From NCBI GenBank assembly GCA_018660685.1, contig JABJJW010000014.1, positions 62,001 to 126,000 of the forward strand: a stretch of DNA of 64,000 bases, read 5' to 3'. Under the pieces are notes generated by a model. That model did not search any database, had not been told where the DNA came from, and worked only from the letters and a program-made list of their open reading frames with translations. The DNA is from Flavobacteriales bacterium. GTDB taxonomy: Bacteria; Bacteroidota; Bacteroidia; Flavobacteriales_G; Salibacteraceae. The first letter of the stretch is position 1, and every line of letters starts with the position of its first letter. Positions 1-64,000 of the stretch are shown in pieces. The translations under genes and the position numbers were made by a program.

Positions 1-2
1 CA

Positions 3-1643
3 CACATTGGATACCAAGTATCCGGCGGAGATGGTATCGATTGTGATATGTCTCAGATTGTGCCGATCCTGTTCTCTACTTCACAAAACGGAGTCGTGTA
101 TAGAACCGATGTAAGCGCAGCGGAAGATGGAGGGAGCAATTTCCCTCTGGCAATCCTCAGCTTCAATGGAGGGCCTTTCCACACTGTGGTTAAACTATGG
201 GAAAACATTGATGATTCCACCAGCCAAAATGTTGTTGAATTTTCAGTTGAACCTTTGGATATTGCTATTGCTACTGGAAATGGAATTCTACGAACATTTA
301 ATGAAACGGTAACTCCAATTCAAGCGGCTGCCGAAATAATTAAGAGTTCGATCATCGTCTATTCTGGTACAGAAGAATTGACCATTGACACTGATGGATC
401 CACTCTCATCGGAGATGGAACTGGAAGTATCACTTTTAACTCAGATGGATCAATGTCCATCTCAGTAACATTTGACAACGCTCCAGCTGAGAACTCAAAT
501 GTCTTCGTGAACTTCGAAGAACACTATGATGCTAACAGCGTCTTGGTGCTCGAGAGCAATAACATGAAGTCTCTTAAAGGTGCCTACGAATTTGAGCACA
601 GACTTGAAAATTCACTTAATCCAGGCGATGTATTAATAGTCAGAGATCCTGTTCAATCAGTATTACTGAGTACGGGGGATGCACAAGGACCAAACTCCGC
701 TGGAGGATCAATTCGGATGTACCGAAATGTGCTAAACGCTCAAGCTCTCCCACCTAATCCAATAGGAATTAGTGGCATAAGCGGATCGATCACTTGCATC
801 GAATATTCAATGGATGGAAACGTTGCATTTGTGGGAACTACATCGGGAGTTTATAGAATCACGGGATTAAATGATGTGTACACTCAAGATGACGCCGATG
901 ACTTCATCACAGTCAAGAATCTTTCGATTGCCGGAATGTCTGGACCATACACTGGTGTTGCAATTGACCCAATGGACAACAATCGATTGGTCGTCACTGC
1001 CGGTGGTTACGGTTTACAAAACCGCGTGGCATTTACGACCACTGCACTCTCAGGAACACCAATCTTTACGAATGTCCACGGAGACTTACCAGCATTTCCA
1101 ATCTACGACGCTGAATTCAACATGAATGAGCCGAACATGGTCATACTTGGAACTGAATTCGGATTATATGCGACTGCTGACATTACCGCAGGCTCAGTTG
1201 TATGGAGTGACGAGAACGATGAAGTTTCTTACGTTCCTACGTATGATGTTCGTCAACAACACTTAGGTTGGGACCAAGCTCGAAACACCGGAATGATGTA
1301 CGTTGGTACTCACGGTCGAGGAATGTGGAGATCAACATCTATGGTGGGAATTCCTGAATTTGGAGACGCACCAAATACGAACGATGCAATTTCTGACTTC
1401 AATGTTTATCCTAATCCTGTCAACTCAGAAGGACGAATTGATTTTGAAGCATCATTCACTGGAAATGTTCAATTCAAAATCTATGACATGAACGGAAGAG
1501 CCGTTAAAGCATGGGAAGATCGAGTGAGCAGTGGACAGAATGTCGTTAGCTTCAATACGCGAAGCTTACATTCTGGCGCATACTTCATCACCGCTGAAGC
1601 AGGCCAAACGAAACAAGTAAGCAAGTTCTTGGTATTTAAATAA
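3..1643 (+). CDS. Secreted beta-propeller protein with T9SS sorting domain (5' partial)
   Basis: The reading frame is open to the left edge of the window, so the N-terminus and any signal peptide lie outside it; the ATG at 48 is probably internal. The visible 546 or so residues contain BNR/sortilin-like propeller motifs, for example 'FVGTTSGVY', 'ILGTEFGLYATAD' and 'YVGTHGRGMWRST'. The last ~75 residues are a type A T9SS sorting domain, with 'VYPNPVNSEG', 'YDMNGRAV' and a terminal 'SGAYFITAE...KFLVFK' block. Such proteins cross the outer membrane through the type IX secretion system and are released or anchored at the surface. The propeller may bind or act on glycans or other ligands, but no catalytic residues can be assigned. 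A strong terminator follows. The T9SS domain is certain; the function is unknown. Confidence 0.85.
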   Translation, partial: HIGYQVSGGDGIDCDMSQIVPILFSTSQNGVVYRTDVSAAEDGGSNFPLAILSFNGGPFHTVVKLWENIDDSTSQNVVEFSVEPLDIAIATGNGILRTFNETVTPIQAAAEIIKSSIIVYSGTEELTIDTDGSTLIGDGTGSITFNSDGSMSISVTFDNAPAENSNVFVNFEEHYDANSVLVLESNNMKSLKGAYEFEHRLENSLNPGDVLIVRDPVQSVLLSTGDAQGPNSAGGSIRMYRNVLNAQALPPNPIGISGISGSITCIEYSMDGNVAFVGTTSGVYRITGLNDVYTQDDADDFITVKNLSIAGMSGPYTGVAIDPMDNNRLVVTAGGYGLQNRVAFTTTALSGTPIFTNVHGDLPAFPIYDAEFNMNEPNMVILGTEFGLYATADITAGSVVWSDENDEVSYVPTYDVRQQHLGWDQARNTGMMYVGTHGRGMWRSTSMVGIPEFGDAPNTNDAISDFNVYPNPVNSEGRIDFEASFTGNVQFKIYDMNGRAVKAWEDRVSSGQNVVSFNTRSLHSGAYFITAEAGQTKQVSKFLVFK

Positions 1644-1662
1644 GATTAAGAACTCAGACATT

Positions 1663-1691
1663 AAAAGGCATCCCATTTGGATGCCTTTTTT
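1663..1691 (+). terminator. Intrinsic terminator after the propeller gene
   Basis: An 11-bp perfect stem (AAAAGGCATCC with GGATGCCTTTT) around a 5-nt loop ends in a run of six T. It lies 20 nt after the stop codon of the secreted propeller gene and just before the gap promoter box, so it insulates gap. Confidence 0.9.
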
Positions 1692-1704
1692 CGTTTATGG
1701 CGCC

Positions 1705-1712
1705 TACATTTG
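1705..1712 (+). promoter_or_regulatory. Bacteroidota -7 box for gap
   Basis: TACATTTG matches the TAnnTTTG -7 consensus of the Bacteroidota housekeeping sigma factor and ends 16 nt before the gap ATG. Transcription should start near 1717, giving a leader of about 12 nt. No convincing -33 TTTG was found at the usual spacing. Confidence 0.55.
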
Positions 1713-1728
1713 AAAGAGAAATTCTCAC

Positions 1729-2718
1729 ATGATCAAGATTGCAATAAACGGTTTCGGAAGAATCGGAAGAACATTGACCAGAGTTCTTATTGATCACCCA
1801 GATATTGAACTTGTCGCCATTAATGATCTGGCAGATGCAAACACCCTTGCCCACTTATTGAAGTATGACAGCATTCATGGTCAGTATAAAGGTGAAATCG
1901 AAGCGAGAGACAAATGCATCTTTATCAACGATAAAGTGGTTCAGGTATACAATGAAAAATTCCCAGAGACACTGCCTTGGGCTGAGTTCGAGATTGATGT
2001 TGTAGTTGAAGCTACTGGGAAGTTTAGATCGCAAGAAAGAGCTTCAGGACATATTGAAGCTGGAGCCAGGAAAGTCATTATAAGTGCGCCTCCTGAGGAC
2101 GCCGAAACCAAAACGCTAGTACTTGGAATCAACGATGATATTCTAAATCAAGAAGACGTTATCATTTCGAATGCTTCATGTACAACCAATAGCGCTGCGC
2201 CATTGATTAAAGTACTTCAGGATAACTGGGGAATTGAACAAGCCTACATTACGACTGTGCACTCATATACCTCAGATCAGCATCTCCATGACGCTCCTCA
2301 CAGAGATTTGAGACGAGCTCGAGCTGCATCTCAAAGTATTGTGCCAACGACTACTGGAGCTGCCAAAGCCCTCACCAGAATATTTCCCGAACTCGAAGGT
2401 CATCTCGGTGGAGCCGGAATAAGGGTTCCAGTTCCAAATGGCTCGCTGACCGACTTGAGTTGCATACTGCATAAGGAAGTTAGCGCTGAGGAACTAAACA
2501 CCGCCTTCAAAGAAGCTGCGGACAATTCTCTGAAGGGAATCCTCGAGTATACAGAGGATCCTATTGTTTCTATCGACATAATCGACAACCCTCACTCTGC
2601 AATCTTCGATTCACAACTTACCTCTGCTCTCGGAAAAATGGTGAAAGTGGTGGCATGGTACGACAATGAATGGGGATACTCTACTCGTCTCGTCGAACTT
2701 ATCCGTCGTATCGCTTAA
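1729..2718 (+). CDS. gap: Type I glyceraldehyde-3-phosphate dehydrogenase
   Basis: This enzyme makes 1,3-bisphosphoglycerate from glyceraldehyde 3-phosphate, phosphate and NAD+ in glycolysis, and can run in reverse. The protein has 329 residues, a normal length. The N-terminal Rossmann fold starts with 'KIAINGFGRIGR'. The catalytic segment 'SNASCTTN' holds the nucleophilic cysteine. The substrate-binding 'HSYTSDQ' and the C-terminal 'WYDNEWGYS' signatures are intact. It has its own promoter box and is preceded by a terminator, so it looks monocistronic. Its last 20 nt overlap the 3' end of the opposing LpxH-type gene, with no terminator between them. Confidence 0.97.
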   Translation: MIKIAINGFGRIGRTLTRVLIDHPDIELVAINDLADANTLAHLLKYDSIHGQYKGEIEARDKCIFINDKVVQVYNEKFPETLPWAEFEIDVVVEATGKFRSQERASGHIEAGARKVIISAPPEDAETKTLVLGINDDILNQEDVIISNASCTTNSAAPLIKVLQDNWGIEQAYITTVHSYTSDQHLHDAPHRDLRRARAASQSIVPTTTGAAKALTRIFPELEGHLGGAGIRVPVPNGSLTDLSCILHKEVSAEELNTAFKEAADNSLKGILEYTEDPIVSIDIIDNPHSAIFDSQLTSALGKMVKVVAWYDNEWGYSTRLVELIRRIA

Positions 2719-3448
2719 GGACTAGGTTCTCACCGTCGAAAACGGCATAGTTACAAGCCGTAAACCATTCCCCTAAATTGATGTATCGGCTGTTCTCTCC
2801 TACTTCATGATCGATTACGAGATGACGATGACCAAAGATGAAATAGTCCACATGTGCTCTGCTCAAGACATCTTTGCAATATTGGATCAGGTATTCTTTT
2901 TCACCTAAAAATTCAGCGTCCTTATGACCAGTTGATTCTCGGCTCTTCCGCGAAAAGAATCGAGCTAGATTGACACCGATGTATGGATGCAAGAATGCAA
3001 AAAGGCGCTGGGCCAATCGATTCGTAAATACTGATTTGATCATCTTGTAACCGGCATCACCGGGACCCAATGCATCGCCATGACCAATAACAAAAGACTT
3101 CCCACCCATTTCTCGGGTGATTTCTTTCCTGTATATAGTAGCATTAAGCTGCTCAGGAAAGTAATCGAACATCCAGACGTCATGATTACCGGTAAATATG
3201 TGGATCTTAATTCCCAAGTCGCTGAACTCCGCAAGCTTACCCAGCAACCGCACAAACCCCTTAGGTACGACGTGCTTGTATTCGAACCAAAAGTCGAATA
3301 CATCTCCGAGCAAGTAAAGCTCAGCGCAATCTTCTTTTATTGATTCCAACCAAGCCACAACCTTCTTTTCGCGGTCAAAGTTGGATTCATCTACGTGCGA
3401 ACCAAGATGGAAATCTGAGGCGAAGTATATGTTCTTACCACTGCTCAA
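2699..3448 (-). CDS. lpxH: UDP-2,3-diacylglucosamine diphosphatase (LpxH-type)
   Basis: This is a calcineurin-like metallophosphoesterase of 249 residues. The family hydrolyses UDP-2,3-diacylglucosamine to lipid X, an early lipid A step at the inner face of the cytoplasmic membrane. The dinuclear metal ligands are all present: 'SDFHLG' (D12, H14), 'GDVFDFW' (D49), 'GNHD' (88-90), 'GHGD' (~123) and 'GHRH' near 210. The start codon is TTG at 3448, sharing TTGA with the stop of the upstream M1 peptidase, which implies translational coupling. No ATG lies close enough to be an alternative. It is the last gene of the lpxK-to-lpxH minus-strand group. The symbol is by family resemblance; Bacteroidota have several related phosphoesterases. 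Confidence 0.82.
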   Translation of the reverse strand: MSSGKNIYFASDFHLGSHVDESNFDREKKVVAWLESIKEDCAELYLLGDVFDFWFEYKHVVPKGFVRLLGKLAEFSDLGIKIHIFTGNHDVWMFDYFPEQLNATIYRKEITREMGGKSFVIGHGDALGPGDAGYKMIKSVFTNRLAQRLFAFLHPYIGVNLARFFSRKSRESTGHKDAEFLGEKEYLIQYCKDVLSRAHVDYFIFGHRHLVIDHEVGENSRYINLGEWFTACNYAVFDGENLVLKRYDG

Positions 3449-6426
3449 AATGAAAGTTTTCTTCTCAATTTAATCGGATTGATCTTCCTAATGTCATACT
3501 CAAAACGGATCAAGTCTGTAAACTTCAGTCCATTCGTGTTGATCTCATTTTGAATGTTTGATGAATAGGCAAACGGAATATACACGAATAAGTGTCTTTG
3601 GATCAATCCTACAAAGAATCCCACGTTATATGCTGCTTCTCGTTCGAACGATTCTCCAATATCCAAGAATATCCCAAAAGGATAGCTCTTGTAGGACACT
3701 TTCAAGTTCAACGCAACGAGGCCGGTTGCCGATTGGGCCACAGCAGTCGGGACTTTGAAGGCGCCATGATTGCCAATCATTTGACGACTAAAAAACCCAT
3801 CGACTCCTGAGCGGTCGAACAAATTGTAGTCGTATGAATAATCCGTATTAATGCCCTGTCCATTCATTCTCCAATTAAAGGCAGCATTGTTCGTCACATT
3901 GGACAAATAATATCCTACGAAAAATCGAGATCTAATCTTCAGCAAGTTTGCAAGATTGGTGATGTTATTTGCCTCAAAACTGATTTTAGCAAAGTCGTTG
4001 TTCTGCTCTGCCAGAACAGTAAAGTCACTTCGATAAATGGGATGCTTAAAATCTAGTGTGTACTCAACGCGATTATAGAATGAAGTAGTGTCCTTGACCA
4101 ATTTAGAATCCAGGACATCCGTGTATTGATCCATCACCCAAATTGAACTCATTGTCAATTCGTGATTCCAATACCCGCTGTAATCCCTTGGTCGAAAATT
4201 AAAACGCACATAAGGCTCAATTCGATTGTAAAGCAACGAAGGATCAGATGCCTTTTTCTGGAATCGCTTCCCTCTTACTCCAACGTCAATCGACTCAAAC
4301 GCGGACTCATACGGAGCTATCATATAGTAGATATCACCGACTCCAACGAGGTTCGAACCCTTGGTTCCAAACATCGGAACAAGCGCATAGTTCAATCGCT
4401 TGACTGGGATTATAGAATTCATGAGAAGCACCCCTGGTATAAACCCATTTGGAATGTTAGCACCAAGTATCGGTGTTACAAAAAGTTGATTTTTCGTCGG
4501 GTCTTCAATTCCACCTAATAGCCTGACTTGGGGAGCTTCAATCTTTCGGAATACGCCTTTAGTGCGCATTCGATTGTTCTTCCGGTTGATTTCCGGCATG
4601 ATCAATCTAGGGTCAATCTTTATTGATTTCGAGTGGCCTGTGACTGAAATGGTGGTATCGGTTTGAAACCCATTAATCCAAAGTGCCCGAAGAACTGAAT
4701 CTCCATCCATTTGAGCCACATGAACCGGCGAATTCATTCTTCCCTTGTTCTTAAGTTTGATCCGATACCCATCTTCGAGCTTCTTCACTCTGCTGATTTT
4801 GTAGTCCAACTTTGCCGTGGTGTTGATGGCGTCCTGAAATATCCAATCGAGATCTTTACTCGTAGATTCTGTGAAGACTTTTTCAAGGTCTTTGGGTTCT
4901 GGATGACTGAACTTATGTCGGTCAAAATATGACTGCATCGCCGCATCCATAGCTTCATCGCCGAGGTAATGTCTCAGATAATTGAAAAATACCGCCGACT
5001 TTGCATAGCACATTGTCCCATAGTTGATGTTATAGTACTCATCTGCGGGTAAGTCTAGCTTTTGGTCATGGTTGTGCCGAGCCGAAAGGAGATACATAAA
5101 GTAGTATTGGTCTTTAATGTTGTATTTATCAAATCCAAAGAGAGAAGAGAAGAAGCCTGGTTCTTCTTTTGACAAGAGCTTTCTTTCAGGATACTTTGTA
5201 CTTAAATAACGCTGCTCATTGTAGCTGTTCAAACCTTCATCAAGCCAAGTATATCTTCTTTCATTACTACCTAGGATACCGTAGAACCAATTGTGACCAA
5301 CTTCATGCATGATGACCGTTTCGAGACCAAGGGCATCATTGGTGTTTCCAATCACGGTGACATTGGGATACTCCATTCCTCCACCAGCTGATATCGTTCC
5401 ATCAACTGCTGTTGCGTGCTTATATGGATAGTCTCCATTCCACAATGAGTAGTAGTAAACGGCGTCGTGCATATACTCTATGCTCCTTGCCCACTCCTTA
5501 GCGTTTCGAGCGGTAAAAAATGTCCACACATCAACCTTGTCGCCCGAATATGGTGTTTCCACTTCACCTTTAAGCACCTTGTATCTTTTATCGGCAAACC
5601 AAGCATAGTCGTGTACATTATCTTGGGTATAGCGAAGCGTCTTCCACTCTTCAGACGATTCTGGAAACTTCATGTTTTCAGCATAATCGCTCCAGCGAGC
5701 GCTGTCCTCCATTCTATGAATCCAATTTAGTGTTGAATCTGCCAATTCGGTGAGCGATGCAATTTCATCCTCATTCTGAATATCTCCGGTCGCACCAACC
5801 TTGTAGTTTGAGGGTAGCTTGATCGTAACATCAAATGATCCAAATTCTGAATAGAATTCACCTTGATTTAAATAGGGCATTCCGTTCCAGCCGTTGTGAT
5901 CATAAACCGCTGGTTTAGGATACCATTGGGTAATTTGATAACTCTGCCCAAGATGACCGAGTCTTGATATTTTACCCGATGGGATTTTGACGCGGAATGG
6001 TGTCGATACTTCGAGCGATTCCCCTGGGATAAGAGGCTCGTTCAGTTGAAGAGTACAAATATCGACGTGGCTAGCGTCAAATTCCCATTCAACCATTTCA
6101 TCATCCACCTTAAAATCCAAACTATCAATATAGCCGATGTCCTCTTCTTCTGCAAAAAACAATTTAGTATTTCCATTTCGCAACAGCTGATTACAAAGAG
6201 CCGAAGATCTAGAGGAATAGGCATTCGGCCAAAGATGAAAAATGAGGTATGAAAGGGTGTCTGGTGAATTATTCACGTAGACTACTTGCTCCCTTGCCCT
6301 CAGGAAATGCTCCTTATCATCGAGTTTTACTTCTATCGTATACTCAACTCTTTGCTGGAAATAAGCCTGTGTCAGGCCGGGTAAAGAAATGATAACAGAA
6401 AGGAGTATGAGAAGGCTCCGTAGCAT
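3445..6426 (-). CDS. M1-family metallopeptidase with C-terminal barrel-like region
   Basis: A 993-residue protein starting with a signal peptide (residues 1-21, 'LLILLSVIISLPGLTQA'). The N-terminal ~550 residues are an M1 aminopeptidase. The zinc site is HEVGHNW (374-380) with the third ligand E397 in 'LDEGLN', and the exopeptidase motif appears as 'GGGMEYPN' (348-355). M1 enzymes of this kind trim N-terminal residues from peptides. From about residue 600 to the end come roughly 390 residues of alternating hydrophobic strands rich in aromatic residues, closing with '...LRRKLSF'. This resembles an outer-membrane beta-barrel with a terminal phenylalanine. I infer that the catalytic domain is held at the outer membrane; which side it faces cannot be read from the sequence. 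It lies 3 nt downstream of the TlpA lipoprotein gene and overlaps lpxH by 4 nt. Confidence 0.88.
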   Translation of the reverse strand: MLRSLLILLSVIISLPGLTQAYFQQRVEYTIEVKLDDKEHFLRAREQVVYVNNSPDTLSYLIFHLWPNAYSSRSSALCNQLLRNGNTKLFFAEEEDIGYIDSLDFKVDDEMVEWEFDASHVDICTLQLNEPLIPGESLEVSTPFRVKIPSGKISRLGHLGQSYQITQWYPKPAVYDHNGWNGMPYLNQGEFYSEFGSFDVTIKLPSNYKVGATGDIQNEDEIASLTELADSTLNWIHRMEDSARWSDYAENMKFPESSEEWKTLRYTQDNVHDYAWFADKRYKVLKGEVETPYSGDKVDVWTFFTARNAKEWARSIEYMHDAVYYYSLWNGDYPYKHATAVDGTISAGGGMEYPNVTVIGNTNDALGLETVIMHEVGHNWFYGILGSNERRYTWLDEGLNSYNEQRYLSTKYPERKLLSKEEPGFFSSLFGFDKYNIKDQYYFMYLLSARHNHDQKLDLPADEYYNINYGTMCYAKSAVFFNYLRHYLGDEAMDAAMQSYFDRHKFSHPEPKDLEKVFTESTSKDLDWIFQDAINTTAKLDYKISRVKKLEDGYRIKLKNKGRMNSPVHVAQMDGDSVLRALWINGFQTDTTISVTGHSKSIKIDPRLIMPEINRKNNRMRTKGVFRKIEAPQVRLLGGIEDPTKNQLFVTPILGANIPNGFIPGVLLMNSIIPVKRLNYALVPMFGTKGSNLVGVGDIYYMIAPYESAFESIDVGVRGKRFQKKASDPSLLYNRIEPYVRFNFRPRDYSGYWNHELTMSSIWVMDQYTDVLDSKLVKDTTSFYNRVEYTLDFKHPIYRSDFTVLAEQNNDFAKISFEANNITNLANLLKIRSRFFVGYYLSNVTNNAAFNWRMNGQGINTDYSYDYNLFDRSGVDGFFSRQMIGNHGAFKVPTAVAQSATGLVALNLKVSYKSYPFGIFLDIGESFEREAAYNVGFFVGLIQRHLFVYIPFAYSSNIQNEINTNGLKFTDLIRFEYDIRKINPIKLRRKLSF

Positions 6427-6429
6427 TTA

Positions 6430-7593
6430 CTAGTTTATGAAAATCTCAGCAAGCTTGTCCTCCAGCGACTTTCCGCGCAGGTTCTTGGCGATGATAATTC
6501 CGTCTTTGTCAACCAAATATGTGAGTGGAATTCCCTTAATCTGATATTCAGGAACCACCGAGGATTGCCAGTATTTCAAATCGCTGATATGGCGCCAGGT
6601 TAAGCCATCCTGTTGAATGGCGCCTAGCCAAGCCTTTTCGGTTTTATCTAAGGAAACTCCTAATATTTCAAAGCCTTTATCATGGTACTTCTCGTATACT
6701 TTCTTCACATTCGGGTTTTCCCTTCGACAAGGTCCACACCAACTGGCCCAGAAATCAACCAAGACATATTGGCCCCTCAAGTCGGATAGTTTAAGAACCT
6801 CTCCGCCCGGTTGAGCAAGCGAAATCTCAGGAGCAGGAGAACCAATTGCAAGTTTCTTAAGTTGAACAACCTGAAGTCGTAGACTTTCGTAGAAATCAAG
6901 TCCAACAGCCTTATCTGCCAATCCTTCAATCACCTCGTTATACAAGTCGAAATTAGAATCTAATTCAAGGTTTTGCAATGCAGCCAAGGAAGAAAGTGAG
7001 CCGGGGTTAGTCTTAACAAAAGCTTGAAGCTTAGCATTCACTTTGGCCATGATCGGATCATACTCCTGGAGTGCACTTTGAAAGGCGTTTCGATCATTTT
7101 GCATTTGAGCCTGCTGCATCACTACATTAATGGAATCCTTTGCCATTAATATTTTATTGAGGTCTACCAATCGAGTGCTCTCTTCAGAGCCTTCCACTGA
7201 ATAGGTTTGATATAGGTTGCTGGCATCCGCATTGATCTCAATATTATCTCCCGGAAGGACGATCAATACCAATAAATTTTGTTCGGAGAGGACAATTCTA
7301 TAGAATCCCATTATTTCCTGTGGAAACTCTGACCTAAAAGAGCCGTCTGAACCTATTTGAACTGTGTCTATAACGTCAACGCCCGTGGTTCGTAGGAACT
7401 GTACGTAGAGGTCGGCTCCAGCTCCATTCTGAATAACACCAGAAATGGATGTGGTAACGGCCTGCTTTTGTTCTTCGCCCTCCCCACCACTCGTAGCTAC
7501 AACTGCTATTTGTTCTTGTGGAGTTGTATTTGAGCAGGAAATGCCCAAAATCACGAGCATCGCCAGTATGTAAAATCTTCGAATCATAATCAT
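6430..7593 (-). CDS. TlpA/ResA-type thioredoxin-fold lipoprotein
   Basis: A 387-residue lipoprotein with a type II signal ('VILGISC', lipidated cysteine near residue 20). It has an N-terminal DUF4369-like beta domain (about 45-140), a helical linker (145-245) and a C-terminal AhpC-TSA/thioredoxin domain. The redox motif is WCGPC (285-289), followed by 'RRENPN'. Family members reduce or shuffle disulfides in periplasmic proteins, for example during cytochrome c maturation; the partner here is unknown. Its start overlaps the gatB stop by 4 nt (ATGA), so the two are probably co-translated. A shorter paralogue with the same active-site block lies at 39380. Confidence 0.9.
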   Translation of the reverse strand: MIMIRRFYILAMLVILGISCSNTTPQEQIAVVATSGGEGEEQKQAVTTSISGVIQNGAGADLYVQFLRTTGVDVIDTVQIGSDGSFRSEFPQEIMGFYRIVLSEQNLLVLIVLPGDNIEINADASNLYQTYSVEGSEESTRLVDLNKILMAKDSINVVMQQAQMQNDRNAFQSALQEYDPIMAKVNAKLQAFVKTNPGSLSSLAALQNLELDSNFDLYNEVIEGLADKAVGLDFYESLRLQVVQLKKLAIGSPAPEISLAQPGGEVLKLSDLRGQYVLVDFWASWCGPCRRENPNVKKVYEKYHDKGFEILGVSLDKTEKAWLGAIQQDGLTWRHISDLKYWQSSVVPEYQIKGIPLTYLVDKDGIIIAKNLRGKSLEDKLAEIFIN

Positions 7594-9053
7594 TCTTCTA
7601 GTGCCTCTCTTATCAATTGGTTCGTCTTCTTTGGATCAGCCTTTCCACCGCTCAGTCTCATCACCTCACCCATAAACAAACCCAGAATTCCTTTCTTCCC
7701 TCCACGATACTCTTCGACCTTGTCTGGGAATTTATCAATCGATGCCTTAATCCAAGACTGAAGTTCGCTTTCATCTCCAACCTGCACCAAATTATGACTT
7801 TCGGCCAATTCGGTAGCGGTTGACTCGGGATGATTAACTAACAATGGGAAAAGTTGTTGCGCTGCCAGACTCTGACCCAACCTGCCTGAATCGACCATGT
7901 CTATCAGCTCTGCTAATCGTGTTGGCTCAATTGGGAAGTCAGCGACATCAATCGCCTTGTCATTTATATAGCCTTTGACCTCACCCATCATCCAATTCGC
8001 GGCAGATTTCGGATTGCTCTTCAGCTTCAGAAGCTCCTCAAAATAGAGAGCAAATGTCTTATCATCTGTGAGAACACCTGCGTCGTATTCACTCAATCCA
8101 CATTCCTCTGTATACTTCGCAAACAGTTCGTTAGGCAGAGGTGGCATGGTCGCTGCAATGCCATCAATATACTCCTGCTTAATAAGCAGTGGTTGAAGGT
8201 CTGGCTCAGGGAAGTAGCGATAATCATCGGCCTCTTCCTTGGTTCTCATAATCGAAGTTTCACCAGTCGCAGCATTAAACGTGAGGGTGGATTTGAGGAT
8301 TTCTCCCCCTTTTTCAATGATGTCAATGTGCCGAATGATCTCGAATTCAATGGCCCGTTTCACATTTCGGATACTATTGAGGTTTTTGACCTCCACCCTC
8401 GTTCCAAATTCTTCTGCACCTCTTTTTCGTACAGAAACATTGGCATCACAGCGAAGTGAACCTTCCTCCATATTTCCATCACAGATTTCCAAGTAACGGA
8501 CAAGTTTTCTAACTTCCGTTAGATAGGCATAGGCTTCTTCTGCAGTTCGCATATCTGGTTCGGAGACAATTTCAAGAAGAGGAACTCCGGCCCGATTGAG
8601 ATCAATCATCGTGTCAAATGGGCTCAAGTCGTGATTGCTTTTTCCACTGTCCTCTTCGATATGAATTCTAGTCAGGCCAACATCTTTGATTCCACCTGCG
8701 TCAGTTTTGATGGAGATTATGCCTCCAGTGCAAATTGGAGTTGTATCCTGAGTAATCTGATACCCCTTTGGAAGGTCAGCGTAGAAATAATTCTTTCTCG
8801 CAAATTCGTTATGCTCTCGAATATCTGCTTTGCACGCCAATCCTAGCTTCACAGCGTATTCTGCACTTTTCTCGTTTAGGACAGGGAGTGTTCCCGGGTG
8901 ACCTAGAGAAATTGGATTGGTATTGGAGTTCGGAAGACTTCCGTACTCATTTTTATCGGAAGAAAATGCCTTCGACTTCGTGAGTAGCTGGGCGTGAACT
9001 TCAAGACCAATTACTGCCTCGTATTCATCGACTATTTCCTGAGCTACATTCAT
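7590..9053 (-). CDS. gatB: Asp-tRNA(Asn)/Glu-tRNA(Gln) amidotransferase subunit B
   Basis: GatB is the kinase/transamidation subunit of GatCAB, which converts misacylated Glu-tRNA(Gln) or Asp-tRNA(Asn) to the correct amide using ammonia delivered from GatA. At 487 residues it is full length. Signatures include 'VIGLEVHAQL', 'FYADLPKGYQITQ', 'LNRAGVPLLEIVSEPDM', 'LRCDANVSVR' and 'YRYFPEPDL', and the C-terminal YqeY-like tail domain ends in 'QLIREALEE'. gatA and gatC are not in the window. A TACCTTTG box ends 7 nt before the ATG, suggesting its own nearly leaderless promoter. It then reads into the TlpA gene. Confidence 0.97.
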   Translation of the reverse strand: MNVAQEIVDEYEAVIGLEVHAQLLTKSKAFSSDKNEYGSLPNSNTNPISLGHPGTLPVLNEKSAEYAVKLGLACKADIREHNEFARKNYFYADLPKGYQITQDTTPICTGGIISIKTDAGGIKDVGLTRIHIEEDSGKSNHDLSPFDTMIDLNRAGVPLLEIVSEPDMRTAEEAYAYLTEVRKLVRYLEICDGNMEEGSLRCDANVSVRKRGAEEFGTRVEVKNLNSIRNVKRAIEFEIIRHIDIIEKGGEILKSTLTFNAATGETSIMRTKEEADDYRYFPEPDLQPLLIKQEYIDGIAATMPPLPNELFAKYTEECGLSEYDAGVLTDDKTFALYFEELLKLKSNPKSAANWMMGEVKGYINDKAIDVADFPIEPTRLAELIDMVDSGRLGQSLAAQQLFPLLVNHPESTATELAESHNLVQVGDESELQSWIKASIDKFPDKVEEYRGGKKGILGLFMGEVMRLSGGKADPKKTNQLIREALEE

Positions 9054-9060
9054 TAGTCTG

Positions 9061-9068
9061 CAAAGGTA
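9061..9068 (-). promoter_or_regulatory. -7 box for gatB
   Basis: TACCTTTG on the minus strand fits TAnnTTTG. Its end is only 7 nt from the gatB ATG, so a transcript from it would have almost no 5' leader. It lies in the 34-nt gap between the nucleoside phosphorylase and gatB genes. No clear -33 element was seen. Confidence 0.45.
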
Positions 9069-9087
9069 AAATCACGTTGATATGCCG

Positions 9088-9912
9088 TCATGAGAGATTC
9101 GCAAAAAAGGCTCTTACCACTTTGGCCATTTTAGGTTCTGCTTCTTGGGCCGCTCGCTGCACTTCTTCATGGCTAACCTCTTCGACATGCCCTTCAATCC
9201 CGAGATCCGTAATTACTGACAAAGCCGTTACAGGAATTCCAAGATGTCGAGCTGCAATATTCTCAGGAACCGTACTCATACCTACCGTATCTCCTCCGAT
9301 AATTCTAATGTACTTATACTCAGCTGGAGTTTCAAAGCAAGGGCCAGAAACGCCGACGTAGACACCCTTTTTCAAAGGAATACCAACCTGTGAAGCGGCA
9401 ACATGCATTTGTGCATTTAGCTTGTGATCATATGGTTCGGACATATCAGGGAAACGTGGCCCCATCTCGTCATCATTCGGCCCAATGAGCGGATTGCTCG
9501 GAAATAAATTGATGTGATCTTCAATGACCATGATGTCGCCAACCTTGAAGTCAGGATTAACTCCCCCACTTGCGTTGGAAAGAAGAAGGAAGCGGGCATT
9601 CAAATACTTCATTACACGAATAGGAAAGACAACATGCTCCATTCCATACCCTTCGTAAAAATGGAAACGGCCCTTCATCGCCAATACTTCTTGTCCTTCC
9701 AGCCTTCCGTGAATCAATTTACCGTCGTGGCCTTCAACAGTGCTCTGAGGAAAGTGTGGTATTTGTGAATACGGTACTTCAACGGCGTCTTCAATCTCAC
9801 TCGCAAACTCGCCCAGACCAGTGCCAAGAATAATTCCGATTGGATTCTTTACCGTCCCGAGATGCTTATTGATGTATTCGGCAGCTTCTCTAATGGGAGT
9901 TGATATACTCAT
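9088..9912 (-). CDS. Purine nucleoside phosphorylase (trimeric PNP family)
   Basis: A 274-residue enzyme of the PNP/MTAP family that cleaves purine nucleosides with phosphate to free base and ribose-1-phosphate in purine salvage. Signatures are the phosphate loop 'GTGLGEFA' (30-37), 'KGRFHFYEG' and 'NASGGVN', the base-binding glutamate in 'GPCFETPAEY', and 'VGMSTVPE'. The position equivalent to human PNP Asn243 is Asp here ('VITDLG', residue ~236). In human PNP that asparagine contacts the 6-oxo group, so specificity may be wider than inosine/guanosine. The gene start overlaps the end of lpxK by 23 nt, so it belongs to the same minus-strand transcript. Confidence 0.93.
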   Translation of the reverse strand: MSISTPIREAAEYINKHLGTVKNPIGIILGTGLGEFASEIEDAVEVPYSQIPHFPQSTVEGHDGKLIHGRLEGQEVLAMKGRFHFYEGYGMEHVVFPIRVMKYLNARFLLLSNASGGVNPDFKVGDIMVIEDHINLFPSNPLIGPNDDEMGPRFPDMSEPYDHKLNAQMHVAASQVGIPLKKGVYVGVSGPCFETPAEYKYIRIIGGDTVGMSTVPENIAARHLGIPVTALSVITDLGIEGHVEEVSHEEVQRAAQEAEPKMAKVVRAFFANLS

Positions 9913-10927
9913 CTATTCTTAATTGGAATGCTTCCCGATCCGTGCTGAGTAGCTCCATTTGATGCTCAATTGCATAGATCGGAAGTTTCGCGAAGTTCTC
10001 ATTTTGTAGCAATGATTGGAGTCTTTGAGCATCTTTTTGGGTCGTGACAATAAGATTATTTCCACTAGGCAATTGCTCAAATTGAGCTTTCATGGATTTT
10101 ACATTTTGGACTGTAAATGCATGATGGTCCCGAAATTTTAAGTGTTCGATTTTTTGACCGTGCAAGTGTTTTAGTATAGAGTCGGTCTTGGCAATTCCTG
10201 TGACCAGTAGAATGTTGTCAGCACTGCTTAAGTCGACGACGTCATCACTTTGTCCCACTCGACGGAGCTTGCCGTGTTCTTCAAAAGCAAAAAACACTTC
10301 CTGGTGTGCCTGGGTCGAGAGCTTGTTTATCACATCATTTCTCTGCTGTTGAGAAAGATCTTTGGGGCATTTTGTGACCACTATGGTATTTGCTCTCGAG
10401 GCGCCTCTCGAGGATTCACGAAGGCTTCCAGCTGGAAGCACTAAATCATTGACATAGAGGTCATCGTAGACAGTCAAGAGGATCATATGACCCGGATTAA
10501 CCGCTCTATGCTGGAAAACATCATCCAAAATCAAGGTATTGATGGTCGTATCCATTTTCAGGATCGAAGTCACACCGTGAACTCGATTTTCATCTACCGC
10601 AACCAATGTTGAAGGAACCGCCGTCTTGATTAGCGCCGGTTCATCACCAACATCCTTGGCCGCATCGGTCAGCGACACCAACCTAAAGCCGGAGGTTCGT
10701 CTACCATAACCTCTACTCAGCATGGCCAAATCCCTCCCTTTGAGGTGATTGAGAAGATAAATAGCCATTGGCGTTTTACCCGTTCCTCCAGTTTTGAGAT
10801 TCCCAACACCAATGACGGGGAAATCATAGGACTTTGATTTCCACAACCCAACATCGTAAAGCCAATTCCTGAATGCGGTGATCAGGTGGTAAATAATTGC
10901 GAATGGAATCAATAGCGCACGCACCAA
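9890..10927 (-). CDS. lpxK: Tetraacyldisaccharide 4'-kinase
   Basis: LpxK phosphorylates the 4'-position of the tetraacyl disaccharide to give lipid IVA, at the inner membrane. The protein has 345 residues. The N-terminal hydrophobic segment 'ALLIPFAIIYHLITAF' should sit on the membrane, and the P-loop 'GNLKTGGTGKT' lies at 42-52. 'LSRGYGRRT', 'GDEP' and 'ILDDVFQHR' are typical of the family. The start is uncertain: TTG at 10927 or GTG at 10924. A TACATTTG -7 box ends only 1 nt upstream of the TTG, which favours the GTG on a leaderless transcript if the box is real. It heads the minus-strand group and overlaps the next gene by 23 nt. Confidence 0.93.
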   Translation of the reverse strand: MVRALLIPFAIIYHLITAFRNWLYDVGLWKSKSYDFPVIGVGNLKTGGTGKTPMAIYLLNHLKGRDLAMLSRGYGRRTSGFRLVSLTDAAKDVGDEPALIKTAVPSTLVAVDENRVHGVTSILKMDTTINTLILDDVFQHRAVNPGHMILLTVYDDLYVNDLVLPAGSLRESSRGASRANTIVVTKCPKDLSQQQRNDVINKLSTQAHQEVFFAFEEHGKLRRVGQSDDVVDLSSADNILLVTGIAKTDSILKHLHGQKIEHLKFRDHHAFTVQNVKSMKAQFEQLPSGNNLIVTTQKDAQRLQSLLQNENFAKLPIYAIEHQMELLSTDREAFQLRIDEYINSH

Positions 10928-10928
10928 G

Positions 10929-10936
10929 CAAATGTA
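10929..10936 (-). promoter_or_regulatory. -7 box at the lpxK start
   Basis: TACATTTG on the minus strand matches the Bacteroidota -7 consensus and almost touches the annotated start of lpxK. Initiation about five bases downstream would fall at the GTG codon at 10924-10922. No good -33 element was seen, so this may be chance. Confidence 0.35.
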
Positions 10937-10983
10937 GTTTCTCGTATTATCGTTAATCTTGAACTAGATCTGAATTCCTAACA

Positions 10984-12084
10984 ATGACAGTAGGCGATAT
11001 AATTTCTGAGCTGGAAAAATGGGCACCTCGAGCCCTACAAGAATCATATGACAATTCTGGATTGCTAACCGGGAGTTCAACTCAAGACGTTACAACGGTA
11101 TTGTGTTCATTGGATTGCACCGAAGCAGTAATCGACGAGGCCATCCACCGGAATTGTGAAATGGTCATTTCCCATCATCCCATCATTTTCTCGGGCTTGA
11201 AGAACTTCTCGAGTGATGATTACGTGACGCGAACTGTTTTGAAAGCGATTAAAAATGACATCGCTATTTATGCCATCCATACCAATCTTGACAATGTGCA
11301 CGACGGTGTAAATGCCGAGATAGGAAAGCGACTTGGGCTCGAAAATTTGAAGATTCTCTCACCCAAAAAAGGAATCCTTCGAAAGTTGGTGACATTTATT
11401 CCCACCAAACACAGCTCCGAAGTAAAGCAGGCTATCTATGAAGCTGGAGGTGGATCGATAGGAGACTACGATCATTGTAGCTTTTCAGTGACCGGAACAG
11501 GCTCTTTTAGAGGCGGGGAGAATACCAACCCTCATTCCGGAGAAAAAGGAGTTGATCATATGGAATCCGAAGATCGAGTAGAGATAATTTATTCGAAGCC
11601 ATTAGAGTCAAATATCCTAGGAGCATTAATCGAAAGTCATCCATACGAAGAAGTGGCCTACGACATCTATCCCCTTGAGAACATGAATCCTCAAATTGGC
11701 AGTGGGCAAATTGGAACATTACAAGTTCCGATGGAAGAGAAGGAATTCATGTCACTTGTTGCTGATCGCATGAATTCACCAATTATCAAGCATACTAGTC
11801 TTTTGAACAAAAAAGTGTCACGAGTAGCAGTCTGTGGTGGCTCTGGTGGCTTTTTATTAAGCAAGGCAATCGATGCAAGAGCTGATGTTTTCGTTACAGC
11901 TGATTTCAAATACCATGACTACTTTGATGCAGAAGAAAAAACGGTCATCCTAGACATAGGACACTATGAAAGCGAGCAATTTACACCGCATCTAATTCAG
12001 GACTTTCTACAGGAAATATTTCCTACCTTTGCCGTCCTTTTATCGGGGGTGAAAACGAACCCTGTCAATTACTTCATTTCTTAA
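10984..12084 (+). CDS. NIF3/YbgI-family dinuclear metal protein
   Basis: A 366-residue member of the NIF3 family, which forms toroidal hexamers with a two-metal site in each subunit. The biochemical role is still debated; GTP cyclohydrolase 1 type 2 is a common but unproven label. Metal ligands are 'VISHHP' (H64, H65), 'HTNLDN' (H99, D103) and the C-terminal 'DIGHYESEQ'. The insert around 115-245 ('GDYDHCSFS', 'GSFRGGENTNP') is the PII-like domain found in the longer bacterial forms. The gene is divergent from lpxK and is followed after 2 nt by the coiled-coil protein, a pairing common in Bacteroidota and likely an operon. Confidence 0.92.
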   Translation: MTVGDIISELEKWAPRALQESYDNSGLLTGSSTQDVTTVLCSLDCTEAVIDEAIHRNCEMVISHHPIIFSGLKNFSSDDYVTRTVLKAIKNDIAIYAIHTNLDNVHDGVNAEIGKRLGLENLKILSPKKGILRKLVTFIPTKHSSEVKQAIYEAGGGSIGDYDHCSFSVTGTGSFRGGENTNPHSGEKGVDHMESEDRVEIIYSKPLESNILGALIESHPYEEVAYDIYPLENMNPQIGSGQIGTLQVPMEEKEFMSLVADRMNSPIIKHTSLLNKKVSRVAVCGGSGGFLLSKAIDARADVFVTADFKYHDYFDAEEKTVILDIGHYESEQFTPHLIQDFLQEIFPTFAVLLSGVKTNPVNYFIS

Positions 12085-12086
12085 GA

Positions 12087-12890
12087 ATGGCAACGAAAAC
12101 GAAGAAGTCTAAATCCGAAATTACGGTTGAACAAAAACTAAGAGCTCTCTACAGATTGCAGCTTATCGATTCAGCTATTGACAAACTGAGAACAGTTCGA
12201 GGAGAACTTCCATTGGAAGTTGAGGACTTAAAAGATGAAATCGAAGGTCTTGAGACCCGTTCGAATAATCTTCAAAGCGAATTGGACGAGCTCGAAAACA
12301 AGCTTAGTGAACGTAAGAACTCGATCATCGACTCAAATGAGATGATCAAGAAGTACGAGGCACAACAAAAGAATGTCCGAAACAACCGTGAATTTGATTC
12401 CATTTCCAAGGAAATTGAATATCAAACATTAGAGATTCAACTTTCTGAGAAGCGAATGAAAGAGTTCGAAGCCCAAATCGTTCAGAAGAAGGAAGTCCTT
12501 GGTGTTGCAGTTGAAGCGCTAAATGAGCGGAAGAAGGACCTTGAGCACAAGGAGTCTGAATTGAATGACATTGTCAAGGAAACAGAGAAAGAAGAAAAAG
12601 CTCTTCTAAAGGCATCGAACGAAGCTGCATCTCAGATTGAAGATCGTCTTCTTAAGGCATATCAAAGAATACGCGAAAGCTTGAAAAATGGCTTAGCAGT
12701 GGTTCCTGTTGAACGTGGTTCTTCTGGAGGGTCCTTCATTAAGATTCCACCTCAAAGACAACTTGACATTGCTGCTCGAAAAAAGATTATTTCTGATGAG
12801 CACAGCGGACGAATCCTTGTTGATGCTGAATTAGCTGAGGAAGAAAACGAAGCGCTAAAAAACATTACCCAAAAGGCGATCATCGCTTAG
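12087..12890 (+). CDS. Coiled-coil protein of the C4 zinc-ribbon (DUF164) family, ribbon cysteines lost
   Basis: A 267-residue protein. Residues about 15-190 form a long charged coiled-coil hairpin. The C-terminal ~60 residues match the zinc-ribbon part of the family ('LAVVPVERG...IPPQRQLDIA...GRILVD'). The four cysteines expected there are absent: 'GSSGGSF' and 'IISDEHSGR' carry serines or aspartate where family members have CxxC pairs. The fold is otherwise well conserved, so this is more likely a metal-free variant than a decayed gene. The cellular function of the family is poorly defined; a link to RNA or ribosome binding has been suggested for ribbon proteins, but nothing here shows it. 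It ends at a bidirectional terminator. Confidence 0.85.
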   Translation: MATKTKKSKSEITVEQKLRALYRLQLIDSAIDKLRTVRGELPLEVEDLKDEIEGLETRSNNLQSELDELENKLSERKNSIIDSNEMIKKYEAQQKNVRNNREFDSISKEIEYQTLEIQLSEKRMKEFEAQIVQKKEVLGVAVEALNERKKDLEHKESELNDIVKETEKEEKALLKASNEAASQIEDRLLKAYQRIRESLKNGLAVVPVERGSSGGSFIKIPPQRQLDIAARKKIISDEHSGRILVDAELAEEENEALKNITQKAIIA

Positions 12891-12909
12891 TAGAGTAAAT
12901 AGTCCAATC

Positions 12910-12946
12910 AAAAAGCCTTTCTCGATTTTCGTGAAGGGCTTTTTTT
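12910..12946. terminator. Bidirectional terminator between the ribbon protein and gltA
   Basis: A 12-bp stem with one G-T wobble (AAAAAGCCTTTC with GAAGGGCTTTTT) has T runs on both strands. It separates two convergent genes and should stop both transcripts. Confidence 0.85.
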
Positions 12947-13028
12947 ATGTCTTGAAAATTCTGATGCTGGAGTCAGACCCCGTTATTCGTGTGGCTACGA
13001 GGGTTTGAACGCTCGGTAAAGGAATCGA

Positions 13029-14315
13029 CTAACGCTTAGAAACGTCTACGTAATCCCTTTCATTGTAGCCCGTATAGACTTGACGAGGTCTTCCAATTGG
13101 CTCGCTGTTGGTTCTCATTTCCTTCCATTGAGCTACCCAACCTGGTAGACGACCAAGTGCGAACATCACTGTAAACATGTTGGTTGGGATGCCCAATGCT
13201 CTGTAGATAATTCCAGAATAAAAATCGACATTGGGATATAGCTTTCGTTCGACGAAATATTCGTCTTTCAACGCAGCTTCTTCTAGCTTTTGAGCAATTC
13301 CAAGAACAGGATCATTAACCCCTAGCTTGCTCAGCACTTCATCGGCCGCTTTCTTGATGATTCTGGCTCTAGGGTCAAAGTTCTTGTAAACTCTGTGTCC
13401 AAATCCCATTAGACGGAACGAATCGTTCTTATCCTTTGCTTTAGCCAAGTACTTGTCAGCATCACCTCCATCTGCCTTGATATTCTCAAGCATTTCAATA
13501 ACCGCTTGGTTGGCACCACCGTGAAGCGGACCCCAAAGTGCATTGATGCCTGAAGAAACGGAGGCATAAAGACTCGCATGAGACGAACCCACAATTCTTA
13601 CTGTTGAAGTGGAGCAATTCTGCTCGTGCTCCGCGTGTAGGATCAAAAGTTTGTTGAGCGCATTGCTAACTACTGGATCAATATCATATTCCTCTGCAGG
13701 CGTTGAGAACATCATGCGCAAAAAGTTGCTGCAGTAATCGAGGTTGTTCTTAGGGTAAATTATGGGTTGACCAATTTCGTTCTTATAAGCCCAAGCTGCC
13801 AAGGTTGGGAGCTTAGCCATCAATCGTACGATGCTCTTATACATCTCAGGCGATGAATGAGTCGGATCAATTGACTCTGGATAGAATGCAGTCAGCGATG
13901 TCACAAGGGATGATAGAACTCCCATCGGGTGAGAATTGCTAGGAAACCCTTCCAATATGACTTTAAAATCTTCATGAATGAGCGTGTGATGCGCGATATC
14001 TTCTCTCCATCTCTTAAGCTCTTCCCCTATAGGCAATTCGCCATAGATAATCAGGTATGCAACTTCTAGGAAAGTTGATTTTTCAGCCAATTGTTCAATT
14101 GGAAATCCGCGATATCTTAGAATACCTTTCTCACCATCAAGGAAAGTAATTGCACTTTGAGTTGATCCAGTGTTCTTGAATCCCGGATCTAGTGTAATCA
14201 GACCAGTTTGCGCTCTAAGCTTGGAAATATCCAATGCAAGTTCATCTTCTGTTCCTTTGACTACGGGGACTTCAAATACCTGACCGTTGTAGTGTAATTC
14301 TGCTTTCTCTGACAT
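13029..14315 (-). CDS. gltA: Citrate synthase
   Basis: This enzyme condenses oxaloacetate and acetyl-CoA to citrate at the entry of the TCA cycle. The 428-residue protein is a type II (hexameric, Gram-negative-like) form with an N-terminal beta extension. Active-site segments are intact: 'HAEHEQNCSTSTVR', 'WGPLHGGANQAV' with the catalytic histidine, 'GFGHRVYKNFDPRA', 'YPNVDFYSG' with the catalytic aspartate, and 'LGRLPGWVAQW'. It is the last gene of carA-eno-gltA but sits 103 nt after eno. A 7-bp inverted repeat in that gap may mark an attenuator or operator, so separate control is possible. Confidence 0.97.
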   Translation of the reverse strand: MSEKAELHYNGQVFEVPVVKGTEDELALDISKLRAQTGLITLDPGFKNTGSTQSAITFLDGEKGILRYRGFPIEQLAEKSTFLEVAYLIIYGELPIGEELKRWREDIAHHTLIHEDFKVILEGFPSNSHPMGVLSSLVTSLTAFYPESIDPTHSSPEMYKSIVRLMAKLPTLAAWAYKNEIGQPIIYPKNNLDYCSNFLRMMFSTPAEEYDIDPVVSNALNKLLILHAEHEQNCSTSTVRIVGSSHASLYASVSSGINALWGPLHGGANQAVIEMLENIKADGGDADKYLAKAKDKNDSFRLMGFGHRVYKNFDPRARIIKKAADEVLSKLGVNDPVLGIAQKLEEAALKDEYFVERKLYPNVDFYSGIIYRALGIPTNMFTVMFALGRLPGWVAQWKEMRTNSEPIGRPRQVYTGYNERDYVDVSKR

Positions 14316-14380
14316 TTTCCTTCTTCGTTATCGTGTGCGTATGCGTTGGATAGGGATTTTTTTGGGGTCACGAAAATAGG

Positions 14381-14399
14381 GCTATTGCGCGTCAATAGC
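14381..14399. repeat. Perfect inverted repeat upstream of gltA
   Basis: GCTATTG and CAATAGC flank a 5-nt centre in the eno-gltA gap. On the minus strand the hairpin is followed by 'CCTATTTTCG', which resembles both a weak T tail and an imperfect -7 box. It could be an operator or a weak terminator after eno. Confidence 0.5.
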
Positions 14400-14418
14400 A
14401 AGAAGGCGGTCGAACAGC

Positions 14419-16825
<2,407 letters not shown>

Positions 16826-16848
16826 TGGATAAACTTAAAATTTGGCAC

Positions 16849-16883
16849 AAAAAAAGAGGATAGATTTGAAACCCATCCCCTTT
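16849..16883 (-). terminator. Intrinsic terminator of the ribosomal operon
   Basis: On the minus strand a 9-bp stem (AAAGGGGAT with ATCCTCTTT, one wobble pair) ends in seven T. It begins about 23 nt after the rplQ stop and marks the 3' end of the rpsL-to-rplQ transcript, separating it from carA. Confidence 0.85.
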
Positions 16884-16905
16884 CGTATGTATTATTTAGA
16901 AACAC

Positions 16906-17724
16906 TTATTCCTTAGAGCCTTCTTTGTTTTCACCTTCAGACGATTCTTCCTTGGACGATTTCTCCTCTGAAGCCTCTGGTGAGGCCTCTTCAGTAGTTT
17001 CAGTAGCAGCTTCCGATGTCTCTTTAGCGGCTTCAACAACTTCTTCAGTTGCTTCTGCAGTCTCTTCAACTGCCTCTGTCGCTTCCGCGACTTCTTCGAC
17101 AACCTCAGTAGCAGATTCTACAACTTCCTCAGCAGATTCAGTCACTTCTTCAACAGCTTCGACCACTTCTTCAACAACCTCAGCAGCAGCTTCAACTGTT
17201 TCTTCCGCGGTCGCTTCAGTTGCATCTTCCACTTCTGTAGCTGGCTCTTCTGCCACTACAGCAGCTGTTTCAACCACATTCTCAGCTTTCGGTTCAGAAC
17301 CTCCAGTTCCTCGACGAGATCGACGAGTCTTCTTGGTTGCTGCTTTCTTTTCTGAAGTATAAATCTCATTGAAGTCGACTAGCTCCATCATGCACATTTC
17401 AGCGGAGTCACCTTGTCGGAATCCTGTCTTGATGATCCGAGTGTATCCACCTGGACGATCACCAACCTTAGGTCCTACTTCACGGAACAACTCAGATACA
17501 GCATCCTTATCCTTCAGCTTTCGGAAAGCCAATCTTCGGGAGTGAGTAGTATCATCCTTTGATTTTGTGATCAATGGCTCCACATAACCTCTCAAAGCTT
17601 TAGCCTTGGCTACCGTAGTAGTGATGCGCTTATGTTGAATAAGCGAAGAAGCCATATTCGCCATCATCGCACTTCTATGCGAAGATGTACGGCTAAGCTG
17701 GTTGATTTTGTTTCGATTTCTCAT
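16906..17724 (-). CDS. rplQ: 50S ribosomal protein L17 with long acidic tail
   Basis: The first ~130 residues are a normal L17 ('[20 protein letters not shown]', '[19 protein letters not shown]'), a large-subunit protein near the tunnel exit. A short basic stretch ('KKTRRSRRG', ~131-139) follows. Then comes a tail of about 125 residues made almost only of Glu, Ala, Val, Thr and Ser in a quasi-repeated 'VEEVVEA/ATEAVEE' pattern, ending '[10 protein letters not shown]'. The total of 272 residues is far above the usual 120-165. The tail is in frame, with no sign of frameshift. It may form a long charged helix reaching from the ribosome surface. Last gene of the operon. Confidence 0.95.
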
Positions 17725-17745
17725 TATTCTAGTCTAAAAACGTTC

Positions 17746-18738
17746 TTATTCGTTCTCCAACATGTACTTAGACACGTTCATCCCGAAATTCAATCCTTTG
17801 GTTTGAACCAAATCCTCAAGTTCTGTCAATGACTTCTTACCGAAGTTTCTGAACTTAAGAAGGTCATTCTTTTCATAAGTAACCAGCTCACCTATAGTCT
17901 CAACATCCGCTGCTTTCAAACAATTCAAAGCACGAACAGAAAGATCCATATCAACAAGCTTGCTTTTAAGAAGCTGACGCATGTGAAGCGTGTTCTCATC
18001 TAATTCTTGCTCAGCCTTCTTCTCAACTTGATCCAATGTGATTCGCTCATCACTGAATAGCATGAAGTGGTGAATTAGAATTTTAGCTGCTTCCTTCAAG
18101 GCATCTTTAGGATGGATTGAACCATCAGTCTCGATGTCAAAAATCAGCTTTTCGTAGTCAGTTTTTTGCTCAACACGATAGTTCTCTATAGTGTATCGTA
18201 CGTTTCTGATTGGAGTAAAAACAGAGTCCATGAAGATTGTACCAAGAGCAGCGTTTGAGCTCTTGTTCTCTTCAGATGGAACATATCCTCTTCCTTTTCC
18301 AATAGTCAGTTCCATTTCAAGGCTCACACCTTTATCCATGTTACAGATCACGTGATCTGGATTCAACACTTGGAATGAAGTTGTGAATTTCCCGATGTCA
18401 CCAGCGGTGAACTTATCGGTTCCTCCTACTTTGATGCGAACTTTTTCAGAATCTTCTTCCTTAATCTGCTGCTTGAAGCGAACTTCTTTAAGGTTAAGAA
18501 CAATCTCAGTTACATCTTCAATAACTCCTTTGATGGTACTGAATTCGTGATCTACGCCTTCAACTTTAATTGAAGTGATAGCGAACCCTTCAAGTGACGA
18601 GAGAAGAATTCTTCTCAAGGCATTCCCGATGGTGATACCATAACCTGGTTCAAGTGGACGGAATTCGAATTGACCTTTGAAGTCATCCGCTTGAAGCATG
18701 ATGACCTTATCTGGTCTTTGAAAATCTAAAATTGCCAT
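17746..18738 (-). CDS. rpoA: RNA polymerase alpha subunit
   Basis: RpoA nucleates RNA polymerase assembly and contacts activators and UP elements. The N-terminal domain has '[22 protein letters not shown]'; the C-terminal domain (~245-320) has '[18 protein letters not shown]' and '[13 protein letters not shown]'. I chose the ATG at 18738, where the protein begins '[12 protein letters not shown]' as in other Bacteroidota. An in-frame ATG at 18753 would add only 'MKKSN' and lies against the stem-loop between rpsD and rpoA. The two starts are 15 nt apart, so initiation could be sensitive to that structure. Confidence 0.96.
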
Positions 18739-18758
18739 ATTACTTTTCTTCATTTTTG

Positions 18759-18826
18759 ATTGGGGTTAAGTGTCTTCGTTTTTGTACTTGAAGAGGTGCA
18801 CTTAAACATTTTTGCTTGTCCCCAAT
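18759..18826 (-). promoter_or_regulatory. Nested stem-loop between rpsD and rpoA
   Basis: Read on the minus strand, three perfect helices nest: ATTGGGG (18826-18820) with CCCCAAT (18765-18759), TTAAGTG (18805-18799) with CACTTAA (18772-18766), and TCTTC (18794-18790) with GAAGA (18777-18773). A 14-nt bulge separates the first two on the 5' side and a CACC bulge the second and third; the 3' side is continuous. The element fills most of the otherwise unusually long 102-nt gap in a tightly packed operon and ends 20 nt before the rpoA ATG. There is no T tail, so it is not a plain terminator. Candidate ribosomal-protein-binding leader or processing site. Confidence 0.6.
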
Positions 18827-18840
18827 GGTGTTTTTCTTTA

Positions 18841-19446
18841 TTACTTAGAGTACAATTCTACAATCAGTTGCTCCTTGATATTTTCAGGGATCTGCTCTCT
18901 AGTTGGTGGAACGATGAATGTTCCAGAAAGCGCGTCTTTATCAAACTCCAACCAAGCAAAGCTTGTAGAGCTCATTGCAACTGAATTCGTGATCGCTTCA
19001 AGAGACTTTGACTTCTCTCGAACGGAAACCTTATCACCAGCTCTGAGTTGGTAGGAAGGAATATTCACGATTTTTCCATTAACAGTAACGTGTCTGTGGC
19101 CAACCAACTGACGTGCTCCCCTTCTTGTCGGAGATATACCCAATCTAAAGACTGTGTTGTCTAGTCTTGACTCACAAAGCATAAGTAAGTTCTCCCCTGT
19201 AATTCCCTTTCTACGAGATGCCTCGCCAAATAAATTAGAGAATTGACGTTCGAGAATACCGTAGGTATACTTTGCCTTCTGCTTTTCTTGGAGCTGGACA
19301 GCGTATTCCGACTGCTTCATTCTTCGCTTGTTCGGTCCATGTTGACCCGGGCCATAGTTCTTTCGTTCTAAAGCCTTGTCAGGTCCGAAAATTGGATCCT
19401 TAAATCTCCTAGCGATTTTTGATTTTGGTCCTCTGTATCTTGCCAT
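18841..19446 (-). CDS. rpsD: 30S ribosomal protein S4
   Basis: S4 is a primary 16S rRNA-binding protein that starts small-subunit assembly, and in several bacteria it represses its own operon. The 201-residue protein has the N-terminal '[15 protein letters not shown]' and the S4 RNA-binding domain (~95-155, '[31 protein letters not shown]'). It lacks the zinc-binding cysteines of some S4 forms. A nested stem-loop lies immediately downstream, before rpoA. Confidence 0.98.
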
Positions 19447-19458
19447 TTCTTGCTCGTA

Positions 19459-19839
19459 TTAAACTCTTCTTCTTTTAGGTGGTCTGCATCCATTGTGAGG
19501 TAGCGGAGTAACATCGACAATCTCTGATACTTCGATCCCACTGTTTGAGATGCTTCTAATCGCACTCTCGCGACCTGATCCAGGGCCTTTAACGAAAACC
19601 TTGACTTTTCTAAGTCCGGCATCGTGAGCCACCTTGGCACAGTCTTGAGCTGCTTGCTGAGCTGCGTAAGGAGTGTTCTTCTTAGATCCGCGGAAACCCA
19701 TCTTTCCAGCGGACGACCAAGAAATCACATCGCCACCGACATTCGTCAGTGAGATAATGATGTTGTTGAACGAAGCGTGTATGTGCGCTTCTCCTACTGC
19801 TTCAACTTTTACTTTCTTTTTTTTCTGAGTCTTCGCCAT
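19459..19839 (-). CDS. rpsK: 30S ribosomal protein S11
   Basis: S11 forms part of the 30S platform near the E-site mRNA path. The 126-residue protein has '[15 protein letters not shown]', '[17 protein letters not shown]' and the conserved C-terminus '[18 protein letters not shown]'. It lies between rpsM (23 nt) and rpsD (12 nt). Confidence 0.98.
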
Positions 19840-19862
19840 CGAAAACGTATTCTAATTAGTTA

Positions 19863-20240
19863 TTACTTAACTGCCTTCTTCTTGTTGGCAACTGTCTTTC
19901 TCTTTCCTTTTCTGGTACGGCTGTTATTCTTGGTACGTTGACCTCGAAGTGGCAATCCAGTTCTGTGTCGAACACCTCTATAGCATCCGATATCCATCAA
20001 TCGTTTGATGTTAAGCTGAGTTTCTGAACGAAGAGCCCCTTCAACCTTAAGGTTGTCGTTAATTTGGCCTCTTACTCGAGCCAACTCATCATCGTCCCAC
20101 TCACTCACCTTCTTGTCAAAATCAATCTCACAAACAGTTAAAATCTCTGCTGCCGTAGATGATCCGATTCCATAGATGTACGTAAGTCCAATAACACCTC
20201 TCTTATTTCTTGGTAAGTCTATACCTGCTATACGAGCCAT
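19863..20240 (-). CDS. rpsM: 30S ribosomal protein S13
   Basis: S13 sits in the 30S head and contacts the P-site tRNA and 50S bridge. The 125-residue protein begins '[19 protein letters not shown]', has the helix-two-turn-helix '[14 protein letters not shown]', '[22 protein letters not shown]', and a lysine-rich tail. The gap to rpmJ is 10 nt. Confidence 0.98.
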
Positions 20241-20250
20241 ATCTTAAATA

Positions 20251-20367
20251 TTAACCTTGTCTTTGTTTGTGTTTTGGATTCTTCTTGTTAATGACAAACA
20301 CTCGTCCTTTTCTCTTGACGATAATGTCATCTTCCGATCTCTTCTTAACAGATGCTCTTGTTTTCAT
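20251..20367 (-). CDS. rpmJ: 50S ribosomal protein L36
   Basis: A 38-residue gene between infA and rpsM, spaced 10 nt from each. Translation starts '[14 protein letters not shown]' and ends '[15 protein letters not shown]', the classic L36 C-terminus. It has no cysteine at all, so it is the zinc-free (C-minus) form. L36 binds 23S rRNA near the L7/L12 stalk base. Confidence 0.96.
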
Positions 20368-20377
20368 AATCCAGCAC

Positions 20378-20596
20378 TTATTTATATCTGTACGTAATTC
20401 TCCCTTTGCTCAAGTCATAAGGAGACATTTCAACTTTTACTTTATCTCCAGGTAGAATCTTGATGTAATGCATACGCATCTTACCAGAGATGTGCGCCGT
20501 GATCACGTGCCCATTCTCTAATTCAACACGAAACATAGCATTTGACAATGCTTCTGTTATCGTTCCATCTTGTTCTATTGACGCCTGTTTCGCCAT
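20378..20596 (-). CDS. infA: Translation initiation factor IF-1
   Basis: A 72-residue OB-fold protein that blocks the A site during initiation. It shows '[24 protein letters not shown]', '[33 protein letters not shown]', all standard. It lies between map (7 nt) and rpmJ (10 nt), the usual position in spc-alpha junctions. Confidence 0.98.
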
Positions 20597-20603
20597 AATA
20601 TCT

Positions 20604-21383
20604 TTATACTGTAATTCCCAGTTTTTCTTCTATAAACTCAAATGTTGAAAGCACCTCTGCTTTTCCTTTTCTAACAACGATGGTATGCTCATAGTGAGCT
20701 GATGGTTTACGATCGGCAGTAAGAATGGTCCAGCCATCACTTAGTTGCTGAACTTCCTTCACTCCCATGTTGATCATTGGTTCAATTGCTATCACCAATC
20801 CATCTACCAGTTTCGGTCCTCTTCCTCTTCTTCCGTAGTTAGGAATTTCTGGTGGCTCGTGAAGCTCACGACCCAATCCATGTCCTACTAACTCTCTCAC
20901 AACTCCGAAACCATTGCCTTCAGCAATCTGCTGAACAGCATGACCGATATCACCAACTCGATTTCCAGCCCTTGCTTCTTCTATTCCAGCTTCCAAACAA
21001 CGTTTTGTTGTTTCCATAAGGTTTCGAACTTCATTCGAAACCTCACCCACTGCAAAAGTGTAAGCAGAATCACCGTAGAAACCGTTCTTAAGCACTCCAC
21101 AATCAACCGAAAGGATTTCTCCTTCTTTCACCGGTTTGTCATCTGGTATCCCATGTACAACGGCCTCATTTTTTGAGATACATAAGCTGTTAGGAAATCC
21201 ATTATAATCAAGGAATCCAGGAACAGCTTCATGATCGTGAATGAACTCGTACGCACGTTTATCCAATTCTAATGGAGTCACGCCCGGTTCAATCAACGAG
21301 GCTACCTCAGCCAAGGTTTTTCCAACAAGTAAAGAACTCTCTCTAATTAACTCAATCTCTTCTTCGCTCTTTCCACTCAACAT
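20604..21383 (-). CDS. map: Methionine aminopeptidase, type I
   Basis: This enzyme removes the initiator methionine from nascent proteins. The 259-residue protein carries the five metal ligands in 'SVDCGV' and '[10 protein letters not shown]' (two Asp), '[13 protein letters not shown]' (His), 'IEPMIN' (Glu) and 'AHYEHTIVV' (Glu), plus the substrate-side His in 'VVHGIPDD'. No N-terminal zinc finger is present, as expected for bacterial enzymes. It lies in the secY-map-infA order that is conserved across many bacteria. Confidence 0.97.
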
Positions 21384-21393
21384 AACAACATCA

Positions 21394-22728
21394 TTATCCG
21401 GCCATTCCGAATGCAGATGATCCGGAGCGTCCTTTAATCTTTCCAGACTTCATCAATCCATCGTAATGACGCATCAACAAGTGACTCTCGATTTGTTGAA
21501 GTGTATCCAGAATTACTCCGACCATAATGAGCAATGAAGTACCACCGAAGAAATATGCAAACCCGGTAGACACTCCAGCGATCATCGCAAAAGCGGGAAG
21601 GATAGCAACCAAGCCCAAAAAGATGGAACCTGGAAGCGTGATTCTAGAAAGAACACTATCTAAAAATTCTGAGGTTTTCTTACCCGGTTTTACACCTGGA
21701 ATGAATCCTCCATTTCTCTTTAAATCTTCAGCCATTTGATTAGGGTTCACTGTAATCGCAGTATAGAAATACGTGAACGCGATAATCAATATGAAGAAGA
21801 TGAAGTTGTACCAAAATCCTGTAATGTCACTGAACGCAGAGGCAAAACCAGTTGCTGCATCCGAACTTGTCAGGCCTACGAATGTTATTGGAAGGAACAT
21901 CAAGGCTTGCGCAAAGATGATTGGCATTACTCCGGCCGCATTGACCTTCAATGGAATATACTGTCGCACTCCTCCGTATTGTTTGTTTCCGACGACCTTC
22001 TTAGCGAAGTTCACCGGTATCCGCCTCGTCCCTTGCACCAGAGCCACCGTAGCGATCGTGATCAATAACAGGAAGACCATTTCAACAAGTAGCATTACAA
22101 ATCCACCGGCTCCCAATCGAGCTGTCCATTCGAATGCAAATGAGGTTGGAAGCTGAGCGATAATACCGATCATAATGATCATGGAAATACCATTACCGAT
22201 TCCTTTATCAGTAATTTTTTCACCCAACCACATCACGAAGATGGTACCCGTAACAAGTAACACGATTGTGCCGATCCACCAGAAAGTGGTGGTTCCTCCT
22301 GCTACTGCTTGGGCAGGAATTTGAGTAGAAATATAGCTAGGAGCCTGGAAAGCTGTAATGGCAATCGTCAGAATACGTGTCCACTGATTCAGTCTTCTAC
22401 GACCGCTTTCACCTTCGCGCTGCATCTTTTGGATTGACGGAACTGCAATACCAGCCAACTGCATAACAATCGAAGCTGAGATGTACGGCATAATTCCGAG
22501 CGCAAAAATTGATGCTCTCGAGAATGCTCCTCCAGCAAATATGTTCAACAGTGCAGCAATTCCAGATGCTTGCTGGTTCACTTCACCCAAAACAGCTGGG
22601 TCAACCCCTGGCAATACGATAAACGATCCCAGACGGTAGATCAACAAGAAGCCCAACGTGTTCAAAATACGCACGCGGAGATCTTCGATCTTCCAAATGT
22701 TCTGTAGTGTTTCTATAAATCTCTTCAT
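21394..22728 (-). CDS. secY: Protein translocase subunit SecY
   Basis: SecY is the channel of the Sec translocon. The 444-residue polytopic membrane protein has about ten transmembrane helices, with 'LGIMPYISASIVMQL' in TM2, the plug region 'NIFAGGAFSRASIFA' and the ribosome-binding loop 'NRKNGGFIPGVKPGKKT' form ('LKRNGGFIPGVKPGKKTSEF'). It starts 2 nt after rplO, so the two are probably coupled. Confidence 0.98.
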   Translation of the reverse strand: MKRFIETLQNIWKIEDLRVRILNTLGFLLIYRLGSFIVLPGVDPAVLGEVNQQASGIAALLNIFAGGAFSRASIFALGIMPYISASIVMQLAGIAVPSIQKMQREGESGRRRLNQWTRILTIAITAFQAPSYISTQIPAQAVAGGTTTFWWIGTIVLLVTGTIFVMWLGEKITDKGIGNGISMIIMIGIIAQLPTSFAFEWTARLGAGGFVMLLVEMVFLLLITIATVALVQGTRRIPVNFAKKVVGNKQYGGVRQYIPLKVNAAGVMPIIFAQALMFLPITFVGLTSSDAATGFASAFSDITGFWYNFIFFILIIAFTYFYTAITVNPNQMAEDLKRNGGFIPGVKPGKKTSEFLDSVLSRITLPGSIFLGLVAILPAFAMIAGVSTGFAYFFGGTSLLIMVGVILDTLQQIESHLLMRHYDGLMKSGKIKGRSGSSAFGMAG

Positions 22729-22730
22729 CC

Positions 22731-23183
22731 TTATTCAACGATGGTTACAGATCCGCCCTGAGCTTCAATCTGCGCTTGAGCCGACTTTGAAAATCCGTGT
22801 GCTGAAATAGCAACTTTAGATTTCAATTCACCTCTTCCTAATATTTTAACCAAATCTTTTTTACCAACCAATGAATGCTCAATCAAGAACTCAGGAGTGA
22901 TCTCCTTCACCTTGTTCTCATCAATCAATGCTTGAATCACATCTAGATTTACACCGTGGTATTCCGTACGATTTGGGTTCTTAAATCCAAATTTTGGAAC
23001 ACGACGCTGAAGTGGCATCTGCCCACCTTCAAATCCTAGTTTCTTAGAATAGCCGCTTCTAGATTTAGCTCCTTTGTGTCCACGTGATGCGGTACCACCA
23101 GAACCAGAACCCTCTCCACGTCCTAATCTCTTGTTGTTCTTCTTAACAGAACCCTTTGCCGGTTTCAAATTACTCAAGTCCAT
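22731..23183 (-). CDS. rplO: 50S ribosomal protein L15
   Basis: A 150-residue large-subunit protein with the glycine/arginine-rich extension 'KRLGRGEGSGSGGTASRGHK' that threads into 23S rRNA, and 'FEGGQMPLQRRVPKFGF'. It lies between rpmD and secY in the spc section. Confidence 0.98.
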   Translation of the reverse strand: MDLSNLKPAKGSVKKNNKRLGRGEGSGSGGTASRGHKGAKSRSGYSKKLGFEGGQMPLQRRVPKFGFKNPNRTEYHGVNLDVIQALIDENKVKEITPEFLIEHSLVGKKDLVKILGRGELKSKVAISAHGFSKSAQAQIEAQGGSVTIVE

Positions 23184-23192
23184 ATCTGCGGC

Positions 23193-23375
23193 TTATTTAA
23201 CTTCTTCAACTGATAGTAAGTGCTGAACCTTGCGAACCATCCCCATTACCTGTGGACTTGCTTCTTTTTCAACCGTATGATGCATTTTCTTCAAACCCAA
23301 TGCTTTCATTGTGGCTTTCTGATCAGCTGGTCGCCTAATCAACGATCTTACTTGTGTTAATTTAATCTTACCCAT
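23193..23375 (-). CDS. rpmD: 50S ribosomal protein L30
   Basis: A 60-residue protein with the L30 core 'KIKLTQVRSLIRRPADQKATMKALGL'. Its position between rpsE and rplO is the standard one. Confidence 0.96.
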   Translation of the reverse strand: MGKIKLTQVRSLIRRPADQKATMKALGLKKMHHTVEKEASPQVMGMVRKVQHLLSVEEVK

Positions 23376-23381
23376 GCTTTC

Positions 23382-23900
23382 TTATCCGTTAAACACAGTG
23401 TCTAATGAAACTCCTCTTTGACGAGCTACTGTGTTTGCATCTCTCAATTGAGAAAGAGCATCGATCGTAGCTTTCACAACATTGGCAGGATTTGATGAAC
23501 CCTTAGACTTCGCTAAGACATCAGTAACGCCAACACTCTCAAGTACTGCACGCATCGCACCACCAGCAATTACTCCGGTACCATGTGAAGCAGGCTTCAA
23601 GTAAATTCTTGCTCCTCCGTACTTTCCATTTTGTGGATGAGGAACTGTTCCTTCATTAAGAGGAACCTTGATCAAATTTTTCTTAGCATCATCAATCGCT
23701 TTTTCAATTGCGCTTGTTGCTTCTTTTGCTTTTCCAAGACCATGACCAACAACGCCACCTTCGTTCCCTACAACCACAACAGCTGAGAAACCGAATGCAC
23801 GTCCACCCTTGGTTACTTTAGTCACTCTACGAACTTCAACCAATCGGTCTTTAAGTTCGATTTCGCTTGACTTGACTCTTTTTATGTTTTCGCTTGCCAT
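23382..23900 (-). CDS. rpsE: 30S ribosomal protein S5
   Basis: S5 acts in translational fidelity at the 30S mRNA entry. The 172-residue protein has '[21 protein letters not shown]' in the double-stranded RNA-binding-like N-domain, '[17 protein letters not shown]' and '[17 protein letters not shown]'. Confidence 0.98.
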
Positions 23901-23908
23901 GTCTTGTC

Positions 23909-24262
23909 TTAGAATTTTAATCCGTTTTCTCTAGCTCCGTCCGCCAAAGCCTTAATTCTTCCGTGGTACAGGTAACCATTTCTATCAAATACTACCTTTT
24001 CTACCCCAGCTGCCTTTCCTGCTTCTGCGACCTTTTTTCCAACGATTGTTGCTTGCTCTACTTTGTTAACACCTTGAGCTGCTTTGTCGCCTACTGAAGA
24101 GGCAGCCGCTACGGTCTTACCACTGATGTCATCAATGATTTGAGCATAGATCTCCTTATTGCTTCTGAATACAGAAAGCCTTGGAATCTCTTGAGTGCCT
24201 TCAACGTTCTTTCGAATTCGTCTCTTGATGCGCTCTCTACGTGCTGTTTTACTAAATGCCAT
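23909..24262 (-). CDS. rplR: 50S ribosomal protein L18
   Basis: L18 binds 5S rRNA together with L5. The 117-residue protein has '[18 protein letters not shown]', '[25 protein letters not shown]'. It lies between rplF and rpsE. Confidence 0.98.
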
Positions 24263-24273
24263 TTTTCGTCTTA

Positions 24274-24825
24274 TTACTTAGCAGCAGACTTACCTGCTTT
24301 TCTACGTATGTGTTCTCCAACAAATCGAATTCCTTTACCCTTATATGGCTCAGGCTTTCTTAGTGATCTGATCTTAGCAGCAACCTGCCCAATCAATTGT
24401 TTGTCATGTGACTCCAATGTCACAATAGGATTCTTTCCTCTTTCTTGTTCCGTCTTCACCTTTACTTCGGCTGGGATCTCAAATAAGATGTTGTGAGAAA
24501 ATCCAAGTGCTAGGTCAAGTTTCTGACCTTGAACTGCTGCTCGATATCCAACTCCAACCAACTCCTGCTTGGTGGTGTATCCTTTAGAGACACCTTCAAC
24601 CATATTGCTTGCTAATGAGCGGTACAACCCATGCATCGATCGTTGGTCCTTATGATCATTTTCGCGATCAAACGTGATAATTCCATCTGCAATCGATACA
24701 GTGATGCAGCTGTCTACATCTTGCGTAAGCTCTCCTTTTGGACCTTTCACAATAAGTGTCTGGCCTTCCATTCTTGCCTCAACTCCCTCAGGAATTTCTA
24801 CCGGTGCGTTTCCTATTCTTGACAT
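24274..24825 (-). CDS. rplF: 50S ribosomal protein L6
   Basis: A 183-residue protein near the factor-binding site with two similar domains. Visible are '[14 protein letters not shown]', '[19 protein letters not shown]' and the C-terminal '[17 protein letters not shown]'. Confidence 0.98.
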
Positions 24826-24836
24826 TTCTTAATCTA

Positions 24837-25238
24837 TTAATAGACGTAACACAAAACTTCGCCTCCAACATTATCCTTGCGAGCTTCTTTGTCGCTCATC
24901 ACCCCTTTAGAGGTGGATAGAATTGCAATTCCAAGTCCGTTCAATACTCGTGGAAGATCTCCTGATCCCTTGTACTTTCTCAAACCTGGCTTACTCACTC
25001 GTTGGAGATCTTTAATTGCAGACGTCTTAGTGACTGTATCGTACTTCAGTGCGATCTTGATATTATCCTGTGGGCCGTTCTCTTCGAACTTATAGCTTAG
25101 GATATATCCTTTTTCAAAGAGGATTCGGGTCATTTCCTTCTTCACTCCTGACGCAGGGATGTCTACAACACGGTGATTTGCGCGAATCGCATTTCGAAGT
25201 CGTGTTAAGTAATCTGCTATTGGATCTGTTACTGCCAT
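24837..25238 (-). CDS. rpsH: 30S ribosomal protein S8
   Basis: S8 binds the 16S central domain and represses the spc operon in E. coli. The 133-residue protein has 'DPIADYLTRLRNAI' and the C-terminal 'GIAILSTSKGVMSDKEAR'. The 26-nt gap from rpsN is among the longer ones in this operon. Confidence 0.98.
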   Translation of the reverse strand: MAVTDPIADYLTRLRNAIRANHRVVDIPASGVKKEMTRILFEKGYILSYKFEENGPQDNIKIALKYDTVTKTSAIKDLQRVSKPGLRKYKGSGDLPRVLNGLGIAILSTSKGVMSDKEARKDNVGGEVLCYVY

Positions 25239-25264
25239 GTTTTCTTTCTAATTATCCTATTGAA

Positions 25265-25534
25265 TTACCAACTTGCTTTTGTGACGCCTGGAATCAGTCC
25301 TTTATTAGCCATGTCTCGGAAAGTCACCCTTGAAACACCGAACTGACGCATGTAACCTCTAGGGCGACCAGTCAATTGGCATCGGTTGTGCAATCTCACT
25401 GCAGAAGAATTCTTAGGGAGCTTCTGTAGCTCTTCCCATCTTCCTTCAGCTTTGAGTTGAGCGCGTTTGTCAGCATAGCGATCTACTAGCTTCTGTCTTT
25501 TGCGCTCTCTGGCTTTCATTGATTCTTTTGCCAT
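25265..25534 (-). CDS. rpsN: 30S ribosomal protein S14
   Basis: An 89-residue S14 of the long, zinc-free type: the region corresponding to the zinc ribbon reads '[20 protein letters not shown]' with a single cysteine. S14 helps assemble the 30S head. It starts 3 nt after rplE. Confidence 0.97.
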
Positions 25535-25537
25535 AAC

Positions 25538-26089
25538 TTACTTTTTGAATGGTAATCCAAATGCTTTTAATAATTCAAATGCCTCTTCATCAGTGTTAGC
25601 TGATGTAACGAACGTGATGTCCATTCCACTAACTCTGCTGATTTTATCAATATCGATCTCTGGAAAAATGATTTGTTCAGTAATTCCAAGAGTGTAATTT
25701 CCTCTCTTGTCAAATCCTTTAGGATTGATTCCTCTAAAGTCCCGTGTTCTTGGAAGAGCCACTGAGACAAGTCTATCAAGGAAGTCATACATCATCTCTC
25801 CTCTCAAAGTAACTTTAGCTCCGATCGGCATTCCCTTTCGCAGCTTGAAGTTTGAGATGTCCTTCTTCGCAAATGTCGTTTGAGCTTTCTGCCCAGAGAT
25901 TATAGACATCTCTTGAATAGCATTTTCAATGACTTTCTTATCTGCGGTGGCTTCTCCTAAACCTTGACTAAGTACAATCTTCTTAAGTCTAGGAACCTGC
26001 ATAACACTGTCATACTGGAACTTCTCCTTAAGAGCCGAAACTATTTCGTCTCTATACTGGGTCTTTAACCTTGGTGTGTAAGTACTCAT
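25538..26089 (-). CDS. rplE: 50S ribosomal protein L5
   Basis: L5 binds 5S rRNA and contacts the P-site tRNA. The 183-residue protein has '[16 protein letters not shown]', '[16 protein letters not shown]' and '[10 protein letters not shown]'. Its start overlaps the rplX stop by 4 nt. Confidence 0.98.
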
Positions 26090-26409
26090 TTGATAACCTC
26101 CCCTGATCTTTTAGAATATCTCACCTTATTTCCTTTCTCGTCTATCTTTCTGGCAATGCGACATGGCTTACCATCTTTAGGATCGACGTGGAGAAGGTTT
26201 GAGATATGTATAGAACCTTCTTTCTTTGTGATGCCCCCGTCAGGGTTTTGAGCGCTTGGCTTTGAGTGAAGAGAAATCATGTTCACTCCCTCAATGATGG
26301 CTCTCATCTTTTCTCTATTCACTTCAAGAACACGACCGGACTTACCCTTTTCGTTTCCTGAAATAACGACAACTTGATCGTCTTTCTTTATGTGTAGCTT
26401 GCTCTGCAT
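26086..26409 (-). CDS. rplX: 50S ribosomal protein L24
   Basis: An assembly initiator of the large subunit. The 107-residue KOW-domain protein has '[24 protein letters not shown]' and '[20 protein letters not shown]'. Overlaps rplE by 4 nt. Confidence 0.98.
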
Positions 26410-26419
26410 TTCAATCTTA

Positions 26420-26788
26420 TTAAAGTACCTCAGGTGCTAGTGAAACAATCTTCATAAACTGACGGTCACGAAGCTCACGAGCAACAGGTCCAAAAATTCT
26501 TGTTCCTCTCAGCTCACCTGTCTCAGTCAAAAGCACAACAGCGTTCTCATCGAAACGGATGTAAGAACCATCCTTTCTGCGCACCTCTTTTCTTGTTCTT
26601 ACTACAACAGCACGACTAACCTGTCCCTTCTTCACGTTTCCAGAAGGCATAGCTTCCTTAACCGATACGACAACCGTATCACCGATGCTTGCATAGCGTC
26701 TTTTGGTTCCTCCAAGTACCCGAATGCAGAGAACCTCTTTGGCTCCACTGTTATCCGCTACTTTCATTCTTGATTCCTGCTGTAACAT
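26420..26788 (-). CDS. rplN: 50S ribosomal protein L14
   Basis: A 122-residue protein at the subunit interface. It starts '[19 protein letters not shown]' and has '[20 protein letters not shown]' and '[14 protein letters not shown]', all standard. Confidence 0.98.
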
Positions 26789-26797
26789 CTATAAATC

Positions 26798-27055
26798 TTA
26801 TTTAGCTTTTTCAACGATTTCAACTAGTCTCCATCGCTTGGACTTACTAATTGGACGTGTCTCCATAATCCGCACTGAGTCACCAACTCCACACTCATTC
26901 TTCTCATCGTGAGCAGTGAATTTTTTTGACACCTTAATGTACTTACCGTACATGGCGTGCTTCATCTTTCGCGAAACCGTAACAACAACAGACTTATCCA
27001 TGCTGCTGCTAGTAACAATGCCAATTCGCTCTTTTCTTAAATTTCTTTCTGCCAT
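26798..27055 (-). CDS. rpsQ: 30S ribosomal protein S17
   Basis: An 85-residue OB-fold primary binding protein of the 30S body. It has '[18 protein letters not shown]' and '[20 protein letters not shown]'. Confidence 0.98.
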
Positions 27056-27061
27056 GATATC

Positions 27062-27301
27062 TTATGATTCAGCCGGTTGTTGAGCTGGTTCTTGAACAGT
27101 TTCTTCAGTTTGAGCTTCTTCTCTGCTTCTTAGTTCAGTAAGCAAACGCGCTACATCTTTCTTCTTCTCTTTCAGAACAAGTGGATTCTCGAGTGGAGAA
27201 ATCGCATGCTGGACTCGCATCTTGTCGAGGCTTTCGCGCTCATTCATCAGTGCGTCCTGAACTTCTTCTAGAGTCATTTCTCTTATTACAGCTGGCTTCA
27301 T
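27062..27301 (-). CDS. rpmC: 50S ribosomal protein L29 with acidic tail
   Basis: The first ~60 residues are a normal L29 helix pair ('REMTLEEVQDAL', 'ARLLTELRSRE'). About 18 further residues rich in Glu, Gln, Pro and Thr follow ('TEETVQEPAQQPAES'). L29 sits at the tunnel exit, where the signal recognition particle and trigger factor dock. This smaller acidic tail parallels the one on L17. Confidence 0.96.
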   Translation of the reverse strand: MKPAVIREMTLEEVQDALMNERESLDKMRVQHAISPLENPLVLKEKKKDVARLLTELRSREEAQTEETVQEPAQQPAES

Positions 27302-27311
27302 TCCTTCTTAA

Positions 27312-27731
27312 TTATTCAGAGTAACCTCTTCTGACTACAAACTTGGTTATGACTGGAAGTTTTTGAGCAGCTAATCTGAGCGCTTCTTTACCAACTTCTA
27401 GAGACACACCTTCAATTTCAAATAGTATATGACCTGGTTGAATCTTAGCGACCCAGTGGTCCAATGCTCCCTTACCCTTACCCATACGAACCTCAGCTGG
27501 CTTCTTGGTAATTGGGGTTGATGGGAAAATTCGAATCCACACCTGACCTTCACGTTTCATGTAACGCGTAACAGCGATACGAGCAGCTTCAATTTGTCGA
27601 GAAGTTAATCGGCCTGGCTCAAGGGTTTTGATCCCGAAAGTTCCAAAGGCTAATTGATGACCTCTCTGAGCGTTTCCTTTGATACGCCCTTTCTGCTGCT
27701 TTCTATATTTAGTTTTCTTCGGTGATAACAT
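27312..27731 (-). CDS. rplP: 50S ribosomal protein L16
   Basis: L16 organises the A-site region of the peptidyl-transferase centre. The 139-residue protein has '[17 protein letters not shown]', '[20 protein letters not shown]' form ('[20 protein letters not shown]') and '[19 protein letters not shown]'. Confidence 0.98.
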
Positions 27732-27745
27732 CGTTCACTAATCTT

Positions 27746-28456
27746 TTAAGAGTTGGGCTTTCTACGAGCTCCTCGTCCACCTTTACCTTTGTTCGGCGTC
27801 CCAGATCCAACCGTTGCTGATAGATCTCTTTTTCCGTAAACTTCTCCTTTACAAATCCAAACCTTTACTCCGATTCGTCCATATGTCGTATGCGCTTCTG
27901 AGAGTGCATAGTCAATGTCAACTCGGAAAGTATGAAGTGGGATTCTCCCGTCCTTGTACTGCTCAGTTCGAGCCATTTCAGCTCCGTTCAATCGACCACT
28001 GATCATTACCTTAACTCCTTCGGCTCCCATTCTCATGGTGCTTGCCACAGACATTTTCGCTGCGCGACGGAATGAAATTCTTCCTTCAATCTGGCGAGCA
28101 ATAGAATCTGCTACCAATTTCGCATCTAGCTCAGGTCGTTTGATCTCGAAAATGTTGATCTGAACTTCCTTCTTAGTGAGCTTTTTCATCTCCTCCTTCA
28201 ATTTGTCCACTTCCTGACCACCTTTTCCGATGATGATACCAGGACGAGCTGTATTGATGGTAACTGTAACTAGCTTAAGAGTTCGCTCGATCACAATGTG
28301 CGAAACACTTGCATTTCTCAAACGAGCGTAGATGTATTCACGGATCTTATGATCCTCAACCAACTTGTCTTCGAAGCGCTTCCCGCCAAACCATTGTGAA
28401 TCCCAGCCTCTAATGAAACCAAGTCTATTTCCGATTGGATTTGTTTTCTGTCCCAT
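27746..28456 (-). CDS. rpsC: 30S ribosomal protein S3
   Basis: S3 lines the mRNA entry channel. The 236-residue protein has the KH motif '[15 protein letters not shown]' (~70-85) and the C-terminal '[16 protein letters not shown]'. It shares 1 nt with the rplV stop. Confidence 0.98.
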
Positions 28457-28890
28457 TAAGCTTCCGTTTCTGTTGTTTCAGTTTTGGCAGCAACAACACT
28501 TGTCGCACTTCCTAAAATCATAGTAACATGATTTGATCTTTTTCTAATTCTAAAGGCGCGTCCTTGTGGAGCAGGTTGAATTCGCTTCAACATTCTTCCA
28601 CTATCGACTGATATCTCTTTAATAAAAAGACTTGCTTCTTCCCATCGCTGACCTGACTTCTGCTCGTAGTTGGCAATAGCAGATCGTAATAATTTCTCAA
28701 GATCACGCGCTGCGTGATTCTTAGTAAACTGAAGAACTCCAGAGGCCTTGGTAACATCCATACCACGAACCAAGTCTGCTATCAATCTCATCTTTCGAGG
28801 AGACGTCGGACAATTATTAAGGCTAGCCATGTACTGTGACTTTCGCTCCTCCTTAATCCGTTGTGCCATTTTATGCTTTCGACTACCCAT
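28456..28890 (-). CDS. rplV: 50S ribosomal protein L22
   Basis: L22 lines the nascent-peptide tunnel. The 144-residue protein has '[19 protein letters not shown]' and '[20 protein letters not shown]' at the tunnel-loop end. A short tail ending 'KTETTETEA' follows the core. Confidence 0.98.
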
Positions 28891-28899
28891 GACGTTTAA

Positions 28900-29175
28900 T
28901 TACTTTTTACCCTTTTTGTTTCCAGCATGTCCGCGGAAGTTTCTCGTTGGAGCAAACTCGCCTAGCTTATGACCTACCATGTTCTCCGTCACATAAACTG
29001 GAATAAACTTATTCCCGTTGTGTACTGCGATTGTCAAGCCGACAAACTCAGGAGTGATCATTGAAGCCCGACTCCAGGTCTTGATCACGCTCTTCTTAGT
29101 CGAAGACTGTGCATCTTCAACTCGCTTTTGGAGCTTGTAGTGAACAAATGGCGGTTTTTTAAGTGATCTACTCAT
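28900..29175 (-). CDS. rpsS: 30S ribosomal protein S19
   Basis: A 91-residue protein of the 30S head. It has '[19 protein letters not shown]', '[20 protein letters not shown]' and '[17 protein letters not shown]'. Confidence 0.98.
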
Positions 29176-29178
29176 GCC

Positions 29179-30006
29179 TTATTTTTTCTTTCTTTTCTCA
29201 ACAATGAACTTATTCGATGCCTTGTTCTTAGACCTTGTCTTGTATCCTTTAGCAGGAAGTCCTTTTCTCGATCTTGGATGACCTCCAGATGATTTGCCTT
29301 CACCACCACCCATCGGGTGATCTACTGGATTCATAACAACTCCTCTAACACGAGGTCTTCTTCCTAACCATCTGCTTCTACCAGCCTTTCCACTTCTTTC
29401 AAGTGAATGTTCTGAGTTAGAAACCGCGCCGATAGTTGCCATGCATGTAAGCAAGATCATTCGTGTTTCTCCACTTGGAAGCTTAACAACTCCGTACTTT
29501 CCTTCTTTCGCTGCGAGTTGAGCAAAAGTTCCGGCACCTCTGGAGAGCTTACCACCTTGATTTGGGTTTAATTCAATGTTGTGAATGATTGTACCCAATG
29601 GAATCTCGTCTAGGAAAAGTGCATTTCCAATCTCTGGAGCTGCTCCGTTTCCACTTCGAAGAGTTTGACCAACCTTTAAACCAGCTGGCGCAACGATGTA
29701 TCGTTTCTCTCCATCAGTATACTCGACTAAAGAAATCCGTGCATTTCTGTTTGGATCATATTCAATCGTCTTTACCTCCGCATCCATTCCAAACTTATCG
29801 CGCTTGAAATCAATGACTCGGTATCTTCTCTTGTGTCCTCCACCTCGATAACGCATAGTCATCTTACCAGTGTTGTTTCGCCCACCTGACTTCTTGATCG
29901 GAGCAAGCAAGCTCTTCTCAGGAGTATCGGTAGTAATCGAATCAAAAGAACTGACGACCTTATGTCGTTGCCCTGGTGTCGTTGGATTTAGTTTTCTTAC
30001 AGCCAT
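29179..30006 (-). CDS. rplB: 50S ribosomal protein L2
   Basis: L2 is needed for subunit joining and peptidyl transfer. The 275-residue protein has '[19 protein letters not shown]' and the conserved '[20 protein letters not shown]' holding the histidine important for activity. The gap to rpsS is 3 nt. Confidence 0.98.
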
Positions 30007-30018
30007 CTCTACTATGCG

Positions 30019-30309
30019 TTAAATGTTAGCGTAGAAATCGATTACATCTCCGTCAGCTACAGTGACCATCGCTTTCTTAAAGTGATTGGTTCTACCATCA
30101 ACGATGGCTGACTTTGTGTATCTCTTTTTGTTCTTACCAGCATATATCATCGTGTTCACATTCGTGACAGTCACGTTATATTGCTCTTCTATTGCCTTTC
30201 TAATCTCGACCTTGTTAGCCTTTCGATTAACGACAAAACCGTACTGATTGCGCTTCTCGCTCAGATCAGTCATTTTTTCAGTAATAAGGGGCTTAATAAC
30301 TACGCTCAT
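30019..30309 (-). CDS. rplW: 50S ribosomal protein L23
   Basis: L23 is the docking site for trigger factor and SRP at the tunnel exit. The 96-residue protein has 'VIKPLITEKMTDLSEKRNQY' and 'VEIRKAIEEQYNVTVTNVNT'. Confidence 0.97.
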   Translation of the reverse strand: MSVVIKPLITEKMTDLSEKRNQYGFVVNRKANKVEIRKAIEEQYNVTVTNVNTMIYAGKNKKRYTKSAIVDGRTNHFKKAMVTVADGDVIDFYANI

Positions 30310-30315
30310 CTCTAC

Positions 30316-30942
30316 TTACTTTAATACTTCGTTGATCTTGTCTAATGCACCCTCGCAAATGATAAGAACTGCAGCGTTCATGATATCATATGTGTTAAGG
30401 CTATCGACTGAAACTACTTTGGTCTTAGGAACGTTACGAGAGCTCAAAATCAAGTTCTCATTTTCTCCGTTTGCAACAAACAGAGTTTTGGTTCCACTCA
30501 ATTCAAGTCCTTTTAGTATGTCCACAAAAGAGCTCGTCTTCGGAGCATCTAATTGGAAATCCTCAAGAACCTTTAAGTTCTTTGCCTGTGCTTTTGTAGA
30601 TAGGGCAGATTTTCGAGCAAGTCGCTTAACCTTTTTGTTCACCTTGAAACCGTAGTCTCTTGGTTCTGGTCCGAATGCTGTACCACCACCAACAAAAATT
30701 GGACTTCTAAGGCTACCAGCTCTGGCTGTACCTGTTCCTTTTTGTCGCTTAATCTTACGGGTACTGTAAGAGACATCTGCTCTTGCCTTAGCCTTATGAG
30801 TTCCTTGACGCTTGTTGGCCATGAACTGCTTTACATCTAAGTACACAGCGTGTTCGTTCGGTTCTATGCCAAACACCTCTTTTTCAAGCTTGACCTTCTT
30901 TCCGGTCTCCTTTCCTTGTGTGTTGTAAACTGCGAATTCCAT
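30316..30942 (-). CDS. rplD: 50S ribosomal protein L4
   Basis: L4 reaches into the nascent-peptide tunnel and in E. coli represses the S10 operon. The 208-residue protein has the loop 'KRQKGTGTARAGSLRSPIFV' and 'NVPKTKVVSVDSLNTYDIM'. Shares 1 nt with rplC. Confidence 0.98.
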   Translation of the reverse strand: MEFAVYNTQGKETGKKVKLEKEVFGIEPNEHAVYLDVKQFMANKRQGTHKAKARADVSYSTRKIKRQKGTGTARAGSLRSPIFVGGGTAFGPEPRDYGFKVNKKVKRLARKSALSTKAQAKNLKVLEDFQLDAPKTSSFVDILKGLELSGTKTLFVANGENENLILSSRNVPKTKVVSVDSLNTYDIMNAAVLIICEGALDKINEVLK

Positions 30943-31559
30943 TACTTCTCAATTATGACATATGACCCTTTAGTTCCAGGAACAGCTCCTTTCACCAAAA
31001 CGACGTTCTTATCAGCTAAGACTTTAACTATTTGTAGGTTAATCATTTTAACCCTCTTTCCGCCCATTCTTCCTGCCATACGCATACCTTTAAATACGCG
31101 TGATGGAGTTGAACAAGCTCCGATAGATCCTGGTGCTCTCAGTCGATTGTGCTGACCGTGAGTCGCATCTCCAACTCCGTGGAAGCCGTGACGCTTAACT
31201 ACACCCTGAAATCCTTTTCCTTTTGAAGTACCAGCAACGTCAACGAACTCTCCTTCTTCGAAAATTTCCACGTTAATCTCGTCTCCTACTTGATGCTCTC
31301 CACCCCAATTACGGAACTCAATAGACTTCCTTTTTGAATTGGAATTAGCTTTACTGTAATGTCCTTTTTGACTCTTGTTTGCGTTCTTCTCTGGAAGATC
31401 ATCAAACGATAGCTGACAAGCTGTATAACCGTCAACGTCATCTGTTCTAACCTGAGTAACTACACACGGACCTGCTTCAATTACAGTACAAGGAATATTC
31501 TTTCCTTCTTCACTATACACGCTGGTCATGCCAACCTTCTTACCTATTATGCCTAACAT
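30942..31559 (-). CDS. rplC: 50S ribosomal protein L3
   Basis: L3 initiates 50S assembly and its loop reaches the peptidyl-transferase centre. The 205-residue protein has '[19 protein letters not shown]' and '[19 protein letters not shown]', '[20 protein letters not shown]'. Confidence 0.98.
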
Positions 31560-31581
31560 TTTCTAGCTCCTTATTTAAAGG

Positions 31582-31887
31582 TTACACCTTGATTTCTACA
31601 TCAACACCACTTGGTAGTTCTAATCCCATCAAAGCATCGATGGTTTTAGATGAACTACTATAGATGTCCATCAATCTTTTGTAGCTGGAAAGCTGAAATT
31701 GTTCGCGTGACTTCTTGTTTACATGCGGTGATTTAAGCACCGTATATATCTGCTTCTGAGTGGGCAGAGGAATCGGTCCGCTAACAACAGCTCCTGTTGT
31801 CTTGACAGTCTTCACAATCTTCTCAGCAGACTTGTCTACCAAGTTGTGATCATAAGACTTCAATTTTATTCTGATTCGTTGCGCCAT
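31582..31887 (-). CDS. rpsJ: 30S ribosomal protein S10
   Basis: S10 (NusE) works in the 30S head and in transcription antitermination with NusB and NusG. The 101-residue protein has '[20 protein letters not shown]' and '[19 protein letters not shown]'. The preceding gene is fusA, not tuf, so the str and S10 operons are directly fused. Confidence 0.98.
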
Positions 31888-31908
31888 TTCGCTTTGTTAA
31901 TTATCTAT

Positions 31909-34017
31909 TTAGGCTCCTTGTAATTTACCTTTCACTTCATCAATCACCTCTTTCGCGATGTGCTTTGGAGCCTCATCATAGTGAGAGAATTCCATTGTAC
32001 TAGTGGCACGACCAGATGTGATTGTTCTTAATTGAGTTACGTATCCAAACATTTCTGAAAGTGGAACCTTGGCCTTAATGACCTTTGATCCCGCACGATC
32101 GTCCATGCCTTCAACAACTCCTCTTCTTCTATTCAAGTCACCTACCACGTCACCCATATTCGCTTCTGGTGTAACAACTTCCAATTTCATAACTGGCTCC
32201 ATCAAAACAGGATTACAGCTCGGCATGGCAGTTCTATAAGCAAGCTTGGCAGCGAGCTCGAATGATAATTGATCAGAATCCACCGGGTGGAACGATCCAT
32301 CATGAAGAGTAACTTTTAGATTGTCAACAGTGTATCCGGCAAGAACACCGTTTGTCATTGACTCTTTAAATCCTTTTTCAACAGAAGGGATGAATTCTCT
32401 TGGAATTCGACCACCTTTCACAGCACTTTCGAATATCAAACCTGGATTCTCAGCATCGCCTGGTTCAATTGTAATAACAATGTCAGCGAACTTACCACGT
32501 CCACCAGTTTGCTTCTTGTATACCTCGCGGTGCTCGATTGTCCCGGTAATCGCTTCTTTATAGTTAACCTGAGGAGCCCCTTGATTACACTCAACCTTGA
32601 ATTCACGCTTCAAACGATCGATGATAATGTCAAGGTGTAATTCACCCATTCCGCTTAATACTGTCTGACCTGATTCTTCATCCGTGTGAATTGTCAAGGT
32701 TGGATCTTCTTCAGAAAGCTTTCCAAGACCAACACCTAACTTGTCTATGTCAGCCTGAGTTTTTGGCTCAATTGCGATTCCAATTACTGGATCAGGGAAG
32801 TCCATCGATTCGAGAACGATTGGGGACTTCTCAGCACAGAGTGTATCTCCAGTTTTGATATCCTTGAACCCAACAAGTGCCCCGATATCTCCACAGTGCA
32901 ATTCAGGAATCTGGTTTTGCTTGTTTGCGTGCATCTGGAAAATCCGAGAAATCCTCTCTTTGTTTCCTGATCGTGTATTCAATACATATGTTCCTGCTTG
33001 AAGAACGCCAGAATATGCTCTAGTGAAGCAAAGACGTCCAACAAAAGGATCAGTTGCAATTTTGAAAGCAAGCGCGCTGAAAGGTTCATTTGGATCCGGT
33101 TTACGGCTCTCTTCTTCTTCAGTGCGTGGGTTTGTTCCAACAATGGCGTCAGCATCAAGTGGCGAAGGGAGAATCTCCATAACCATGTCAAGCATTGCCT
33201 GAACACCCTTATTCTTGAAAGCGGAACCGCACATCATAGGAACTACTTTTCCTGCGATAGTTGCTTCGCGAAGTGCAGCAAGGATTTCAGCCTCAGTTAG
33301 AGATTCTGGATCCTCAAAGTACTTCTCCATTAAATGATCATCGAATTCAGCTACAGCCTCAAGCAATTGCTCGCGGTACTGAGTAGCTTCTTCTAAAATG
33401 TCCTCTGGAATTGCGATCGTCTCGAAAGTCATTCCAAGATCTTCTTCATCCCAAACAATGCCTCTAAAGTTGATTAAATCAACTACTCCTTTAAATGTCT
33501 CTTCAGCTCCAATTGGAATTTGAAGTGGAAGAGCGTGGCTACCCAACATCTCTTTTACCTGACGACAAACCATCAAGAAATCCGCTCCTTGACGATCCAT
33601 CTTGTTGACGAATCCAATTCTAGGAACGTTGTAATTATTTGCCAGTCTCCAGTTAGTTTCAGATTGAGGCTCAACACCATCAACAGCACTAAACAAGAAA
33701 ACCAATCCATCAAGGACGCGAAGCGAACGGTTAACTTCAACCGTAAAGTCAACGTGACCTGGGGTGTCAATAATATTGACGTGATAGTCTTGCTCTCGGT
33801 AGACCCAATTCAATGTCGTTGCAGCAGAGGTAATAGTAATCCCTCTCTCCTGCTCCTGCTCCATCCAATCCATGGTCGCTGCACCATCGTGTACTTCACC
33901 AATCTTGTGACTTACTCCACCATAGTATAGGATACGCTCAGTCGTAGTCGTTTTGCCAGCGTCAATGTGCGCTGCGATCCCGATGTTACGTGTGAATTTT
34001 AAATCTCTCTTAGCCAT
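31909..34017 (-). CDS. fusA: Elongation factor G
   Basis: EF-G is the GTPase that drives tRNA-mRNA translocation and, with RRF, ribosome recycling. The 702-residue protein has all G motifs: '[15 protein letters not shown]' (G1), '[11 protein letters not shown]' (G2), 'DTPGHVDFT' (G3) and '[10 protein letters not shown]' (G4). '[18 protein letters not shown]' lies in domain III and '[16 protein letters not shown]' in domain IV. It is placed in the str order between rpsG and rpsJ. Confidence 0.98.
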
Positions 34018-34039
34018 TTCAGTTTTCGATCAATCTGGA

Positions 34040-34507
34040 TTAGAATCTGTAGTGAGCAAAAGCCTTGTTAGCTTCCGCCATACGATGCGTATCCTCTTTC
34101 TTCTTATAAGCAGCGCCTTCTTCTTTAGCAGCAGCCATTATTTCGTCAGCAAGCTTTTCAGCCATGCTTCGTCCGTTTCTTTTAGTAGAAGATGCAATCA
34201 ACCACTTCATGCCCATGCTCAATTTTCTTGAGTTCCGGATTTCTTGTGGAATTTGAAATGTTGCACCACCCACTCTTCTAGATCTTACTTCTACTTGAGG
34301 AGTAACGTTCTCAACTGCCTTTTTCCATGAGTCAAGACCACCTTCTTCCGTCTTACTATCTACGATATCCATTGCATCATAGAAAATCTTGTATGCAAGG
34401 GACTTCTTACCGTCCTTCATAAGGTTGTTAACAAACACGGATACCATTTCATTTCCGTATCGTGGATCAGGGGTAACAATTCTTCTTTTCGCTCTACCTT
34501 TTCTCAT
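34040..34507 (-). CDS. rpsG: 30S ribosomal protein S7
   Basis: S7 nucleates folding of the 16S 3' domain and represses the str operon in E. coli. The 155-residue protein starts '[20 protein letters not shown]' and has '[20 protein letters not shown]'. Confidence 0.98.
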
Positions 34508-34515
34508 CGTTGCGG

Positions 34516-34890
34516 TTATTTCTTAGGCCGTTTAGCGCCGTACTTAGATCTTCTTTGTTTTCTACCCTCAACACCAGCTGTATCCAATGCTCCACGCACG
34601 ATGTGATATCGCACACCTGGAAGATCTTTTACTCTTCCTCCTCTCACTAGCACGATAGAGTGCTCTTGAAGATTGTGGCCTTCTCCTGGGATATAGGCGT
34701 TCACTTCATTCTGATTGGTGAGCCTTACCCTAGCTACTTTTCTCATAGCTGAGTTAGGCTTCTTCGGTGTAGTGGTGTACACACGCACACATACTCCGCG
34801 TCTCTGAGGGCAAGAAGTCAACGCAGCACTTTTGCTGGTTTTCGACTTACTCTGACGACCTTTTCTAACTAATTGTGATATCGTTGGCAT
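34516..34890 (-). CDS. rpsL: 30S ribosomal protein S12
   Basis: S12 is the decoding-centre protein and first gene of the ribosomal operon. The 124-residue protein has '[20 protein letters not shown]' and '[20 protein letters not shown]'. The lysines at the two classic streptomycin-resistance positions are the sensitive (wild-type) residues. A promoter and a 5'-terminal hairpin lie upstream with a leader of about 58 nt. Confidence 0.98.
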
Positions 34891-34933
34891 TAGTACCTTT
34901 TATCTGTGTTTTCCTGACGTATAGACAATATTT

Positions 34934-34949
34934 CCCCTTTAAAAAGGGG
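34934..34949 (-). promoter_or_regulatory. 5'-terminal hairpin of the ribosomal operon mRNA
   Basis: CCCCTTT and AAAGGGG form a perfect 7-bp stem around a 2-base centre; the real loop must open a pair or more. It starts about where transcription should begin downstream of the TACCTTTG box, so the long mRNA would start in a stem-loop. It is not followed by a T run. Confidence 0.55.
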
Positions 34950-34952
34950 GCG

Positions 34953-34983
34953 CAAAGGTACACGATTAAATCTTTTACACAAT
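34953..34983 (-). promoter_or_regulatory. Promoter of the rpsL-to-rplQ operon
   Basis: On the minus strand TTG is followed after about 19 nt by TACCTTTG (34960-34953), matching the Bacteroidota TTTG/TAnnTTTG arrangement. The predicted start near 34948 leaves a leader of about 58 nt before rpsL. This is the only strong promoter candidate seen for the 18-kb operon. Confidence 0.7.
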
Positions 34984-35132
34984 GCAGGGTAGATTATTTT
35001 TTTTCAGACTCCCGTTTTTAAAGCATTATATATCTGAAATCTCGGCTTTTAGGTGGTCTTTTTACCCCCTATTTTGACCTGCTGTTAATAAATTCCGTTG
35101 CCCTTTTCGTCAGTTCGCCATGAATGAGAAAA

Positions 35133-35140
35133 TAACTTTG
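35133..35140 (+). promoter_or_regulatory. -7 box for the uvrD group
   Basis: TAACTTTG fits TAnnTTTG and ends 19 nt before the helicase ATG. The -33 region is not clear. It is divergent from the rpsL promoter, about 150 nt away; the space between holds no other recognisable element. Confidence 0.5.
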
Positions 35141-35159
35141 ACGGTTTCGACCACCAAGA

Positions 35160-37424
35160 ATGTCCTATCTCGAAGAGTTAAACGAAGTTCAGCGTCAAGC
35201 CGTAATCCATACGGATGGACCTATTATGGTACTAGCCGGAGCAGGCTCTGGCAAGACGCGCGTACTAACCTATAGAATCGCCTATCTAATTGAACAAGGC
35301 GTCGACCCATTCAATATACTCTCGCTGACCTTTACTAATAAGGCGGCACGAGAAATGAAAGATCGCATTAGTCGAATTGTGGGCGACCCCATGGCCAAGG
35401 CATTGTGGATGGGAACATTTCACTCGGTGTTTGCAAAAATCTTGCGATTCGAATCAGACCGAATTGGGTACCCATCAAATTTCACCATTTACGACATGGA
35501 TGATTCAAAGAATCTCATCAAATCCATTATCAAGGAAATGAAGCTTGATGACAAGGTCTACAAACCCCAATTAGTACAACGAAGAATCTCGGCAGCAAAG
35601 AACAGTTTAATCAGTGCCGCAGCTTACCAAAAAGACACCTCTATATATGGCGACGATTCAAAAGCCAAAAAACCCTTGCTCGGAAAGATCTATTCGACCT
35701 ACGAAAAGAGATGCTTTAAAGCGGGCGCCATGGACTTCGATGACCTGCTCTTTCAAACCAACCTTTTATTCAAAAAGCATGATGAAGCTTTGCTTAAGTA
35801 TCAAGACAAGTTTCGATACATCATGGTTGATGAGTTCCAGGACACCAACTTCGCTCAAGGGAACATCTTAAAAATGCTCGCTGCGCGTCACGAAAACATC
35901 TGTGTAGTCGGAGATGATGCTCAAAGCATTTACGCCTTTCGCGGAGCCAACATCCAAAACATCCTACAATTCAAAAGCAGATACCCGGATGTTGAGATTT
36001 TCAAACTCGAACAGAATTACCGTTCAACCAAGACGATTGTTGAAGCAGCCAATCAAATAATCAGCAACAATAAAGAGCAGCTTAAGAAAGATGTTTGGAC
36101 ATCTAACACCCAAGGCGAGCCTATCAAGCTTATAAAATGTCTATCCGAAACTGAAGAAGGAAACTTCATTGGTTCAGAGATTCTCGACATTAAAGGAAAA
36201 GAAGGAAACACCGAAGATGACTTTGCTATTCTCTATAGAACCAATGCCCAATCTCGGGCTCTGGAAGAAGCTCTGAGAAAGCGTAACATCCAGTACAGAA
36301 TTTATGGAGGCCTCAGCTTCTATCAGCGGAAGGAAATCAAAGACCTGCTCGCATACTGCAAACTTTGCGTCAACCCCAATGACGAAGAAGCATTCAAGCG
36401 AATACTTAATTATCCTGCTCGGGGTATTGGTCAGACCACAAAGGGCAAAATCACCATTGCCGCATCAGAAGAAGGCAAATCACCTTGGGAGATAATTTGC
36501 AACCTAGCAGAGGCCCGGCTAAAAATTAATTCTGGTACCGCTCAAAAAATCAGCGACTTCGTTGATATGATCCGGAGCTTTCAAATCATGTCCTCTGACA
36601 AGGATGCTTATGAGGTTGGAAATCGCATTGCCTCTACAACTGGAATATTAAAGTCATTCTATTCAGACAAGACACCCGAAGGCATCAGCAGATATGAGAA
36701 CATCCAAGAGTTACTCTCTGGAATGAAGGAATTCTCCGAAATCGATTTGAGTGAAGAAGAAAAGGACATCGATAACCCCAGGTCTCTCGGTCTCTTCATG
36801 GAGGATGTTTCGCTCCTGACCGATGTTGATTTAAAAGACAAGAAGGAAGACGGGTTGCCCAAAGTTTCGTTGATGACAGTTCACTCAGCAAAAGGATTGG
36901 AATTCCCTTATGTCTTTATTTCTGGCCTCGAAGAAGATCTATTTCCTTCTCAAATGAGTGTAAACTCGAGAGCAGATCTCGAAGAAGAACGAAGGTTGTT
37001 CTATGTAGCGGTGACGCGAGCGGAGCAACGAGCCTTTCTGTCATATGCATCCACGAGATTTCGCTTCGGAAATATGCAGTACTGCGAGCCAAGTAGATTT
37101 ATTTCAGAAATTAGTTCGAGCCTAATTGATTCTCCAGCGATTCAAAAGGTGTCGGCCAAGCGTGAATTGAGCTCAGGCTATAAATTGTCAAAGCATGTAA
37201 CCAAACGAAAGCTCGTTAGACCAAATCAATCTTCTGGAGGAGTGGATGTGCGAGTGATGGAGCAGCTGGAAATCGGATCCCAAGTAAAACACGATCGGTT
37301 CGGAATCGGAGAAATTGTAGGCTTAGAAGGTGAGATGCCGAACCGAAAAGCGACCGTAGAATTTAAAGCCATTGGTAAGAAGCAACTTTTGCTCAAATTT
37401 GCCAAGCTCGAAATCATCGAGTGA
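35160..37424 (+). CDS. UvrD/PcrA-type ATP-dependent DNA helicase
   Basis: A superfamily 1A 3'-5' helicase of 754 residues, acting in nucleotide excision repair, mismatch repair or removal of proteins from DNA. Motifs in order: Q motif 'LNEVQRQAV', Walker A 'AGAGSGKTR' (26-34), 'LTFTNKAAREMK' (Ia), 'DEFQDTN' (II), 'DDAQSIYAFRGA' (III), 'LEQNYRST' (IV), 'MTVHSAKGLEFP' (V) and 'LFYVAVTRAEQR' (VI). The C-terminal ~50 residues ('GSQVKHDRFGIGEIVGLEG') form the Tudor-like fold that contacts RNA polymerase in PcrA. UvrD versus PcrA cannot be decided. The next gene overlaps or follows within 14 nt. Confidence 0.96.
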   Translation: MSYLEELNEVQRQAVIHTDGPIMVLAGAGSGKTRVLTYRIAYLIEQGVDPFNILSLTFTNKAAREMKDRISRIVGDPMAKALWMGTFHSVFAKILRFESDRIGYPSNFTIYDMDDSKNLIKSIIKEMKLDDKVYKPQLVQRRISAAKNSLISAAAYQKDTSIYGDDSKAKKPLLGKIYSTYEKRCFKAGAMDFDDLLFQTNLLFKKHDEALLKYQDKFRYIMVDEFQDTNFAQGNILKMLAARHENICVVGDDAQSIYAFRGANIQNILQFKSRYPDVEIFKLEQNYRSTKTIVEAANQIISNNKEQLKKDVWTSNTQGEPIKLIKCLSETEEGNFIGSEILDIKGKEGNTEDDFAILYRTNAQSRALEEALRKRNIQYRIYGGLSFYQRKEIKDLLAYCKLCVNPNDEEAFKRILNYPARGIGQTTKGKITIAASEEGKSPWEIICNLAEARLKINSGTAQKISDFVDMIRSFQIMSSDKDAYEVGNRIASTTGILKSFYSDKTPEGISRYENIQELLSGMKEFSEIDLSEEEKDIDNPRSLGLFMEDVSLLTDVDLKDKKEDGLPKVSLMTVHSAKGLEFPYVFISGLEEDLFPSQMSVNSRADLEEERRLFYVAVTRAEQRAFLSYASTRFRFGNMQYCEPSRFISEISSSLIDSPAIQKVSAKRELSSGYKLSKHVTKRKLVRPNQSSGGVDVRVMEQLEIGSQVKHDRFGIGEIVGLEGEMPNRKATVEFKAIGKKQLLLKFAKLEIIE

Positions 37425-37438
37425 GAGAACAAGATATA

Positions 37439-38050
37439 ATGGAGTACAATACACAGAAGGAAGAATTGAAGTTGGCGGAATACGGAAGGTACGTCCAAGA
37501 TTTGGTTGACCATGCACTTACGATCGAAAGCAAAGAAGAGCGTAACAAAGCAGCCAATGCCATAGTCCAGATCATGACACAAATGAATCCTGGCTTTAAA
37601 GGCAACGATGAATTACAGCTAAAGCTTTGGGATGATTTGTTCATTATGAGCAACTACAAGCTCGATGTAGACTCCCCATTCCCTAAGCCGGAACCTAAAA
37701 ATGATTCGCCAGCTGAAAAGATCACATACCCCGATCAAGGATTCAAATTCAGACATTATGGTAAGATCATTGAGGATTTAATCGACGGTGCGCGCAAGAT
37801 TGAAGATGTTGAAGAGAAAAAGGCGCTGACTGGCATGATAGCCAACCTGATGAAGAAGAGTTATTTGAACTTCAATAGAGATTCTGTCAATGACGAGATG
37901 ATTGTAGATCAGCTCAAAGAAATGTCAAACAATGAGTTGGAATTTGCTGATGACTTTAAATTCCAGCACACAAATGACATTTTAAGCAGTTCTCCGAGGA
38001 GAACCAACAAACAAAATAAAGGCCGCAGTAAGCGGAAGTGGAAAAAATAG
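37439..38050 (+). CDS. DUF4290-family protein
   Basis: A 203-residue protein of a Bacteroidota-specific family without known function. It has 'MEYNTQKEELKLAEYGRYV', 'IMTQMNPGFKG', 'KLWDDLFIMS' and a lysine/arginine-rich C-terminus ('NKQNKGRSKRKWKK'). I chose the ATG at 37439 because it gives the family's 'MEYNTQ' start; an in-frame GTG at 37421 overlaps the helicase stop and would add six residues. It is conserved next to murA in this phylum, which hints at an envelope or cell-wall link, but nothing in the sequence shows this. Confidence 0.88.
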   Translation: MEYNTQKEELKLAEYGRYVQDLVDHALTIESKEERNKAANAIVQIMTQMNPGFKGNDELQLKLWDDLFIMSNYKLDVDSPFPKPEPKNDSPAEKITYPDQGFKFRHYGKIIEDLIDGARKIEDVEEKKALTGMIANLMKKSYLNFNRDSVNDEMIVDQLKEMSNNELEFADDFKFQHTNDILSSSPRRTNKQNKGRSKRKWKK

Positions 38051-38062
38051 CCAACGTATTCT

Positions 38063-39367
38063 ATGGGATCATTTCATATTGAGGGTGGAAATAAATTAAA
38101 AGGCACTCTCAAACCTCAAGGAGCGAAGAACGAAGCTCTCCAAATCCTGTGCGCAACCCTTCTCACAGATGAAGAGGTCGAAATCAAGAACATCCCAGAC
38201 ATCGTTGATGTCAATAAGCTCATAGATCTTCTTGGTTCGCTTGGGGTAACCGTTCAAAATAAAGGTGACGGTCACTACATTTTTCAAGCGAAAGATGTTG
38301 ATGTGGACTACCTCAGTTCGAAAGAGTTCAGCGAAAAAGGCTCTAGTCTAAGAGGGTCAATCATGATTGTTGGACCACTTTTAGCTCGATTTGGGAAAGG
38401 ATACATTCCAAAACCAGGCGGGGACAAGATTGGAAGAAGAAGGCTCGACACCCATTTCATTGGCTTTCAAAATCTAGGCGCTCATTTTGAGTACGACTCG
38501 AAGCAACATTTTTATAAGGCTACAGCAGATCGGCTTCATGGTACTTACATGCTCCTTGATGAGGCGAGTGTCACAGGTACAGCCAACGTGGTCATGGCTG
38601 CAGTTCTTGCAGAAGGTGTGACCACTATTTATAACGCCGCTTGCGAACCGTATTTGCAACAGCTCTGTCGAATGTTGAATTCTATGGGGGCGAAGATCAC
38701 TGGCGTGGGTTCAAACTTGCTCAACATTGAAGGCGTTGAAAAGCTACATGGATGCCAGCATTCGATCTTACCTGACATGATCGAGGTGGGCTCATTCATT
38801 GGTTTAGCTGCTATGACCCAAAGTGAAATTCGACTTGATGGCGTAGGTTATGATCACTTAGGAATGATTCCAAGCGTTTTTCGAAAACTTGGAATTGAAA
38901 TTATTCGGGAAGGTGATGACATCATTGTGCCGGAACAAGAATTATATGAGGTCGAATCATTTATTGATGGTTCCATTTTAACGATCGCCGATGCCCCATG
39001 GCCAGGATTTACACCAGACTTACTCAGCATCATACTTGTAGTTGCTACGCAGGCTAAAGGCAGCTTGCTCATTCATCAGAAGATGTTTGAAAGCCGCCTA
39101 TTCTTTGTAGACAAACTGATTGACATGGGTGCCCAAATCATCTTGTGTGATCCTCATAGAGCAACTGTGATTGGTCAAGGACGCCATAACCCGCTCAGAG
39201 GAATTCAAATGACGTCACCAGATATCCGTGCGGGAGTTTCCCTTCTGATTGCTGCCCTATCGGCAGAGGGTACCAGTGTGATCAAGAATATTGAACAAAT
39301 AGATCGCGGTTATCAAAACATTGATGGGCGCCTGAATGCCATTGGCGCGAACATTGTGAGACGCTAA
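38063..39367 (+). CDS. murA: UDP-N-acetylglucosamine 1-carboxyvinyltransferase
   Basis: MurA transfers enolpyruvate from PEP to UDP-GlcNAc, the first committed step of peptidoglycan synthesis. The 434-residue protein has the 'GAKNEAL' substrate motif (K22, N23) and a two-domain EPT fold. In the catalytic loop, 'KPGGDKIGRR', Asp121 stands where E. coli has Cys115. Natural Asp variants, as in mycobacteria and Chlamydia, are active but are not alkylated by fosfomycin, so intrinsic insensitivity is expected. It follows the DUF4290 gene by 12 nt and precedes a TlpA-like gene by 12 nt. Confidence 0.97.
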   Translation: MGSFHIEGGNKLKGTLKPQGAKNEALQILCATLLTDEEVEIKNIPDIVDVNKLIDLLGSLGVTVQNKGDGHYIFQAKDVDVDYLSSKEFSEKGSSLRGSIMIVGPLLARFGKGYIPKPGGDKIGRRRLDTHFIGFQNLGAHFEYDSKQHFYKATADRLHGTYMLLDEASVTGTANVVMAAVLAEGVTTIYNAACEPYLQQLCRMLNSMGAKITGVGSNLLNIEGVEKLHGCQHSILPDMIEVGSFIGLAAMTQSEIRLDGVGYDHLGMIPSVFRKLGIEIIREGDDIIVPEQELYEVESFIDGSILTIADAPWPGFTPDLLSIILVVATQAKGSLLIHQKMFESRLFFVDKLIDMGAQIILCDPHRATVIGQGRHNPLRGIQMTSPDIRAGVSLLIAALSAEGTSVIKNIEQIDRGYQNIDGRLNAIGANIVRR

Positions 39368-39379
39368 TAAATCAATCCC

Positions 39380-39922
39380 ATGAAAGCACTAATCGCCTCG
39401 TTGGCATTCCTTTTAATCTCTCTCGGTCACACTACTGGGATTTATTCCAATGTGGATCATCTCGACTTTACTGGTGCACGCATTGGTGATGTTGCCCCTG
39501 ACATTGCTCTTCCTAGTCCATCAGGAAAGTCATTAAAGCTATCGTCCCTCAGAGGTAAGATTGTTCTTGTCGATTTTTGGGCGTCATGGTGTGGACCATG
39601 CCGAAGGGAAAACCCAAATGTTGTTCGAGCCTACAACAAGTACAGAAAAGCAAAATTTAAGGATGCCAAGGGATTTGAGGTGTTTAGCGTTTCATTGGAT
39701 GGAAATCACAAATCTTGGGTATCAGCAATTGAAAATGACGGGTTAATTTGGAAGTATCACGTCAGTGACTTAAAAAAATGGAGAAGCTCCGCCGCCAAAC
39801 TCTATGGAGTAGGCTCCATTCCGAGCAGCTATCTGGTTGATCAGAATGGGATTATCATTGCGAAGAACCTCCGAGGGCCAATGATCGACCAACAAATGGA
39901 CGCTCTCATTAAAGAGCTCTGA
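39380..39922 (+). CDS. TlpA/ResA-type periplasmic thioredoxin-fold protein
   Basis: A 180-residue protein with an N-terminal signal-like segment ('MKALIASLAFLLISLGHTT') lacking a lipobox, and an AhpC/TSA-thioredoxin domain over the remainder. The redox site WCGPC lies at 70-74, followed by 'RRENPNV'. The cis-proline region 'GVGSIPSSYLVD' is present. It is the last gene of the helicase-DUF4290-murA group. The thioredoxin half closely resembles that of the lipoprotein at 6430-7593. The target is unknown; thiol-disulfide maintenance of envelope proteins is the likely role. Confidence 0.9.
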   Translation: MKALIASLAFLLISLGHTTGIYSNVDHLDFTGARIGDVAPDIALPSPSGKSLKLSSLRGKIVLVDFWASWCGPCRRENPNVVRAYNKYRKAKFKDAKGFEVFSVSLDGNHKSWVSAIENDGLIWKYHVSDLKKWRSSAAKLYGVGSIPSSYLVDQNGIIIAKNLRGPMIDQQMDALIKEL

Positions 39923-39941
39923 CAGTCCTTCTGTTTTTTTT
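39921..39941 (+). terminator. Weak intrinsic terminator after the TlpA-like gene
   Basis: A 4-bp stem (ACAG with CTGT, loop TCCTT) is followed by about seven further T. The stem is short, so termination may be partial; it overlaps the last base or two of the stop codon region. Confidence 0.4.
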
Positions 39942-39973
39942 CTGACAATCTGTCTTTCGATGAAGGATGGCAA

Positions 39974-39981
39974 TACATTTG
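39974..39981 (+). promoter_or_regulatory. -7 box for grpE-dnaJ
   Basis: TACATTTG matches TAnnTTTG and ends 31 nt before the grpE ATG. No CIRCE-type inverted repeat is visible between it and the gene, so HrcA control is not suggested. Confidence 0.55.
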
Positions 39982-40012
39982 CCGACCATTTTGCGTTCCA
40001 AAATTTAGGGAT

Positions 40013-40549
40013 ATGAGTGAGAAAGAAGAGCTTGAAAAAGAAGAGGTAAATCCACAAACAGCAGAAAGTGGATCAGAGGAGTCCGGTGAGGCATCTGCCG
40101 ATCAAAGTGACGACATTCAAAAGCAGCTCGAAGAAGAGAAGGCAAAGTTTGTTAGACTTTACGCAGAGTTTGAAAATTTCAGGAGAAGATCCGCTAAGGA
40201 AAAACTTGAACTGATTGGCACATCGACAGCGGATTTGATGAAAGACATTTTACCGATTGTAGATGATTTTCAAAGAGCCATCGAATCAAATAAATCGGTC
40301 GAAGACATTGACGCGATCAAACAAGGTTTCGAGCTATTGTATAACAAGTTGTTTTCAATCCTCTCTACGAAAGGACTCAGAGTCTTAGACAGCAAGGGAG
40401 GTGATTTTGATCCAGAAAGCCATGAGGCAGTGGCTCAGGTTCCGGCCCCAGAAAAAAAGCTGAAAGGCAAAGTCATCGACGAAGTTGAGAAAGGCTATAC
40501 CCTAAACGAGAAAATTATTCGACACCCGAAAGTTATTGTTGGGTCGTAA
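40013..40549 (+). CDS. grpE: Nucleotide exchange factor GrpE
   Basis: GrpE releases ADP from DnaK. The 178-residue protein has a long acidic N-terminus (1-45), a coiled-coil dimer helix ('LYAEFENFRRRSAKEKLELI') and the beta-wing ('VLDSKGGDFDPESHEAVAQV', 'YTLNEKIIRHPKVIVG'). dnaJ follows after 9 nt; dnaK is not in the window. Confidence 0.97.
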   Translation: MSEKEELEKEEVNPQTAESGSEESGEASADQSDDIQKQLEEEKAKFVRLYAEFENFRRRSAKEKLELIGTSTADLMKDILPIVDDFQRAIESNKSVEDIDAIKQGFELLYNKLFSILSTKGLRVLDSKGGDFDPESHEAVAQVPAPEKKLKGKVIDEVEKGYTLNEKIIRHPKVIVGS

Positions 40550-40558
40550 GTACAGAAC

Positions 40559-41665
40559 ATGGCGAAGCGAGATTATTACGAGGTTTTAGGAGTTTCCAAA
40601 GGAGCGGCTGCAGATGAGATTAAGAAATCTTATCGGAAGCTCGCTATTAAGTTCCATCCAGACAAAAACCCTGGGGACACAGAGGCAGAAGAGAAATTTA
40701 AAGAAGCGGCCGAGGCATACGATGTCTTGAGCAACGAAGAGAAGAAGGCTAAATACGATCGTTTCGGACATGCTGGAATGGGCAATGCCGGAGGATTTGG
40801 TGGTCAAGGGATGAACATGGAGGACATCTTCGAACATTTCGGAGACATCTTCGGGGGAGGGTTCGGATTTGGAGGCGCACAAGGAGGTCGACCTGCTAAT
40901 CGTCGAGGATCCAACCTGCGAGTCAGAGTGAAACTGACCCTCGAAGAAATTGCAAATGGCGTTGAGAAGAAAATAAAGGTCAACAAGCTTGTTCACGCCG
41001 AAGGCATCGAGTATCAGACATGTTCGACCTGTAATGGTACCGGCCGTATGATGCGTGTCACCCAAACATTTTTAGGTCAAATGCAAACTGCCAGTGCCTG
41101 CACAAGTTGCCAAGGCACAGGAAAGATCATTGAAAGTTCAGAACCTGGCACACAGCCTGATGGACTTGAAAGAAAAGAAAGCGTCATTGAAATTGAAATC
41201 CCACCAGGGGTTGAAGAAGGGATGCAGCTCTCTGTTCGCAGTAAAGGAAATGATGGCCCAATGGGAGGCCCCGCTGGAGATCTTCTGGTTGTGATCGAAG
41301 AACTAGAACACGAACATTTCGTACGAGATGGCTCAAACTTGCACTATGATTTGTACATCAATTTTGCAAATGCAGCGCTGGGAGAAAGTTTGGAAATTCC
41401 TACCCTTGACGGCAAGGCTAAGATTAAGATTGTACCAGGCACTCATTCAGGGAAAATCCTCCGGTTGAGAGGCAAAGGACTTCCTTCCATTAATTCATAC
41501 AATAATGGGGATCAGTTAGTTCATGTCAATGTTTGGACACCACAGGATCTCAGTTCTGAAGAAAAGGACATCCTCGAGAATTTAAAAGAGTCAGAGAACT
41601 TTAATCCAAATCCAAGCGGTGAGGAAAAAGGATTCTTCAATCGCATGAAGGAGTTTTTCTCGTAG
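40559..41665 (+). CDS. dnaJ: Chaperone DnaJ with half zinc-finger region
   Basis: DnaJ (Hsp40) delivers clients to DnaK and stimulates its ATPase. The 368-residue protein has a J domain (5-68) with HPD at 33-35, a Gly/Phe region (about 73-112) and the C-terminal beta domains. The cysteine-rich region carries only two of the usual four CxxCxGxG motifs: CSTCNGTG (155-162) and CTSCQGTG (181-188). These correspond to the inner pair that forms the second zinc site. The outer pair is replaced by '[10 protein letters not shown]' and '[11 protein letters not shown]'. The gene is otherwise intact, so this is a variant rather than a broken gene. Confidence 0.95.
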
Positions 41666-41720
41666 TTCAGGCTAAATAATTCCTTTATTTACCGGTCTAT
41701 TGAGTTAACATTCAAGAAGG

Positions 41721-42653
41721 TTGGATCAGCCAATATTAGAAGCAAGAAACGTAAATAAGCATTTCGGGACATTTCATGTTCTGGATGATATTTCGTTGGT
41801 GATACCCGCCGGGAGCATCTATGGTTTGCTCGGGCCCAATGGCGCAGGCAAGACCACATTCATCAGAATACTCAATCAAATTACGGCTCCAGACACGGGA
41901 TCAGTTCAGTTCAACGGACGCGACATAAAGCTCGGAGACACCGCTTCCATTGGTTACTTACCAGAAGAACGCGGATTGTACAGAAAAATGAAGGTTTGGG
42001 AACAAGCAATCTACCTATGCCGTCTGAAAGGCATGTCTAAGGCAGAAGCTACCAATTCATTGAAAGATTGGTTCACGAGACTCAACATGAAATCTTGGGC
42101 AGACAAGAGAGTTGATGAACTCTCAAAAGGAATGCAGCAACGCCTGCAGTTCGTGGTTAGTGTTGCCCACGGACCAGAACTCTTGATACTCGATGAACCT
42201 TTCTCAGGTTTCGATCCGGTGAATACAGAAGAACTGAAAAAGGAAATTCTACGGTTGAATGAGGAAGGCACGACCATTATTTTCTCCACGCATAACATGG
42301 CTAGCGTCGAGGAGCTATGCAGCGAAATAACGCTGATCAATAAGGGACAGAACATCCTCAGCGGAAAGGTTGACGAAATTCAAAGAAGCTATAGCAAGAG
42401 CATCTATGGAGTCTCATTCAAAGGGAGCCAAGTCGCTTTCGCGAATGCTCTCGGTCATCAATTTGAAATTGAAAATCTTGTTGAAAAAGGAGAGCTCAGC
42501 AATGCTTTGATCAAGGCCCATTCTAGCATGAGCACCAAGGACCTACTCGGCTCATTGATTCAGCAAGTGGATATTGTCTCCTTTTCTGAGAAACTTCCAT
42601 CGATGAACGATGTATTTATTGACATGGTAACCCCTAAATCAGAAGTAGCGTAA
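41721..42653 (+). CDS. ABC-2 exporter ATP-binding protein
   Basis: A 310-residue ATPase of the NatA/CcmA type. Walker A is 'GPNGAGKTT' (38-46), the signature reads 'LSKGMQQRL' instead of LSGGQ, and Walker B is 'LLILDEPFSGFDP'. The H-loop is in 'IFSTHNM'. The C-terminal ~85 residues form a DUF4162-like extension. Translation must start at TTG (41721), since no upstream ATG is available. It shares TAATG with the permease gene, so the two are coupled. The substrate is unknown; NatAB-like pairs export sodium or lantibiotic-like compounds, but other substrates are possible. Confidence 0.93.
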   Translation: MDQPILEARNVNKHFGTFHVLDDISLVIPAGSIYGLLGPNGAGKTTFIRILNQITAPDTGSVQFNGRDIKLGDTASIGYLPEERGLYRKMKVWEQAIYLCRLKGMSKAEATNSLKDWFTRLNMKSWADKRVDELSKGMQQRLQFVVSVAHGPELLILDEPFSGFDPVNTEELKKEILRLNEEGTTIIFSTHNMASVEELCSEITLINKGQNILSGKVDEIQRSYSKSIYGVSFKGSQVAFANALGHQFEIENLVEKGELSNALIKAHSSMSTKDLLGSLIQQVDIVSFSEKLPSMNDVFIDMVTPKSEVA

Positions 42654-43987
42654 TGGGAGGCACTATAGGACTAATACTCGGACGCGAATACTTCAGTAGG
42701 GTTAGAAAAAAGTCCTTCATTATCATGAGCATCCTTGGTCCATTGATTATTGCGGGGGTGATGATATTCGCCTTTTGGATGAGTCTTGAAGAAAGCGAGA
42801 ATCAAAAGATTTTAGTTGTCGATGACAACCACCCATTTTTCACCGAGCTGGAAGGAAACGAAACGCTGCTCTTTGAAGTCCAGGACATCTCCCTCGATCA
42901 AGCCGAAGCCCTATTGGACGTATCCGACTTCACTGGGATTCTATATCTACCTCAGAACATACTGCAAAGCAAGGTTGGCGAACTATACTTCAAAAAACAA
43001 CCTTCTTTCAAGGTGCAAAGACGCATTGAAGAATCAGTGCAGCAATACATGGAGATTAGAAAGCTGGAAGAATTCGACATCACCGAGAGTGATTACCGGA
43101 GACTGAAAGCTCCTTTTACTCTTCTCACGTTTCAGTTCGACAGTTCGAGTGGACGAATGGAAGAAACTAACATTCTACCAGCAGTCGTTGGATTGGTTTT
43201 TGGGATACTCATTTATCTGTTCATATTCATGTACAGCATACAAGTGATGCGCGGAGTGATTGAAGAGAAAACCAGTCGAATAATTGAGGTCATGATCAGC
43301 TCAGTGAAACCATTTCAATTGATGATGGGGAAGATTTTAGGAGTTGGGGCCGTTGGACTTACACAGTTTCTCATCTGGGTGGTTCTCTCAATCGTGATTT
43401 TTAGTGTGGGTCAATCAGTCATTCTCGGAGATAAATACGTAGCGGGAGCGGACCAAGGAAACGTCACGGAAATGGTTCAAAGTGAAATGGACGCTGATAA
43501 CCAGCTGAACATCACTAAAATGAGCCAGGATGACAACCTATTCAACAGCATTCGAAGAGTAAATTTTCCAGTGATGATTGCCGTCTTCTTGTTCTACTTT
43601 TTAGGCGGTTACCTCTTATACAGTGCATTGATGGCCGCCGTTGGTTCAGCGGTGGACTCGGACACGGACACGCAACAATTCATCATACCCATCACCTTTC
43701 CTCTCTTGCTTGCCTACATTCTATCATTCAGTGTATTCGAAAACCCATCCAGTGGAATGGCGGTTTGGTTAAGCATCATTCCGTTTACAAGCCCGGTCAT
43801 AATGATGATCCGAGTCGCCTTTGGTATCGAGAGTCAAGATCTTTGGCAGGTGTACCTGTCAATGGGCCTGTTGATCATAACCTTTTTAGGCACAGTCTGG
43901 GTTTCGTCAAGAGTTTACAGAACAGGTATTCTGATGTACGGAAAGAAAGCCAGCTTCAGAGAAATGATAAAATGGATTAGATACTAG
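42653..43987 (+). CDS. ABC-2 exporter permease
   Basis: A 444-residue membrane protein of the NatB/ABC-2 family. A first transmembrane helix ('FIIMSILGPLIIAGVMIFAF', ~21-42) is followed by a large extracytoplasmic domain (45-175). At least five helices follow, beginning with 'LPAVVGLVFGILIYLFIFMYSI' (~178). The cytoplasmic coupling segment is 'GVIEEKTSRIIEVMISSVKP'. It partners the ATPase encoded just upstream, with which it overlaps by 1 nt. The sigma-54-type regulator starts 3 nt after its stop, so all three genes are likely one operon. Confidence 0.92.
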   Translation: MGGTIGLILGREYFSRVRKKSFIIMSILGPLIIAGVMIFAFWMSLEESENQKILVVDDNHPFFTELEGNETLLFEVQDISLDQAEALLDVSDFTGILYLPQNILQSKVGELYFKKQPSFKVQRRIEESVQQYMEIRKLEEFDITESDYRRLKAPFTLLTFQFDSSSGRMEETNILPAVVGLVFGILIYLFIFMYSIQVMRGVIEEKTSRIIEVMISSVKPFQLMMGKILGVGAVGLTQFLIWVVLSIVIFSVGQSVILGDKYVAGADQGNVTEMVQSEMDADNQLNITKMSQDDNLFNSIRRVNFPVMIAVFLFYFLGGYLLYSALMAAVGSAVDSDTDTQQFIIPITFPLLLAYILSFSVFENPSSGMAVWLSIIPFTSPVIMMIRVAFGIESQDLWQVYLSMGLLIITFLGTVWVSSRVYRTGILMYGKKASFREMIKWIRY

Positions 43988-43990
43988 CTT

Positions 43991-45148
43991 ATGCCGAAAA
44001 TCTTGATCATAGACGACGAACGACCAATTCGTTCCACACTGCGAGACATTCTTGAATATGAAAAAATTGAGGTCGTTGAAGCTGAAGATGGCAAAAGCGG
44101 AGTGCAACTTTTTCGAGATGACTCATTCGACGCTGTACTGTGTGACATTAAAATGTCAGGGATGGATGGAATTGAGGTCTTGGAGCGGCTCCAAATTCTC
44201 AATCCGGATATCCCCGTAATCATGATCAGTGGTCACGGCACGATCGATACCGCCGTTGAATCACTCAAAAAAGGGGCGTATGACTACATACCTAAGCCTC
44301 CAGACCTCAATAGGTTGCTGGTGGCGGTGCGCAATGCGTTAGACAGAAATACGTTGGTTGAAGAAACCAAAACCCTCAAAAAGAAGATTGCTCGTAAAAC
44401 AAGCTCTCCAATTATTGGTGCTGGTAAAGCAATCGGAGAGGTCAAGAAAATCATTGACAAGGTGGCACCAACAGAAGCCAGAGTGCTGATTACGGGTCCG
44501 AACGGAGTCGGAAAAGAGCTGGTCGCCAGACAAATTCACGATAAGAGTGAGCGATCCAAGGCTGCGTTTGTGGAAGTGAATTGTGCAGCAATTCCATCTG
44601 AATTAATAGAAAGTGAGCTTTTTGGACATGAGAAAGGAGCCTTTACTTCGGCCATTAAACAGCGAATTGGCAAGTTTGAACAAGCTTCTGGAGGTACACT
44701 CTTTCTGGATGAAATTGGTGACATGAGTGCCAGTGCTCAGGCCAAGGTTTTAAGGGCGCTCCAAGAAAATAGAATTACACGCGTAGGAGGAGAAAAAGAA
44801 ATAAAAGTCAGCCCTAGAGTTGTGGCAGCAACCAACAAGGACTTGAAAACAGAAATTGAACGTGGTGCATTTAGAGAAGATTTATACCATCGACTTTCAG
44901 TAATTCTGATTGAAGTCCCGTCTCTCAACGATCGTCGAGAGGATATTCCTGAGCTGATCACGCACTTTCTAAAACTGGTCGCAGATGAGTCTGGATCAAC
45001 TTCACCGGAAATTGATCAAAAAGCAATCAAATACTTGTCAGAGATTGATTGGAGCGGAAACATCCGCCAACTCCGCAATACAATTGAACGCCTCTGCATC
45101 ATGGCAGAAAGCAAAATAGACTTGAGCTTGTGTAAAAAGTTCGCTTAA
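43991..45148 (+). CDS. Sigma-54-type response regulator lacking a DNA-binding domain
   Basis: A 385-residue NtrC-like protein. The receiver domain (1-118) has the acidic pair D8/D9, phospho-acceptor D52 ('[11 protein letters not shown]'), S80 and K102. The AAA+ domain has Walker A 'GPNGVGKE' (169-176), Walker B 'LFLDE' (237-241) and 'FREDLYHRL'. The sigma-54 loop reads GAFTSA (216-221) instead of GAFTGA. The chain ends about 20 residues after '[13 protein letters not shown]', so the usual C-terminal Fis-type helix-turn-helix is missing. It may act without specific DNA binding, or through a partner. No histidine kinase gene is adjacent. It is 3 nt from the exporter permease. Confidence 0.93.
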
Positions 45149-45215
45149 AATCCTATTCCAACCGATTAATATCACTTTTTTTAAGATCAACCCGATTTTT
45201 TCTAGATTCTATCGG

Positions 45216-45223
45216 TAAATTTG
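45216..45223 (+). promoter_or_regulatory. -7 box for the first T9SS giant gene
   Basis: TAAATTTG fits TAnnTTTG, with a T-rich tract (45194-45201) about 15-20 nt upstream in the -33 position. It ends 27 nt before the ATG. Confidence 0.55.
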
Positions 45224-45250
45224 CAGGATAGTTAATTAAAAAATCATTTT

Positions 45251-48200
45251 ATGAAAACATTTACTCTTTTAAAAAGAGCCGTGCTTTCTGTCATGTTCAG
45301 CGCGATCGCCGTAGTAGGGTTCGGGCAGCTTATTACAGTTGGTAATGGTTCTACGGTAACCGGTACGGGCAATAGCTACACTGGTGATACACCATTTGGA
45401 ACTTGGTACATGGATGACCAAACACAGATGCTATACCCAGCAAGTGAAGTTGCTGCAGCAGGTGGTGTTTCGGGATTCATGAACGATTTAAGATTCAACA
45501 TCACACAAGTTGGATCTCCAGCCATGACCGATTTGACAATTAAAATCGGATTCACTTCTTCTGCGACTATCTACAATCTCCAAAACACCGCAGGTTATAC
45601 GACGGTTTATACAAACTCGTCATATAACACATCATTGGGTTGGAACATTTTTGATTTCAGTTCTCCAGTTTTTTGGAATGGTACTGATAACATCATTGTA
45701 GATGTGTGTTTTAACAACAGCTCATATTCATTGAACAGTCATATGACTGCAGATTTTTTCTCTGGTAGAGTAGCATGTTATTATACTGACAATCCAAACG
45801 GGTCCATTTGCGGACTTTATACTGGATACTCATACTCAAGAAGAGCTCAGTGCGCCTTCACTATTCTTCCTCCTTATGCTGATGATGCAGGAATTGTAGC
45901 TATCCTAAGCCCAGTTTTACCAACATGCGATCTCGATTCAATCGATGTTGAAGTAGTTGTTCAAAATGCTGGTCAGGACACGCTCTATGATTGTGATATC
46001 AAATGGCAGATTAATAATGGAACACCAACGACGTATAGCTATACAGGAGTTGTTAATCCTCAAGGCGGAACGGATACCTTGACACTGTCAACGTATTCTT
46101 TCACAAATTTTGATGATTTAACTGTTTGGACAGAGAATCCAAATGGTGCTACTGATAGTTTACCAGGAAATGACACAACTGCTATGGGAGTTGCGTCTGG
46201 ATTGTCTGGAACATATGGAATACCTGGTGATTACGCCACATTCCAAGATGCTGCAGACGACCTGATGACCTTCGGTGTTTGTGGACCTGTTGTTATGGAA
46301 GCTGCAAATGGAACGTACAGTGAACAAGTATCATTAGGAAATGTACTTGGAACAAGTGATTCCAACAGTGTTACATTCACAAGTGTTTCTGGAAACATGG
46401 CTGACGTTACGTTAGAGTTCGCTTCCTCATCTACTGCGAATAACTATGTTGTTGATGTCAATGATGCTGATTATGTATCATTTACAAACATGACTATCCG
46501 CAACACTGGTACATCAATCTATGGTAGAGCTGTTGTTGTTCAAAACAACGCTATGAACTTCACAGTTGACAACTGTCACGTGATTGCCAACTCTTACCCA
46601 TATACAGGTGACTACACTACTGCTATCTATGCAAATGGTAACAACCATAACTTGACGATTACGAATAACACCATTGAAAAAGGTGGTTATGGTATCCGAG
46701 TTTATGGCGGTGGAAACACAAACCGCGTGGAGAATGTAACTATCGAAGACAACCACATGGAGGATGCCTACTACATGGCAAACTACTTATGGTACATCGA
46801 TGGTTTGAACTTCAACAATAACACGGTAACTAAGGACACAAGTGCAACTTACTATTTCGGATACGGAGTATACTGCTACTATGTTGATGATTTCAATGTG
46901 AACAACAACTACATCGGCGCTTCTGAAGGAGCTAGTTATGGTTATGCTTACTCATTGTACATGAACTATTGTATTGGTAGCAACAATCCTAAGAGTAAGG
47001 TCATGAACAACTGTGTGACTTCAGGAATCCCTGGTCAAACAGCATATGGATACTATCCAATGTACATGTACGGATCTGGAAATGTTGACATCATCAACAA
47101 TTCATTCAACCGAACAGGTGGATACACTGGTAACTACTACGCATGCTACATCAGCCAAGGTGGAGGAATTACATTGAAGAACAACAACTTCGCTAACCTC
47201 AACTCTGGATATGCGCTTTATGTTTACGGTCTTTGGACTTTGAATGAAAGTGACCACAACAACTTCTACACGAATAGTGGAACGCTTATCTATCAAGGTA
47301 CTACTCAGTATTCTTCATTGGAAGCATATCAGATCGGAACTGGATATGACATGAACTCTGTTTCTACAGATCCAGCTTACGTTGATACACTTAAATGTAT
47401 TACGTGCAACGATACGCTTGATGGCGGTGGAGTTAATGTTGGGAACATGTACGACATTGATTCGAACAATCGAAGCACGACTACACCAGATATCGGTGCT
47501 GTTGAGTACATCAACGCAAGTAACTTCACACTTGGACCAGACACAAATATTTGTGGCGATGAGTATGTCATCGAAGCTGGACCTGCGCAGTCTGTAACTT
47601 GGAGTGTTAATGGTAGCAGTACAACTGGCAACAGCTACACGCTCCAGGCAAGTGGAACGACTCCTGAATTGTTCAACATTAGTGTGAGCATGACAACTGC
47701 TTTTTGTGGTACGGGTACTGACCAGACTCAAGTAACACTTGTGCCTGATGCAAGCCTTGATTCAAATGTTCACATCTGTGCTGATGAAACAGCTACACTA
47801 GAACCAGGTGGAGGTAGCACTGCTACTTACTCTTGGTCAACTGGTGAGTCTACATCATCTATCATGGTGAATGAGCCAGGTCAGATTAGCGTTATCAAAT
47901 CAGAAGAAGGTTGCGAAAGTGTAGCAAGCAGTATGGTGACACAGTCAACCGCTGTTGCTATTCTTGACATCGAAGATTGTGAGGACAATGCTCCAATCAC
48001 TCTTGATGCAACAATTCCTGATGGAACGAACTACGCATGGTCCGGTGGAAACAGCATGACATCTGCGGTAAACACATTCGACCAAAGTGGTTCGTATACG
48101 ATTACAGCTACTGACGCTTTTGGATGTGTTTCTGTTGATTCATTCGAATTAGCAATCCTAGGTGAGCCAGTTGCGGTTATCAACCATATTGGTTCTGGTG

Positions 48201-48661
48201 GTACTGCCATCCAGTTCTACAGTAATAACTCAACAGGTCTCGGTCAGAGCACCACCTACAATTGGACATTTGTAAATGGCGACACGTCGTCAACTGCAAA
48301 TCCAATCTATGTTTTCCCATGGAATGGACCTCCAACCACATATACCATCAGCCTTGAAATCAACAATGGTTGTGGTGTAGATGTAGAGACTATGGAAGTA
48401 ACTGTTGATCCACTTGGTGTTCAGGATATTGAAAGCGGCTCATTCGCTATCTATCCTAACCCAACATCGGATATATTGAATATTGCGACCAATGATGTCG
48501 AAGCTGGTTCTATCAGCATCATCGACCTCAGCGGAAGAACAGTATTGGAAACTCCATTAACTGCTGGTTCTAATAACCTTACAGTCAATGTGAGCAACCT
48601 AGCAGCTGGATCTTACATCGTTAAGATTGCTGACACAGTTCAGCCATTGATCATCGAGTAA
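45251..48661 (+). CDS. T9SS-secreted beta-helix protein, paralogue 1
   Basis: An 1136-residue secreted protein. In order: a signal peptide (1-26); an N-terminal beta domain (27-~205) of a type seen in other Bacteroidota secreted proteins ('SYTGDTPFGTWYMDD', 'GWNIFDFSSPVFWNGTDNI'); and a CARDB-like domain (~210-315, 'DDAGIVAILSPVLPTCDLDS'). Then follow a right-handed parallel beta-helix (~317-752) rich in Asn, Tyr and Gly, closing with 'TTPDIGAVEY'; Ig-like repeats (~755-970); a PKD-like domain (~975-1060); and a type A T9SS sorting domain ('YPNPTSDILNI', end 'VQPLIIE'). No catalytic site can be assigned. Adhesion or glycan contact is plausible but unproven. Own -7 box and terminator. Confidence 0.93.
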   Translation: MKTFTLLKRAVLSVMFSAIAVVGFGQLITVGNGSTVTGTGNSYTGDTPFGTWYMDDQTQMLYPASEVAAAGGVSGFMNDLRFNITQVGSPAMTDLTIKIGFTSSATIYNLQNTAGYTTVYTNSSYNTSLGWNIFDFSSPVFWNGTDNIIVDVCFNNSSYSLNSHMTADFFSGRVACYYTDNPNGSICGLYTGYSYSRRAQCAFTILPPYADDAGIVAILSPVLPTCDLDSIDVEVVVQNAGQDTLYDCDIKWQINNGTPTTYSYTGVVNPQGGTDTLTLSTYSFTNFDDLTVWTENPNGATDSLPGNDTTAMGVASGLSGTYGIPGDYATFQDAADDLMTFGVCGPVVMEAANGTYSEQVSLGNVLGTSDSNSVTFTSVSGNMADVTLEFASSSTANNYVVDVNDADYVSFTNMTIRNTGTSIYGRAVVVQNNAMNFTVDNCHVIANSYPYTGDYTTAIYANGNNHNLTITNNTIEKGGYGIRVYGGGNTNRVENVTIEDNHMEDAYYMANYLWYIDGLNFNNNTVTKDTSATYYFGYGVYCYYVDDFNVNNNYIGASEGASYGYAYSLYMNYCIGSNNPKSKVMNNCVTSGIPGQTAYGYYPMYMYGSGNVDIINNSFNRTGGYTGNYYACYISQGGGITLKNNNFANLNSGYALYVYGLWTLNESDHNNFYTNSGTLIYQGTTQYSSLEAYQIGTGYDMNSVSTDPAYVDTLKCITCNDTLDGGGVNVGNMYDIDSNNRSTTTPDIGAVEYINASNFTLGPDTNICGDEYVIEAGPAQSVTWSVNGSSTTGNSYTLQASGTTPELFNISVSMTTAFCGTGTDQTQVTLVPDASLDSNVHICADETATLEPGGGSTATYSWSTGESTSSIMVNEPGQISVIKSEEGCESVASSMVTQSTAVAILDIEDCEDNAPITLDATIPDGTNYAWSGGNSMTSAVNTFDQSGSYTITATDAFGCVSVDSFELAILGEPVAVINHIGSGGTAIQFYSNNSTGLGQSTTYNWTFVNGDTSSTANPIYVFPWNGPPTTYTISLEINNGCGVDVETMEVTVDPLGVQDIESGSFAIYPNPTSDILNIATNDVEAGSISIIDLSGRTVLETPLTAGSNNLTVNVSNLAAGSYIVKIADTVQPLIIE

Positions 48662-48681
48662 TCGATATCAACATATTCTTG

Positions 48682-48712
48682 AAAGGCCTTCCATTTGGAG
48701 GGCCTTTTTTTT
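48682..48712 (+). terminator. Intrinsic terminator after T9SS paralogue 1
   Basis: AAAGGCCTTCC and GGAGGGCCTTT form an 11-bp stem with one wobble around ATTT, followed by T's. It ends the first paralogue's transcript 20 nt after its stop. Confidence 0.92.
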
Positions 48713-48776
48713 GTCAGGAATATTATAACCAATCGATTCTTTGACTCGATTGGTCTTCAAATTCAGAATACTGGAC

Positions 48777-48784
48777 TATATTTG
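48777..48784 (+). promoter_or_regulatory. -7 box for T9SS paralogue 2
   Basis: TATATTTG fits TAnnTTTG. A TTGG about 24 nt upstream could serve as the -33 element. It ends 28 nt before the ATG. Confidence 0.6.
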
Positions 48785-48812
48785 AGAAAATTCACATTAA
48801 AATCTAACCAAA

Positions 48813-51800
48813 ATGAAGAACGCTTTACTTTTTACCTTCTTGACGGCTCTTGCTGTGTTAGGAGGCGTTTACACATCTAAGGGTCAGTTAATTGTCTATG
48901 AGGAGACTTTCTCTAATGGAACAACATACTGCCCTAGCTCATCTCAATATGATAATTGGGGAGACTTCAGAGACCAGCTTTCACCAACATTACCTTATAT
49001 CTATTGTAAGATTTCTGGTTCACTGAATACAACTGGTGCTACATGTAGTGATCCAGTAGTAGTAGCACAGCTTGCAGCAGCTCTCAACGCTGGAAATGCA
49101 TTGGCTGTAAGTTGCGGTGGAATCACATGGTCTGTTGGAAACAGCTGTATTACTGGTTGTGCCCAATTTGGCGATGACATCGAATTCAACGCCGCTAATT
49201 CTGGTGGTCAATGTTCTTGTGGTGGAGACCTCACGTTGCGTCCTTGTATCGGTAACTCGAACTGGGGAAGTATTGGTGTCGGCGGCTGCGGTGCACCTAC
49301 TCAAACAATGAGAGTAGAATTCCTCGCTGTTAGCTTCGCTGACGATGCTGGAATCGCATCAATTTTGAGTCCTACACTTCCAACTTGCGATCTCGATTCT
49401 ATCGATATCGAGGTTGTTGTGGTAAACCAAGGATCAGACACACTGACTAGTTGCGACATTAAGTGGCAAATTGGAACCGGAACTCCAACGACTTACTCTT
49501 GGACAGGTTCGAACGCACCATATGGTGGAACTGACACGCTCGTAATTGCTAATTACACATTCAGCAATTTTGACGATCTAACAGTATGGACAGAGAATCC
49601 AAACGGTGGAACAGATAGCTTATTAAGTAATGACACATCAGAAATTACTGTTTCAACAGGACTTTCTGGAACATATGGAATACCGGGTGATTACTCGACC
49701 TTCCAAGATGCAGCAGATGACTTGACGGAGTTCGGCGTATGTGGACATGTTGTAATTGAAGCTAGCAATGGAACATACACTGAGCAAATGGATCTCGGAG
49801 AAGTTCTAGGGACAGGACCTGATGCTACCGTCACTTTCAGAAGTGTGAGTGGAAATCAAGCTGATGTCAAGCTTCAGTATGCTTCGACCTCAACCAGCAA
49901 CAATTGGGTTGTAAACCTTAATGCAAGTGATTATATCCACTTTGAAAATATGACGGTTCGAAACACAGGTACATTCATCTACGGACGAGTGTTTGCTATA
50001 GGCGGTGGTGCCGACTATGTGACTATCGACAATTGTCATCTTAGAGGTGTTACATACGGCTACACTGGTGATTATGCTGCGGTTGTTTATGCCAATGGCC
50101 AAAATCACGGATTTACATTATCCAACTGTCTAGTTGAGAAAGGCGCATATAGCCTTCGATACTATGGTGGTGGCAATACATCTCGAGGCGAAAATATTAC
50201 TATAAAGAACAATCGTTTCGAAGACTCATACTATATGGGTACGTACATGTGGTACATCAACGGACTTGACTACTCAAACAATGTGGTCACCAAGGATACC
50301 AGCTACACATACGTACTTTCATACGGAGCATATTTTTACTACGCTGATGATTTTAACGTTAGCGGAAACTACATAGGTGCTTCTGAAGGAGCAAGCTATG
50401 GTTACTCTTATGGGCTCTACATGAACTACTGTGTTGGAGGTAATAATCCAAAGGCTCAGTTGGTCAATAACTGTATCACTTCGGGTACCCCAGGACAAAC
50501 AAATTATGGTTATTACCCAATGTACATGTATGGCTCTGGAAATGTTGATATTGTAAACAACTCCTTCAACAGGGGTGATGGACAATCTGGCAATTACTAC
50601 GCAGCTTACATTAATCAAGGTGGAGGTATCGTATTGAAGAATAACAACTTCGCCAACCTCAATTCTGGTTATGCTCTTTACTGTGCTGGTCTGTGGACTC
50701 TGACTGAAAGTGATCATAATAATTTCTACACAGCAAGTGGTACGCTACTCTATCAAGGAAGCACGGCTTATTCATCCTTGGCTGCATATCAAGTTGGATC
50801 AGGACATGACATGAACTCTGTATCAGTTAATCCAGCTTATGAAGACACCGTAATGTGCATTACATGTAATGACACACTTGACGGTGGCGGAATAAATGTT
50901 GGAAATATGTATGACATCGATTCTAACGTTCGAAGTACTACGACACCAGATATAGGTGCAGTTGAATACATTAATGCTGCTAATTTCACTCTTGGTGGTG
51001 ATACTACAGTATGTGGCGACGAATTCCTAATTGAAGCTGGTCCTGCTCAGTCAGTGACTTGGAGTGTCAACGGTAGCAGTTCTACAGGAAACTCATACCT
51101 GCTTCAAGCAACTGGTACGTCTCCTGAGTTGTTCAACATTAGCGTTAGTATGACTACCGCTTATTGTGGAACAGGTACCGATCAAGCTCAACTCACTCTA
51201 GTTCCGGACGCGAGCCTTGATTCAAACATCCACATATGTGCTGACGAGGTAGTTACCTTGGATCCAGGTGGAGGATCTACTTCCACGTACACTTGGTCAA
51301 CGGGTGAAACAACGTCGACTGTAGAAGCTGGTTCTGCTGGGGATTACTCTGTCACCAAGATTGAAGAGGGTTGCGCGAGTATGGCGTCTACCTATGTTTC
51401 ACAATCAGTTGGTGTTGAGATTCCTGACCTAGAGGAGTGTGAAGACAATGCGCCTATCACTTTGGATGCAACGATCCTTGACGGAACGAACTATGCATGG
51501 TCAGGTGGTAATAGTATGAATTCAGCTATCAACACGTTTGACGACGGTGGTATGTACACTGTTACTGCTACTGATGCTCACGGTTGTGTTTCATCTGATT
51601 CATTCCAGCTTGACATTCTCGGAGAGCCTACTGCTGTGATCAACTATCAGAAAACAGGTGGTTTCGCAGTGTGGTTTGACGGAACAAGTTCTTCGGAACT
51701 TAGTCAGAGCACTACATACACATGGACGTTTGACAACGGTAACTCATCAACTTCACCAACGCCAGTTTACGTATTCCCATTCAGTGGAAGCCTTGTAAGC

Positions 51801-52121
51801 TATACAGTCTCTTTGGAGATTGACAATGGTTGTGGTGTGGATGTTAAGACAATGCAAATTGACTTTGACATCTATGGTGTGAATGATCTTGAAACAGGAT
51901 CGTTCGTTGCATATCCTAATCCAGCTGATGATATTGTAAATATTGTCACTAATGATATGGATGCTAGTTCAGTTCAAATTCTTGACATCAGCGGCCGAAT
52001 GGTTGCCGAATCAGGTCTTGAAGCTGGTTCAACAAACATCACGATGGATGTAAGTAACTTAAGTGCAGGTAGTTATATGATTAAAATTGGTGACGAAGTG
52101 CACCCGTTGATCATCGACTAA
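48813..52121 (+). CDS. T9SS-secreted beta-helix protein, paralogue 2
   Basis: An 1102-residue secreted protein. It has a signal peptide (1-25) and an N-terminal cysteine-rich module (~26-170, ten cysteines, 'QCSCGGDLTLRPC', 'GVGGCGAPTQ') that has no counterpart in its neighbours. From ~175 it follows paralogue 1 closely: CARDB-like domain, beta-helix (~284-716, ends 'TTPDIGAVEY'), Ig-like repeats, PKD-like domain and T9SS sorting domain ('YPNPADDIVNI', end 'VHPLIID'). Many third-codon positions differ from paralogue 1 where the protein is unchanged, so the duplication is not recent and the protein is under constraint. Function unknown. Confidence 0.93.
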   Translation: MKNALLFTFLTALAVLGGVYTSKGQLIVYEETFSNGTTYCPSSSQYDNWGDFRDQLSPTLPYIYCKISGSLNTTGATCSDPVVVAQLAAALNAGNALAVSCGGITWSVGNSCITGCAQFGDDIEFNAANSGGQCSCGGDLTLRPCIGNSNWGSIGVGGCGAPTQTMRVEFLAVSFADDAGIASILSPTLPTCDLDSIDIEVVVVNQGSDTLTSCDIKWQIGTGTPTTYSWTGSNAPYGGTDTLVIANYTFSNFDDLTVWTENPNGGTDSLLSNDTSEITVSTGLSGTYGIPGDYSTFQDAADDLTEFGVCGHVVIEASNGTYTEQMDLGEVLGTGPDATVTFRSVSGNQADVKLQYASTSTSNNWVVNLNASDYIHFENMTVRNTGTFIYGRVFAIGGGADYVTIDNCHLRGVTYGYTGDYAAVVYANGQNHGFTLSNCLVEKGAYSLRYYGGGNTSRGENITIKNNRFEDSYYMGTYMWYINGLDYSNNVVTKDTSYTYVLSYGAYFYYADDFNVSGNYIGASEGASYGYSYGLYMNYCVGGNNPKAQLVNNCITSGTPGQTNYGYYPMYMYGSGNVDIVNNSFNRGDGQSGNYYAAYINQGGGIVLKNNNFANLNSGYALYCAGLWTLTESDHNNFYTASGTLLYQGSTAYSSLAAYQVGSGHDMNSVSVNPAYEDTVMCITCNDTLDGGGINVGNMYDIDSNVRSTTTPDIGAVEYINAANFTLGGDTTVCGDEFLIEAGPAQSVTWSVNGSSSTGNSYLLQATGTSPELFNISVSMTTAYCGTGTDQAQLTLVPDASLDSNIHICADEVVTLDPGGGSTSTYTWSTGETTSTVEAGSAGDYSVTKIEEGCASMASTYVSQSVGVEIPDLEECEDNAPITLDATILDGTNYAWSGGNSMNSAINTFDDGGMYTVTATDAHGCVSSDSFQLDILGEPTAVINYQKTGGFAVWFDGTSSSELSQSTTYTWTFDNGNSSTSPTPVYVFPFSGSLVSYTVSLEIDNGCGVDVKTMQIDFDIYGVNDLETGSFVAYPNPADDIVNIVTNDMDASSVQILDISGRMVAESGLEAGSTNITMDVSNLSAGSYMIKIGDEVHPLIID

Positions 52122-52142
52122 TCTCACTTAATTGAATTTTTT

Positions 52143-52175
52143 AAGGGCGAATCTCACGATTCGCCCTTTTTTTTT
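52143..52175 (+). terminator. Intrinsic terminator after T9SS paralogue 2
   Basis: AAGGGCGAATC and GATTCGCCCTT form a perfect 11-bp stem around TCAC, followed by about nine T. It lies 21 nt after the stop codon. Confidence 0.95.
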
Positions 52176-52242
52176 GCCCGATAGGTATCAAAGATTATTC
52201 TCGATTTCTTCGATGAAGGGTCATTTATTATAAATCAAACAC

Positions 52243-52250
52243 TATTTTTG
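52243..52250 (+). promoter_or_regulatory. -7 box for T9SS paralogue 3
   Basis: TATTTTTG fits TAnnTTTG and ends 25 nt before the ATG. An imperfect -33 T-rich stretch lies near 52223. Confidence 0.55.
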
Positions 52251-52275
52251 ATAGCTAAATCAATTTTTAATCAAC

Positions 52276-55200
52276 ATGAAAAAAACGCTACTCTCAATCG
52301 GCCTAAGCTTATTGTGTGTTGTATCATTTGCTCAGTTGAGCGGTACATACACAATTAACGGAGGTCAGGCAACGGCCGGAACGAACTTCCAAACGTTTTC
52401 AGCTGCATGGTCAGCCTTGACTAGTCAAGGTGTTAATGGCGCTGTAGTATTTAACTGCGTTGAAGGAACGTATACTGAACAAGTATATTACTACAACAAC
52501 AGTATTGCAGGAACGTCGACTACTAATACAGTCACATTCCAAGCAGATGCTGGTAATACGAATGACGTATTATGGCAGTATTCTAATTATCCACTTTACT
52601 TGTATTACGGAAACTACAATAACATCTCATTTGATGATATCAAGTTTGCTACTACAGGTTCTTCTAACGTGTTGCGTTTGTACTACGTCCAATTAACAAA
52701 CTTGACGTTTGAAAATTGCACATTCACTGGTACAAACATCAATACGACGTCTAATTATTATGCGACGATTTATATGTACAGAGCCACAACGATTAATGTG
52801 ACTTTCGATTCATGTGACATCTTGCAAGGATCATATGGTATGTATAATTACTACAACAACTACGCTTTCTCTTCGAGTGCGAAGTTGACGGTGAGTAACT
52901 GTAACATAGTAGATTATGCGTTCTATGGAATATACAACTACGGTCAGTACTCTCCTTATGTAGAATATGATATCAAAGGGAACTATATTGCTAATGAGCC
53001 TGGAGCTTCATATGCCTATCCATATGGTATCATGTGCTACTATGCAAAAGGTGGTTCAGAGATCTCTGGGAACAACATTGAGATAAATGGAGCGAACGGA
53101 GGTTATGGCTTGTACGTATACTACCCACAGGGTAATTCCTCTGCTTCAGTTGAGGTTGTGAACAACATCATTAATCACGTTAACACTGCTGCACCATACA
53201 CTCAATATGGAATATTGTGCAGCTATGGATATTACTCTAGTTTGTATCACAACACGATTACTACAAGCAATAACTATGCTTATAGTCGAGCGTTGTACAT
53301 GTATATGAGTAGCTCGGGTTATACAGGTAATGAAGTTATGAATAACATCATTGCTACTCCTACGAATACCCCTTACGGTTTCTACGGATACAACTATGGT
53401 GGAGCGGCTATCGATTTTGACAACAACATCTGGTGGCAAGGTGCTACAGGTGAGATGTACATGTATGATGGATACGCAGGTACTTATAGCAACCTAAGTG
53501 GTTGGCAAGGTGCTTCTGGAGGTTCAAACTCTCAGAACGTTGATCCGGATTTCACATCAACTACTAACTTGACTCCTCAGTCAGCTGACGTAAATAATTC
53601 AGGTGCTGCTTTAGGTGTTACAACTGACATCTATGGAAACACAAGAAGTACTACTACGCCAGACCCAGGTGCAGTTGAATTCTCTGTTCCTCAAAACAAT
53701 GCAGGCATCACTGATTTAATTAAGCCAGATGCACCTCTTTGTGCTGATGATACATCTGTTATCGCTGTTTTGAAGAACACAGGTCTTGTAACCTTGACGT
53801 CTTGTACAATTCAATGGTCGTTGAATGGCTCTCTTCAAGGGACAATGACATTCAATGACAGTCTTGCACCAAGTGCAGATACTACAATAACACTTGCAAC
53901 TGGTCAGTCATTCTCTACTGGAGATTCTATTGCTGCTTGGTCTTCAATGCCAAACGGAGTTCAGGATAGTGCTGCTGCATATGATACTTCATCTGCTGTG
54001 ATCTATACAGGTCTTGTTGGAACGTATGGTGTCCCTGGTGACTACTCTACGCTAACAGACGCTGTTGATGACATCATGTTGAAAGGTATTTGTGGTGATG
54101 TTACAATTAGCATTACTCCGGGTACGTATAACGAGCAAATTCTCATGACAGGAGAAGTTCTTGGAGCATCTGAAGATGCGACTCTTACTTGGACTAGCTC
54201 AACGGGTGATCCGGATGATGTGAAAATTCAATATCAATCTACGAGTTCTGCCGACAATCAAGTTGTTCTTTTGGACGGTACAGATTTCGTAACATTTGAA
54301 GACCTGAGCATAATTCAGCTTAACACAAGTTCCTATGGAACAGGTGTTCGGTTGGCAAATGGTGCTGAGAATGCGACGTTTGACAACTGCTATATCAGAG
54401 CTGGCCTTGGTCAAATTAACACTACGTATATAGCTGCTTTTTACGCTGACGGGATGAATCACAATCTTACGATCGTGAATAGTCACCTTCACAAAGGTGG
54501 ATATTACGGTATGCGTATCTATGGTGGAGGAACTACCTCTAAAGTTGAGAACGTAACGATAGAGAATACGACAATTGAAGATGTATATTCTTACTATCCA
54601 TGTTACATGTACTACATCGATGGATTAGAGTTCAATAACAATACGGTGACTTCAGATACTAACATGTATGCTTACAGTTACGGAATGTACCTTCAGTACG
54701 TTGATAATTTCAACATTACTGGAAACTACATTGGTGCTGACGGAACTTATTATGGAAATCCAGCAGGATTCTATTACGCATTCTATATGGGTAATAGTGT
54801 AGGTACTGCAAATCCAAGAAGTCAGGTATCTAACAACTGTATCAATATTGGTGCTCCAGGTCAGACTGCTTATGCGTACTATACTTATATGTATAACAGT
54901 GGTTTGTTTGACTATCATAATAACACCATTAATAAGGCAGGGGGTTATAATTCTTATGCTCAGTACCTTTCTGGTGGTGGATTGATTTCCATGAAGAACA
55001 ATAGCTTCTCCAACAATGTAGGTGGAGACGGTATGCGTGTGAATGGTGGTTTCTCTATATCTGAAGCTGACTATAACAACTTCTATACTGTAAGTGGATC
55101 ATTGGTTAACTGGAATGGTACGGGGTACACTAGTATTGAAGCTTATCAAGCAGGAACAGGGAATGGTATGCACTCCGTGTCTACAAACCCAGCGTTTGCT

Positions 55201-56502
55201 GATACGCTTACTTGTGTTACTTGTAATGATACCTTGAGTAATTCTGGAGAGGCACTAACGACTAACATGTATGATATCGAAGGAAATGTTAGAAGCACAG
55301 TTTCTCCTGATATAGGGGCACATGAGTTTGTTTCTCCTTCATCATTTACGTTAGGAGGTGACTCTACATATTGCTCTGACTCAATTTTGATCGAAGCAGG
55401 TCCTGCTCAATCAATTACTTGGAGTGTTAACGGTTCTTCATCAACTGATCCAACAGTAATGTTGACAGGTGGATGTGAGCCAAGTACGCACAATGTATTG
55501 GTTAGTATTACTACAGAGTACTGTGGTTCTGCATCTGACAACGCATTGATTACGCTTATCCCAAGTGCTACTTTGGATGATACTCTTCACTTGTGTGCTG
55601 ATGATGCTGAAACGCTTGATCCATGTGGTGGAAGCACTGCAACTTACGCTTGGTCTACAGGTGAGACAACTTCTACTATCACTATTGATGGTCCAGGTTC
55701 TTACTCTGTTACTAAGATGGAAGAAGGATGCGAGAGTTCTGCTGTAATTGAGGTTACTCAGTCTCAGGCTGTAGATATCCTCGATGTTGAAGAGTGTTCT
55801 GATAACCTTCCTGTAACAATGGATGCTACTATCGCTGATGGTGTGTCTTATGCGTGGGATGGTGGTACATCATTGAATACTGCAACTAACACATTCAACG
55901 ACGCAGGTACATATAATGTAACTGCTACAGATGCAATGGGTTGTACTTCAACTGATGCTTTCTCTCTTACAGTTCTTGAAGAGCCTGAAGCAGCAATTGG
56001 CGAGACTCACAGTGGCTTGACATATTTCTATGATGCAAGTGCATCTAACTATGTTAGCACTGGAACTACGTACAACTGGGACTTCGGTAGCGCTGCTACT
56101 CCATCGTCTTCAACTAACATGACTGAGACTGTAATTTACCCTTGGAGCAATCCAAGCTCACCTACAGCTCACACTGTTACACTTGAAATTGACAATGGTT
56201 GCGGTATCGATCTAGCTTCTATGGAAGTTACTCCTGACCCACTGGGTGTGGAGGACATCGAGGAAGGTACGTTCGCAGTATATCCAAACCCAGCTAACGA
56301 TGTTGTTAACGTTGTTACCAATAACGCTGATGCTGGATCAATCATGATCATGGATATGAGCGGTAGAACTATCATCGAGCTTTCAATCGCTAGCGGATCT
56401 AACACTCACACAGTGAATGTTAGTGATCTAGCTGCTGGATCTTACATGGTGAAAGTTGCTAACGACAATTCTGCTACAGTTCAGTCTTTGATTATTCAAT
56501 AA
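52276..56502 (+). CDS. T9SS-secreted double beta-helix protein, paralogue 3
   Basis: A 1408-residue secreted protein. Residues 1-20 are a signal peptide. A first beta-helix (~21-472) is very rich in Tyr and Asn ('YPLYLYYGNYNNISF', 'GMYNYYNNYAF') and closes with 'TTPDPGAVEF'. A CARDB-like domain (~473-578) follows, then a second beta-helix (~580-1018, 'GTYGVPGDYSTLTDAVDD', closing 'SPDIGAHEF') homologous to that of paralogues 1 and 2. Ig-like repeats, a PKD-like domain and a T9SS sorting domain ('YPNPANDVVNV', end 'VQSLIIQ') complete it. It differs from its neighbours mainly by having a helix in place of their N-terminal modules. It ends at a strong terminator. Confidence 0.93.
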   Translation: MKKTLLSIGLSLLCVVSFAQLSGTYTINGGQATAGTNFQTFSAAWSALTSQGVNGAVVFNCVEGTYTEQVYYYNNSIAGTSTTNTVTFQADAGNTNDVLWQYSNYPLYLYYGNYNNISFDDIKFATTGSSNVLRLYYVQLTNLTFENCTFTGTNINTTSNYYATIYMYRATTINVTFDSCDILQGSYGMYNYYNNYAFSSSAKLTVSNCNIVDYAFYGIYNYGQYSPYVEYDIKGNYIANEPGASYAYPYGIMCYYAKGGSEISGNNIEINGANGGYGLYVYYPQGNSSASVEVVNNIINHVNTAAPYTQYGILCSYGYYSSLYHNTITTSNNYAYSRALYMYMSSSGYTGNEVMNNIIATPTNTPYGFYGYNYGGAAIDFDNNIWWQGATGEMYMYDGYAGTYSNLSGWQGASGGSNSQNVDPDFTSTTNLTPQSADVNNSGAALGVTTDIYGNTRSTTTPDPGAVEFSVPQNNAGITDLIKPDAPLCADDTSVIAVLKNTGLVTLTSCTIQWSLNGSLQGTMTFNDSLAPSADTTITLATGQSFSTGDSIAAWSSMPNGVQDSAAAYDTSSAVIYTGLVGTYGVPGDYSTLTDAVDDIMLKGICGDVTISITPGTYNEQILMTGEVLGASEDATLTWTSSTGDPDDVKIQYQSTSSADNQVVLLDGTDFVTFEDLSIIQLNTSSYGTGVRLANGAENATFDNCYIRAGLGQINTTYIAAFYADGMNHNLTIVNSHLHKGGYYGMRIYGGGTTSKVENVTIENTTIEDVYSYYPCYMYYIDGLEFNNNTVTSDTNMYAYSYGMYLQYVDNFNITGNYIGADGTYYGNPAGFYYAFYMGNSVGTANPRSQVSNNCINIGAPGQTAYAYYTYMYNSGLFDYHNNTINKAGGYNSYAQYLSGGGLISMKNNSFSNNVGGDGMRVNGGFSISEADYNNFYTVSGSLVNWNGTGYTSIEAYQAGTGNGMHSVSTNPAFADTLTCVTCNDTLSNSGEALTTNMYDIEGNVRSTVSPDIGAHEFVSPSSFTLGGDSTYCSDSILIEAGPAQSITWSVNGSSSTDPTVMLTGGCEPSTHNVLVSITTEYCGSASDNALITLIPSATLDDTLHLCADDAETLDPCGGSTATYAWSTGETTSTITIDGPGSYSVTKMEEGCESSAVIEVTQSQAVDILDVEECSDNLPVTMDATIADGVSYAWDGGTSLNTATNTFNDAGTYNVTATDAMGCTSTDAFSLTVLEEPEAAIGETHSGLTYFYDASASNYVSTGTTYNWDFGSAATPSSSTNMTETVIYPWSNPSSPTAHTVTLEIDNGCGIDLASMEVTPDPLGVEDIEEGTFAVYPNPANDVVNVVTNNADAGSIMIMDMSGRTIIELSIASGSNTHTVNVSDLAAGSYMVKVANDNSATVQSLIIQ

Positions 56503-56522
56503 TCAAGACTCAATATATTTAG

Positions 56523-56551
56523 AAAAGCCCCGCAATTGCGGGGCTTTTTTC
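56523..56551 (+). terminator. Intrinsic terminator after T9SS paralogue 3
   Basis: AAAAGCCCCGC and GCGGGGCTTTT form a perfect 11-bp GC-rich stem around AATT with a T tail, 20 nt after the stop codon. Confidence 0.95.
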
Positions 56552-56660
56552 GTTTCTAACCATACGTGTGTGGATAAGTTTTCTCGATAAAATTGCCGTA
56601 TTCTTCGATCAATCATGGATTTCACACCATAAACAGTATATTAGTGTAAACTAATTTTCC

Positions 56661-57182
56661 ATGGAAACGATATTAGATCCCCTATTCGAGATATTTCCAG
56701 GCTTGCAACAGTTTGGTTTCGGCGCTCTTGTTCCTCTTGTAGCATTTGCCGCAGTAGGTATTCTGGCCCAGTGGTCCCTTTACGACAAGTGTGGCTTGCC
56801 CGGAATTGATTGCATCATCCCAATAAAGAATGTCATCACTTTTCTTAAAATAATGGGGAGACCTGCCAGCCATAGTCTAATTGTGATGATTCCGCCTCCG
56901 ATTATCGCTGGAGCCCTGGTCTTGATAGCTGATCCGACAATCTCATATGCTGCTGCTGCAGTCATAGGTCTTCCGTGGTTGTACTTTATGATTAAAATAT
57001 ACATCGAACTGTGTCAGAGCTTTGGTCACTACAAATTGACCGATTACATTCTCGTTACTTTGTTTAATGGGTTCTACGTCCTTCATTTGGGACTTTCATA
57101 CTCTGAGAAGTATCGCGGACCGGTGTACGCTCAAAAACTGGATAAAGACTCAGAAGAACAACTGAATGGGCAACTTGCTTAA
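56661..57182 (+). CDS. Small integral membrane protein (DUF5684-like)
   Basis: A 173-residue protein with four likely transmembrane helices ('FGALVPLVAFAAVGILAQW', 'LIVMIPPPIIAGALVLIA', 'SYAAAAVIGLPWLYFMIKIY', 'TDYILVTLFNGFYVLHLGL'). The motif 'KCGLPGIDCIIPIKNVITFLK' resembles the segment that precedes signal peptidase domains in some Bacteroidota proteins, but no peptidase domain is present. The function is unknown. It converges on alaS; both stop codons share the tetranucleotide TTAA (57179-57182). A terminator for this transcript appears to lie inside the alaS 3' end. Confidence 0.85.
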   Translation: METILDPLFEIFPGLQQFGFGALVPLVAFAAVGILAQWSLYDKCGLPGIDCIIPIKNVITFLKIMGRPASHSLIVMIPPPIIAGALVLIADPTISYAAAAVIGLPWLYFMIKIYIELCQSFGHYKLTDYILVTLFNGFYVLHLGLSYSEKYRGPVYAQKLDKDSEEQLNGQLA

Positions 57183-59800
57183 GCCGTAAGTAACGACTTT
57201 GCAATATCTAGGGCTCTTCGTAGCCCTTTTTCATTTTTGCCCCCGGCCGTGGCAAGAAAACCTTGACCGCCTCCACCCCCATCTATTTCTTTAGCTGCGG
57301 TTCTTACTATAGCGGAAGCATCCAATTCTGCCTTTGAAGTCAGTTCTTTGCTTATTCCAACCACTAAAAATGGTTTTGAGGAGCTTACGCCTCCGAGCGC
57401 AACAACTCGATTAGGAGTCTCCTGAGTAAGCTTGTAGGCCAAATCCTTGGCAGACTTTGCGTCAATGCCCTCCACATTGCTTACAATCACACTTCTCCCC
57501 GAAATTTCTTCAGCTTGCTCTCCAAGCTTATCAGCCAATTGAGACTGGCCTTTTGCGCTGAACTTCTCCAACCGTTTAACCAATTCCCTATTATCTGACA
57601 CAACTTTGCTGGCCGCCTTTTCTAAATCCTGTGGATTCCCAAAAAGAGCAGCAATTTGGTCTAGAAGAGATAGCCTCGAGTCAATGTACTGTCGATACTC
57701 CTGTCCGGTCACTGCTTCAACCCTGCGTATTCCGCTAGCAATACTCGATTCCGAAACTATTTTAAGTCCCTCAATGTCCCTGGTATTCGGCACATGAGTG
57801 CCCCCACACAGTTCTACCGACTCACCAAACTTCACGACACGGACTTCATTTCCGTACTTCTCTCCAAAAAGAGCCATTGCCCCCATTGTCTTCGCTTCTT
57901 CAATTGGCATCTTACGCCATTCCTCAAGCTTAGCGTTCGAGCGAATTGCATCATTTACAGAGCTCTCAATATGAATCAATTGCTCCTCAGTTATCTTTTC
58001 GAAATGTGAAAAGTCGAATCTCAGCTTATTCTCCGCAACGAGTGATCCTTTCTGCTCCACATGTGAACCAAGCACCGAACGAAGAGCTTCATGCAATAAA
58101 TGAGTGGCGGAGTGATTCTTCATTACATCATTGCGCTTCCCTCCATCGACAGAAGCGCTCAGTGACTTTAAATCTTCATCCCAGCTAGTGACAAAGTGAA
58201 GAATTTCATTGTTTTCCTTTTTTGTGTCGATGACCTTAATCTCTTTGCCATCAGCGCTAAATATGCCGGTATCACCAATTTGGCCGCCGCTTTCGGCGTA
58301 GAATGGAGATTGATCTAAGACAACCTGGAATATCTCCTTGCCTTTTAATTCGGCTCTCCGGTACTTCATCACTTTTGAGTCACTCTCCAAAGAGTCGTAG
58401 CCCAAAAAGACGCTGTTCTTGCCATCATCAAAAACGACCCAATCTCCAAAGCTTGCTTTTGAAGCCTTTCTTGATCTATTCTTCTGCTGCTCCAGCTCAA
58501 CTCTAAAACCTTCCATATCAACGGATGCGCCAGTTTCAGAAGCAATCAACTGCGTTAAGTCAATCGGAAAGCCAAAAGTGTCATAAAGCTCAAACGCGAA
58601 CGCTCCTGGAATAGATTCTTCATTTCCATGCTTCGTTTGAAAATCGTTCAATCGATCCAAGCCTTTTTCAAGCGTCTGCAGAAACGATATCTCCTCTTCC
58701 CGAATAACCTTTGTGATTAGTTCAGATTGCCTATTAAGCTCTGGATATGCAGCAGACATGCTTTCAATCAAGTCATCGGCAAGTCGATGTATAAATGGCT
58801 CTTTGCAATCCAATTGGCTGAATCCATAGCGAATTGCTCTTCTCAAAACTCTTCTAATCACATATCCTGCGCCCGTATTTGATGGAAGCTGCCCATCGGC
58901 GATACAAAAGCTAACGGCTCTAACATGATCCGCTATGACTCGAAAAGCGATGTCCTTTTGAGTTTCTCCCTTTTCGTACTTCAGACCACATATTTTTTCT
59001 AAAGCCTGAATAATGTGTGCAAATTGATCAATGTCATAGTTGGAATTGGCATTTTGAAGCACCCGCACCAAGCGCTCAAGTCCCATTCCAGTATCAATGT
59101 GTTTCTGCTTTAAGGGATTTAATGCCCCGCTTTCCTGACGATTGTATTGCATGAATACCAGATTCCAGATTTCAATGACTTCAGGATGCTCTGCGTTGAC
59201 AAGCTCGCCACCGGGCTTTTCAGCTCTTTCTTTTGCTGACCTCAAATCGTAGTGTATCTCAGAGCATGGGCCGCATGGCCCAATTTCGCCCATCTCCCAG
59301 AAATTATCCTTTCTATCATAGGCAAGAATTCTATCAGCCGAAATGTGCTGTTTCCAATACTCTATGGCTTCTTCATCTTGTTCAAGGCCCATGGCTTTGT
59401 CACCTTCAAACACCGTGACATACATTCTCTCCTTGTCTAGCCCGTATACATCAATCAAGAGTTCCCAAGCAAAATCAATTGCCTCTTTTTTGAAATAGTC
59501 TCCGAAAGACCAATTTCCGAGCATTTCAAACATTGTGTGGTGGTAGTGATCTCTACCTACCTCTTCCAAATCATTGTGCTTTCCTGATACGCGAAGGCAT
59601 TTCTGGCTATCTGCAAGGCGCAATGAAGATGGCTCTTCAATCCCCATAAAGACACCTTTGAATTGATTCATGCCAGCATTCGTGAACATGAGTGTTGGAT
59701 CGTCTTTGATCACAATAGGTGCAGAGGGCACAATATTGTGCTCTTTTCCCTCAAAAAACTCTAGAAATGTGCGTCTTACACGCTCAGTTGTCCACTCCAT
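57179..59800 (-). CDS. alaS: Alanyl-tRNA synthetase
   Basis: AlaRS charges tRNA(Ala) and edits misacylated Ser/Gly. The 873-residue protein starts 'MEWTTERVRRTFLEFFEGKE' with class II motif 1 'PTLMFTNAGMNQFKGVF'. The editing domain has 'HSATHLLHEALR' and 'CGGTHVPNT', supplying the zinc-like site. The C-terminal DHHA1 domain has 'GGGGGGQGFLATAGG'. The codons for residues near the C-terminus also encode an antisense terminator. It has its own promoter-like box, divergent from the M23 peptidase gene. Confidence 0.98.
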   Translation of the reverse strand: MEWTTERVRRTFLEFFEGKEHNIVPSAPIVIKDDPTLMFTNAGMNQFKGVFMGIEEPSSLRLADSQKCLRVSGKHNDLEEVGRDHYHHTMFEMLGNWSFGDYFKKEAIDFAWELLIDVYGLDKERMYVTVFEGDKAMGLEQDEEAIEYWKQHISADRILAYDRKDNFWEMGEIGPCGPCSEIHYDLRSAKERAEKPGGELVNAEHPEVIEIWNLVFMQYNRQESGALNPLKQKHIDTGMGLERLVRVLQNANSNYDIDQFAHIIQALEKICGLKYEKGETQKDIAFRVIADHVRAVSFCIADGQLPSNTGAGYVIRRVLRRAIRYGFSQLDCKEPFIHRLADDLIESMSAAYPELNRQSELITKVIREEEISFLQTLEKGLDRLNDFQTKHGNEESIPGAFAFELYDTFGFPIDLTQLIASETGASVDMEGFRVELEQQKNRSRKASKASFGDWVVFDDGKNSVFLGYDSLESDSKVMKYRRAELKGKEIFQVVLDQSPFYAESGGQIGDTGIFSADGKEIKVIDTKKENNEILHFVTSWDEDLKSLSASVDGGKRNDVMKNHSATHLLHEALRSVLGSHVEQKGSLVAENKLRFDFSHFEKITEEQLIHIESSVNDAIRSNAKLEEWRKMPIEEAKTMGAMALFGEKYGNEVRVVKFGESVELCGGTHVPNTRDIEGLKIVSESSIASGIRRVEAVTGQEYRQYIDSRLSLLDQIAALFGNPQDLEKAASKVVSDNRELVKRLEKFSAKGQSQLADKLGEQAEEISGRSVIVSNVEGIDAKSAKDLAYKLTQETPNRVVALGGVSSSKPFLVVGISKELTSKAELDASAIVRTAAKEIDGGGGGQGFLATAGGKNEKGLRRALDIAKSLLTA
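57210..57232 (+). terminator. Terminator embedded in the alaS 3' coding end
   Basis: On the plus strand AGGGCT and AGCCCT pair (6 bp) around a CTTCGT loop and are followed by TTTTT and a further T-rich stretch. The site is 28 nt after the stop of the plus-strand membrane protein gene and inside the alaS reading frame. It probably ends the membrane protein's mRNA. Confidence 0.65.
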
Positions 59801-59839
59801 ATTCTGTTAAAATCACTGAAATTCTGGCTTCGAAGCAGG

Positions 59840-59847
59840 CAAAAGTA
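59840..59847 (-). promoter_or_regulatory. -7 box for alaS
   Basis: TACTTTTG on the minus strand fits TAnnTTTG and ends 39 nt before the alaS ATG. No clear -33 element. It is back-to-back with the M23 gene's box, only 10 nt away. Confidence 0.45.
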
Positions 59848-59857
59848 GCGCTTGTCC

Positions 59858-59865
59858 TATTTTTG
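59858..59865 (+). promoter_or_regulatory. -7 box for the M23 peptidase gene
   Basis: TATTTTTG fits TAnnTTTG and ends 17 nt before the GTG start. The -33 position is not convincing. Because it is so near the divergent alaS box, the two polymerase footprints would overlap. Confidence 0.45.
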
Positions 59866-59882
59866 CAGCTTAAAATTTAACG

Positions 59883-60857
59883 GTGGCAAGAGTTAGATAC
59901 CAATATAACGAGAGTACTCTCAGCTATGAGAAGATTCGGCTATCCCCCATCAGGAGGCTGCTGCGCGTGCTTTGGTATATGTGTGCATCCGTGTTTGCAG
60001 GCGCTGTTTTCTACGTTCTTTTTAGTTTGGTTTATGACTCCCCAAAGGAGCGTCAACTGACAACTGAGAAGGAAGAATTGATGCTTCAGTACGATCTTTT
60101 GGATAAACGACTAGACCAAATGAGTGTCATTCTCTCTGATCTTGAGAACAGAGATGACAATATCTACAGAACGGTCTTTGAAGCAGAACCGATTCCAAAA
60201 AACATTCGAAAGAGTGGAATTGGCGGAGTTAACCGATATAAGAACCTAGACAAGTTCAAAGGAGAAGCTGACATCGTGATTTCCACTAGCAAGAAATTGG
60301 ATCAGCTCGCCAAGCAATTGTACATTCAGTCTAAGTCATTCGATGAAATTTTTGAAGTCGCGAAGCAGAAAGAGAAAATGTTTGCGAGCATTCCTGCGAT
60401 TCAACCGGTGTCCAACAAAGACTTGACGCGGATGGCGAGTGGGTTCGGAATGAGAATAGACCCGCACTACAAGACTCCAGCATTTCATGCCGGAATGGAT
60501 TTCACAGCACTTACTGGGACACCGATCTACGCTACAGGAGATGGAAATGTTCAACGCGCTGATCGTACTTCGAAAGGATACGGAAATCACGTTCGAATTG
60601 ATCATGGTTATGGATATGTGACGCTGTATGCTCACATGAGCAAGATGATTGTAAAGCCTGGTCAGGAAGTGACGCGTGGCGAAATAATTGGATACGTCGG
60701 AAATACGGGCAAGTCGAGAGGCCCGCACCTCCATTATGAAGTACGTAAGAATGATAAGCCCATCAACCCTGTCAATTTTTACTTCAATGACCTCACTCCC
60801 GAGGAATATGATCTCATGATTCAGCTCTCTTCGCAGGAGAATCAATCATTTGATTAA
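59883..60857 (+). CDS. Membrane-anchored M23 (LytM) peptidase
   Basis: A 324-residue protein starting at GTG. One transmembrane helix ('VLWYMCASVFAGAVFYVLFSLVYD', ~29-52) is followed by a periplasmic coiled coil (~58-100) and a C-terminal M23 domain (~200-300). The zinc ligands are His and Asp in 'FHAGMDF' and His in 'GPHLHYEVR', with the catalytic His in 'LYAHMS'. Such enzymes cut peptidoglycan cross-bridges or activate amidases during division and growth. All ligands are present, so it should be active. The MerR-like gene follows after 9 nt. Confidence 0.92.
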   Translation: MARVRYQYNESTLSYEKIRLSPIRRLLRVLWYMCASVFAGAVFYVLFSLVYDSPKERQLTTEKEELMLQYDLLDKRLDQMSVILSDLENRDDNIYRTVFEAEPIPKNIRKSGIGGVNRYKNLDKFKGEADIVISTSKKLDQLAKQLYIQSKSFDEIFEVAKQKEKMFASIPAIQPVSNKDLTRMASGFGMRIDPHYKTPAFHAGMDFTALTGTPIYATGDGNVQRADRTSKGYGNHVRIDHGYGYVTLYAHMSKMIVKPGQEVTRGEIIGYVGNTGKSRGPHLHYEVRKNDKPINPVNFYFNDLTPEEYDLMIQLSSQENQSFD

Positions 60858-60866
60858 TTTCGGCTC

Positions 60867-61202
60867 ATGCCGTACAAAGAGCGCGAGTCCTTCAAACTTT
60901 ACTATTCTATTGGTGAAGTAGCTGAGCTACTGAATGAGAATCCTTCTTTGCTGCGTTTTTGGGAAAAGGAGTTCGACATCATCCAACCTCAGAAAAACAA
61001 GAAAGGAAATCGCATCTACACGGAAAAGGATGTGAAGAACCTTAAGCTTATTCACAACCTAGTGAAAGAACGAGGGTTCACGTTAGAAGGAGCTAAGAAG
61101 AAGATTAAAGATCAGCACAAAGCTTTGCTCGAGAAGTCTGATATCATCAATTCGCTCAACAATATGAAGTCAATGTTGCTGGAATTGAAAGATTCTCTTT
61201 AA
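60867..61202 (+). CDS. MerR-family transcriptional regulator
   Basis: A 111-residue protein with an N-terminal MerR winged helix ('YYSIGEVAELLNENPSLLRFWEKEF', ~10-34; 'NRIYTEKDVKNLKLIHNLV') and a short C-terminal coiled coil. There is no sensory domain, so it is a stand-alone DNA-binding type. The alaS-M23-MerR neighbourhood recurs in Flavobacteriia. Its stop codon overlaps the hldD stop through a shared TTAA (61199-61202). Confidence 0.9.
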   Translation: MPYKERESFKLYYSIGEVAELLNENPSLLRFWEKEFDIIQPQKNKKGNRIYTEKDVKNLKLIHNLVKERGFTLEGAKKKIKDQHKALLEKSDIINSLNNMKSMLLELKDSL

Positions 61203-62158
61203 TAATTCTGATCGACCCCTAAATAATTCTTCACGTAATCTTCGACACCTTGTTCAAGCGAAAAGAATGGTTTGTCATACCCTTCGGCATGAAGCTTTGA
61301 CATATTCGCTTGTGTGAAGTATTGGTATTTGTCCCTTATATCGATCGGTGTATCGATGAATTCAATTGCAGGCTGACTTTCGAGTGAATTGAACACCGCT
61401 GTGGCCAGATCGACAAATGTCCTAGCTTGTCCCGTTCCGAGATTGTATATACCATTTGACGCTTCATTGGAAATTAAGAATTGAATGACCGAAACAACAT
61501 CCTTGACATATACAAAGTCTCTGAGTTGTTCTCCATCTCGGTACTTTTCATTGTGAGAACGAAACAATTTCATCATTCCTGTGCTTTGAACTTGATGAAA
61601 GGTGTGAAACACAACTGAGGCCATTCGTCCTTTGTGGTATTCATTAGGGCCATAAACATTGAAGAACTTCAATCCGTACCACTGAGGCGGTTGATCCGTT
61701 TGAAAGAGAACCCACTTGTCAAAATCATTTTTTGACTCTCCATATGGATTGAGTGGTTTGAGATCACTAACTAATTGATGATCATCTGAATACCCCAATT
61801 CTCCACTCCCGTATGTGGCGGCTGAAGAAGCATAAACCAATGGAATGTGCTCGTCTGTGCAATAGGACCAGATTCGTTTTGAAAAGTCGAGGTTCAGTTC
61901 GTCGAATATTGAAACGTCCATTTCGCTGGTATCAGTTCTGGCCCCAATATGATATATCACGTCAATACCTTCCGCAACTTCCAACCATTCAAAGAACTCA
62001 GATCTCTCCACTTTTAGGCAATCAGAAAGCGCCAATAGATTCAAAGTTTTCCCTTCAACAGTGAAATCATCTACCAGAATCAATTCATGTCCATTCGCCA
62101 ATAAGGCTTTCGCCAAACAACTTCCAATAAAACCAGCTGCGCCAGTTACAATAACCAT
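61199..62158 (-). CDS. hldD: ADP-L-glycero-D-manno-heptose-6-epimerase
   Basis: HldD makes ADP-L-glycero-beta-D-manno-heptose, the sugar donor for the LPS inner core. The 319-residue short-chain dehydrogenase has the NADP site 'GAAGFIGSCLAKAL', the catalytic Tyr and Lys in 'YGESKNDFDKWV', 'LKFFNVYGPNEYHKGRMASV' and 'LRDFVYVKDVV'. Other heptose genes are not in the window. Its -7 box overlaps the pterin synthase promoter region on the other strand. Confidence 0.95.
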   Translation of the reverse strand: MVIVTGAAGFIGSCLAKALLANGHELILVDDFTVEGKTLNLLALSDCLKVERSEFFEWLEVAEGIDVIYHIGARTDTSEMDVSIFDELNLDFSKRIWSYCTDEHIPLVYASSAATYGSGELGYSDDHQLVSDLKPLNPYGESKNDFDKWVLFQTDQPPQWYGLKFFNVYGPNEYHKGRMASVVFHTFHQVQSTGMMKLFRSHNEKYRDGEQLRDFVYVKDVVSVIQFLISNEASNGIYNLGTGQARTFVDLATAVFNSLESQPAIEFIDTPIDIRDKYQYFTQANMSKLHAEGYDKPFFSLEQGVEDYVKNYLGVDQNY

Positions 62159-62174
62159 TAGGATAAGGTTTGGG

Positions 62175-62182
62175 CAAATGTA
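62175..62182 (-). promoter_or_regulatory. -7 box for hldD
   Basis: TACATTTG on the minus strand ends 16 nt before the hldD ATG. It abuts the -33 region of the opposing pterin synthase promoter, so the two promoters cannot easily be occupied together. Confidence 0.5.
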
Positions 62183-62201
62183 TTGAATGAAATATGGGCG
62201 T

Positions 62202-62209
62202 TATCTTTG
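62202..62209 (+). promoter_or_regulatory. -7 box for the pterin synthase gene
   Basis: TATCTTTG fits TAnnTTTG, with TTG (62183-62185) about 16 nt upstream. Transcription should start near 62214, which rules out the in-frame ATG at 62187 and supports translation from 62226. Confidence 0.6.
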
Positions 62210-62225
62210 CGCGTCAATTTTAGAA

Positions 62226-62645
62226 ATGGGTAGAATAATACACATCACAAGACGGGAGCGATTTTCAGCAGCGCATAAGTTGTGGATAGCGGATTGGTCA
62301 GAAGATCAAAATTTCGCAGTTTTTGGCAAGTGCGCCAATCCCAATTGGCATGGACACAATTATGACCTTTTTGTGACTGTTAAAGGACCGGTAGATCCAA
62401 AAACTGGTTTTGTGGTCGATTTGAGATTTCTTAGTGACTTGTTGAAGGATAAAGTGATCCAATTCCTTGACCATAAAAACATCAATCTCGACACTCCATT
62501 CATGAAAGATAAAATGTCATCTACGGAGAATATTGCCGTTGCGATATGGGATCAAATTGAATCCGAAATCAAATCAAAAGGAGCTGACATTCATTGCGTC
62601 AAAGTCCAAGAAACTGAGAATAACTACGTCGAATTTTATGGATAG
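62226..62645 (+). CDS. 6-pyruvoyl-tetrahydropterin synthase-type enzyme
   Basis: A 139-residue member of the PTPS/QueD family, acting on 7,8-dihydroneopterin triphosphate made by FolE. Metal and active-site segments are 'RFSAAHKL', '[12 protein letters not shown]', '[12 protein letters not shown]', 'LDHKNIN', 'STENIAV' and '[12 protein letters not shown]'. The catalytic cysteine is five residues before HGH, as in mammalian PTPS, and not three as in E. coli QueD. This favours a pterin-cofactor role over queuosine, but the call rests on one spacing. The start at 62226 follows the promoter box. folE overlaps or follows immediately. Confidence 0.88.
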
Positions 62646-63258
62646 TAGTATGGGTGATTTGAAGGGTTATCATAGAGAGGACAACTACGATGTTTCGCAG
62701 ACAGAAGAGATTGCTAAGCACTATAAAGCGATCATTGAACACATTGGAGAAGACATAGAGCGGGAAGGGCTGCAGAAAACTCCTGAGCGTGCTGCTAAGG
62801 CCTTACAATTCTTGACTCAAGGATATGACCAAGATGCTACAGCCATTTTAAATTCCGCCCTTTTTGAGGAAGACCACCAGCAAATGGTTATAGTCAAGGA
62901 TATTGAACTCTACTCTCTGTGTGAACATCACATTCTTCCATTTTACGGTAAAGCACACATCGCCTATATCCCGAATGGGAAAATTATTGGTCTGAGCAAG
63001 CTACCTAGGGTAATTGATGTCTTTTCAAGACGACTCCAGGTCCAAGAAAGATTGACCTATCAAGTTCGGGATTGCATAGAAGAAACGCTCAAACCGCTCG
63101 GTGTTGCGGTAGTAATTGAGGCGCAGCATATGTGCATGCAAATTAGAGGTGTTCAAAAGCAGAACTCGGTGACCACCACATCTGCCTTCACAGGAGAGTT
63201 TCTCAAAGACGCGACACGACAAGAATTCATTTCACTGATAACCGCCAACCTTAGCTAA
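62638..63258 (+). CDS. folE: GTP cyclohydrolase I
   Basis: FolE converts GTP to 7,8-dihydroneopterin triphosphate, the entry to folate, biopterin and queuosine. The 206-residue protein has zinc ligands in '[11 protein letters not shown]' (Cys, His) and 'QHMCMQIRG' (Cys), '[15 protein letters not shown]' and '[11 protein letters not shown]'. The ATG at 62638 overlaps the pterin synthase stop by 8 nt; ATG at 62650 is an alternative giving four fewer residues. A longer in-frame start at 62533 would run through the pterin synthase gene and is rejected. fabD follows after 2 nt. Confidence 0.96.
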
Positions 63259-63260
63259 TT

Positions 63261-64000
63261 ATGAAAACCGCTTATGTATTCCCTGGGCAAGGAGCCCAGT
63301 TTTCGGGAATGGGAAAAGACCTTTATGATTCTCACCAGAGTGCCAAAGAAAAATTCGAAGCAGCTGACGAGATATTGGGGTTCGACATTACTAAAATCAT
63401 GTTTGAAGGAAGCGATGAAGAGCTGAGACAGACTAAGGTTACTCAACCTGCCATCTTTCTTCATTCAACCATCCTTGCATCGACTATCGGTGATTTTAAT
63501 CCTGACATGGTTGCTGGCCACAGTCTTGGTGAACTTTCAGCATTGGTCGCAAATCATTGTCTGAGTTTTGAAGATGGTTTAAGGCTAGTTTCAAAGCGAG
63601 CAATGGCGATGCAGAAGGCGTGTGAGATGAATCCATCGACCATGGCTGCCATTCTTGGATTGGAAGATGCCGCTGTAGAAAAATCATGCGCAAGTATCGA
63701 TGGGATTGTCGTCGCTGCTAACTACAATTGCCCAGGTCAATTAGTGATCAGTGGAAGCATTGGGGCAGTGAACGCAGCATGCGAATTGCTCAAAGAGCAA
63801 GGAGCAAAACGAGCTCTTCTCTTACCGGTTGGCGGAGCGTTTCACTCTCCATTGATGGAACCAGCACGAGAAGAATTACAAGCCGCAATTGAATCAACAG
63901 AGTTCAAGCAACCGACTTGTCCAGTTTATCAAAACGTGACGGCGAGTGCTGTTTCTGACCCTTCCGAGATCAAAGAAAATCTCATTGCTCAATTAACAGC
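63261..64000 (+). CDS. fabD: Malonyl-CoA:ACP transacylase (3' partial)
   Basis: FabD loads malonyl groups onto acyl carrier protein for fatty acid synthesis. The first 246 residues are in the window and the gene runs off the right edge. It begins 'MKTAYVFPGQGAQFSGMGKD'; the nucleophilic serine is in 'AGHSLGEL', and the catalytic His is in 'GGAFHSPLM'. It starts 2 nt after the folE stop, suggesting cotranscription. Confidence 0.96.
   Translation, partial: MKTAYVFPGQGAQFSGMGKDLYDSHQSAKEKFEAADEILGFDITKIMFEGSDEELRQTKVTQPAIFLHSTILASTIGDFNPDMVAGHSLGELSALVANHCLSFEDGLRLVSKRAMAMQKACEMNPSTMAAILGLEDAAVEKSCASIDGIVVAANYNCPGQLVISGSIGAVNAACELLKEQGAKRALLLPVGGAFHSPLMEPAREELQAAIESTEFKQPTCPVYQNVTASAVSDPSEIKENLIAQLT

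Follow-up and report, generated by a model that had tools for sequence, protein, structure and literature searches.

Results

Gene organization and a hairpin in the rpsD–rpoA gap

The window analyzed here is a 64,000-nt stretch of contig JABJJW010000014.1 from a Flavobacteriales bacterium (assembly GCA_018660685.1). It carries rpsM, rpsK, rpsD, rpoA, and rplQ on the minus strand (Table 1), with carA-like and eno-like ORFs after rplQ on the same strand. The rplQ product has 272 residues, in which L17 is followed by an acidic C-terminal tail of about 150 residues rich in Glu, Ala, and Val. rpsD and rpoA are 102 nt apart, a distance correctly given in the first-pass annotation of this DNA; the ORFs and aligned starts confirm it, with the conserved rpoA start at 18738 on the minus strand. 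An in-frame ATG at 18753 occurs in this genome alone among the 15 members aligned first.

The annotation had also placed a hairpin at 18759–18826 in this gap, read on the minus strand as the operon is. Its minimum-free-energy fold has exactly the three nested helices described there, and every unpaired stretch lies on the 5′ side. The hairpin lacks a T tail, and a terminator scan found no terminator. The free energy of the hairpin is −15.7 kcal/mol, while shuffled sequences average −8.35 (z −2.79), and 3 of 200 shuffles were equally stable; its stability in the window by itself is thus only modestly above chance. The source genome holds a single copy of the 18759–18826 stretch and a single match of the covariance model built later.

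Table 1. Genes and parts of the conserved fold, listed along the minus strand of the window
Feature	Coordinates	Strand	Basis and comments
rpsM	19863–20240	−	ORF
rpsK	19459–19839	−	ORF
rpsD (ribosomal protein S4), upstream of the element	18841–19446	−	ORF; query for relatives
P1 5′ strand AUUGGGGACAAG	18815–18826	−	Pairs with 18759–18770; two-sided changes at 9/12 P1 pairs (82 rows)
Internal loop, 5′ side CAAAAA (CCAAAG in other families)	18809–18814	−	6 nt in 80/81 members
P2 5′ strand UGUUUAAGUGC	18798–18808	−	Two-sided changes at 11/11 P2 pairs in relatives
Apical loop ACCUCUUCAA with invariant UCUUC	18788–18797	−	UCUUC in 81/81 members
P2 3′ strand GUACAAAAACG	18777–18787	−	Covariation
Internal loop, 3′ side AAGACA (GCGCAA in other families)	18771–18776	−	6 nt in 81/81 members
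P1 3′ strand CUUAACCCCAAU	18759–18770	−	Covariation
A-rich linker CAAAAA, P1 to tail	18753–18758	−	5–7 nt (YAAAAN) in 81/81 members
Tail UGAAGA, complementary to loop 18789–18794 (UCUUCA); proposed pseudoknot	18747–18752	−	Comparison
rpoA (RNA polymerase alpha subunit)	17746–18738	−	ORF; start alignment; ATG at 18736–18738
rplQ (ribosomal protein L17), after rpoA	16906–17724	−	ORF

Covariation defines a conserved two-stem fold

rpsD was present in 58 of 60 relatives with one match each, and rpoA adjoined it in all 58. Fifteen loci, the window included, have a gap of 94–104 nt with a similar hairpin; these carriers comprise 11 of the 13 in the source genus and four from three other genera of the family. 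The gaps of the other 43 loci measure 16–87 nt and are free of the hairpin. Alignment of the 15 loci yielded a common fold consisting of a 12-bp stem (P1), an internal loop of 6–7 nt per side, a second stem (P2), and an apical loop in which a run of pyrimidines is invariant. RNAalifold recovered both stems unaided, and in an alignment made from sequence only 14 pairs of these first 15 loci show two-sided changes, which none of 500 shuffles equaled.

Across 82 aligned hairpins, one of which is a chance hit, two-sided changes occur at 20 of 23 pairs. The covariation score of this alignment is 0.453, against 0.046–0.087 for slid controls, and none of 500 shuffles reached it on any of five measures. 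The 82 rows were fitted to a covariance model and are therefore biased towards the model fold, but the slid controls and the sequence-only alignment concur. Comparing covarying pairs among relatives, a check of the kind proposed in the first-pass annotation, revealed strong two-sided change and supports a conserved, covarying RNA just 5′ of rpoA. With covariation this strong, we consider the element to be a genuine structured RNA. A chance hairpin or terminator, which the modest stability in the window (z −2.8) would allow, is refuted by the same covariation, and we give it practically no weight.

The conserved fold differs in part from the minimum-energy fold. Of the three helices drawn in the annotation, the outer one (AUUGGGG/CCCCAAU) is conserved, whereas the inner two (UUUAAGUG/CACUUAA and CUUC/GAAG) have hardly any two-sided changes and are disrupted in many relatives, so covariation rules them out as conserved structure. 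The fold in the window comprises a 12-bp P1, a 6 × 6 internal loop, an 11-bp P2, and a 10-nt apical loop, and these lengths are nearly fixed among members (P1 12/12, internal loop 6/6, P2 11/11, apical loop 9–12 nt). Judged from the alignments, the internal loop is the most conserved part of the element. It reads CARAAA/AAGACA inside the source genus and, with few variants, CCAAAG/GCGCAA outside it, the latter in the two other families described below and in three members of the source family. A short ORF starting at the AUGUUU conserved in the source genus was ruled out, as the ATG is missing in most members.

The element lies in the rpsD–rpoA gap in three families

Two covariance models (R1 and R2, the latter for the later searches) were built from the hairpin alone, with the tail left out. 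R1 detected the element in 15 of the 42 source-order genomes and also matched two further families, labeled f21 and f56; by its 16S signature f56 may be Weeksellaceae. R2 found the element in 58 of 150 f21 genomes and in 8 of 296 genomes of the order of f56, all eight within f56. Matches were also obtained in 17 of 395 genomes of a class sample, two of them by chance, and in 5 of 296 genomes of a phylum sample. Many Bacteroidia are without the element, and because the large searches scored 12–17 candidates per genome, the absences in them are soft. Salibacteraceae bacterium JJ.5 and several Flavobacteriales assemblies are among the named records that carry the element.

Among the matches whose loci were read, 81 are genuine, in three families of Bacteroidia, and all 81 lie between rpsD and rpoA. 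This constant position supports the element, since the models contain only the hairpin. Three matches away from rpsD and rpoA were set aside as chance hits (L161, a second copy in one genome, and the weak L162 and L163), as were pattern matches in viral contigs and unrelated genomes, which had no rpsD or rpoA adjoining.

A conserved tail is complementary to the apical loop

The element reaches further than the hairpin at 18759–18826, to the UGAAGA at 18747–18752. This tail, which can pair with the apical loop, had been overlooked in the first-pass annotation and is the most informative part of the element. GAAG lies 4–10 nt before the rpoA ATG in 81 of 81 carriers, following a linker of 5–7 nt that is mostly UAAAAA or UAAAAC, whereas none of 43 non-carriers has GAAG within the last 25 nt. 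The rpsD tree requires at least seven changes of element state on supported branches, and tail and hairpin were gained or lost together in all 7 independent pairs (p 0.016). In the window, GAAGA precedes 6 of 46 long ORFs by chance.

Loop and tail are complementary over at least 5 bp in all 81 members and over 6 bp in 69. The sixth pair is U-A in 64 members, A-U in four, and G-U in one, with a mismatch in 12 of the 81, and the fifth is U-G in one member; the genomes with these changes are related, and two genera account for five of the six. The changes at the sixth pair were better than those of all 5000 shuffles. Because the 5-bp core is invariant, covariation cannot prove a pseudoknot, but the comparison strongly suggests that UCUUC in the loop pairs with GAAGA near the rpoA start to form one.

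Spacing ties the element to rpoA

The distance from the rpsD stop codon to P1 varies from 8 to 121 nt among members, whereas the rpoA ATG stays at a fixed distance. rpoA follows the element directly in 81 of 81 members, and rplQ was detected in 68 of the 69 loci tested. Six members (L121, L139, L140, L154, L155, and L157) have a TANNTTTGC box between rpsD and the element that resembles the −7 element of Bacteroidota promoters, against 0.2 expected. Terminator-like hairpins of the GGAGCC...GGCTCC type occur in the same place in L075, L110, L119, L123, L124, and L130, that of L075 being followed by a T run, suggesting that the two sides are partly separate transcripts. The loci with either feature belong to some f21 genomes. 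Based on the fixed spacing to rpoA, the free spacing to rpsD, and these hairpins and promoter-like boxes, we therefore regard the element as an rpoA leader, and the lock on rpoA rather than rpsD supports the earlier suggestion that it could tune rpoA and rplQ, for which it is probably regulatory.

Known RNA families do not account for the element

No Rfam 15 family matched anywhere in the window at the gathering score, and relaxing the threshold to E up to 5 in 18400–19100 gave two irrelevant eukaryotic chance matches only. The first-pass annotation had looked to cmscan for membership in a ribosomal leader family of Rfam; no such family matched the element, either in the window or at nine carrier loci. 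Alpha_RBS (RF00140) in particular gave no match at E up to 5 in 18400–19100 or at E up to 1 in the nine carrier loci. The model of the S4-Flavobacteria leader (RF03141) matches the rpsK–rpsD gap of relatives and never this element. It exceeds its cut-off upstream of rpsD in 7 of 42 genomes of the source order, in sister genera and none in the source genus. In that order, the element (15/42) and the RF03141 leader (7/42) never occur in one genome; in f21 and f56, at least 42 of 66 carriers also have the RF03141 core upstream of rpsD, some of them confirmed by cmscan. The idea that the element replaces the S4 leader therefore fits the source order and fails in f21 and f56, where both coexist.

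One further locus, L016, has in its 98-nt rpsK–rpsD gap (1403–1500, about 100 nt before rpsD) a strong hairpin of −26.8 kcal/mol, which is not RF03141 and may be another S4 leader. Resemblance to rRNA was looked for by searching the motifs in the 16S of E. coli and relatives and in E. coli 23S and by running the model on rRNA loci. No resemblance was found, so rRNA mimicry gave no clue to a ligand.

Discussion

A proposed pseudoknot leader of rpoA and rplQ

From this comparison, we think it fairly probable that the element is a cis-regulatory pseudoknot leader that gates translation of rpoA and rplQ and is bound by a protein encoded in the operon. The apical loop UCUUC and the tail GAAGA would form the pseudoknot over the translation-initiation region of rpoA. 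A linker of 5–7 nt is too short for a straight hairpin of 23 bp plus the internal loop. With so short a linker and with P1 and P2 (12 and 11 bp) each about one helical turn long, either the hairpin would fold back at the internal loop or P1 would open. Since P1 and P2 have almost the same length, folding back would place the P2 loop next to the base of P1, and in either case the internal loop would serve as the hinge. A protein at the internal loop may stabilize the pseudoknot and thereby lower initiation at rpoA and rplQ. Thus, beside the observed structure, its position, its constant distance to rpoA, and the co-occurrence of loop and tail, we infer the fold-back bend, the effect on translation, and the protein ligand with its identity. 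L17 is the first candidate because every known r-leader ligand is the product of a regulated gene (PMC7247131) and rplQ is the sole ribosomal gene consistently found downstream; S4 comes next because of the precedent in E. coli (PMC10931766). A more specific version, in which the element is a new class of RNA acting as the control point of alpha itself, with a folded-back loop docking on the rpoA start and switched by L17 or alpha, is possible but in our judgment doubtful.

Three other explanations bear on the ligand and on the step controlled. The element could work free of any ligand by breaking the translational coupling between rpsD and rpoA and holding initiation at rpoA and rplQ at a fixed, lower rate. 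Most relatives have gaps of 16–50 nt, where coupling is possible, as against about 94–205 nt in carriers, and the initiation region is covered by structure, both as such a block would predict; the near-invariant 6 × 6 internal loop, however, exceeds what a passive block needs, and we hold this reading unlikely. Equally unlikely, and also contained within the favored reading as its S4 variant, is a second S4 operator, by which S4 would keep rpoA and rplQ in step while RF03141 controls rpsD. In other bacteria S4 regulates alpha operons, and E. coli uses a pseudoknot for this; the mutual exclusion of the two RNAs in the source order would agree with this. However, an element 3′ of rpsD gives no feedback on S4 synthesis via translation, and the two RNAs that coexist in f21 and f56 look unrelated. 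An RNA processing or stability site parting the rpsD mRNA from the rpoA–rplQ mRNA would suit a place between two cistrons, and in some members the gap also contains a terminator-like hairpin or a promoter-like box. We consider it improbable, since the element keeps its distance to the rpoA start but not to rpsD, and cleavage needs neither the loop–tail complementarity with its linked gain and loss nor an invariant internal loop.

The pseudoknot leader that we favor would be a candidate for independent control of an RNA polymerase subunit outside the phylum of E. coli and, if true, would link the supply of polymerase and ribosomes through one RNA switch. The comparison also adds a new RNA family that is well supported and whose compact design appears to be a pseudoknot, and internal operon gaps before genes for non-ribosomal proteins may hide further leaders.

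Comparison with known leaders of ribosomal operons

One of the closest known systems is Alpha_RBS (RF00140) of E. coli, which likewise lies in the alpha operon; its pseudoknot takes in the ribosome-binding region of the gene that follows (PMC10931766), as the one proposed here would. There, however, the S4-bound pseudoknot precedes rpsM and covers its start, and rpoA is unaffected: S4 control does not extend to the alpha cistron, which is reportedly regulated on its own (PMC10931766). The element described here precedes rpoA instead. The S4-Flavobacteria leader (RF03141; Eckert and Weinberg 2020, PMC7247131) shares the phylum and the operon and is also a small hairpin leader, but it is 33 nt long, differs in sequence and fold, and lies upstream of rpsD, whereas the element follows this gene. 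The two are different RNAs at what would be different control points of one operon.

The r-leader of L17 in Actino- and Proteobacteria (PMC7247131) would share its ligand with the element if the rule holds that the ligand is the only ribosomal gene controlled. It sits directly upstream of rplQ in those other phyla (PMC7247131), and no Rfam model matched here. The L17 downstream element (RF01708) is likewise a structured RNA associated with the alpha operon and perhaps with L17, but it lies after rplQ and in Firmicutes only, whereas the present element stands before rpoA. A candidate precedent for a structured RNA named for an RNA polymerase subunit gene is the Lacto-rpoB motif (RF01709) of Lactobacillales, whose tie to rpoB we take from its name alone; it gave no Rfam match here. 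In the literature searched, we found no rpoA leader in Bacteroidota. The element has what r-leaders generally have, a covarying secondary structure and a consistent place upstream of a gene set that holds rplQ, and the first gene after it is rpoA, not a ribosomal gene. It thus represents a family of RNAs of the ribosomal-operon leader type that has apparently not been described before and that, on the comparative evidence, is unusual in its placement before an RNA polymerase gene and in the predicted pairing of its loop with the start site.
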